Under the pieces are notes generated by a model that did no database searches, was not told the origin of the DNA, and saw nothing but the letters and a program-made list of their open reading frames with translations. 38,402 nucleotides of DNA, taken from positions 1-38,402 of the forward strand of contig CALCCA010000212.1 in the NCBI GenBank assembly GCA_937899725.1, written 5' to 3'. Positions 1-38,402 of this stretch are shown in pieces (the stretch's first letter is position 1; every line of letters starts with the position of its first letter). Made by a program: the position numbers and the translations under genes. Source of the DNA: an uncultured Halomicronema sp. (GTDB taxonomy: Bacteria > Cyanobacteriota > Cyanobacteriia > Phormidesmidales > Phormidesmidaceae).

Positions 1-396
1 GATAACCGGATATTTTTGAACTACCGTCTCACTTGAGACTGGTGCAAGATCTGAGACTACAGATCTTCCTTTCGACTCCGCTCAAGGAACGTCGGCGGAG
101 CGGAGCCGAAACTAACTTGTCTGTGTAGCTGTAATTTGTATAGCGAACCGCAGTCAGGTTTGGCCACTTTGAATTGCCGGATCGCTTTCAGCAAGGTTCT
201 TCTCTACACCTTGAACCCTGCACCTTTCTACCCTCTGCCATAGAACTGTTATTAGTCGGCTGCCACTGGGCTCTACTGCTCTGCTCAACCAATCGGCTGA
301 CGACGGAAGAGGGAGCGCGATCGCTGCCTGAGCCGCTGCGCGGAAAAAACGGGAGAGGTCTATCAGTCAGCGATTCCGGTCACGCCGGATGGGCTA
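1..396. other. Gene-free stretch downstream of cobH, with two inverted repeats
   Basis: No convincing coding sequence was seen on either strand. Two hairpin-forming repeats stand close together. The first has perfect 7-base arms AAGATCT at 46-52 and AGATCTT at 61-67 with an 8-base loop. The second pairs 70-83 with 98-111, 14 bases with one mismatch, and has a 14-base loop. A short plus-strand reading frame from 174 has no recognisable protein features and is not called. Confidence 0.5.
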
Positions 397-1023
397 TCAA
401 ATCGCCTTAGGCGCTTTGCCATAGGCCTGCCAGGCCAAATCGATCAGCCCACTCATGATCGCAACGGCCAGTACCGGATTGCCCTTTTGACCGGCGATGC
501 GAATGTTCGGCACCATCGATTCGTCTAGCCGGTTTTTGAGCACATCAATATCTAAAAACCCTGCCGGTGAAGCAATGATGAGGGCCGGACGTACTTCACC
601 GGCTTCTACCAACTCGATCAGTGCTTCCAGAGCGGTCTGTGACTCACCCACCACAAAAATCCCTTCGGGATAGCGCTTAGCCAGCGTTTCGATCCCCCAA
701 GCCGTTTTGCTTTTGCCCTTTTGGGGGCGGGTCAGCGCATCCATACTGCAATAGACGGGGTTCACAAAGGTTTCTTGAATGGGCGGTGCCACCCCGACCT
801 GCACCATCGGCACATCCACCACGATGGTCGTTCTCGCCGCGAGGGCCGCCGCGCCTGAGGTCAAGGCATGTTCGGAAAAGTGAATTAAGGAGGCAAACTC
901 AAAATCAGCAGTGGCATAAATGACCCGCCGCACCAGCTCATACTCAGAGGGGGTAAACATGTGATTGCCAATCTCGCGATCAATCACCCTGAGGCTCTGT
1001 GCGTCGCTGACATGCCATTCCAT
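397..1023 (-). CDS. cobH: Precorrin-8X methylmutase
   Basis: Cobalamin (vitamin B12) biosynthesis enzyme that moves the C-11 methyl group to C-12 of precorrin-8X, giving hydrogenobyrinic acid or its cobalt form. The 208-residue protein runs from MEWHVSDAQSLRVIDREIGNH through the family's central VDVPMVQVG stretch to the glycine-rich IIASPAGF segment and a C-terminal AGQKGNP motif; this order is characteristic of CobH/CbiC. The frame is open further upstream to a TTG at 1113, but the ATG at 1023 has a GGGAG ribosome site about six bases before it and matches the usual cyanobacterial N-terminus, so it is preferred. The gene is the last of a minus-strand series that includes the tetrapyrrole genes pcyA and hemH. 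It is about 140 bases from the preceding hydrolase, so co-transcription is possible but not shown. Confidence 0.93.
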   Translation of the reverse strand: MEWHVSDAQSLRVIDREIGNHMFTPSEYELVRRVIYATADFEFASLIHFSEHALTSGAAALAARTTIVVDVPMVQVGVAPPIQETFVNPVYCSMDALTRPQKGKSKTAWGIETLAKRYPEGIFVVGESQTALEALIELVEAGEVRPALIIASPAGFLDIDVLKNRLDESMVPNIRIAGQKGNPVLAVAIMSGLIDLAWQAYGKAPKAI

Positions 1024-1163
1024 CGCTTGCTCCCAGCACCGTCTGAAGGTTTGTGCATCTAGTATACGGCGTGCCGAAAGAGCTAAAGCAGATGGTCGCG
1101 AAGTTGGGGGCAATCAGGGGCTGAAACCGTTGAGCCGTCGGGCTGATGAAGACCGACCGGCGA

Positions 1164-1979
1164 TCATCTCAGACCGTGATCATGGGCTTGCAGCCAGGCT
1201 TGAATATCGCTCAACACCTGATCCGGTATCTCCCAGGGAAACAGGTGAGCGGTGGCGGGATAACTTTTGTAGGTGCTGTGCTTGAGATGCTGCGCCGTTT
1301 CGCGGCTAGAGCTGGCGGTGATATGGCGATCGCATTCCCCCGCTAAAACCAGCGCCGGAACGGTGATGTTGGCCAGCTCGGGCAGCCGGTCATAGCCCGC
1401 GAACAGGGCGGTATTGAGCGCCCTGTTCGCGGGCTGAGACGTTTGCAAAAAAGCGGGAAACGCCTCCTGCGCCAACCGTCGATAGGCCGCTGGATGGTGC
1501 TGCTGAATCAAATAGCGATAGAGCGATCGCTGGCCAAACGTGTCAATATTCCACTGCCAGCCCGGCGCTAGCCGATTGAGAATTGAGGCGATCGCGGTGA
1601 ACACGTTATCTTGCCAGGTGATGGGCGGATGGCTGCCTCGCGGTCGCGCCGCCGTGCCCAGCAACATCAGGCCGGTCACGCGTTGCGGAGATTGCAGCGC
1701 CAACTCCATCGCCAAAATGCCGCCCAGCGACCAGCCCAGCACGAGGCATTGCTCAACCGCAAACTGATCCAACAGTTCGACCAGATCATCTAAATGCTGA
1801 GTCATCGTGAAGGACGTCGCCGTGCGACTCTGACCATAGCCCCGCAGATCAGGAGCCAGGGTCTTGAAGTGATAGGCCAAGGGCTCCGTAAAGACATTCA
1901 TGCAGTGCTTGCTGCCCGGATGCCCATGCAAGCACAACAGGGGATAGCCCTGACCGTTAACGACTGTCTCCAGCTTCAC
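1164..1979 (-). CDS. Alpha/beta-fold hydrolase
   Basis: A 271-residue soluble protein of the alpha/beta hydrolase fold. The oxyanion motif LHGHPGS lies near residues 17-23, the nucleophile elbow GWSLGG places the catalytic serine at 84, and a late LAGECDRH gives the likely acid at Asp217. The histidine is at about 245 in ATAHLFPWE. The cap region, residues 110-190, is helical and shows no family-specific signature, so the substrate cannot be told; esterase, epoxide hydrolase and haloperoxidase-like members all share this architecture. The start codon is GTG with GAGG about six bases upstream. It lies between msrB and cobH on the same strand, with gaps of about 165 and 140 bases, which does not argue strongly for one operon. 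Confidence 0.85.
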   Translation of the reverse strand: MKLETVVNGQGYPLLCLHGHPGSKHCMNVFTEPLAYHFKTLAPDLRGYGQSRTATSFTMTQHLDDLVELLDQFAVEQCLVLGWSLGGILAMELALQSPQRVTGLMLLGTAARPRGSHPPITWQDNVFTAIASILNRLAPGWQWNIDTFGQRSLYRYLIQQHHPAAYRRLAQEAFPAFLQTSQPANRALNTALFAGYDRLPELANITVPALVLAGECDRHITASSSRETAQHLKHSTYKSYPATAHLFPWEIPDQVLSDIQAWLQAHDHGLR

Positions 1980-2144
1980 CTCGGTTGCCTCACGTATAGC
2001 AATGGCCTGACTGTACCTACAAAAAGGACGGCACCATTCGAACTAGATGCCGTCCTACAAATTCATTGGTTAAGAGAGCGGTGAATACCGGCCCGCTGGG
2101 GAAAACCCGCGATCGCCGGTATCCACAACCCTGACTGGCTAGCG

Positions 2145-2543
2145 CTAGGCCTGTTTGTCGAAATCTAAAGAGGCCGAGTTGATGCAGTAGCGCTTGCCGG
2201 TGGGGGCGGGGCCATCGTTAAAGACGTGACCTAAGTGCGCATCACAGGCGCTGCAAAGCACCTCAGTACGCATCATAAACAGGCTCATGTCTTTTTTGGT
2301 GGCGACGTTCTTATCCTCGGCGGGGGCCCAAAAACTAGGCCAACCCGTGCCGGAGTCAAACTTCTCGTCAGACTTAAACAGCACGGTGCCGCAGCAAATG
2401 CACTTGTAAACGCCCGCTTCTTTGTTGGCGTGATATTGCCCCGTAAAAGCGCGCTCGGTGCCCTTTTCGCGGGTGACATGATATTGCTCAGGCGTGAGCT
2501 GTGCCTGCCACTCAGTTTTAGATTTTTGAACTTTTTCAGCCAT
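2145..2543 (-). CDS. msrB: Peptide-methionine (R)-S-oxide reductase
   Basis: Reduces the R-epimer of methionine sulfoxide in proteins back to methionine, normally with thioredoxin as electron donor; a thioredoxin gene lies at 37.3-37.7 kb. The 132-residue protein carries both zinc pairs (Cys48/Cys51 in CICC and Cys97/Cys100 in CSAC), the substrate-site motif GTGWPSFW, and the catalytic Cys120 in RYCINSASL. The frame is open to an ATG at 2591, which would add 16 residues. The start at 2543 gives the standard MAEKVQK... beginning and the usual family length. Neither start has a strong ribosome site. The upstream 360 bases hold a palindromic repeat element. Confidence 0.93.
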
Positions 2544-2593
2544 AGTAATTCTGCAGATTTCGATAAAGAGTTTACCCTGCAATACCCGCATCG

Positions 2594-2816
2594 GGCGGGC
2601 ACCCAGGTCAAAAGGTTGGTCTTATCGTAACGTAGTGCCCCCATCTGCCGGAGGTGTAAAAGCCTGGTGCCCTGTACGTAAAACCGCCATTTCAATATTT
2701 TCTTTGATCGCCACAAAATACCACTGTCGCAACCTGGTGATCACTGCAGCTCCCCATCCGGCTTTGGCCGTCACAGTCCTGACCAACAACTCTGCGTCCA
2801 AGCTGGGTTGGGTGAG
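2594..2816. other. Spacer between msrB and the palindromic element
   Basis: A weak minus-strand reading frame crosses this stretch (2622-2852) but it has no recognisable motif and its first codons lie inside the neighbouring repeat. It could be a remnant of older sequence displaced by that repeat. Nothing else was recognised. Confidence 0.35.
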
Positions 2817-2923
2817 TAATACCAGTTCTCCGTGATCGGGCTCCCGATGCAATCTTGAAAACGCCGGGGGGCCGAGGGGCAGGGGAGCCCGATCTGTAGC
2901 CTTGTTTCAGAGAATCGGTATAA
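2817..2923. repeat. MITE-like palindromic element
   Basis: About 107 bp with imperfect inverted ends. The left end begins TAATACCAGTTCTCC and has GATCGGGCTCCC inside it. The right end, read on the minus strand, begins TTATACCGATTCTCTG and has GATCGGGCTCCCC inside it. The arms share two blocks, ATACC[AG][AG]TTCTC and GATCGGGCTCCC, separated by different spacers, around a GC-rich centre. A sequence closely matching the right arm recurs at about 36968-37013. There is no coding capacity, so if mobile it would depend on a transposase elsewhere. The stop codon of the HEAT gene lies inside this element. Confidence 0.55.
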
Positions 2924-3428
2924 CGGGAGGCCCCCCTCGGTGGGATCGTTTGCGAATCATCCAATCCGGAGCAGGCACGAAGCGCAAGACTTGTTCAACC
3001 TGGGCCACACTGCCGATTTCTCCCAACGCCATGATGGCGGCTTCTTGCACGAGGGCGCGATCGCTGTCGAGGGCGGTCAATAGTATGTCGATCGCCTGCG
3101 GGTCCCGCAGATTGCCCAGCGCCACGGTAGCGCTAAACTGCACCAGCCAGTTAGTGTCTTTTAACAACACATGGCTGAGCGCGGCCAAGGCTTGGCGATC
3201 GCCCAGATATCCCAACGCCCCCGCCGCCATGGCTCGCACGTTGTCGTCAGGATCTGACTCCAGCGTTTGCACTAGCAAGGTCAGACTATCGGGTAGGGGC
3301 TTGATTCCCAGGGCAAAGGCCGCCATCCCGCGCACCTGTTCGGCCTGATCTTGCAGCGCCATCTGCAGCAGCGGCAAGGCGTCTTCGGCTGGCATCGATT
3401 CTTTTTGCAATTCCAGCATCGCTAGCAC
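2907..3428 (-). CDS. HEAT-repeat protein, probably truncated at the C-terminus
   Basis: A 173-residue alpha-helical repeat protein. Roughly four HEAT/PBS-lyase-like units are visible, with recurring cores such as VRGMAAFALG, VRAMAAGALGYLGD, VQFSATVALGNLRD and VQEAAIMALGEIG, spaced about 31-36 residues apart. Such proteins in cyanobacteria are scaffolds or relatives of phycobilin lyases. The sequence reads normally to about DWMIRKR near residue 160, then turns into a Gly/Pro-rich tail encoded next to and inside the palindromic element at 2817-2923, which also supplies the stop. Known homologues usually continue with further repeats after this motif, so a 3' truncation is inferred. The start is a GTG at 3428. 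It lies 59 bases behind pcyA on the same strand, so co-transcription is likely. Exact function is unknown. Confidence 0.75.
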   Translation of the reverse strand: MLAMLELQKESMPAEDALPLLQMALQDQAEQVRGMAAFALGIKPLPDSLTLLVQTLESDPDDNVRAMAAGALGYLGDRQALAALSHVLLKDTNWLVQFSATVALGNLRDPQAIDILLTALDSDRALVQEAAIMALGEIGSVAQVEQVLRFVPAPDWMIRKRSHRGGPPVIPIL

Positions 3429-3487
3429 CCGTGTCTTGAGGTGAGGGCCTGAGCTGGGCCGAGAGGGCTGTTATCGGGGGCGGCAGA

Positions 3488-4252
3488 TCACTTGGATGGA
3501 ACGATGTCACTCGTTTGCGGCTCCGTATCCATATCAAACAGCATGGTCGTCATATATCGTTCGGTCCACTCTGTGCCAAAGGAATTTTCGAGAATGCGGC
3601 GGGTCTTATCGTTTTGCTGCTGCTTGGTACAGTAGTTCCGCTGACTGGCCACCACCTGCAAGATATCTGGCGCTGACGTCAGCGGCTGCGTATTGCGGGC
3701 GATCTGACAATGTAGCGTCAAAAAGTCTCGCACGCGCTGGACAAATTGCGTTTCTTCGGCAGCATTGGTGGGTCGCACAAACAAACAATGATCGGAAAAA
3801 ATATCCCCCCATTCCGGCAAATCGCGGGGTTGTGAGAAGCCCAAAGACGGCAGTGTCGCTAATGACTGCTGGTAAGCCTCGGGCAACGAGCGATCGGGGC
3901 TGATGGGAGACAGATCGACGATCGCGGCACTAATGCCCCCACTCTGCCGACCGACCAAATCAGTGCCAAAAATCGGCAGATGGTAATCAGAGTTGGGGAA
4001 CATGACGCAGTGCAAAATATCTAAGCCATTGCCAACCTGGGCCAGCTCCATGTGCAGCTTGCGAAACTGCGGCGTCTGATAGCAACAGTTTTCGATGACC
4101 ACCTTTTCCTCTTCGAGGCTGCCTTCGATATAGCCCAGATCGCCGGGAATCTGATAGGGCGATAGATCGAGGTGTTGCTGCCAAACTGCTTCGATACAGT
4201 TTGCCAGTTCTTGGATGACGGGATTTTGGCGGCTGCGCAGAGATGATTGCAT
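3488..4252 (-). CDS. pcyA: Phycocyanobilin:ferredoxin oxidoreductase
   Basis: Reduces biliverdin IXalpha in two two-electron steps with reduced ferredoxin, giving phycocyanobilin, the chromophore of phycocyanin, allophycocyanin and cyanobacterial phytochromes. The 254-residue protein aligns by eye with the characterised Synechocystis enzyme with an offset of seven. The functional residues Glu76, His88 and Asp105 of that enzyme correspond to Glu69 (HMELAQVGN), His81 (LDILHCVMFP) and Asp98 (FGTDLVG). The N-terminal PYQIPGDLGYIEG and the C-terminal NDKTRRILENSFG segments are also typical. The ATG at the end of the reading frame is the natural start. Downstream is the HEAT gene on the same strand; upstream is hemH after a gap of about 400 bases. 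No bilin lyase was seen in the window. Confidence 0.96.
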   Translation of the reverse strand: MQSSLRSRQNPVIQELANCIEAVWQQHLDLSPYQIPGDLGYIEGSLEEEKVVIENCCYQTPQFRKLHMELAQVGNGLDILHCVMFPNSDYHLPIFGTDLVGRQSGGISAAIVDLSPISPDRSLPEAYQQSLATLPSLGFSQPRDLPEWGDIFSDHCLFVRPTNAAEETQFVQRVRDFLTLHCQIARNTQPLTSAPDILQVVASQRNYCTKQQQNDKTRRILENSFGTEWTERYMTTMLFDMDTEPQTSDIVPSK

Positions 4253-4649
4253 GGACTTCAGAAGCGTTTTTATTTAGCAGGAAGGGTTGGGGGCTACCGC
4301 GTCTGCGGCTCTAAAAGAACCGCCTCAAGGGCTCAGAGGCGATCGCTTTCAATCAGATTACCGTCTAATTCTGGGAACATCGCCAGATTGAGACCAAAAG
4401 CATCATTTTGCGGTGGGGTCGAGGCGATCGCCCCTGCTGCGCCTGACCCCGCCTTCAGGTCAACAATCTGTCAGGCTTGTACCGGGCTGAATTCGCCGGG
4501 TTGGCGGGTCTAGCCTAGCGGCTTCGGGAACCCCTTGATTCTGCCTAGCGCCCCTGTCAGGGCGGGTTTAGCGAGCCGCCTCAACGGCAGCGCTATTAGC
4601 CATCCACCAACCCCTCCCCTGCGACCAGCGTGGTTGTGAACAGATCGTC
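4253..4649. other. Spacer between hemH and pcyA
   Basis: About 400 bases without a credible gene. It should hold the pcyA promoter, but no clear -35/-10 pair was recognised. A candidate terminator sits at 4309-4341 on the minus strand. A second small stem, CGCCC at 4549-4553 and GGGCG at 4560-4564 with a 6-base loop, lies nearer the hemH stop. Confidence 0.4.
4309..4341 (-). terminator. Possible intrinsic terminator upstream of pcyA
   Basis: On the minus strand a perfect 6-base stem (CGCCTC/GAGGCG, 9-base loop, 4321-4341) is followed by GTTCTTTTAG. It could end transcripts coming from hemH before pcyA begins. The short stem and interrupted T-run make this tentative. Confidence 0.35.
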
Positions 4650-5825
4650 TTAAAACAGACCTAAGGCATGCAGTGGCCCATCGGCCAAAAATAGCTCTAG
4701 CATGACAGCCATGACGCCCACCATGGCCAGCCGCCCATTCCACACTTCGGCGGAAGGAGTTAGCCCCCAAGACCAGCGCTCTGGCGGATAGAGTTTGGTG
4801 TTCTTTTGGGGGCGAATGGTATCGGCGAATAAAATCGGCGGTTCATTCAAGGCTTTAATACTCAAGTCAGTGAGCGCTTGAATAAACATCGGCTCCGTAT
4901 CGAGGGCAGGCACTCTGGCAAAAGTCTCAATGCCAGCGGTTTCAGCCACTTCGCGATATTCCTGATCGATTTCTTCTAGCGTCTCGATGTGCTCTGAGAC
5001 AAAGCTAATCGGCACCACCACCAACTCTTTGACCCCGTCTTCAGCGAGGGCTTCAATCGCCTGATCGGTGTAGGGCTGGAGCCATTCCACCGGGCCGACT
5101 CGACTCTGGTAGGCCAGGGTGAAGGCATTGGGCGTGTCGAGCTGCGCCATGATGAGGGCGGCACACTTTTCAATCTCTTGCTGATAGGGGTCACCCGATT
5201 CTTCGACATAGCTGACGGGCACGCCATGGGCACTGAAGAAAATATGTGCCTGTTCTGGCTGATCGACTTGCTCTAGAGTCTGTTCGATCAGAGTGCTCAT
5301 CGCCTTTAAGTAACCGGGGGCGTCGTACCAGGAGGGCACCACCGTGTAGGGAATGGCCTGCAAAACCGGATCGGCAGCCCAGATCTTCTCTAACACCCGA
5401 AAACTGGAGCCGCTGGTGCTAATGGAAAACTGGGGATAGAGCGGCAAAATCACGATTTGCTCAATGCGATCGCGCTTAATTTGGGCGATCGCCGCTTCGG
5501 TAAACGGGTGCCAATAGCGCATGCCCACATAAACCTGAGCGTCATAGCCTTGCTCTTGCAGGTTGGTCTGCAGCGCTGCCGCCTGGGCCTCGGTGATACG
5601 GCGTAAGGGGGAGCCGCCGCCAATCTTTTTGTAGTTCTCTTCTGACTTGCGAGCTCGCAGGGTAGAAATCATCCACGCCAAGGGCTTTTGTAGCAGGGGT
5701 GACGGCAGGCGAATAATTTCGGGGTCAGAAAACAGGTTGTACAAAAAGGGCTGGACATCATCGAGCTGACCAGGGCCTCCAAGGTTGAGTAGCAAGATAC
5801 CGATGCGGGCCATTGAATTACTCAC
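4650..5825 (-). CDS. hemH: Ferrochelatase with C-terminal chlorophyll-binding-like (CAB/Hli) segment
   Basis: Inserts Fe2+ into protoporphyrin IX to make protoheme, the precursor from which heme oxygenase and then PcyA produce bilins. The 391-residue protein begins with [14 protein letters not shown], has [10 protein letters not shown] near 70-78, the catalytic histidine in FFSAHGVP at about 200, and [14 protein letters not shown] near 274-287. Residues from about 355 form an extra hydrophobic helix with the light-harvesting-like signature [12 protein letters not shown] (Glu360, Asn363, Arg365). This tail is typical of cyanobacterial and plastid type ferrochelatases and may bind chlorophyll or carotenoid at the thylakoid. 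The start could be the GTG at 5825 or the ATG four codons later at 5813; neither has a clear ribosome site. Confidence 0.96.
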
Positions 5826-6320
5826 GGTTGTTAGTGCAGGGCGGGCGATCTCTTTGGCGCGTAAACCTCGTCCAGATTCAGACCGGGAGTTTTGATATCC
5901 CGCCTTCCCTCACCGCTCATGACACCTCGATCAAGTTTGAGGCTAAGCAGAGGGAGAAACAAAACGTCAGTTTTCAATCTGAGCGAACTTAAAAGGCTCA
6001 TCACTTTAGACTTCACTAACGCTCAACAGGCGCTTGCTCAAGACGGGCTTGAGTCAGGTTTCTTAAGTTGATCGTTGCTTTAGTGAATAAAGATTGACTT
6101 CCAAAAAGTTTTCTTATCTATTTCCATGGTTATCGCAGGTGGGGGCCTGAATCCATGAACTTTTGTGAAGCCAGCGCCCTTCACCTTGAGCGATCGCGAC
6201 GCTAGAAGGAGGTGATGAAGCGGTCAACCATCATTGAAATTGCGCGGTCGAATTCTACGGTAAGGGAGATACAGTCCTCAAAACACGCAAAGTAGGTGAG
6301 CCTTAGCTGGAGCATGGCGC

Positions 6321-6336
6321 GGCAGGGAGCCCTGCC
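6321..6336. repeat. Compact inverted repeat
   Basis: Seven-base perfect arms GGCAGGG and CCCTGCC with two bases between them, so a real stem would keep six pairs and a four-base loop. There is no T-run on either side. Confidence 0.4.
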
Positions 6337-6410
6337 ATCCATCACAGTGGGGACATAATCCGATTGATGAAACAGCCTTGACTTCGGGCCATCCGAGGGC
6401 TCAGGCGATT

Positions 6411-6439
6411 GCCCTGAACGACATCTAGGCGTTCAGGGC
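6411..6439. repeat. Perfect 10-bp inverted repeat
   Basis: Arms GCCCTGAACG at 6411-6420 and CGTTCAGGGC at 6430-6439 with a 9-base loop. It is stable enough to fold in RNA. No T-run follows, so it is not a standard terminator. Confidence 0.5.
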
Positions 6440-7029
6440 GGTAGAGTCGGTTTGGCTAGAACTCTCTTAGGGCACACCATTCATTAACGGCTAATGCCGA
6501 TTCTCGAAAACAAGTTTGATGCCCTGGAACGAGACTATAAATCTGGTTCCTCACCCTGGCAGTTTGGTGACCTGAGGGGCAGCGTCAACCACAGCCGACA
6601 ATAATCCTCATGGCTTAATAAAGTTTAGTGAATAAATATTATGGTCAGTCCTCGACTTGAAGAAGTCCCTACTTGCCCTGTCCTGGATGCGCTTTGGCGA
6701 ATTTCAAGCTAGGAAATTATCGTGCTAAAGGCCGATCGAGTCACCCAAATCAAGGCTTAACGTAAACATTAGTGAATCCTGCTTAATGCGAACGTCACCG
6801 CTATTAGAAAATCGTTCATAACAAACCGTATAAATCTTTTGTGAAAGCTGGCCCAGCCTGAGCTTTTGGTGATAGGCGAGTCGTTTTGGTGGCCTTGGTG
6901 CCGGTTGGAGGCGCTGGGCAACTACTCGCAGCATCTGGGCTTTTGCGGTGTGTGCTTAACCTTGGCCATTCGTCAGGAGTATTTGAATGCCTTTTGGATC
7001 TATATCAAGGTTGGGAGTCAGACTCTGTG

Positions 7030-7272
7030 ATGAGACTCCCCCTCTCTCTAGAATGGAGGGCCGATGCTGATGAAGAGGCCGAATTTTGCATTCGGGCTGT
7101 TTACCATCAAGTCTTAGATCATGCCGACGAGATGGCAAGTAAGCGTTTGGCTGTTCCTGAGTCTCAATGGCTGTGGGGCGAGTTAAGCATGCGCGAATTT
7201 GTGCCGGCAGTTGTCAAGCTCAGGTCTTTATCAGTCTCGCTGCTTGACCAGTTGCCCCCGCGATCGCGTTGA
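7030..7272 (+). pseudogene. Phycobilisome linker-domain fragment
   Basis: An 80-residue open frame starting at an ATG. The segment EWRADADEEAEFCIRAVYHQ, followed by VLDHADEMASKRLAVPESQ and GELSMREFVPAVVK, matches the first third of the phycobilisome linker domain (Pfam PF00427), as found in ApcE, CpcC and CpcG. The similarity then fades. Soon after, a neighbouring frame reads PRDRVEL, resembling the expected PRYRAIEL continuation, so a frameshift near 7255 is likely and the remaining two thirds of the domain are missing. The upstream extension of the same frame to 6886 shows no linker features. It lies about 370 bases before the intact linker gene cpcL and is probably the relic of a duplicated or decayed linker. 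It is not expected to be functional. Confidence 0.6.
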
Positions 7273-7281
7273 ACTTCCCTT

Positions 7282-7509
7282 GTCTGCTGGGATGCAGACT
7301 GTTCGCTCACTGCACCCGCTTTAGAACAGCGGCGGTAACAACCCGTTCAGGAAATCCCTACTGACAACAGCAGCTAGCCGACTTCTGTCCCTTGGCTGTC
7401 GTTGAGGTTGAGGCCGCGCGGCAGTCAAGGGACGACTTGGCTGCCGCGCCAATTGCCGCGCTGCAGGCCCCGGTTGTTGGGGTCCGCCACTGGCGGCGAC
7501 GCCAGTGGC
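7282..7509 (+). promoter_or_regulatory. Cluster of five hairpins in the cpcL leader
   Basis: Five stem-loops follow one another. (1) GTCTGC/GCAGAC at 7282-7299. (2) CCGCT/AGCGG at 7316-7332. (3) A 14-pair stem at 7416-7449: GCGCGGCAG, a T-G wobble and CAAG, with loop GGACGA. (4) GGCCCC pairing GGGG-T-CC at 7466-7485 with one bulge. (5) A perfect 9-pair stem, GCCACTGGC/GCCAGTGGC, at 7486-7509 with loop GGCGAC. No long T-run follows, so ordinary termination is not obvious. The position 135 bases before the cpcL start suggests a structured leader or processing element. This is inference from base pairing only. Confidence 0.5.
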
Positions 7510-7643
7510 AGAGTCGTCAGTTCAACGGCTCAGGCTATTTCAGCTCGGCTCAAGGATTTGGGTTGCTCTGGTCGTCCCCGTTTCGTAACCGATTTTCAGT
7601 TTCTCGATACCCCTGTTTCAATCATCAATTTAGGAGATTTATC

Positions 7644-8393
7644 ATGACGATTTCATTGTTGGCGTATGCGCCTTCATCGCAAAATCAACGAGTTGCCGGC
7701 TTTGAAGTGCCGGGTGATGAGCAGCCGAGAATTTTTACGACTGATAACCTCCTATCGCCATCGGATCTGGATGGGTTGATTGCGGCGGCCTATCGGCAGA
7801 TTTTTAATGAACAGCAGATGCTTAAGAGTCATCGTCAAACCTTTTGGGAATCTCAGTTAAAAGCCGGGCAAATTACAGTTAGAGAATTCATTCGGGCGTT
7901 GGCGCTTTCTGACTCCTTCCGTCGTTTGGTTTATGAAAGCAACAACAACTATCGCTTTGCAGAAATTTGTGTGCAGCGGATTTTGGGCCGTCAGGTTTAC
8001 AGCGATCGCGAAAAGATCGCCTGGTCTATCGTGCTTGGCAACGAAGGATTGAATGCCTTTATTGATGCCTTAGTCAATAGCGAAGAATACCTGAGTACCT
8101 TTGGCGACACGACGGTGCCCTATCAACGGCGGCGCATTTTGCCCCAACGAGCCCAAGGGGAAATCTCTTTTGCCCACATGGCTCGCTACGGCACCGATTA
8201 TCGCGATAACCTACCCGAGCCTTGTTTAGATACCTTGCCGAGTCGGGGCTTTACCGGCCCCGCGATGTCGCCAGTGCGCTGGGCTTGGCAAAAGCAGCCG
8301 CCTCAGGCTCTCGAAAAGGCTTGGGTCGGGCTGTTCTACAGTGGTGCTGCCTTTATTGTGGTGTTGCTGCTGGCATCGATACTGCGCTTTTAA
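7644..8393 (+). CDS. cpcL: Phycobilisome rod linker with C-terminal membrane anchor (CpcL/CpcG2 type)
   Basis: Assembles phycocyanin rods and, in characterised relatives, links them to photosystem I/NDH-1 at the thylakoid instead of to the allophycocyanin core. The 249-residue protein opens with [20 protein letters not shown], typical of CpcG, followed by the linker domain (about residues 20-190): [27 protein letters not shown] and [19 protein letters not shown]. The last ~25 residues, after an Ala/Pro-rich hinge, form a hydrophobic helix ([20 protein letters not shown], about 230-249). That helix separates CpcL/CpcG2 from soluble CpcG1. The ATG at 7644 has TAGGAG eight bases upstream; the frame is open earlier, but that part encodes the hairpin cluster and is not linker-like. 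No phycocyanin structural genes are nearby. Confidence 0.94.
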
Positions 8394-8738
8394 GGGCTCT
8401 GCTCACTAGCTTTCGTGCCCCTACGTTGATGTTCTCAAGATCAAAAGTCAGTGTTTCTTGAGCCGAGTTGCCAGGAACGCTGACTTTCTTGCTAAGGGAC
8501 TAGAGCGCCGCCTGTGTGCCAGACAGACAACCGAGAATCACAGTGTCATCAGCGGACAGGTCAGCGCGATCGCGTTCATTCAGGCCAGGGCACTGATCTG
8601 GAACCTGATCAGTCCATTTAAGCTGATTAGGCTGAAGGCTTGGCGGAATTGCCTGCCGATCTCCCTGGTTTCGGCCCCAGAGCATCGGGTCAGCACATTA
8701 GAATCAGTCATGAAGCTGAATGAGTGAAATAATCAAAC
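8394..8738. other. Spacer between cpcL and ribBA
   Basis: No supported gene. It holds a candidate cpcL terminator at 8444-8491. A plus-strand frame from 8458 to 8727 lacks any recognisable protein pattern and is not called. No FMN-riboswitch core was recognised before ribBA. Confidence 0.4.
8444..8491 (+). terminator. Possible cpcL terminator hairpin
   Basis: Arms AAAGTCAGTGTT (8444-8455) and AACGCTGACTTT (8476-8487) pair over 12 positions with one G-T wobble and a 20-base loop, followed by CTTGC. It stands 50 bases after the cpcL stop. The T-tract is short, so confidence is limited. Confidence 0.42.
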
Positions 8739-10508
<1,770 letters not shown>

Positions 10509-10657
10509 GCCCGACTGTTGACCTGACTCTTGTCCCCAGACTCTACATTGGAAAACGGTCGTGCTGCCCGCTTTGCTGAGGCTACTGAGAAGGATTCTGC
10601 TCCTTAAGCCGTCGGGGGCGTTCGGCCGCTAACGCACCCCGACAAATGAGAGAGTCT
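10509..10657. other. Convergent spacer between ribBA and mscS-like gene
   Basis: Contains a fragment of the ~105-bp dispersed repeat (about 10564-10602) and a strong hairpin at 10611-10643. No gene. Confidence 0.5.
10611..10643. terminator. Bidirectional terminator-like hairpin
   Basis: GTCGGGG and GCGTT pair with AACGC and CCCCGAC: 12 pairs with one bulged A at 10636 and an 8-base loop. It separates two convergent genes. No T-run borders it on either strand, so it may act as a 3' end stabiliser or a weak terminator. Confidence 0.5.
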
Positions 10658-12358
10658 TTAGGACTGAGCCGCATTGGAGCGATCTCCCTCGGTCTCTAAG
10701 CGAAATCGTGTGGGCTCATACCCCGGCGGCCAATACTTTGCAGGCACTGCCAGTTCATTACCATCGCGCATCGCGCCGTAATGAGGCGACAAAATTTCGA
10801 TGTTGTTCTCATTGCAGGCATCCTGCAGGTTTTGGTGCAGCTCCGAAAAAATTCTAGACATCGATTTGGGGTGGTCAGTGTAGGCATTAAGTTCGTAGCT
10901 GACGTAAAAATCATCCAGACTGGTTTGCAACACAAAGGGCGGGGGCGTCGGCAAAATTTTATCGGTCTTGCTGGCTGCTTTGATCAGCACTTCATGCACC
11001 TGGCGCCACGGCACGTCATAGCCCAGGGTGATGGTGGTGTGCACAATCAGCGGCTCTTGGGTCTCGGCAATGCTGGCGCTATAGTTCACAATGTGGCTGC
11101 TCAGCACCATCAAGTTGGGGATAGTGATGATGACATTTTTCGGCGTGCGCAGGCGGGTCACCATGAGCGATTTATCAATCACGTCGCCGATCGCATCACT
11201 GATTTTGACGCGATCGCCCTGCTCATAGGCCCGGCTATAAATCAGCACGATGCCCGCGACCAAGTTGGCGATCGCCCCACTCGACCCCAGCGTAAACAAC
11301 GCCCCAACGAAGATCGACAACCCCTGAAAGGCCGGTGACTCTGACCCTGGCAGATAGGGAAAAGCCATGGTGATCGCAAACAACACCACCAGCACGCGCA
11401 CAATGTTGTAAGTCGGGTTAGCCCATTGCGGAAAGAAGCCCGGCACATTGACCCGATTGCGCGCAATTTCAGTAAACAAAAAGCGAATAATCCGCAGCAG
11501 ATAGTGCGTGGCGATCGCAATTAAGGCAATAAAAAATAGGTTGGGCAGGTATTCGACAAAGTGATTTCCCAGTGTGAGGGCAGCCCGTTCGATGTAGTCA
11601 AATAGCCGTTCGCCCGCTGGCCGAGTCCACGGAAAAGACCGCAGCATTTGCGACCATGAAACATATAGGACGATGAGCAGCAGCCCCAGCCGAATCAGCT
11701 TAAAGATCTCCCAAATCGCATCCGTGACCCGCTCTGCCGACAAAAACTCATTACCCAGAAAGTGCACGGCAGAGATGTAGCGACCTTTCCAGCGTTGGAG
11801 CGATCGCTGCACCCAACCACTGGTCTTCACGATGAGCCAGAGAAACAGCACTGTGCCCAGCAATACCAGCAGCGCGTAGAGCGTGCCCCGCAGGACTTGA
11901 TCGGGTTGGCGAGCGGCTCGATAGGTGACGATCGCGTCTGCAATTAGCTGCTGCAGGCGATAGGCCAAGGCGCGGCGATTGCCGCTAGCCGCTTCGGCAT
12001 CGGCATCCGTCACGTATACCAGCACATCACCGTCGTAGGTGACATTACTCGTTTCCGCGAGGTCATCATGCGCCACGGATAGCAGGGCCGGATCAACGTT
12101 GGGATCTTGAGCGACGGCGCGAATGCGGCGGGCAGTCGCCAAGGCTCGGGTTCTGGGCGGATACCCCCCGACCGACACCTGAACTTTGAAGAGTTCGCGA
12201 CCATCTAACATCACTGGGGCCGCTGGTGGCGGGGCACTACTGCTGTTCGTTTGTGCCCAACTCGTCGCCAGCATCGGCGAAACGGTCAGCATCAGGCCTA
12301 GCGCGATTGGCATGACTCTGACCCAGAGCCGCCGCTGCCACGATGTTCGGTTGCTCAC
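10658..12358 (-). CDS. MscS-family mechanosensitive ion channel
   Basis: A 566-residue membrane protein expected to act as a turgor-release or small-conductance channel. Residues 1-35 form a signal peptide (basic start, hydrophobic core, ATSWAQ). A periplasmic region opening with VMLDGRELFKVQVS follows, to about residue 150. Hydrophobic segments are then seen at about 153-177, 220-240, 268-295, 315-335 and 345-375; the last is the Gly/Ala-rich pore helix (GALFTLGSSGAIANLVAGIVL). It is followed by the MscS beta domain (YEQGDRVKISDAIGDVI) and the C-terminal alpha/beta region. The N-terminal domain resembles that of the second channel at 35127-36761, so the two are probably paralogues. It follows the response regulator by 117 bases on the same strand and may be its downstream partner. 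Confidence 0.9.
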   Translation of the reverse strand: MSNRTSWQRRLWVRVMPIALGLMLTVSPMLATSWAQTNSSSAPPPAAPVMLDGRELFKVQVSVGGYPPRTRALATARRIRAVAQDPNVDPALLSVAHDDLAETSNVTYDGDVLVYVTDADAEAASGNRRALAYRLQQLIADAIVTYRAARQPDQVLRGTLYALLVLLGTVLFLWLIVKTSGWVQRSLQRWKGRYISAVHFLGNEFLSAERVTDAIWEIFKLIRLGLLLIVLYVSWSQMLRSFPWTRPAGERLFDYIERAALTLGNHFVEYLPNLFFIALIAIATHYLLRIIRFLFTEIARNRVNVPGFFPQWANPTYNIVRVLVVLFAITMAFPYLPGSESPAFQGLSIFVGALFTLGSSGAIANLVAGIVLIYSRAYEQGDRVKISDAIGDVIDKSLMVTRLRTPKNVIITIPNLMVLSSHIVNYSASIAETQEPLIVHTTITLGYDVPWRQVHEVLIKAASKTDKILPTPPPFVLQTSLDDFYVSYELNAYTDHPKSMSRIFSELHQNLQDACNENNIEILSPHYGAMRDGNELAVPAKYWPPGYEPTRFRLETEGDRSNAAQS

Positions 12359-12475
12359 CAGCCCGTCCTTTGGGTGTCAGTCTAGATAAATTTAAGCGTA
12401 GCGGCGGTCTTGGGGGAATAGGTCAGGACTTTTGCAAACTTAAGCAATTGCAAAGGTTGAGGCGATCGAGCGGCC

Positions 12476-13234
12476 CTAGCCAAAGCGATAGCCAAAGCCG
12501 CGCAGGGTGACAATGTATTGCGGATGGCTGGGGTCAACCTCAACTTTTTCACGCAGCCAGCGAATGTGAACGTCAACGGTTTTGCGATCGCCCATAAAGT
12601 CCGGCCCCCAGACCTGATCAATCAGTTCTTCCCGCTTCCACACCCGGTTGGGATGATTCATAAAGAGTTCGAGAATGCGAAACTCCTTGGGAGCGAGGGC
12701 CACCTCGCGGCCATCTACCGTGACCCGCAGTTCATTCAAATACAGGGCAATATCACGGTAGATTAGCACCGAGGCGTCAGGGGGGGCTTGGGCGCGTCGA
12801 TAACGCCGCAAGAGGGCCCGGCAGCGGGCAATCAGTTCTCGCATGCCAAAGGGTTTGGCCAAATAGTCGTCGGCGCCCACTTCTAAACCCACGACGCGAT
12901 CGGTCTCGCTGCCCTTTGCACTCAAAATCAAGATGGGGATATCCCAATTGCGGTGGCGAATCAAGCGACAGAGATCGAGCCCCCCGACCCCCGGCAACAT
13001 CAAATCTAGAATGGCCAAATCAAACGGCGGCAACTCAGCAGAACGGCTCCAAACGGGACTACCCAACAGCTCTAGCGCTAAGGAACCCGTTTCGGCCACA
13101 TCGACCCGATAGCCTTCTTCTTTGAGCGCCAGGCTCACAGTCTCACGAATGAGCGCTTCATCGTCAACAATCAAGATGCGGTCTTGTTGCAGCGTGATCC
13201 CTGATTGATAATGACTTTCTTTGTTTTGCACCAT
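12476..13234 (-). CDS. OmpR/PhoB-family response regulator
   Basis: A 252-residue two-component transcription factor. The receiver domain (about 18-135) has the acidic pair Asp24/Asp25, the phosphorylated Asp77 in LAILDLMLPG, and Lys127 in YLAKPFG. A winged-helix DNA-binding domain follows (about 155-250), with LAPKEFRILELF, VWKREELIDQVWG and the wing GFGYRFG. About eight extra residues (VWSRSAEL) lie between alpha-2 and beta-3 of the receiver. No histidine kinase is adjacent; the nearest is at 32.6 kb. A set of Pho-box-like octamers lies upstream at 13491-13514, which would fit an SphR/PhoB role, but the protein itself does not prove it. The mscS-like gene follows by 117 bases. Start: ATG at 13234, no clear ribosome site. 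Confidence 0.92.
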   Translation of the reverse strand: MVQNKESHYQSGITLQQDRILIVDDEALIRETVSLALKEEGYRVDVAETGSLALELLGSPVWSRSAELPPFDLAILDLMLPGVGGLDLCRLIRHRNWDIPILILSAKGSETDRVVGLEVGADDYLAKPFGMRELIARCRALLRRYRRAQAPPDASVLIYRDIALYLNELRVTVDGREVALAPKEFRILELFMNHPNRVWKREELIDQVWGPDFMGDRKTVDVHIRWLREKVEVDPSHPQYIVTLRGFGYRFG

Positions 13235-13678
13235 AGGTCACTGTTCAAGTTGGTTCCGCCTCATCCTGCATCTCTGGGCTGGCCGACCGACTGGGCTCAG
13301 GCTGCAGTCAGTAGCTCAGGCCGGTACCTAGCTGCCATCGCGCCTGCCCTGGCCTCGCTCCCCCACCGGCTTTGGCATCATGCCCAGGGAGAACAAACTG
13401 CGAGCCGATGCGGCGGTTTGCCGACTTTCAACGCGCAACGACACGGCCATAACAGCCTTTGTCAAGCCGTATGATCTGTTGTCATGCTTAAGGGCAAAAG
13501 ATCAAGAGGTTAAGTATTGCTCGATCTGGCCTTAATCTTCTGAAAATAGTTTTTTCGCCTGTAATAGAGGAGTAGACGGTGCAGATCAGCTCGCCCAGCA
13601 GCAGCAGTTTCCCTATAAACTTTTGGCAGCGGCTACCATAGAAATTGAAAACTGTTGTAGTTCATCCCCTGCAGTAAC
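13235..13678. other. Divergent promoter region
   Basis: About 440 bases between the minus-strand response regulator and the plus-strand membrane protein. It must contain both promoters. The recognisable signal is the octamer set at 13491-13514. A plus-strand frame at 13205-13474 is not protein-like and is not called. Confidence 0.4.
13491..13514 (-). promoter_or_regulatory. Pho-box-like triple octamer
   Basis: Read on the minus strand, three adjacent 8-mers follow each other: CTTAACCT, CTTGATCT and TTTGCCCT. The cyanobacterial Pho box is built from tandem PyTTAAPyPy(T/A) octamers bound by SphR. The first copy fits all eight positions, the second seven, the third about six. It lies roughly 260 bases before the response regulator and 165 before the divergent gene at 13679. 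Confidence 0.4.
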
Positions 13679-14815
13679 ATGGCCCAGCTCCCTTGGCTTC
13701 GCTCTAGCCTTAATCGGCTCACCTTTTTGAGTCGACCCGTGCCGTTGGCTTCGACGCTAGGGGTATTGCTGCTCAGTATTTTCCTGTGGGAATACAGCCG
13801 CAACCCGGAGTGGTTTGGCTCATTTGCTCAAGATAATGGGGCGTCGCCTGAGGGGACACTTGATCGCTCGACGTTGACCCCTGCTGAGCAGGCCGCAGTC
13901 GCTGACATTGATAATCTGTCGGTGCTGATGAACGAATTGGGCGTTGAGTCAGGGGGCGTACCCACCCTGCAATCGATCTCGATCGGGCAAGATGAGGACG
14001 AGAACGCGATCGCTAGCGATCTGCTGTCGCTGTCGCAACCCGGCACGACCAGTACGGCCAACCCCAGCACCAGCATCTTCAACCAGTATCTAGAGCAATA
14101 CCAATTTGGGCGACAGCGCCCCACGAATCTCTCGCCGGCGGCCTCTTCAAATAGCTTTACCAACAGCCCGGCGACGGCGACTGGGCCGTCAGGGGCACTC
14201 AGTCCCACGACATTACGCGTTAACCCGTTGACGTTAGTGCTGCAGGGCCAAAATGCTCTGGCTCCAGGCATGCAGCCCAGCAATCAGACAGTTTTAGAAG
14301 CTGCTTTACAGTCACAGAATGCCCCGGCAGCAGCTGACAATCCTGACGCGACTGACAACGCTACTGGGATTGAAACAGCGATCGAGTCTGCTTTGCCGAC
14401 GGGAGAGTTTGGCTCTCAGGCCGTGACGATTCCCGGCGTGGCGTTTCCGGTTCTGCCGACGCTGCCACAAATGTCACCGCCACCAGGCACGACGGGCTAT
14501 ACCACCCCCGCTTCGCTTGAACTGATGCCGCCCTTGCCAGGCAGCAATAGCGCCGGAGCCGTGCCACCGGTAGCGCCGCTATCAACTGTCGGGGGCGGCA
14601 CGGGCTTGCCAGCGGGAACTGCTGTGCCCAACCTCAACACGCCACAGGTGGACGTGAGCAACGGGTATACGCCCTACACGCCGGTCGTCCCCAGTGCCAC
14701 GCCGATTACTCCAGGGGTCAACCCATCACCGTTTGCCGTGCAGCGACCACCGGGTTCCTACATTGGCGGCGGCTATATCAATACGTTTTCCAATCCCTCG
14801 GGGCCGCCCAACTAA
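13679..14815 (+). CDS. Unknown protein with one membrane helix and low-complexity Pro/Ser/Thr/Asn-rich tail
   Basis: A 378-residue protein of no recognised family. A basic N-terminus (MAQLPWLRSSLNRL) precedes one hydrophobic stretch at about residues 23-40 (LASTLGVLLLSIFLWEYS), so it is probably anchored with the rest outside the cytoplasm. Residues 60-100 contain an acidic stretch (NLSVLMNELGVESG, DEDENAI). From about 120 to the end the composition is dominated by Pro, Ser, Thr, Ala, Asn and Gly, with repeated PGxxP-type turns, no cysteines and few charges. This suggests a disordered or cell-wall-spanning segment. It is divergent from the response regulator gene and shares its upstream region. 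The ATG at 13679 is the only sensible start; no Shine-Dalgarno sequence is visible. Confidence 0.72.
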   Translation: MAQLPWLRSSLNRLTFLSRPVPLASTLGVLLLSIFLWEYSRNPEWFGSFAQDNGASPEGTLDRSTLTPAEQAAVADIDNLSVLMNELGVESGGVPTLQSISIGQDEDENAIASDLLSLSQPGTTSTANPSTSIFNQYLEQYQFGRQRPTNLSPAASSNSFTNSPATATGPSGALSPTTLRVNPLTLVLQGQNALAPGMQPSNQTVLEAALQSQNAPAAADNPDATDNATGIETAIESALPTGEFGSQAVTIPGVAFPVLPTLPQMSPPPGTTGYTTPASLELMPPLPGSNSAGAVPPVAPLSTVGGGTGLPAGTAVPNLNTPQVDVSNGYTPYTPVVPSATPITPGVNPSPFAVQRPPGSYIGGGYINTFSNPSGPPN

Positions 14816-14837
14816 GGGAATTTCTAGTAAAAACGAT

Positions 14838-14859
14838 ACCTGTTGGGGCAGGTTTTGTT
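14838..14859 (+). terminator. Weak terminator after the 13679-14815 gene
   Basis: ACCTG (14838-14842) pairs with CAGGT (14849-14853) across a 6-base loop and is followed by TTTGTTG. It lies 23 bases after the stop codon. The stem is short. Confidence 0.4.
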
Positions 14860-15095
14860 GATGCTTTATGGCGATGGCCTCCAGGCTTCTAGCTAAACCT
14901 ACCCTTACAGTCCTTAGATATTCTGTCTAGGCAATCGCCTCAGATTCGGTCAGGGAAAAGCTCAAGACCCCTGCATCAGTTTCTGACTTCCTAGTTGAGC
15001 GGCTGCGATGTTAGGTCTGCGCACTTGGGCTCGGCTCGCGCTTGGTTCCCTCAGCAGCGTCGAAGCCCCAATCATTTACCCGAGAACGGTGGCCG

Positions 15096-16604
15096 CTAGT
15101 GAACGATCGCCCCCAAGAGCGCTCGCCCTAGTCGATTAATCTGACGGGCAGCCTGAATGTGGGGCTCATCGGGCACGATGGGGATGATGGTGGCGGCTGC
15201 ACCGACCCCACACTGGGCGATCGCTGCATTAGCTGCCTCTAAGCCGGTGACATAGGCCTTCTCCTGCGACCAAGAGCCGTGGCGCGTCACAATCCAGTCG
15301 CCGCTCATAAAGACGTTGCTGAAGCTGGTCTGGCCCGGCAACAGATAGCGATAGCTGCCCGGAGCAAAGTGGCTGACGGCCTGCGGTAGACGAATCATGC
15401 TGTAATCAACAATGTGCGCTGCGCCAAACGCTGGTAAGCAGCCCGCCAGATCAGCCTGCACCAGGGGCAAAATCTCGGCGTCGCTGAGGGATAGGAACTG
15501 GTTGGCATGGTAGTAGTCCACCTCAATGACGGAGCCCGGCTCATCGCGGTATTCATCGTGCAGCGCGTTGAGATCAAAAAACGTCCAGCCGGTGGTTTGA
15601 TGAAAGCCAAAGCAGGCATTTGAAGGCAGCGGCACATCGATCTTGCGGTCAAACCACAGGCGAGTTGCCAGCACATCCACGGCACCCAGGTTTTGCACAT
15701 CACGAAACTCTGGGCGCTGACGCAGTGCGGGACTGCTCGCCACAATTTTTTTGAGGCCCGTGATGCCAACGGCAAAAATGACCGCATCCGCTTCAAACAC
15801 CTCATCGCCACAGACGACAGCGGTGAGGCGATCACCCTCTCCCTCTATCACGCCGGTGACGCGATGATTAGCCAAAATGCGGCCCCCTGCCTGCTCGATC
15901 GCTTGCGTCCAGGGGCGAAAGATTTGGGCCCCGACGGTGCCCCGACACCAGCGCACATCGAAGTCAGGCTGATGGGCCAAAATAAAGTAGTACAGCATGC
16001 CCAGAGTGGCCGCCGCCGAACATTGCTCCCCCGGTGCAAACAGCCCCACCAGCAGCATCGGCTCAAAGGCTTCTTTGTAGAGCCGTTCCGACACGCCAAA
16101 TTGGCGAAAGAGTTCGCGGGCGGAGAGGCGATCATACCGTCGCCAAGCCTCATCCGAATTGTCAAAATCCACCAGAGAGTACAGCAGGGGCAAAGCCGAG
16201 AGGCGATCGCTCAACGGCAACCGCTTGAACTCCGTATACAAAAAGGTGCCGAGGGGGCTGGGCAAATACGGCTGCAGTTGAAATAGCGGCGACTCGACCT
16301 CCAGCCCGTGGGGTGAATATTGATTTGAGCAGGTGTAGGGCGTAAACGGCTGCAGCCCTAAGGCATCGGTTAGCCCAAAGATATTGCGGTAGGGATACCA
16401 AAAGCCGTGAATGCCCGCCTCGACCGAGCGCCCCTGCTCGGTTTGCCAACCCGCCACCAACCCACCCGGATAGCTACCGGCTTCTAGCAGCGTCACGTCG
16501 TAGCCCTGCTGAGCGAGGTGATAGGCGGCCCCTAACCCAGCCCAGCCCGCTCCCACGATGACGACGCTCGGCGATTGTTTTTGCCCGTCCATACTTTCAT
16601 CCAT
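15096..16604 (-). CDS. FAD-dependent oxidoreductase, carotenoid (phytoene/zeta-carotene) desaturase-like
   Basis: A 502-residue flavoprotein of the amine-oxidase/phytoene-desaturase superfamily. The dinucleotide-binding fold is at residues 12-42 (VVIVGAGWAGLGAAYHL, then the acidic LLEAG). It is followed by YPGGLVAGW, a histidine-containing GIHGFWYPYRNIF segment, and near the C-terminus the second FAD contact VFMSGDWIVTRHGSWSQEKAYVTGLEAA. The arrangement is closest to CrtP/CrtQ-type plant and cyanobacterial desaturases, but the protein lacks enough specific signature to be named as either; many cyanobacteria carry such extra homologues of unknown substrate. It follows the YdjM-like gene by 63 bases on the same strand, so they may be co-transcribed. 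Confidence 0.86.
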   Translation of the reverse strand: MDESMDGQKQSPSVVIVGAGWAGLGAAYHLAQQGYDVTLLEAGSYPGGLVAGWQTEQGRSVEAGIHGFWYPYRNIFGLTDALGLQPFTPYTCSNQYSPHGLEVESPLFQLQPYLPSPLGTFLYTEFKRLPLSDRLSALPLLYSLVDFDNSDEAWRRYDRLSARELFRQFGVSERLYKEAFEPMLLVGLFAPGEQCSAAATLGMLYYFILAHQPDFDVRWCRGTVGAQIFRPWTQAIEQAGGRILANHRVTGVIEGEGDRLTAVVCGDEVFEADAVIFAVGITGLKKIVASSPALRQRPEFRDVQNLGAVDVLATRLWFDRKIDVPLPSNACFGFHQTTGWTFFDLNALHDEYRDEPGSVIEVDYYHANQFLSLSDAEILPLVQADLAGCLPAFGAAHIVDYSMIRLPQAVSHFAPGSYRYLLPGQTSFSNVFMSGDWIVTRHGSWSQEKAYVTGLEAANAAIAQCGVGAAATIIPIVPDEPHIQAARQINRLGRALLGAIVH

Positions 16605-16667
16605 TGCGGTGACAATTCACGCTCGTTCAGTAATTGGTACTGCAACCTTCTGACATTATCAACGCCA

Positions 16668-17225
16668 TCAACGACTCAAACCATAGGCCCAATGCATAAA
16701 GCCAGCTGACACGAGTAACAGGCTGACGATCAAAACCCATCTGGCTTGAGCAGCAAGGCTTGATTTGCGAATGAAAATACAGGCAATGAGCGGCAACAGC
16801 ACACCCAGCTCAATCAACAAGTTGTAATAGAAGTAAAAGTTGACCCAACTCAATTTTCCGGCACTGGGTAGCAGGCCAAAGGGTAAGCGGAAGAGGCGAT
16901 CGCTGGCGGGCCACAGCAACGGTAAAGCGGTCACGCCCACCAGCAAATCCATCCCCAGGTGGGAAAAACCCGCTAATACGAGCAGTAAGCCGGAGCGCTT
17001 CAGCATCCTGCGTCCAACCCCAGCGAATTTGAGGCCCAGCAGCGTCAGAGTCGGCAGCAATGCGGCGAACAAGAGGGAATGGGTGATGCGCAAGCCGTCA
17101 TGCGCACTGGGATGCAGCCAGGGAACGACATAATCCAGATCGGGGAGCACCGCAGCGATGATGAGCCCACCACCCCAGAGCACCCGCATCAATTTCGTCG
17201 ATATGGGACTGGCGACGTAAGCCAC
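16668..17225 (-). CDS. YdjM-like membrane protein (putative metal-dependent hydrolase)
   Basis: A 185-residue polytopic membrane protein with about five hydrophobic segments (around 13-28, 50-68, 77-100, 130-148 and 158-178). Polar residues typical of the inner-membrane metal-dependent hydrolase family (YdjM/DUF457) stand at the membrane edges: LPDLDYV near 28-34, THSLLFA near 48-54 and HLGMDLLVG near 88-96. These Asp and His residues are the presumed metal ligands. The enzymatic role of the family is not established. The start codon is a GTG at 17225; an in-frame stop lies shortly upstream. It sits 92 bases after topA and 63 before the desaturase-like gene, all on the minus strand. Confidence 0.8.
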   Translation of the reverse strand: MAYVASPISTKLMRVLWGGGLIIAAVLPDLDYVVPWLHPSAHDGLRITHSLLFAALLPTLTLLGLKFAGVGRRMLKRSGLLLVLAGFSHLGMDLLVGVTALPLLWPASDRLFRLPFGLLPSAGKLSWVNFYFYYNLLIELGVLLPLIACIFIRKSSLAAQARWVLIVSLLLVSAGFMHWAYGLSR

Positions 17226-17317
17226 CCCATGGTCCCGCCGACTAAGCTATGCCCGATGAATGAAGACATGGCAATCGTGTATTCATCCGTGTCTGGTCAG
17301 TGTGTCCAGCGAGATCG

Positions 17318-20110
17318 CTAAGCCTCGGGTTCAGCCGATTTCTTCGCTGTCGATGACTTCTTACTAGCCGCCGATTTTTTCGCGGTAGTCGTTTTGCTGC
17401 CAGTAGATTTAGTGGCCGCCGCTCGCTTCGTCGTCGTGGTTTTGCGCGTCGTGGTTTTCTTGGCAGTCGTCTTTTTGGCCGCCGTTTTCTTCGCAGAGGT
17501 CTTCTTCGCGGTGGTTTTGGCCTTGCTGCCAGACTTGGCGGCGGTCTTTTTGCGAGTCGTTTTCTTTTTCGTACCGGCTTTCGCCGTGATTAGAGCGATC
17601 GCCTCTTCTAGGGTGATGTCACTTTCGGTTTTGCCCTCCGGTAACCCGGCATTTGTCTTGCCGTGCTTCACGTAGAGGCCGTAGGGGCCTTTGTAGACGG
17701 CAATTAGCTCGTCATCATCGGGGTGCTTGCCGAGTTCTTTCAACGGCTCGGCTTTGCGCCGACCGCGACCGGCCTTCGGTTGCGCCAGCAGTTCCAGCGC
17801 CCGCTCTAGAGAAACCGTCAGCACGCCATCGTCGCCCTTGAGTGAGCGATAGTCTTTGCCGTCTTTGCCCTGGTCATGCACCACGTAAGGGCCAAAGCGG
17901 CCCAAACTGGCTTTGACGGGTTTGCCGGTCTCGGGATGCGCGCCGAGCAAGCGGGGCAGGGCCAACAGGCCGACGGCCATTTCGATGGTCACGTCTTCGG
18001 GCTTCTTGCCCTTGGGTAAGGACGCCCGTTTGGGTTTGGGCTGCTCTTCAGTTGCCTCACCGAGCTGCACATAGGGACCATAGGCACCGATGAGCACGTA
18101 GATCGGCTCACCCGTTTCAGGATGCAGGCCGAGTTTTTCTGGCCCTTCCAGCTTTTGCTTGAGCAGCAAAGTCACCTGATCTGCATCCAGATCCGCCGGG
18201 GAAACATCGACTGGTACCGACGCTTTAACCGGGCCGCTTTCGTCCTCTGTTTCGACATAGGGGCCGTAACGACCAATGCGCACCTTAGCTTCTAAACCAT
18301 CCAGATCAACCGTGCGGGCCTCTGCCGGATCAATTTGGCTTTCCTGCTCATGCACCTGGGTTTCTAACCCGTCGCCGCCGCTGTAGAACCCCTTGAGGTA
18401 GGGGAGCCACTCGGCTTCCCCGGTGGAGATGTGGTCGAGGGTACGCTCCATCCGGGCGGTGAAGCCCACATCCACCAAGTCGGGGAAATGGCTAGACAGC
18501 AAATCGGTCACCGCAAAGGCGGTAAAGGTAGGTGTCAGGCTGTTGCCGTTCGCGGTCACGTAGCCGCGATCGATGATGGTGCCAATGACGCTGGCGTAGG
18601 TGCTCGGGCGACCAATGCCTTCGCTTTCCAACGTTTTAACCAGGGTCGCTTCGGTGTAGCGGGCAGGGGGTTGCGTTTCGTGACCGACGGCTTCTAGCTC
18701 GTTGCAGTTCACGGCGTCACCCACCGCCAGCCGAGGCAGCAGGATTTCTTGATTTTCGATCGCCGCATCGGGGTCGTCAGAGCCCTCAACATAGGCCCGA
18801 AAGAAACCGGCAAAATCAATCCGTTTACCGCTGGCCCGAAAGATCGCATTGTCCACTTCGATCTGGACGGTGATGTTGGTCTGCCGCGCTTCGGCCATCT
18901 GGGTGGCCACTGTGCGTTTCCAGATCAAATCGTAGAGTGATCGCTCACGACCGCTGAGTCCCGTGGCTTGGGGGGTGCGGAAGCTTTGACCCGCTGGACG
19001 AATGGCTTCGTGGGCTTCTTGAGCCGACTTGCTTTTGGTGGCGTACTGGCGCGATTTAGGGCTGAGATATTCCGGCCCGTACATTTGCTCGACGCAGCTG
19101 CGGGCCGCACCGATCGCCTGCTGTGACAGATGCACCGAGTCGGTTCGCATGTAGGTGATGTAGCCCTGCTCATAGAGGCTCTGCGCTACGCGCATCGTAT
19201 CCCGAGCCGACAGGCGCAGCTTGCGGTTCGATTCCTGCTGCAGCGTCGAAGTGGTGAACGGCGGCGAAGGCTTCCGGGTTGAGGGGCGTTCTTCTAAGTT
19301 GGCCACCGTCCAAGCACCAGCCTGCAGTCTGGCCTGCAGCGCCGTCGCTTCCGTTTCATTCAGCAAGACGACATCGCGACCGGCGGCAATTTGACCGGTA
19401 TTTTCGTCAAAGTCGCTGCCGGTGGCGAGGCGCTTGCCGTCCAGGGTGATGAGTTTTGCCTCAAAGGCATCTTGCTCCTTCAGCAGTTGAGCCTTGAGAT
19501 CCCAATAGGAGCCGCGACGGAAGGCCCGCCGCGCCCGCTCACGCTCGACTAAGAGCTTGACGGCGACTGACTGTACGCGCCCGGCTGACAGTCCCCAGGC
19601 AATTTTCTTCCACAGCAAGGGGGACAGGGTATAACCCACCAGTCGATCTAAAATGCGGCGAGTTTCTTGCGCCCGCACCAGCTGGTCGTCAATATCGCGA
19701 CAGTTGTCGAGCGCCTGCTGAATCGCCTCTTCAGTAATCTCGTGAAACACCATGCGCTTGATCGGCACTTTGGGTTTCAAAATCTGCAGCAGGTGCCAGC
19801 TAATGCTCTCCCCTTCGCGGTCTTCGTCAGTCGCCAGTACCAGCTCATCGGCATTTTTGAGCGCGTCTTTAAGCGTCTTAACGACTTTCTTCTTATCCGA
19901 GGGGACGACATACAGCGGTTCAAAATCCGCCTCAGGATTCACGCCGAGCTGAGCCCACTTCTCGCCCTTGACCGCCGCCGGAATTTCGCTCGCCGATCGC
20001 GGCAAGTCGCGCACGTGCCCCATCGAGGCTTCAACCCGATACCCGCGCGGCAGGTAGTTGCGAATAGTTTTGGCCTTGGTGGGCGACTCAACGATGACGA
20101 GGGTGGACAT
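17318..20110 (-). CDS. topA: DNA topoisomerase I (type IA) with basic histone-H1-like tail
   Basis: Relaxes negative supercoils by single-strand breakage and passage. The 930-residue protein starts with the Toprim domain ([15 protein letters not shown]; acidic triad DEDREGE at 95-101). The catalytic tyrosine is Tyr320 in YITYMRTDS. Instead of the C-terminal zinc fingers of the E. coli enzyme, four short repeats with a G[RP][YF]G[PL]YV core follow ([32 protein letters not shown]), the Toprim-associated C-terminal repeat type. The last ~85 residues are almost only Lys, Thr, Ala and Ser (KKTTAKK-type repeats), like histone H1 tails, and should bind DNA non-specifically. ATG start at 20110. Confidence 0.97.
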
Positions 20111-20579
20111 AGATAATCGTTAGGGGTTCCTAGATTCCGTGACGTTAGCGAATAAGCGGAGCATTCGGAAAGGATTGTTAACTAAGATTTCAGTTTCACA
20201 GCTGAATGGCTCGGTTTTTTATCCCATCTTCTGTTCACTCCTAGCACATCTCTTCGCGATCGCTAAGTCGAAGTTAGCGCATTTGCTCCCGAGAATACCC
20301 ACATCTTTTGATTCAAACACGGGTGACAGGAAGGATTCAGGCCCTGGTATTGCGGGCCTGACTGGTATTGGCTGCTGGAGGGTAGTCGCCGGCCAGCCTG
20401 GCGGCAGTTAATTACAACCATAGTCAGAACTCATACCCTGAGAGATACCCCGAAACGCCGGTTCCCAGGGTAATATGCCAGTGGCACCTTGAAGGTTGGC
20501 GATCGTTAGCGATTAGCGCTGGCGGTGATGCTGCTTTCGCGGTCAATCTATTACTTATCTCGTTGGAGCAGTCAGCCGG
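20111..20579. other. Divergent spacer between topA and ndhB with stem-loops
   Basis: About 470 bases holding the promoters of both genes. Two inverted repeats were seen: TCAGGCCC/GGGCCTGA at 20337-20361 (8 pairs, 9-base loop) and TACCCTG/CAGGGTA at 20434-20440 and 20466-20472. Both would lie in the ndhB leader if transcription starts far upstream. A plus-strand frame at 20139-20411 shows no protein character and was not called. Confidence 0.4.
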
Positions 20580-22163
20580 ATGGACGTTTCGAATATTGCC
20601 TCCCAGCTCAACGTGGGCATTATTCTCCCTGAAGGAATTGTGGTCGCGACCCTGTTGATCGTGTTGGTCGGCGACCTCATCGGCGGACGCGCCTCGTCGC
20701 GTTGGACGCCCTATCTCACCATCGCCGGAATGTTGGGAGCCGTGGTCGCCTTGGTTTATCAATGGGATACGGCCACCCCTTTGAGCTTCTTGGGCAGCTA
20801 CATGGGGGATGACCTGAGTATTGTCTTTCGCGGCATCATCGTGCTCTCGGCGGCGGCTACGGTGCCCATGTCAATTCGCTACGTCGAGCAATCTGGCACC
20901 GCCCTGGCAGAATTTTTGGTGATTTTGCTGACGGCCACCCTGGGCGGCATGTTTTTGTCGGGGGCCAACGACCTCGTCACAATCTTTGTCTCGCTAGAAA
21001 CGCTCAGTATCTCCTCTTACTTACTGACCGGCTACATGAAGCGTGATCCTCGCTCGAACGAGGCGGCGCTGAAGTACCTGCTAATTGGGGCCGCTAGTTC
21101 CGCCATTTTTCTCTATGGCATTTCACTGCTGTACGGGCTATCGGGTGGCAAGATGCAGCTAGGCGATATTGCCGCCAGCTTTGTCACGACGGGCAGCACG
21201 GCCCCGATTGGTTTGGTGGTCGCCTTAGTGTTTGCGATCGCGGGCATTGCCTTCAAAATTGCCGCCGTCCCCTTTCACCAGTGGAGTCCCGACGTGTATG
21301 AGGGGTCGCCCACCCCGGTGGTGGCTTTCCTCTCGGTGGGCTCTAAAACGGCGGGGTTTGCCTTGGCCATTCGCCTGTTGGTGACGGTTTTTCCCCTGGT
21401 TTCAGAGCAGTGGCACTTTGTCTTTACCGCACTGGCGGTGCTCAGTATGGTGCTGGGTAACGTGGTTGCCTTGGCCCAAACCAGCATGAAGCGGCTGTTG
21501 GCCTATTCATCGATCGCCCAGGCAGGCTTTTTGATGATTGGCTTGGTGGTCGGCACCGAAGCGGGCTATTCCAGCATGGTGTTCTATCTGCTGATCTACC
21601 TGTTTATGAACCTGGGGGGCTTTACCTGCGTCATCCTCTTTTCATTGCGGACGGGCACCGATCAGATTAGTGAATACAGCGGTCTTTACCAAAAAGATCC
21701 GCTGCTGACCCTGTGCTTGAGCATTTGTCTGCTGTCGCTGGGGGGCATTCCTCCCCTGGCAGGCTTTTTTGGTAAGCTCTACATCTTTTGGGCGGGCTGG
21801 CAGGCGGGGGCCTACGGCTTGGTGCTGGTCGGTCTGGTGACCAGCGTGATTTCCATCTATTACTACATTCGCGTCGTCAAGATGATGGTGGTCAAAGAGC
21901 CGCAAGAAATGTCCGATGCGATCAAAGACTATCCGCCCATACGGTGGGATCTGCCCGGTCTACGGCCGCTGCAGGTGAGCTTAATCTTGGCGGTAGTGGC
22001 CACGTCGCTGGCGGGGATTCTCTCGAATCCGCTCTTTACGCTGGCGAATAATTCGATTAGTCATACGCCCTTTCTCAAAGCGGCGATCGCGAATACGGCT
22101 CAGCCCACTCAACCAATTGCGCTAACGTCACCGGTTGCTGAAACCACTTCCACCGCGCTTTAG
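20580..22163 (+). CDS. ndhB: NAD(P)H-quinone oxidoreductase subunit 2 (NDH-1 subunit N)
   Basis: Antiporter-like, proton-pumping membrane subunit of the thylakoid NDH-1 complex, which handles respiration, cyclic electron flow and CO2 uptake. The 527-residue protein has about 14 hydrophobic helices. Family landmarks include [40 protein letters not shown] with the conserved Lys/His region, [13 protein letters not shown] and [21 protein letters not shown]. Length and order fit NdhB. The ATG at 20580 has GGAG about ten bases upstream. It is a single-gene unit followed by a perfect terminator hairpin. The functional link in this window is to CpcL, whose phycobilisome form has been associated with PSI-NDH-1 in other cyanobacteria; the genes are not adjacent here. 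Confidence 0.97.
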
Positions 22164-22182
22164 AGCGGTCCTACTGGATGGC

Positions 22183-22228
22183 AAAAGCGCTGCCTCTTCT
22201 CTGGTGAAGAGGCAGCGCTTTTGTGATG
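22183..22228. terminator. ndhB terminator
   Basis: A perfect 17-pair hairpin: AAAAGCGCTGCCTCTTC (22183-22199), loop TCTGGT, GAAGAGGCAGCGCTTTT (22206-22222). The run of A before and T after makes it active in either direction. It begins 20 bases after the ndhB stop. Confidence 0.85.
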
Positions 22229-22471
22229 TGCGGGATTTTTAGAAGTGGGTGGTTGGCAGGCCGGAAGATCGACAGTCAATGCAGGGATGGACGAGGCGGA
22301 GCGGGGTAGCATCCCCTCGGGGTAATCGGCAGACATTAAAATTGCGGCAATCCGCCCCTGTCGTATCTCAAGCTACAACGTTTTTACCCCTAGGCTACAG
22401 AGTATGGATAGATATTGGGAACCAACGTGCGAGAGTATTGTCAAGTCCCACGCTTTGAATCATTGCGCGAG

Positions 22472-24157
22472 ATGAAGCCGAAAATTATTGTTTGCGGGTT
22501 GGGCAATACGGGCTATCGAGTTTTCTCACTGCTGAAGCGGCAGGGGGTGCTGGTGACAGGTATCAGCACTCTCCCCCGAGAAGACGACGGCATTATTGTC
22601 GGTGATTTGCGATCGCCTGAAATTCTCATTCAAGCAGGCATTCGCGACGCCACGGCACTCTTGCTCATGTCGTCAGACGATGCGCTCAACCTGGCGATTT
22701 TGACTCAAGCGCGGGTGATTAATCCACGCATTCGCATTATCAATCGCCTGATCAACAGCCGACTCGGCAGCCGGCTCGACCAAACGCTGGCCTATCACGT
22801 CTCGATGAGTGTCTCAGCCTTGTCGGGGCCAATTTTTGCCTTTGCAGCTCTGGGCAATACCGCGATCGGTCAAATCGACCTGATGGGGGCTAACTGGCCC
22901 ATGTACGAAGAACTCATTGATGATCGCCATCCCTGGAACGGGGCGCTGATGAGACATCTTTGGGACAATCGTGATCGCATGCTGATTTATTATCATCCCG
23001 CCCATCAAAAGGTGGATCTGGTGTCAGCAGTGCTGCACGATCACAAGCTGGAGACGGGCGATCGGTTGATTGTGGCCACCCGGCCCAAAGCCAGTCGCAG
23101 TCAGCGCCTCTCCTGGGAGCGCCGCCTCAAAAGCTTCTTTGCCGGGTTGACTCAGTTTCGGCGCCAGAGCCAGGCTGCGCTACTGATTACCCTCGTGCTG
23201 TTTTTCCTCATCATCGCCTCGGCGCTCACCTACGTTAGCGTCAATTTTGCGATCCCCTTTCCCGACGCCCTTTATTTCACCGTCGGTATGCTGACGGGTG
23301 CTGGGGGACACGAAGAAGTCGCCGAACAAGCCCCCGTGGCCATCAAGGTCTTTACGGCGGTCATGATGTTGGTCGGCGCTGGGGTGATCGGGGTGTTTTA
23401 TGCGTTGCTCAATGACCTCGTTTTGGGCAGTCATTTTCATCAGGTGTGGAATGCCGTGCAGCTGCCCCAGCGCAACCACTACATCATTTGTGGGTTAGGT
23501 GCTGTGGGCTTTCAGATTGCGCAACGACTAAAAAGTGGTGGTCACGAGGTGGTGGCGATCGAGCGTGATCCCCAGGGGCGATTTATTAAGGGGGCGCGGG
23601 CTCTCAAAATCCCCGTCATCATTGATGATGCAAGCCTGCCTGATGCGCTGAATGCCGTGCATATTCCGACGGCCACAGCGTTGTTAGCCGTCACCAGTCA
23701 CGACACCGACAATCTAGAGATTGCGCTGATGGCGAAAAGTTTAGCGCCCAAGCTGCCCATTGTCGTGCGCAATCAAGATCCCAGCTTTGCCCGGCAGGTG
23801 CAGCAGGTGTTTGAGTTTAACCGGGTGATGAGTCCCACTGAGCTGGCTGCCCCTTCCTTCGCCGCGGCCGCCCTGGGGGGCCAGGTGTTGGGAAACGGCA
23901 TCACTGGTGACAGCCTGTGGGTCGCGCTGGGCACTTTAATCACCCCAGGCCACACCTTTTACGGTCGAGCCACGGCTGAGATTGCGCAGGAAGCTGACTT
24001 GGTGCCGCTCTATATCAAGACCCCTCGGGGAGACTTGCATGGGTTCGAGTTGCTGTCCCACGTATTAGATAATCAAGATGTGCTGTATCTGACGATTCCA
24101 GCGAACAAGCTAGAAGAGCTCTGGCGTACGTCGTCATCGCCGCTCACAGCGCGCTAG
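22472..24157 (+). CDS. Two-TM ion channel flanked by two TrkA-N (RCK/KTN) domains
   Basis: A 561-residue protein. An N-terminal NAD-binding regulatory domain (about 1-205, GLGNTGYR at 9-16) is followed by a charged linker and a pore module with hydrophobic helices at about 235-257 and 290-315. A second NAD-binding domain (about 335-465, GLGAVGFQ at 341-348) and a TrkA-C-like C-terminus (about 480-545) complete it. The two-helix pore with RCK domains points to a potassium or related cation channel, acting in the plasma or thylakoid membrane. The pore loop reads FTVGMLTGAGGHEE (about 269-282) and lacks the usual TVGYGD filter, so potassium selectivity is uncertain. The frame is open to a TTG at 22415, but ATG at 22472 starts exactly at the first beta strand (MKPKIIVCGLG) and is preferred. 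Confidence 0.85.
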   Translation: MKPKIIVCGLGNTGYRVFSLLKRQGVLVTGISTLPREDDGIIVGDLRSPEILIQAGIRDATALLLMSSDDALNLAILTQARVINPRIRIINRLINSRLGSRLDQTLAYHVSMSVSALSGPIFAFAALGNTAIGQIDLMGANWPMYEELIDDRHPWNGALMRHLWDNRDRMLIYYHPAHQKVDLVSAVLHDHKLETGDRLIVATRPKASRSQRLSWERRLKSFFAGLTQFRRQSQAALLITLVLFFLIIASALTYVSVNFAIPFPDALYFTVGMLTGAGGHEEVAEQAPVAIKVFTAVMMLVGAGVIGVFYALLNDLVLGSHFHQVWNAVQLPQRNHYIICGLGAVGFQIAQRLKSGGHEVVAIERDPQGRFIKGARALKIPVIIDDASLPDALNAVHIPTATALLAVTSHDTDNLEIALMAKSLAPKLPIVVRNQDPSFARQVQQVFEFNRVMSPTELAAPSFAAAALGGQVLGNGITGDSLWVALGTLITPGHTFYGRATAEIAQEADLVPLYIKTPRGDLHGFELLSHVLDNQDVLYLTIPANKLEELWRTSSSPLTAR

Positions 24158-24175
24158 CCGATTACTCTGCCAGAT

Positions 24176-24196
24176 TTTCAGCGCTTGGCGCTGAAA
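24176..24196. terminator. Hairpin after the channel gene
   Basis: A perfect 9-pair stem, TTTCAGCGC and GCGCTGAAA with loop TTG, placed 18 bases after the stop codon. No T-run follows on the plus strand. It may be a weak terminator or an mRNA 3' end stabiliser. Confidence 0.45.
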
Positions 24197-24423
24197 CCAG
24201 ATCCCCCAGACAGAAACGTCTTCTGTCGGGACGAACCCTGTTTGGTAATGGCTGCTTGCCGATAGCATGCGAGGCTTTCAGCCCGACCTTGGCAGTGGAA
24301 TGTGGAAGTCGGAATATGGGAGTCGAGAGTCGGGATTAAGATGCCTGTTCGATGATGACTTCGGGGATCTGGCAGGTCTCGATCTAACTGCAGTTTGTTT
24401 GTATCAGTGCCCTCTCTACCGCT

Positions 24424-24894
24424 ATGCTGACTGCCAACTGTCCTTGCGGCAGCCAACGCTCTTTTAATACCTGCTGCCAGCCATATCTGCTCGGCCAAGC
24501 GATCGCCCCGACGGCTGAAGCGCTGATGCGATCGCGCTATACGGCCTACTGCCAGGGCCAGGTGGACTATTTGACCGCTACTCACCATCCGTCGAAGCGG
24601 GCATTGGGCGATCGCGCTGCCCTCACAAAGAGCATGCAAAATACGACCTGGCTCGGCCTCACGGTGCTACAGACAGAACAGGGTCAGCCAGCGGATACGA
24701 CAGGCGTCGTGGAATTTGTCGCTCGCTACCAGTCGGATCATACGGGCCAAATTCATGAGCGATCGCGCTTTAAGCAGCAAAAAGGCCGCTGGTTTTATCT
24801 CGATGGCGATTTGTTACCGCCGCTGGAACCGAAACGTAATGAGCCCTGCTGGTGTGGCAGCGGCAAAAAATTCAAGCAGTGTCACGGACGATAA
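24424..24894 (+). CDS. YchJ-like SEC-C motif protein (UPF0225)
   Basis: A 156-residue soluble protein of the YchJ family. It starts with the N-terminal metal-binding motif NCPCGS and CCQPYL (Cys6, Cys8, Cys17, Cys18), continues with the NTF2-like segment RSRYTAYCQGQVDYL and FVARY, and ends with a SEC-C motif, EPCWCGSGKKFKQCHGR. The cysteines presumably bind zinc. The family's function is unknown. The ATG at 24424 gives the standard MLTANCPCGS start; no clear ribosome site is visible. It lies 266 bases after the channel gene on the same strand. Confidence 0.88.
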   Translation: MLTANCPCGSQRSFNTCCQPYLLGQAIAPTAEALMRSRYTAYCQGQVDYLTATHHPSKRALGDRAALTKSMQNTTWLGLTVLQTEQGQPADTTGVVEFVARYQSDHTGQIHERSRFKQQKGRWFYLDGDLLPPLEPKRNEPCWCGSGKKFKQCHGR

Positions 24895-25161
24895 ATTATT
24901 GCCATAGTTAGCCATTGACCAGCCTCATTGCGACCCCAGCAAAATCGCCCAAAGGTTTGCGACACCATCGTTCTGGTTCACAGATGAGGTGACTATCGAG
25001 ACCGCCCTCTGCCTCAAACTTAGTGGGTGGATTGTGTATCCTGAACTATACGATGGCTGTTTTGATAAAGCACCTAGGAGCTTTCTGCTACTTAGCGCGG
25101 ACTCAAAATGGCTTGCAGTCTTATCCCCATGGGGCTAGGACTGCTACCGATAGGTTCTAAG

Positions 25162-25169
25162 GAGGTCAA
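25162..25169 (+). promoter_or_regulatory. Ribosome binding site deciding the start of the small secreted protein
   Basis: AAGGAGGT around 25160-25167 stands seven bases before the ATG at 25174. It supports this start over an earlier in-frame codon at 25108. Confidence 0.7.
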
Positions 25170-25173
25170 GGCC

Positions 25174-25500
25174 ATGAGGTATTTAGGTTTAGCGACTGCG
25201 ATCGCCGTCACGACGCTTTTGGGTCTGTCAGGATTAGGCGTAGCGAATGAACCCGAAGCCACACCCGTTGCATCAGCGGTGATTACACAGTTGGTGCTGC
25301 GCGATCACACCGTCACCCTCACGTCAGCGCCCGCTGGCTATTTGTATACGGTCACTGATAGTGCAGGTACGGTGCTGAATGCAGACTTGACGGAAGCTCA
25401 ATTTGCCGAGCAATATCCTGAGCTGCTGGCGATGCTGCAACCCGCGATCGCCGATGACAGCAGTGAACTCATGATGCTGGCTCCGGTGATTGACCAGTAG
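25174..25500 (+). CDS. Small secreted protein of unknown function
   Basis: A 108-residue protein. MRYLGLATAIAVTTLLGLSGLGVA is a clear signal peptide, probably cleaved before NEPEA. The mature part of about 84 residues is acidic and has a strand-rich segment (ITQLVLRDHTVTLTSAPAGYLYTVTDSAG) followed by ADLTEAQFAEQYPELLAML, ending in LMMLAPVIDQ. No family is recognised; short beta-rich cyanobacterial periplasmic proteins of similar shape exist. The strong AAGGAGGT site fixes the start at 25174. The gene is convergent with the peroxiredoxin gene. Confidence 0.72.
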   Translation: MRYLGLATAIAVTTLLGLSGLGVANEPEATPVASAVITQLVLRDHTVTLTSAPAGYLYTVTDSAGTVLNADLTEAQFAEQYPELLAMLQPAIADDSSELMMLAPVIDQ

Positions 25501-25692
25501 GCGACAGCTCGCTGGGCCATTCTTGGCTGTAGAGCAGCGGGAAATGGCCAAGGCGTATATCACACTCAAGGAAAATTCCTTTGAAATTAGGTCTGACCGC
25601 GCGAAAGCCCTGCTCATCTTTGGTGCGTTGTGGCAACAGCCCAACGCACCCGACAGCAATGTTTATTGATGGCTACCGACTGATTAAGAGCA

Positions 25693-25722
25693 GTGGCCTG
25701 TGAGCAAGATGCCACAGGCCAC
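25693..25722. terminator. Bidirectional terminator-like hairpin
   Basis: A perfect 10-pair stem, GTGGCCTGTG and CACAGGCCAC with a 10-base loop, between the convergent genes at 25500 and 25746. No T-run borders it on either side. Confidence 0.5.
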
Positions 25723-25745
25723 ACACCATCCAAATATGGCCGGCT

Positions 25746-26393
25746 CTAGGAGAGCTGCTGCAGTGCCGCCACGATATTATCGGGGTCTTCGCGCTGGGTG
25801 TAATCGACATTCACAAAAGCGTGAACAATGGTGCCCGTAGTGTCAACCACATAGGTGGCGGGTACCGGCAACTCAAAAGAGCTATCACCGTTGTAGGCCT
25901 CTAGGTCAATGCCGAAGTTCTGATAAAGGGGACGCAGGTATTCTGGCAAGGTAAACACCAGACCAAAGGCGCGGGCGACCTGATTACCGACATCGCTGAG
26001 CACTTCAAAGGACAAGTCGTTCTTTTCTTGCGTCGATAGAGAATTATCCGGCGTTTCTGGGGCGATCGCAACGAGCTGTGCACCCTGGGCTTTGATGGCT
26101 GGCAGCGCCTGTTGCAGGGCTCGGAGTTCCATATTGCAGTAAGGGCACCAGCCACCGCGATAAAAGGCAATCACCACAGGGCCAGCTTTAAGCAGGTCGG
26201 GCACGGCAACCGATTTACCCAGGGCATTCGGCAACGTCACCGGAGGAATCGCGTCGCCAACTTTCAAGCTTCGGTCTTCGATGCCCAGCTGGGCAATTTC
26301 GCTACCGGCCTGGGCCATGGCGACTTGAGCTTCGGCGGGCAACTGGTCTTTCATCTTGGCGGCAAACTGGGCGAGGTCTTGGGTCAAGCTCAT
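25746..26393 (-). CDS. Peroxiredoxin-like thioredoxin-fold protein (AhpC/TSA family)
   Basis: A 215-residue protein. After an ~45-residue helical N-terminus it has the peroxiredoxin core: VGDAIPPVTLPNALGK, then VVIAFYRGGWCPYCNMELRAL with a CxxC pair at Cys83 and Cys86. The pair stands where peroxiredoxins have the peroxidatic cysteine. Later strands include VAIAPETPDNS and VPATYVVDTTGTIVHAF. It probably reduces peroxides or acts as a thiol reductase; the CPYC arrangement is typical of the peroxiredoxin-like group common in bacteria. The ATG is at 26393. It lies downstream of the TetR-type regulator gene on the same strand, with a 214-base gap that contains a dispersed repeat. Confidence 0.85.
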   Translation of the reverse strand: MSLTQDLAQFAAKMKDQLPAEAQVAMAQAGSEIAQLGIEDRSLKVGDAIPPVTLPNALGKSVAVPDLLKAGPVVIAFYRGGWCPYCNMELRALQQALPAIKAQGAQLVAIAPETPDNSLSTQEKNDLSFEVLSDVGNQVARAFGLVFTLPEYLRPLYQNFGIDLEAYNGDSSFELPVPATYVVDTTGTIVHAFVNVDYTQREDPDNIVAALQQLS

Positions 26394-26490
26394 AACAAAT
26401 CACGCTCTTGTCACGTCTCTTTTATTCTGGAACGAACAGTCAAATATAAGATGAGCCGTTCCTGAGGATTCTCTGAGGAATGGTTTTTTA

Positions 26491-26595
26491 TGGCGCTGCC
26501 CACTTTGCTGAGGACACCTCGGAGCACTCTGATGCTCAGCGCCTCCGTAAAGTGGCCACAGTCTTGTCCCAGCCGAACTGGCGACTGCTATGACG
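26491..26595 (-). repeat. Dispersed ~105-bp repeat, copy 1
   Basis: Intergenic copy between the TetR gene and the peroxiredoxin gene. It contains GCGCTG-CCCACT, GGAGCACT, GTGGCCACAGTCTTG and ACTGGCGACTGC in this order. The same order of blocks is found at 34871-34977 and 36808-36912, with only the first part at 10564-10602. The plus strand is the reading orientation of the blocks quoted. Confidence 0.6.
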
Positions 26596-26607
26596 CTGAG
26601 CACGGCG

Positions 26608-27189
26608 CTAATCCAAAGCGTGCAAAATGAGTCTGACAATCGTCTGCAGGGTTGCTGCATCCGCGCCAGTCTTGGCCATGACGCGCACCCCTTGCAGACT
26701 GCTGGTGAAATATTGAGCCAACGCCCGAATGTCTTTGTCAGTGCTAATTTCACCGTGATCTTGCGCTCTCAACAAAGCTCGGTAAAACGCTGCTTCTACT
26801 CGCTGCATCCCTTGTTTGACTAAGCTAGCGACTTCCGCATCTTGCCCCGCCAGCTCAACCACGGTGTTGGTGATCAAACAGCCTCGCCGCTGTCGATCAG
26901 CGCTCGCGCGGGCGGCCAAATCGAGAAAGTGCTGTTCAATCTCGAGTCGGGCCGCATCCGGCGCTTGCAGATGGGCGATCGCTGCCGTTACTACGGTGTC
27001 GTGATAGTGGGCGATCGCCTGCAAAAATAGATGTCGCTTGTCAATAAACGTGTCGTACAGGCTGCCTCGATTAATGCCCATCGCCGCCACCAGATCATGC
27101 ACCGATGTCGCCGTGTAGCCTTTCTGCCAAAAAACGTCCATCGCCTTAGACAAAGCGATTTCGGGGTCAAATGCCTTCGTGCGCGCCAT
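26608..27189 (-). CDS. TetR/AcrR-family transcriptional regulator
   Basis: A 193-residue repressor-type protein. Residues 1-60 form the three-helix DNA-binding domain: ALSKAMDVFWQKGYTATSVHDLVAAMGINRGSLYDTF with the TetR turn KGYTATSVHDLVAAMGI. The rest is helical with the ITNTVVELAG segment typical of the YxaF/LmrA-like C-terminal ligand domain. It lies upstream of a peroxiredoxin-like gene on the same strand, and a GAATG-N2-CATTC palindrome stands 38 bases before its start, a likely site for autoregulation. The ATG has GGGAGG upstream. The ligand is unknown. Confidence 0.9.
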   Translation of the reverse strand: MARTKAFDPEIALSKAMDVFWQKGYTATSVHDLVAAMGINRGSLYDTFIDKRHLFLQAIAHYHDTVVTAAIAHLQAPDAARLEIEQHFLDLAARASADRQRRGCLITNTVVELAGQDAEVASLVKQGMQRVEAAFYRALLRAQDHGEISTDKDIRALAQYFTSSLQGVRVMAKTGADAATLQTIVRLILHALD

Positions 27190-27226
27190 ACTCCTGCACC
27201 TCCCTCTTCACTGTAATCCATTAATT

Positions 27227-27238
27227 GAATGACCATTC
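27227..27238. promoter_or_regulatory. Candidate TetR operator
   Basis: Perfect inverted repeat GAATG-AC-CATTC, 38 bases upstream of the TetR start, in the intergenic region shared with the divergent HD-domain gene. It could be bound by the TetR protein as a dimer and affect both genes. Palindrome seen directly; function inferred. Confidence 0.45.
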
Positions 27239-27442
27239 CAGATAGGGATTTACGAAACGACCCGGCTCCCCGATGAAGTTGCTACAGGGTGTCAGTCATC
27301 AGCCTGCTGTGCTTTTTTTCTGAATTGACAAAGGCCACACAAACGATAGATGAAGTGTCCTGATTAGTTTGTTACGCTTTTGTTATATGGGCTAGAACAG
27401 GCATAGACGGGTTTTCCTGCAGAGTCCACAGATCAATCATCG

Positions 27443-28306
27443 ATGTTGAATCCCAACAAACTTTTATGTAACGCCTTCGTCGAAGAACTGCGCGTTAACT
27501 ATGCCCAGACCTACGGCGGCTTGAAGCAAAACTACGCCGATATCATTGCCTGGGTGGGTAATATGGGCGGTGAAACGATTGCCAATAGCAACGCGCTTTA
27601 CCATGACGTCGAACACATGGTGTTTGTCACGCTGGTAGGCCAGCAGATTTTACGGGGCAAGCATATTCGTGAAGGGCGCGTGTCTTGTGAAGACTGGCTC
27701 CATTTCACGATTTCGCTGGTCTGCCACGATATCGGCTATGTCAAAGGCGTTTGCCGCCAAGATGTGATGTCGTTGCGCATTTATGCCACCGGTCAGCAGG
27801 ACGATACCGTGCAGTTTCCTGAGGGGCACACTGACGCGAGTCTGACGCCGTATCACGTTGATCGCGGCAAGCTCTTTGTGCAAGAGCGATTTGGGGGGCA
27901 CAGCCTGATCAATGCCGAAATCATCAAGCGCAATATTGAGCTGACCCGATTTCCCGTGCCGCTCGATACTGACCATCAAGACACGACCAACTTTCCGGGA
28001 CTGGTCAGGGCCGCTGATTTGATCGGGCAGCTATCTGACCCCCGCTATCTCCACAAAATTCCCGCCTTGTTCTACGAGTTTGAAGAAACCGGGGTCAATG
28101 AGCAGCTGGGCTACCGTAATCCTGAAGACCTCCGCCTTAAGTACCCCCAGTTCTACTGGCAGACAGTGTACCCGTACATTAAAAGTGCGATCGCTTATCT
28201 CAAACTCACCCAAGAGGGTAAACAGATTCTCTCAAGCCTATATGGCCATGTCTTTGAGATTGAGCATGAATCTCATCCTGAACCATTTCCGTCCGAGCCC
28301 ACCTGA
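27443..28306 (+). CDS. HD-domain metal-dependent phosphohydrolase
   Basis: A 287-residue protein. The N-terminal half has a typical HD signature: HDVEH with His54 and His58, then CHDIGYVKG with His95/Asp96. A later conserved aspartate is in ADLIGQLSDPRY. Proteins of this superfamily hydrolyse phosphate esters of nucleotides or second messengers. The sequence resembles stand-alone HD proteins of cyanobacteria with no assigned substrate. The ATG at 27443 lacks a Shine-Dalgarno match. It is divergent from the TetR gene, with 253 bases between the two starts. Confidence 0.85.
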   Translation: MLNPNKLLCNAFVEELRVNYAQTYGGLKQNYADIIAWVGNMGGETIANSNALYHDVEHMVFVTLVGQQILRGKHIREGRVSCEDWLHFTISLVCHDIGYVKGVCRQDVMSLRIYATGQQDDTVQFPEGHTDASLTPYHVDRGKLFVQERFGGHSLINAEIIKRNIELTRFPVPLDTDHQDTTNFPGLVRAADLIGQLSDPRYLHKIPALFYEFEETGVNEQLGYRNPEDLRLKYPQFYWQTVYPYIKSAIAYLKLTQEGKQILSSLYGHVFEIEHESHPEPFPSEPT

Positions 28307-28456
28307 GTTTTGTTAGGCACCGGTGCCTAGCAACGACAGCCCGATACTGACGGTTTCGGGATAAATTCTGCAATCATTAAAAGATAATTAAGCACGGCAA
28401 AAATGTTGCGATTTTTACAAAAAAGCGGTTCAAGCTCAGAGTTTTAGCTGAGCCTA

Positions 28457-28501
28457 CTTCCCGTTGAGGGTAGGCGGTAGGCACTCACCCTCAACGGGAA
28501 G
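28457..28501. repeat. Perfect 15-bp inverted repeat
   Basis: Arms CTTCCCGTTGAGGGT (28457-28471) and ACCCTCAACGGGAAG (28487-28501) with a 15-base loop. It starts 150 bases after the HD gene. No T-run follows on either strand, so it may be a 3' end structure, a small RNA part or a relic of a mobile element. Confidence 0.6.
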
Positions 28502-28683
28502 AGTAAATGAATGGGGCTTCTCTATTGCCAGCAGAAATTTAAGCTTTTATTAATTCTATTGGTATTAAACCTTACATTTTTTCATTTTGCGATCGTGGAA
28601 ACGATAGAAAAAGCCTTAAAACCAATCGGGATCAAGCTTTAATATGTCTTTTGAAATATTTTTCGGTTTTTGGTTGTCGTTTT

Positions 28684-28704
28684 AATGTTATTTGGAATAA
28701 CATT
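28684..28704. repeat. AT-rich palindrome
   Basis: AATGTTATT and AATAACATT with TGG between them, 143 bases upstream of the zinc ribbon start. The symmetry suggests a dimeric regulator site or a small hairpin. Confidence 0.45.
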
Positions 28705-28846
28705 TTCATATATCAACAGTTGTTTTAAACTATTGATTCTGAAGCGATCCCCGCAACAGTGTGATGAATAAGTTCACTTATCGTCACAAGCGACGGAGCC
28801 CAGCAGACTCGATTACAGATCCCTATTCCCCGCCAGCACATTATCT

Positions 28847-29035
28847 ATGAATCACGCTTCCCACATTGTCAACTGCCCTAACTGCGGCGGTCACGCTTCT
28901 CGCCATTTTTTGAACAAAGAGGCTTTGATCCGCACCCAGTGCCCTCACTGCGATTATTTAATGATTACCTGTAGCGATACAGGCAACGTCGTTGAAGCCT
29001 ATGCGCCCGGTTTGGTCGCTGCCGCCTATCGATAG
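28847..29035 (+). CDS. Small zinc-ribbon protein
   Basis: A 62-residue protein with two CxxC knuckles: CPNCGG (Cys10, Cys13) and CPHCDY (Cys32, Cys35), 18 residues apart, enough for one zinc ribbon. The C-terminus is short and hydrophobic (APGLVAAAYR). Similar tiny proteins are widespread in cyanobacteria, often labelled as replication-restart or PriA-like only because of the zinc ribbon. The true role is unknown. The ATG at 28847 lacks a Shine-Dalgarno match. A good terminator follows at 29069. Confidence 0.85.
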   Translation: MNHASHIVNCPNCGGHASRHFLNKEALIRTQCPHCDYLMITCSDTGNVVEAYAPGLVAAAYR

Positions 29036-29068
29036 AGACTCAACCAATCTGACCTGCATTCATGCCAG

Positions 29069-29105
29069 AAAGGGAGGCGTCTTGAAGATGTCTCCCTTTT
29101 TGCTG
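29069..29105 (+). terminator. Intrinsic terminator of the zinc ribbon gene
   Basis: AAAGGGAG pairs with CTCCCTTT and the inner bases continue the stem (G-T, C-G, G-T, then TCT/AGA) around a TGA loop. It is followed by TTTTT at about 29097-29101. About 14 pairs, 34 bases after the stop codon. Confidence 0.75.
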
Positions 29106-29255
29106 GGGTGAATTGCTGTGGCTGTGCAACTGAGTATTCCTCTCTACTCGGATTGCCATAGCAAAAAGTGTCAGCAGAGTATCGTCTCTATGCATGGTGC
29201 TGACCTCGTTTGAGCTTGCCGTATTGGCCGCCGGCTGTGTTGGCAGTGAGGCGCG

Positions 29256-29711
29256 TTAGCGGTTGGTAAAGACGTGGATCAAACCTAAGAACAGGGACAA
29301 CAGCGCCAAATAGGCAGCCATCGCCACCAGCAGGTTCACATCAAAAATATTGGCGCTCCCGTTAAAGGTGGGGCTCACAAACAGCGTTGAAAAAGGATCA
29401 ACAAACGGCTGAGATAGGCCATAAATGACATTGGCGAAGGTGTTATCAGGGTTGGCTGCCGTTAGCCGGAGCAGAAATCGTAGGGACAAGAGCACCTCTA
29501 AGGCCCCGACCAAATAGATCACGCCTCTGACGAACTTATCGAGCAGCGTGAGTTTTTCCGCTTTGGCTTGAATGGCGGCCTCTTGGGCGAGTCGTTGGCG
29601 CTCTTGAGCCGGTGTTGGCTGAGGTTTCCAGGGGTCTGGCTCTGCCCCTTGGCCGGGCGGGTGGTATTGGGGCGGCTGTCCGGAGGGTGGCGGGTCGGGA
29701 GGGTAGGCCAT
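29256..29711 (-). CDS. YggT-family membrane protein
   Basis: A 151-residue protein. Residues 1-45 are Pro/Gln-rich (PPDPPPSGQPP, PWKPQPTPAQE) and probably disordered. Two hydrophobic segments follow, VRGVIYLVGALEVLLSLRFLL (about 62-82) and LVAMAAYLALLSLFLGLIHVF (about 128-148). The YggT/Ycf19 signature is between them: RFLLRLTAANPDNTFANVIYGLSQPFVDPF. The family has been linked to thylakoid or nucleoid organisation and cell division in plants and cyanobacteria. The N-terminal extension is longer than in most members. It is followed on the minus strand by about 220 gene-free bases; 202 bases upstream is the M20 gene. Confidence 0.86.
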   Translation of the reverse strand: MAYPPDPPPSGQPPQYHPPGQGAEPDPWKPQPTPAQERQRLAQEAAIQAKAEKLTLLDKFVRGVIYLVGALEVLLSLRFLLRLTAANPDNTFANVIYGLSQPFVDPFSTLFVSPTFNGSANIFDVNLLVAMAAYLALLSLFLGLIHVFTNR

Positions 29712-29913
29712 GGTTCACCACTGCAAAGATTTCCCAAACATTAGCAGACATCCTCGCTACTGCCATGCTCCTGAAGACAGGGGTTAAAGACTGTCTTGGG
29801 GGTGGAAACGGCAGACGTGAGGCGATCGCTGCTCATCGTGACATCAGCCTCAGTCCATCCCAAACGGCGGTAGTCTCACTGAGCAAAGCCTGCTTCTACG
29901 CTGGGCGGCGATG

Positions 29914-31122
29914 TCAAATGGCTGCAGGCTGTCCGCTCGGGGCCTCTGACGTTTGCCAGTAGCGCACCATGGCATGGGCAAGGGTCGTGACGCCGACGGC
30001 GATCGCCGCCTCATTCACGGCGAACTTGGGATGATGCAGGGGATAGTTTGTCGCGTCAGCCGCCCCAATGCCCAAGCGAAACATGCTGCCGGGCGCGTAG
30101 TCGAGATAGACCGAAAAGTCTTCGGCCCCCAGGGAAGACTCATCAATTAACTGCACATGGTCATCGCCGCACACGTCTCTGGCACAGCGCTCTACCAGCT
30201 GCGTCAGAGACGGATCATTCAGCACCGCTGGCACACCGGGGCGATAGCTGATTTCATATTTGGCCCCAAAAGGTTCGCACATCCCCGCCACGATCGCCTC
30301 GATCCACTGAGGCAGCTCGCGGCGGGTGTCAGGATGCAGCGAGCGCACCGTGCCGGTCAGACGCACATGATCGGCAATGACATTGGGGGCGCGTCCGCCT
30401 TGAATCTGGCCAATTGTCAGCACAACCGGCCGCAATGGATTGTGAGTCCGGCTGATCGCCTGCTGCAGCGTGGTCACTACTTGCGCCGCAATCCAAATGG
30501 CATCGATCGCCTCATGGGGGCGCGCCCCGTGCCCGGATTCGCCAACGATATTGATTTCCAGATCATCTGCCGCCGCCGTCAGTGCACCGTAGCGAATGCC
30601 AATGTCACCCCCCAGCACCGAGGGGTAAACATGCACGCCCAAAATGGCGGCGACTCCAGTCATCACGTCATCGGCGACCATCCACCGCGCTCCCTGAGCC
30701 GTTTCTTCTGCTGGTTGAAAGATAAATCGGAGTGGCCCCGGCAGCGGCTCGCCCAGTTCCGCCAGCACCATGGCGACCCCTAAGCCCACCGTCGTATGTA
30801 CATCGTGGCCGCAGGCATGCATGACGCCGGGTTTTTGAGATACAAAGTCCAGAGGGGTTTTCTCTAGGATTGGTAAGGCATCCATATCAGTGCGGAGGGC
30901 TAAGTAGTCGGCTCGCTGTCCTTGCCCTGGCAAGTCAGCCACGACGCCGGTTTTGCCGACCAGTTCTTGGGTTTTGAGCCCACAGGAGGAAAGGACGCCC
31001 GCAATATAGGCAGCGGTTTGATATTCCTGACCACTGAGCTCGGGATGACTATGCAGATGACGGCGGATTTCGATCAGGCGAGGGGTGAGGCGGTCAGCGA
31101 TCGCGCGGATTCGGTCGAGCAT
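29914..31122 (-). CDS. M20-family amidohydrolase (amino-acid amide / hippurate hydrolase-like)
   Basis: A 402-residue metallo-amidohydrolase. It begins with IRRHLHSHPELSGQE, has ALRTDMDALP near 75-84, HACGHDVHTT (Cys104, His106, Asp107) at the metal site and FQPAEETAQGA (Glu139/Glu140) as the catalytic acid, followed by the dimerisation segment GESGHGARPHEAIDAI. The order is that of IAA-amino acid hydrolase, hippuricase and N-acetyl-diaminopimelate deacetylase types; the sequence alone does not give the substrate. The ATG is at 31122. It lies downstream of the gamma-glutamylcyclotransferase-like gene on the same strand (gap 221), so a shared role in amide or peptide salvage is possible but unproven. 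Confidence 0.9.
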   Translation of the reverse strand: MLDRIRAIADRLTPRLIEIRRHLHSHPELSGQEYQTAAYIAGVLSSCGLKTQELVGKTGVVADLPGQGQRADYLALRTDMDALPILEKTPLDFVSQKPGVMHACGHDVHTTVGLGVAMVLAELGEPLPGPLRFIFQPAEETAQGARWMVADDVMTGVAAILGVHVYPSVLGGDIGIRYGALTAAADDLEINIVGESGHGARPHEAIDAIWIAAQVVTTLQQAISRTHNPLRPVVLTIGQIQGGRAPNVIADHVRLTGTVRSLHPDTRRELPQWIEAIVAGMCEPFGAKYEISYRPGVPAVLNDPSLTQLVERCARDVCGDDHVQLIDESSLGAEDFSVYLDYAPGSMFRLGIGAADATNYPLHHPKFAVNEAAIAVGVTTLAHAMVRYWQTSEAPSGQPAAI

Positions 31123-31343
31123 TAAGGATCAAGATTGGAGTAAGCGTCTTTCTATCTTAGGGCGCGTTATTCATTCAGCACAGCAGCCTTTGAGACCGGC
31201 ATTACCGCACCCGCTCTACGCAATCAGGTCGCGTCATTCATTAGACACAGCACCTTCAAGCTGGGCTGCCCGGCTCTAGGGCTGAACTCGTCGTGTGCTC
31301 AGCGCTGGGCCTGGCCGCTGACCACCCCCAGCAAGTTCTGGCG

Positions 31344-31796
31344 TTAGCGTGCTTCACGGTCAACATCATCGGTGAGTTCCAGCGACGCCAGACTAGGCCA
31401 CTGTTGTCTGCTCCAATTACCTGAGGTCACCACCACCCCCCCCAGGGTGTGGATACGCTGTCGTTCCATCCAATAAACCCAGGCCGTCCCCCAGGGGTGT
31501 CGCGTGGGGGAAAATATCGACCATTGTTGTCTGACATAAAGGTTTTCGGTCGCCGAACGGCTGGGATCATAGTCTTCAAACTCATCAATGGCGGCGATCG
31601 CGCGATCATCCTGGAGCTGTAGTCGAAAACCTTGAATCCAGCGATCGCCCACCGTCAGCGCCGGATAGCCCTGCGGCAGATGAAACAGGTCACCTTGCAC
31701 TAGGGCGGGCTGGGCCGACACCACCTGCGGCTGACAATAGCGCCGGTATGCCGCTTCTCCCGGTTTAAGCGTGCCGTACACAAAAACAGTCACCAT
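31344..31796 (-). CDS. Gamma-glutamylcyclotransferase-like (GGCT) family protein
   Basis: A 150-residue protein with the family start VFVYGTLKPGEAAYRRYC, the central LPQGYPALTVG, and an acidic stretch AAIDEFEDYDP (about 68-78) where the catalytic glutamate is expected. Such enzymes form 5-oxoproline from gamma-glutamyl compounds; several small members have other or unknown substrates. The ATG is at 31796; no strong ribosome site is seen. It is divergent from the plus-strand small RNA unit that begins near 32070. Confidence 0.83.
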   Translation of the reverse strand: MVTVFVYGTLKPGEAAYRRYCQPQVVSAQPALVQGDLFHLPQGYPALTVGDRWIQGFRLQLQDDRAIAAIDEFEDYDPSRSATENLYVRQQWSIFSPTRHPWGTAWVYWMERQRIHTLGGVVVTSGNWSRQQWPSLASLELTDDVDREAR

Positions 31797-32069
31797 CTAT
31801 CGCGCTAGGCAAACAGCTATGGGTCGAAGTTACAGTCCCCGTCTTGAGTCTAAGCGCTTTGGGCTGAGAGCCCCAACTGCTACTGACATTGAACGCTAAA
31901 AATTCTCACAGTTAATCGAGAAACACCTGTACAACTCATGCGGCCAAACAGCCCCTCCACGACCAAGAACCCTCTCCAGGCAAATAATAGAGCTGAAAAG
32001 AGGCCTAAAAGCATGGAGCGTTGCCACTCACTGCGTCGCGAGCAAGACGGCAAATTTGCAAGCTGGTTA
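31797..32069. other. Spacer upstream of the small RNA unit
   Basis: No supported gene. A minus-strand frame at 31880-32086 is hydrophobic in part but has no family signature and overlaps the small RNA promoter, so it was left out. Confidence 0.35.
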
Positions 32070-32097
32070 TTGACATCAAATCGCAATAAACTACAAT
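32070..32097 (+). promoter_or_regulatory. Sigma-70-type promoter of the candidate small RNA
   Basis: TTGACA at 32070-32075, a 16-base spacer, and TACAAT at 32092-32097. This is one of the best consensus promoters in the window. Transcription would begin near 32103-32106. Confidence 0.65.
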
Positions 32098-32103
32098 GAG
32101 GGT

Positions 32104-32186
32104 CAACGTAGAGCGTTATACCGATGGGTATTCCTGTTCTCCTCTCAACAAAGGTCTAGGTGCTTCTTCGGAGGCACCTTTTTTTT
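32104..32186 (+). ncRNA. Candidate small regulatory RNA (~83 nt)
   Basis: A complete stand-alone unit with no coding frame. After the promoter the transcript would form a small hairpin ATACC-GATG-GGTAT (32118-32131). It then continues as an unpaired, CU-rich stretch containing TTCTCCTCTCAACA (CTCCTC at 32139-32144), and ends in a UUCG-capped terminator. Hairpin, unpaired anti-Shine-Dalgarno core and terminator is the plan of the cyanobacterial sRNA Yfr1, but the conserved Yfr1 motif ACUCCUCACAC is not intact here. It could be a diverged relative or an unrelated RNA. The first ten bases of the hairpin region share CGTTATACCGAT with the palindromic element at 2817-2923. Confidence 0.55.
32158..32186 (+). 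terminator. UUCG-capped intrinsic terminator
   Basis: AGGTGCTTC pairs with GAGGCACCT (one G-T pair) around a TTCG tetraloop and is followed by eight T at 32179-32186. No protein gene precedes it on this strand for over 2.9 kb, so it must end a non-coding transcript. Confidence 0.85.
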
Positions 32187-32567
32187 GGAATACTGTCGGC
32201 ATCAATCACACGGATCTTGGTCTGTTCCCCCTCGGATAAGTGCGCATTTCTGAAAAATTCGGGGAATAGTGTATGTGTGGTTTTGGTAAGGATCACTCAG
32301 GTATTGTGAAGCCCTGGAGCCAATACGGGCCAATTTTCCGTATTTATACGTAAATCAATTGTCTTAAATAATCTTTGCATGGTGTTGGTTGTCTGACCGT
32401 ATCCTTGCCCGATCCCCAGCCCCATTCGCCAGCCTTTGTGCAACGGCATGAACGCCCCTAGCCCCCCTTGTTGGATAGTTTTAGGCCGCCTAACTGTGAC
32501 GGTGAGACCCCTGCTGGCCCGGCCTGCCGAAGTCGTTAGGCGGCAATAACGCTCTGTTCCCGAGAAG
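32187..32567. other. Leader region of the histidine kinase gene
   Basis: About 380 bases. The only clear structure is an inverted repeat GCCGCCTAAC (32485-32494) / GTTAGGCGGC (32535-32544), ten perfect pairs around 40 bases, ending 24 bases before the kinase start. A shorter CGTAT/ATACG palindrome is at 32339-32350. Confidence 0.45.
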
Positions 32568-34853
32568 GTGATTCTCTGGAAGCAATTGTCTATTTGCGTC
32601 CCTCATCAGGTCTGGCTCTCGAATTTTCTGACCGTAAAACTGCTCTCTCCCTGTAGGCAAGTGACTGATACCTTAACCGCTACGTCGACTGTTCTTGACG
32701 CGATCGCTGACCCGGTTTTTATCACCGATGCCAAAGACGATTGGGTCTATGTCAACGCGGCCTGCTGCGATTTGCTGGGCTATCCCCCAGGGATTCTATT
32801 AGGTCAACAAAAGCCCGATCTGCTGACCAGTTCGGGTTTAGACATTCTCCGAGGGTTGCAGCAGCGAGCTTTAGCGACCCATGCCGTGCAAGAGCGAGAG
32901 ATTGCGCTGCGCAACGGACAAGATGAAGTCCGCATTTTGGCGGTCAAGATTAGCTTGTGGACTGACCAAAATCAGTCGGCTTTTCTAACTCACATCCTAC
33001 GAGACATTACCCAGCGCGTTGAGACCGAGCAGCGTCTTCAGCAAGAGTCACGGCGAGAGCGACTGTTGGGTGCGATCGCCAAGCACCTGCTGCATTCCAT
33101 GCGCCCGGCTAACCTGCTAGAGCGCAGCATGGAAGAGCTGCGCCGCTTTTTAGAGGCCGATCGGGTGCTGTTTTACAGCCTGCGTCCTGATCAATTAGGC
33201 GTCCTGGCCGAAGCCGTTGTGCCCGATCAGAACTCGCTCAAAGAGCTGCTGCTCGACGAGACCTGCTTTAACCCTGCTGAACTGAACCAATATCATCAAG
33301 GCCAGTTCAGCGCGGTTGAAGACGTTGAGAACTCTGATCTGCCCGAAGCCCAGCGTGTTTATCTCAAGGCCGTTAACGTCCAGTCGCAGATCACCATTCC
33401 CGTTGTTCAGGGCGACACGCTGTTGGGCCTGATCTGTGTGCATGACTGCCGTCATCCGCGCCCGTGGATGCAGTGGGAAATTGAGTCGCTGCAGGATGTG
33501 GCGACTCAGGTGGGGCGGGCGATCGCCCAAGCCGATCTCTATGCCCAAGTCCGACAGCTCAACGCCGAGTTAGAAACCCAGGTAGAGCAGCGCACCCGAC
33601 AGCTGCGGCAAGCGTTAGATTTTGAGGCCACGCTGAAACTCATTGCTGACCGCGTTCGCGACAGCTTAGATGAGTCGCAAATTTTGCAAACGGCGGTCGA
33701 AGAACTGACCGGGGTATTGGGGGCGAAGGGCTCGAACACAGCACTCTATGACTTAGAGCAGGGTACCTCAACGATTTACTACGAATACAATGAATCGCTG
33801 CCGCCCTATCAGGGCCGAGTGGCTCAGATGGAGGCCTTTCCTGAGGTTTATCACCAGCTATTAAACGGCCAGTATTTTCAATTTTGCTCGAAGGAACCGA
33901 ACCCGGTGCGGGGGCATGTGGCGATGTTTGCCTGCCCGATCCGCGACGATCGCGGCGTGTTGGGCGATCTCTGGCTGATTAATGAAAAAGACTATGGCTT
34001 TGCCGAACAGGAAATTCGGCTGGTGCAGCAGGTGGCTAACCAATGTGCGATCGCCATTCGGCAAGCCCGGTTGTATCAAGCAGCGCAAGCTCAAGTCAAA
34101 GAGTTAGAGCGGCTCAACCAGCTCAAAGACGACTTTTTGAGCACGGTTTCCCACGAGCTGCGCACCCCCGTGACCAGCATGCGAGTCGCGCTGCAGCTGT
34201 TGGGGGTCACCCTCAATCAAGAACTGGGCCTCAATGAAGAGCTGCAAAAACCGAAAACTAGCCAAAATCGGGTGGCTCGCTACTACGTGGTGTTGAAAGA
34301 AGAGTGTGAGCGAGAAATCAGTCTCATCAACGATCTCTTAGATTTGCAGCGGTTAGATGGCGGCAACCACCCCATCACCCCGCAGCGGATCAATTTGCAA
34401 AGCTGGCTCACCGGCATCGCCAATGGCTTTTATGAACGCGCCCAAAGCCGTGAGCAAGCCCTTTCAATCTTGCTGCCTGAGGACTTACCCCACATCATTA
34501 GTGACCAGGCCAGTTTGGAGCGGGTTTTTGCTGAGCTGCTGAACAACGCCTGCAAATACACCCCCCCCGGTGAAACAATTTCCGTGTCAGCGATCGCTCA
34601 ATCCAACGACCAGTTGCTAGTCACTATCGCCAACTCAGGGGTCGAAATTCCGGAGGCGGAGATACCACGCATTTTCGACAAGTTTTATCGAGTGCCCAGT
34701 TCTGATCCTTGGAAACAGGGGGGGACGGGACTGGGCTTAGCTTTGGTGCAAAAACTGCTGTGGCACATCGGCGGGCAAATCGCAGTCACCAGCAAATCTT
34801 CCCAAACGGCCTTCAACATTACCCTGCCCATCAACATTAACTTGGCGATTTAA
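32568..34853 (+). CDS. PAS-GAF-GAF sensor histidine kinase
   Basis: A 761-residue soluble sensor kinase. A PAS domain (about 42-148, ADPVFITDAKDDWVYVNAACCDLLGY), a phytochrome-like GAF domain (about 165-322, GLICVHDCRHPRPW), a coiled coil (about 325-350, LNAELETQVEQRTRQL) and a second GAF (about 352-502) lead into the kinase core. The phospho-acceptor is His529 in FLSTVSHELRTP. The N-box is ELLNNACKYTPPGE and the G2 box GGTGLGLALVQKL. The G1 box has ANSG in place of DNG, a common cyanobacterial variant. The first GAF has the PRPW feature of bilin-type domains but no CH cysteine for bilin attachment. No response regulator is adjacent. The start may be GTG 32568 or GTG 32661, which would remove 31 unconserved residues. 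Confidence 0.92.
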   Translation: MILWKQLSICVPHQVWLSNFLTVKLLSPCRQVTDTLTATSTVLDAIADPVFITDAKDDWVYVNAACCDLLGYPPGILLGQQKPDLLTSSGLDILRGLQQRALATHAVQEREIALRNGQDEVRILAVKISLWTDQNQSAFLTHILRDITQRVETEQRLQQESRRERLLGAIAKHLLHSMRPANLLERSMEELRRFLEADRVLFYSLRPDQLGVLAEAVVPDQNSLKELLLDETCFNPAELNQYHQGQFSAVEDVENSDLPEAQRVYLKAVNVQSQITIPVVQGDTLLGLICVHDCRHPRPWMQWEIESLQDVATQVGRAIAQADLYAQVRQLNAELETQVEQRTRQLRQALDFEATLKLIADRVRDSLDESQILQTAVEELTGVLGAKGSNTALYDLEQGTSTIYYEYNESLPPYQGRVAQMEAFPEVYHQLLNGQYFQFCSKEPNPVRGHVAMFACPIRDDRGVLGDLWLINEKDYGFAEQEIRLVQQVANQCAIAIRQARLYQAAQAQVKELERLNQLKDDFLSTVSHELRTPVTSMRVALQLLGVTLNQELGLNEELQKPKTSQNRVARYYVVLKEECEREISLINDLLDLQRLDGGNHPITPQRINLQSWLTGIANGFYERAQSREQALSILLPEDLPHIISDQASLERVFAELLNNACKYTPPGETISVSAIAQSNDQLLVTIANSGVEIPEAEIPRIFDKFYRVPSSDPWKQGGTGLGLALVQKLLWHIGGQIAVTSKSSQTAFNITLPININLAI

Positions 34854-34870
34854 GGCAATTTCGCCAGAAT

Positions 34871-34977
34871 ATTGCGCTAGCCACTTGACTGAGGCGTTAG
34901 GGATTCGAGCGCTCGCCGGTATCCTCAGCAAAATAGCCGCAGTCTGGTTCTCGCTGGGCTGGCGATAGCGTTGAGAT
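34871..34977 (+). repeat. Dispersed ~105-bp repeat, copy 2
   Basis: Begins ATTGCGCTAGCCACTTGACTGAGG and ends CTGGGCTGGCGATAGC, with ATAGCCGCAGTCTGG inside. It is the most diverged of the three full copies and lies 17 bases after the kinase stop codon. Confidence 0.5.
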
Positions 34978-35126
34978 CGCCGTGCCTCCCTCTCGATAGC
35001 AAGTGTTGTTGGACAATGTTTCTAAGCTGAGTTCGAGATCAGGGCATCACGCTCGCTTGCCAGTTTGTTGCAGCGACAATCCTCTCTGGGAAGAAATGGG
35101 ATTGGGCTTAACCCGAACTGACGCTT

Positions 35127-36761
35127 CTAGGATGACTCCGCTGGGGAATCAGCGCGGAGATCGACCGGCAGTTGACCGCTGCGAATGTGTAAATCTCGCT
35201 GCGGAAAGGGGATCTCGATATCGTGCTGCCGTAGCGCCGCCTCGATCGCAAAATAGAGATCGCTCATAATCAGCAATTGCTTTGGCGGATCAGCGATCCA
35301 CACCAGCAGTTCAAACTCTAGGGCGCTGTCACCAAATCCCTTGAAAAAAACCAGCGGCGGCGGTTTTGAGAGCACTTGCGCATTGTGATAAGACACCTCA
35401 ATCAAAACCTCTTTCACCACTTTGGGATCAGAGTGATAAGCCACGCCAACTGGTAGGCGAATCCGTGAGACCGGATTGCGGTGGCTCCAGTTGATCACCT
35501 CTTGCTCTAAAAAGCGCGAGTTCGGCACAATAATCGAAATTTGGTCGAGGGTCTTGATTTCCGTGCTTCTGCCCCCGATTCGTTCAACCGTGCCCTGAAA
35601 TTCGCCAAACGAGACAAAATCCCCCACTAAAATCGGGCGCTCAAAGATCAAAATGAGGCCGCTGCCAAAGTCCTTGGCAATGTTTTGCAAGCCTAAGCCA
35701 ATCCCCACGCCGAGGGCGCTGGCAATCAACGCTAATGAACTTAGGTCAAGGCCCCAAATTTGTAGCAGCACAACGGCGCCCACAAAAATCAGGGTGTACT
35801 TGATCAGCACCGAGAGCGCTTCCCGCGAGCCGCGATCGATGCCTGTGAGCCGCAGCACCCGCGATCGCAAAAAGTTAGTGACAATCCCAGAGACAACGAC
35901 GAGCGCCAGCAACAGCCCTAGCAAGATCAACAGGCTAGCGATGGAAAACTCATTTTGCCCCAGGCGTAAGTTGGGCTCGATAAAACCGACCAGCGCCTGT
36001 CGCCGCAAAAAATAGCTCCAGCGGCGCGTAAACGGAAACAGCGTGGTGATGTAAGTAATGGTGCCAAACCAGAGGGCAAAGCGAATCACACTCAGTAAGA
36101 GTGATAGCAGCAAATTGAGCCCCGCTGGCGGCGTATAGCCATCGTCATGGGGCGTCGTGGCCGTGGTCAGCATCGGTCGCAGCGATCGCCGCCAGAGGGA
36201 CCCGGTAACCCGATCAATCACCAGCACCAACAGCAAAATCCCGAGGGCGATGATGACACGCTCCCGGAGGACTGAGTGGCTGCGCTCTTCCTGCGCCGTG
36301 GCCAACTCGCGATTGAGTACTGCAGTCCACTGTAGGGCCTGTGACCGCGTTGAAGGAGCACTATTCAGGCGGGCATCTTCTTGGGTGACCGTCATCAGGT
36401 AGCGATCATTCACCACAATCACGGATGCTTTGTTGCGAGTTTCGAGCGTCACCGTCAGTTCATCGTTGGAGGTGACCTGTTCTTCTAAGGCGGCGCTGAT
36501 GGCCTCAGCGCGTTCACCGGCTTCGATTTGATTCGTTGAGGCAATTTCAAACAGCAGGCGACCATCTAACACGATGGGGGCCGTGTCTAGGGTCGGAAAT
36601 TGTGCCGTACTGGGTAGCACGATAGCTAACCACACCATCACGATCACCATGAGCCGACTCAGCGATCGCCCCCAGCGCCGCCAGTGGCTTCCTCCTGGTC
36701 GATACACCGGGCCATCGGTCTCAGTTACCCGGCCTAAATCGTCTCCTCGCCCTACTGCCAT
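35127..36761 (-). CDS. MscS/MscK-type mechanosensitive ion channel
   Basis: A 544-residue membrane protein if started at the ATG 36761. A signal-type segment (SRLMVIVMVWLAIVLPSTAQ, about 35-54) is followed by a periplasmic region with IVLDGRLLFEIAS, related to VMLDGRELFKVQVS of the other channel. Transmembrane helices follow at about 180-197, 223-245, 285-305 and 330-350, then the pore helix SALGVGIGLGLQNIAKDFGSGLILIFERP, the beta domain (GDFVSFGEFQGTVERIGGRSTEI) and the cytoplasmic cage. This is a standard MscS architecture. The frame extends to 36914, but that extension is encoded by the dispersed repeat copy 3, so the internal ATG is preferred. Confidence 0.88.
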   Translation of the reverse strand: MAVGRGDDLGRVTETDGPVYRPGGSHWRRWGRSLSRLMVIVMVWLAIVLPSTAQFPTLDTAPIVLDGRLLFEIASTNQIEAGERAEAISAALEEQVTSNDELTVTLETRNKASVIVVNDRYLMTVTQEDARLNSAPSTRSQALQWTAVLNRELATAQEERSHSVLRERVIIALGILLLVLVIDRVTGSLWRRSLRPMLTTATTPHDDGYTPPAGLNLLLSLLLSVIRFALWFGTITYITTLFPFTRRWSYFLRRQALVGFIEPNLRLGQNEFSIASLLILLGLLLALVVVSGIVTNFLRSRVLRLTGIDRGSREALSVLIKYTLIFVGAVVLLQIWGLDLSSLALIASALGVGIGLGLQNIAKDFGSGLILIFERPILVGDFVSFGEFQGTVERIGGRSTEIKTLDQISIIVPNSRFLEQEVINWSHRNPVSRIRLPVGVAYHSDPKVVKEVLIEVSYHNAQVLSKPPPLVFFKGFGDSALEFELLVWIADPPKQLLIMSDLYFAIEAALRQHDIEIPFPQRDLHIRSGQLPVDLRADSPAESS

Positions 36762-36807
36762 GTGCCCTACTCGCCCTGAGTCAATGAACCCACTTGATGA
36801 TGAACTA

Positions 36808-36912
36808 TCGCGCTGGCCACTTGATGGAGAACCCCTAGGAGCACTTGATTGCTGAGCGCATAAGTAAGGTGGCCGCAGTCTTGGCTTGGCCGCACTGGCG
36901 ACTGCAGTGACC
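36808..36912 (+). repeat. Dispersed ~105-bp repeat, copy 3
   Basis: Contains GCGCTGGCCACTTGATGG, TAGGAGCACTTGATTGCTGAGCG, GTGGCCGCAGTCTTGG and GCACTGGCGACTGC. It matches copy 1 over most of its length at roughly three quarters identity by eye. It lies immediately upstream of the MscS-type channel start, so it may contribute part of the leader of that gene. Confidence 0.6.
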
Positions 36913-37341
36913 ATCCTCAGGGGTCGGATGGCCCAGAGTCATCGCGGCAACATCAAACAGCTCGGAGGCGGGAGAGCCCGATCAATAGTCTGGTTGAAGA
37001 GAATCGGTATCAGGCAACCCTGGTGCTGCTAACCGCATAACGAGTTGTTGGCCATTCGATAGGGGAAAGACATCGTGGCCAGTCATGCCTGCAGACATGA
37101 CACGATTGCTCCCTTTTTTCCTACAGGTTGACAGTTGCCTTAACCGGTAAAACGAGGCAGCGATGTCAGCACGGGCTCATCGGCGGTTGATGCCTATGGG
37201 TAGCGCCCGACCGTTTTGATCGGACACCGGTTGGATGCGGCTGGCTGGGAGCACCCCATGTTTACACTCTAGTGGATGGTCAGGGGCGGGTGCCGGCATG
37301 CCTGACGTCCCAGCGTTGGGCCACGATTGGGATGATGTGCT
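36913..37341. other. Spacer with second copy of the palindromic-element arm
   Basis: About 430 bases with no supported gene. The sequence GAGAGCCCGATCAATAGTCTGG followed by TTGAAGAGAATCGGTAT at about 36968-37006 matches the right arm of the element at 2817-2923. A GTCATG/CATGAC hairpin is at about 37082-37101. Confidence 0.45.
36968..37013 (+). repeat. Second copy (single arm) of the palindromic-element sequence
   Basis: Shares GAGCCCGATC, TAG, CTTG/CTGGTT and AGAGAATCGGTAT in the same order as 2883-2922. Only one arm is visible here, so this copy would be a partial or decayed element. Confidence 0.55.
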
Positions 37342-37674
37342 CTAAAGCAAGGTATTAATTTTGTCCGCGATCGCGCCTTGGGCTATGACGCCTTCAGTAC
37401 GCTCGACCAGACTGCCATCTTTAAAGAAGAGCAGGGTCGGCACACCCATAATGTGATACTGACTGGCGAGCTCCTCATGATCGTCAATATTAATCTTGGC
37501 TAATTTGGCCTTGCCGGCAAAATCTGCTGCCAATCCATCAATAATCGGATTCATCAGCTTGCAAGGGCCGCACCACGCCGCCCAAAAATCGACCACGACT
37601 GGCACATCACTTTGGAGGACTTCACCGGCAAAATTTTCATCGGTCAGCGTGACATATGTAGCTGTATCGGCCAT
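37342..37674 (-). CDS. trxA: Thioredoxin
   Basis: A 110-residue m-type thioredoxin. The active site WCGPC has Cys35 and Cys38, the cis-proline is Pro79 in MGVPTLLFF, and DFWAAWCGPCKLM and IDDHEELASQYHI complete the fold. It reduces disulfides of metabolic enzymes and supplies electrons to MsrB and peroxiredoxins, both of which are encoded in this window. The ATG has a GAGGAG site about nine bases upstream (mRNA sense). No partner gene is adjacent. Confidence 0.96.
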   Translation of the reverse strand: MADTATYVTLTDENFAGEVLQSDVPVVVDFWAAWCGPCKLMNPIIDGLAADFAGKAKLAKINIDDHEELASQYHIMGVPTLLFFKDGSLVERTEGVIAQGAIADKINTLL

Positions 37675-38012
37675 GATATTTATCTCCTCAAACGGCGATC
37701 GCTGAAATCATTGAAACGATCCTGTACCTTACACGACTCCCGCCATGTAGAACCCCCCTAAGATAATCGATTGACGTCGCGTTCTGCCCCTCAACATCGA
37801 CCCCAGACCGGAAAATTTTCTTTAGTTAGAAACAGTCCGACCATGCTGAGTTCAGCAGCGTCTGAGGCGACACGCGGTTTGCAGCAGCAAAAATAACGGG
37901 CGGCTAGGTTGTCAGCCGCTCACCCCAACTCCCTGAGGAAGGCCATATCTCCGGCCCAGCCAGGGCTGACGAAAAGAGTGCTTCAGAGACTGACCGGCTC
38001 TCAAGCTCGCTA
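37675..38012. other. Spacer upstream of trxA
   Basis: About 340 bases. It holds the trxA leader with its GAGGAGA ribosome site (37683-37689) and a terminator-like hairpin at 37885-37919 for the methyltransferase fragment. No gene was seen. Confidence 0.45.
37885..37919 (-). terminator. Possible terminator of the methyltransferase fragment
   Basis: On the minus strand GCGGCT pairs with AGCCGC around an 8-base loop and is followed by CCGTTATTTTTG. It lies about 95 bases after the stop codon. Confidence 0.4.
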
Positions 38013-38402
38013 TCAAACTGATGGTTTCTCAGCCGCTAAGTTTCCCGAAGCAAGCCAGAAATAGTGACTTTCCCGAACTGAGACATTTCCACAAAATTGA
38101 TTAAGCAACGAACTCAGAGACTCGGCACTGGGAAAGTTCTTGAGGACTTCGAAGGATGTGCCATCAGATAACTGCCGATCTTGATAGGTATCCCCCGTTT
38201 CAGTGCATCGCGAGATCGGGGTACTGCTACCTTCGACAAAACGATTGTCAAACAGAACTATCTGCAAACCAGGCTGCAACGCTTGGGCCATACCCCTCAG
38301 AAATTGACGTTGTTGTGCCACCAAAACGTGAGAAAAGAAGAAGCCAGCGACTAGTACTCCCTGGCGGGAATACCCCTACCATTTTTTAGACCTTCAAAGC
38401 CT
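38013..38402 (-). pseudogene. C-terminal part of a class I SAM-dependent methyltransferase, frameshifted and cut by the window edge
   Basis: The open part encodes LVAGFFFSHV, FLRGMAQALQPG, IVLFDNRFVEGSSTPISR, DGTSFEVLKNFPS and SVRESHYFWLASG, which matches the second half of a common bacterial methyltransferase type (the FWWSH, DNRYVEGSSTPISR and YEVLKNFP segments). The only start in the open frame is a TTG at 38324, in the middle of conserved sequence. Upstream, the conserved sequence stays in this frame to about 38357, then passes into another frame (reading REY before a stop), so one base seems missing or extra near 38352-38360. The N-terminal SAM-binding half would lie beyond the window. 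It may be a true pseudogene or contain a sequencing error. Confidence 0.5.

Follow-up and report, generated by a model that had tools for sequence, protein, structure and literature searches.

Among the small regulatory RNAs described from cyanobacteria, the closest counterparts of the locus studied here are IsaR1 and Yfr1. IsaR1 (iron-stress activated RNA 1) of Synechocystis sp. PCC 6803, reportedly described by Georg and colleagues in 2017, is strongly induced by iron starvation. Yfr1 is built of two stem-loops with 16-20 unpaired nt between them, and often adjoins trxA in other cyanobacteria, where its usual though not obligatory place is between guaB and trxA. RyhB of enterobacteria, an RNA under Fur repression that itself represses proteins using iron, serves here as an analogy only, and no sequence or structural relationship with it is claimed. 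Flavodoxin, TonB receptors and AraC regulators form the usual iron-starvation gene set. IsaR1 has a length of 68 nt and is conserved across cyanobacteria (PMC6202907), is cited as an instance of sRNA release from a promoter under FurA control (PMC12090762), and acts on Fed1, PetJ, SufBCDS, SodB, PetABDC1, AcnB, HemA and ChlN (PMC8136909). A study of Trichodesmium suspects that an sRNA of this kind may be lacking in that organism (PMC12090762). SodB mRNA is named as a RyhB target (PMC7154689), and ACUCCUCACAC as the Yfr1 motif (PMC2190773).

Here we analysed a window of 38,402 nt from an uncultured Halomicronema sp. (contig C212 of genome G000, which is the own genome in all counts below), and find that the locus at 32070-32186 is a real small-RNA gene of this filamentous cyanobacterium. 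With a probability that we put at about 0.86, it is an orthologue of IsaR1, that is, a Fur-repressed, iron-sparing sRNA, here with an extra 5' hairpin; we infer the name from the features of the gene. The likeness lies in described features of IsaR1: a Fur-type dyad on the promoter (a motif match, with 7 of the 22 sites read lying at iron-starvation-type genes), computed pairing at 6/6 petF1 (Fed1) and 3/3 sodB ribosome sites, wide cyanobacterial occurrence (71 of 388 class genomes, probable chance matches included) and a short, separately encoded RNA closed by a terminator. The two would differ in length, 82 nt being predicted here as against 68 nt, owing to the 5' hairpin of the window's family.

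Anatomy and conservation of the gene

The initial annotation had described a stand-alone small-RNA gene in which a near-consensus promoter is followed by a 5' hairpin and a UUCG-capped terminator with eight T, no reading frame lying between them, and each of these elements was recovered (Table 1). The -35 box TTGACA (32070-32075) and the -10 box TACAAT (32092-32097), separated by a 16-nt spacer, agree with the consensus at 11 of 12 positions, and this promoter is the top scorer of three promoter-like sites in the scanned interval 30000-34500. The 5' hairpin is upheld by the comparative structure of 32105-32138 together with pair changes. The terminator stem reads AGGTGCTTC-TTCG-GAGGCACCT (32158-32179), and the eight T occupy 32179-32186. 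No reading frame is contained entirely between promoter and terminator; an ATG frame of 47 aa (32096-32239) overlaps the sRNA from upstream, its start preceding the expected start of transcription. Folding of 32104-32187 gave -26.8 kcal/mol (z -3.16), an energy equalled by 1 of 200 shuffles, and the locus was found once in its own genome, both by DNA search and by a search for the exact core with a T-run.

Table 1. Features of the small-RNA locus, with positions in the window.
Feature	Position	Strand	Basis or remark
Fur-box-like dyad TTATTGA-N9-(T/G)CAATAA	32067..32089	+	over -35 box and spacer (repressor position)
Sigma-70-type promoter TTGACA-16-TACAAT	32070..32097	+	11/12 consensus matches; aligned TTGACA invariant in 7/7 sequences (eight DNA matches found, L010 of G041 left out)
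Predicted sRNA, about 82 nt	32105..32186	+	end-to-end match of model R1, 87.1 bits, the window sequence itself being among the six used for building R1; start placed by the -10 box and end by the T-run
5' hairpin (AAC...GUU closing helix and inner stem)	32105..32138	+	comparative structure, pair changes, dyad-core spacing
Conserved core TGTTCTCCTCTCAAC, presumed mRNA-pairing seed	32135..32149	+	invariance in family, class-wide pattern
UUCG-capped intrinsic terminator, eight T	32158..32186	+	sequence; 7/9 stem pairs changed on both sides (11 distinct sequences)

An anti-Shine-Dalgarno core had also been claimed, and is present as CTCCTCTC, the most conserved part of the sRNA. The further claim that this core is unpaired stands in part: in the comparative structure, where 19 nt separate the two helices, CUCCUCUCAAC and the linker are open but the core GUU closes the 5' stem, and in the single-sequence fold of the own RNA UGUUCU plus one more C is paired.

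The DNA of the sRNA was matched in all six genomes of the genus, own included, and a covariance model of the transcript found matches in 15 of 63 family genomes; leaving out L022, L028 and L029, which have no core, gives 12 homologues, namely those of the six genus genomes and of G058, G046-G049 and G009. An order-wide search returned the same result as the family search and nothing further. TGTTCTCCTCTCA (13 bases) is invariant in all 12 homologues. Their stems have changed on both sides at 13 of 20 pairs, with 95.7% of cells pairing and a covariation score reached by none of 500 shuffles, in an alignment that was fitted to the structure and hence is biased towards it. An independent MAFFT alignment of six sequences, tested with a structure derived from the same six, has 96.7% of cells pairing and two-sided changes at three pairs, and was equalled by 1 of 500 shuffles.

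Neighbouring genes were read in G000, G002, G003, G004 and G058. Downstream of the sRNA in G000, and also in G002 and G003, a histidine kinase gene is found (32568-34853 in the window), whereas G004 and G058 have different neighbours and yet retain promoter, core and terminator, so that the sRNA is a gene of its own and not a leader. Conservation of 32070-32186 in relatives therefore extends to promoter, core and terminator alike, which bears out the stand-alone gene.

The promoter dyad and the class-wide form

All 12 family homologues carry the dyad over the promoter, with 0-2 mismatches; in G047 it is altered in both halves, to TTGTTGA...TCAACAA. Searching the six genus genomes for TTATTGA-N9-TCAATAA with at most one mismatch gave 46 sites, as against one site for the reversed control. 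We read 22 of the 46 (20 stretches), namely the 12 that the own genome has besides that of the sRNA, and 10 out of 33 from relatives, and at seven of these 22 a gene of iron-starvation type starts within 450 bases: a TonB-receptor plug protein at L077 (by Pfam) and at L085 and L089 (by likeness), an AraC-type regulator at L076 and L083, and flavodoxin at L086 and L091. The other 15 sites read are without a clear iron gene, six having no candidate frame and the rest small, doubtful or other frames; at L080, a short frame was taken as an IsiA-like N-terminus, with no Pfam confirmation. Because sites of this kind precede flavodoxin, TonB-receptor and AraC-regulator genes, we read the promoter dyad as a putative Fur box. 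Repression would fit, since the dyad covers the -35 box.

A further covariance model, based on the 12 homologues, matched 41 of 388 class genomes at E 0.01; several weak matches among them have no core (e.g. L039, L044 and L053) and were not taken as homologues. The pattern GTTCTCCTCTCA, followed by 20-50 bases and TTTTT, occurs in 71 of the 388 genomes, including probable chance matches (e.g. L094, L102 and those of G383, G314, G090 and G052), against four genomes with the reversed pattern; the exact-core form was absent from many families within the 388 class genomes searched. In the 36 class-wide upstream regions (43 loci minus repeats and loci without an exact core), a dyad of 0-3 mismatches was found in 32, shuffled regions having mostly 5-7 mismatches, and the remaining four, at L038, L043, L094 and L102, stand at four mismatches or more.

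The common short form of this RNA is GTGTTCTCCTCTCAAAGGATCGGCAGGTGGGG, followed by the terminator; it would be about 65 nt long by a hand estimate from promoter and terminator positions, and leaves no room for a 5' hairpin. The best dyad starts 41-46 nt ahead of GTTCTCC in 19 of the 36 class-wide upstream regions, the other 17 having their best dyad further upstream or none that convinces, while in the 12 family homologues it starts 63-78 nt ahead of TGTTCTCC. Because the distance from dyad to core is greater in the window's family, its leader would be roughly 20-35 nt longer than that of the short form, and would be folded into the 5' hairpin.

The full promoter-plus-core pattern was found in seven named records, including Leptolyngbya sp. 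PCC 6406, Halomicronema sp. CCY15110 and Oscillatoria sp. CS-180, very near records possibly being omitted from that number. At several loci of the short form (L041, L042, L095-L097, L099 and L110) the best Fur-box-like dyad lies about 64 nt ahead of the core, and some of them seem to carry a second dyad over the -35 box.

Predicted targets

Ferredoxins were examined because Fed1 is an assigned target of IsaR1 (PMC8136909). In 6/6 genus genomes petF1, the gene of the major ferredoxin, has a ribosome site complementary to the core, with pairing energies of -19.5 to -25.9 kcal/mol; these, like all pairing energies given here, ignore intramolecular folding of either RNA, and starts were picked by script. 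Twenty other ferredoxin-type starts gave -2.3 to -14.9 kcal/mol, the scoring covering 26 of 35 rows, with the core and linker of the window set against every genome and the best-pairing ATG taken where there were several. The petF1 ribosome sites (one gene per genome) are UUUGUUGAGAGGA in G001, G003 and G004, UUUGUCGAGAGGA in G002, and UUUGUUAAGAGGA in G000 and G005. The site of the own genome has one seed mismatch and pairs at -19.5 kcal/mol, an energy matched by 4 of 1000 shuffled cores. This is stronger, by a margin of 1 kcal/mol, than all 80 other gene starts (best -18.5, mean -7.9, s.d. 3.5), which were drawn from part of the own genome (the window and fetched loci), each gene being defined by its longest ATG frame, with a minimum of 120 aa. 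The ribosome site of sodB pairs at -18.5 to -20.9 kcal/mol in all three genomes with SodB; a search of the own genome at E 1e-20 found no SodB homologue.

The initial annotation had singled out trxA as a match, on account of a GAGGAGA ahead of its minus-strand start at 37674. This gene (37342-37674, minus strand) lies 5 kb from the sRNA with other genes between, and its site pairs at only -13.3 kcal/mol as against -19.5 kcal/mol for petF1, which puts it within the ten or so strongest starts but well short of petF1; as main target it was set aside.

With no gene preset, a search for TGAGAGGAG 2-14 bases ahead of an ATG gave 47 rows from the six genomes, about twice the frequency of the control (23 rows). 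We read 46 of the 47, the omitted row being the antisense strand of the sRNA itself, and in 23 of them (22 places) a frame of at least 60 aa begins at the site. For ten such proteins Pfam returned FeThRed_A, Rieske, Fe/Mn SOD, complex-I 51K type, imelysin, phycobilisome, GDT1, none, DsbA-like and TauE. Many of the genes with TGAGAGGAG are unrelated to iron, as are for example those of GDT1 and TauE, and none of the five matches of the own genome lies at an iron gene. The search did bring up ftrV (three genomes), a Rieske protein (two genomes), sodB and a HoxF/NuoF-like gene, the ftrV genes at L143 and L163 and the Rieske gene at L153 being assigned by likeness. The core complements at least nine bases at the ribosome sites of ftrV (L123, L143, L163), of the Rieske gene (L124, L153) and of the HoxF/NuoF-like gene (L158), all in G001-G004, and these three we regard as candidate new targets.

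Identity and variation of the RNA

A search of the whole window against Rfam at gathering threshold gave no match. With E relaxed to 10 over 31950-32300, four chance-level hits appeared (suhB/mmgR at 14.1 bits, MIR171_1, ctRNA_p42d and ZFAT-AS1_1), RF01116 not among them. Eight sRNA-bearing loci (L041, L042, L046, L095, L099, L112, L025 and L009) gave tRNA only with Rfam 15, and the control L014 gave Yfr1. The comparison with known sRNA models that the initial annotation had proposed gave neither Yfr1 nor, beyond the chance-level hits, any other Rfam family at the locus, while the Yfr1 model does match L014 (52.8 bits). NsiR4 was also considered, by its description in PMC9196836 alone, and dropped. 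A literature search with pieces of the core found no cyanobacterial paper. When IsaR1 was looked up by position, five of ten candidate genomes lacked the stretch and the other five yielded one without the core.

The likeness to Yfr1 in layout, also remarked on in the initial annotation, is confirmed, as both RNAs consist of a hairpin, an open linker with a CUCCUC core (19 nt here) and a terminator hairpin. The sRNA looks like Yfr1 because the longer leader of its family folds into a 5' hairpin. This layout, with its two stem-loops and with CUCCUC in an unpaired linker of about 19 nt, is also what speaks for a divergent copy of Yfr1 (or a Yfr10-like one) that would work by way of a changed CUCCUC motif, a reading that we consider very improbable and largely refuted. 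The own genome has a canonical Yfr1 elsewhere, with the exact motif and 52.8 bits for RF01116 (L014 1479-1543, that is G000:C137, about 15537-15601), while RF01116 is absent from the sRNA locus up to E 10. The core is CUCCUCUCAAC here as against ACUCCUCACAC in Yfr1, differing at fixed positions and being invariant in its own family; allowing one mismatch, ACTCCTCAC has three matches in the window and none at the locus. Nor does the sRNA lie between guaB and trxA, the latter being 5 kb off, and its class-wide form lacks the 5' hairpin. A Yfr1 motif near trxA was also looked for, and none turned up in the window. Its promoter is of iron type, the dyad linking it to iron-type genes. The motif is therefore better described as the fixed core of a separate family with a Fur-box-like promoter than as an altered Yfr1 motif.

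Promoter and terminator signals seen in a single genome can arise by chance, and the kinase gene follows the sRNA in G002 and G003 too, as would be expected if there were no functional sRNA here, promoter and terminator being fortuitous or part of a leader or attenuator ahead of the histidine kinase gene. The invariant core, the compensatory stem changes and the promoter kept where neighbours differ largely refute this, and we give it hardly any credence. Less easily dismissed, though still unlikely, is a Fur-controlled iron-starvation sRNA of a second family that is not IsaR1, such as one related to NC-1321, an RNA of ~80 nt induced by iron starvation in Synechocystis. Several sRNAs of Synechocystis are iron-induced, NC-181 (~70 nt) and NC-1321 (~80 nt) sharing kinetics (PMC3516471), and identity with IsaR1 is judged here by features of the gene; yet the best computed targets, petF1 and sodB, are among those assigned to IsaR1, the class-wide short form is of about IsaR1 length (hand estimate), and the own genome yielded just one exact-core locus with a T-run. 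Slightly more doubtful still is that the sRNA, together with its relatives across the class, represents a hitherto undescribed second iron-sparing sRNA under Fur control that shares targets such as ferredoxin with IsaR1.

As an IsaR1 orthologue, the sRNA would be kept silent under iron sufficiency by Fur bound to the dyad over the -35 box and spacer, which would block transcription. When iron becomes scarce, Fur would leave, and a trans-acting sRNA of ~82 nt would be made, the CUCCUCUCAAC core of which would pair with GUUGAGAGGA-type ribosome sites of iron-protein mRNAs, first that of petF1 and, in relatives, those of sodB, ftrV and Rieske genes. Translation of the targets would thereby be blocked and iron spared. 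Under iron shortage, then, production of ferredoxin and other proteins costly in iron is very probably shut down by the sRNA; the analysis shows the anatomy of the gene, its conservation and covariation, a dyad in common with several iron-starvation-type genes and computed complementarity at petF1 and sodB sites, and we infer expression, the binding of Fur and the repression of targets. The locus would place an iron-sparing sRNA in the Halomicronema/Leptolyngbya lineage, where Rfam 15 gives no match, with the petF1 pairing kept across the genus, and suggests that such an sRNA can gain an entire 5' hairpin without any change to its core. The covariance models built here would allow the sRNA to be widely annotated.

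The RNA also varies in its presence among genera. Exact-core copies are absent from the listed genomes of the sister genera g6 and g7, and g10 has one doubtful match (G052), so that in these three genera the sRNA may have been lost or its core altered. In genus g110, G256 has one exact-core copy and G273 and G285 have none, while the other four of the seven listed genomes (G232, G238, G261 and G267) carry two copies each, with the linkers GAGACATGGCAAGG and GAGGATTCGGCAGG, which points to a duplication of the iron sRNA, whose copies may have divided its roles between them.
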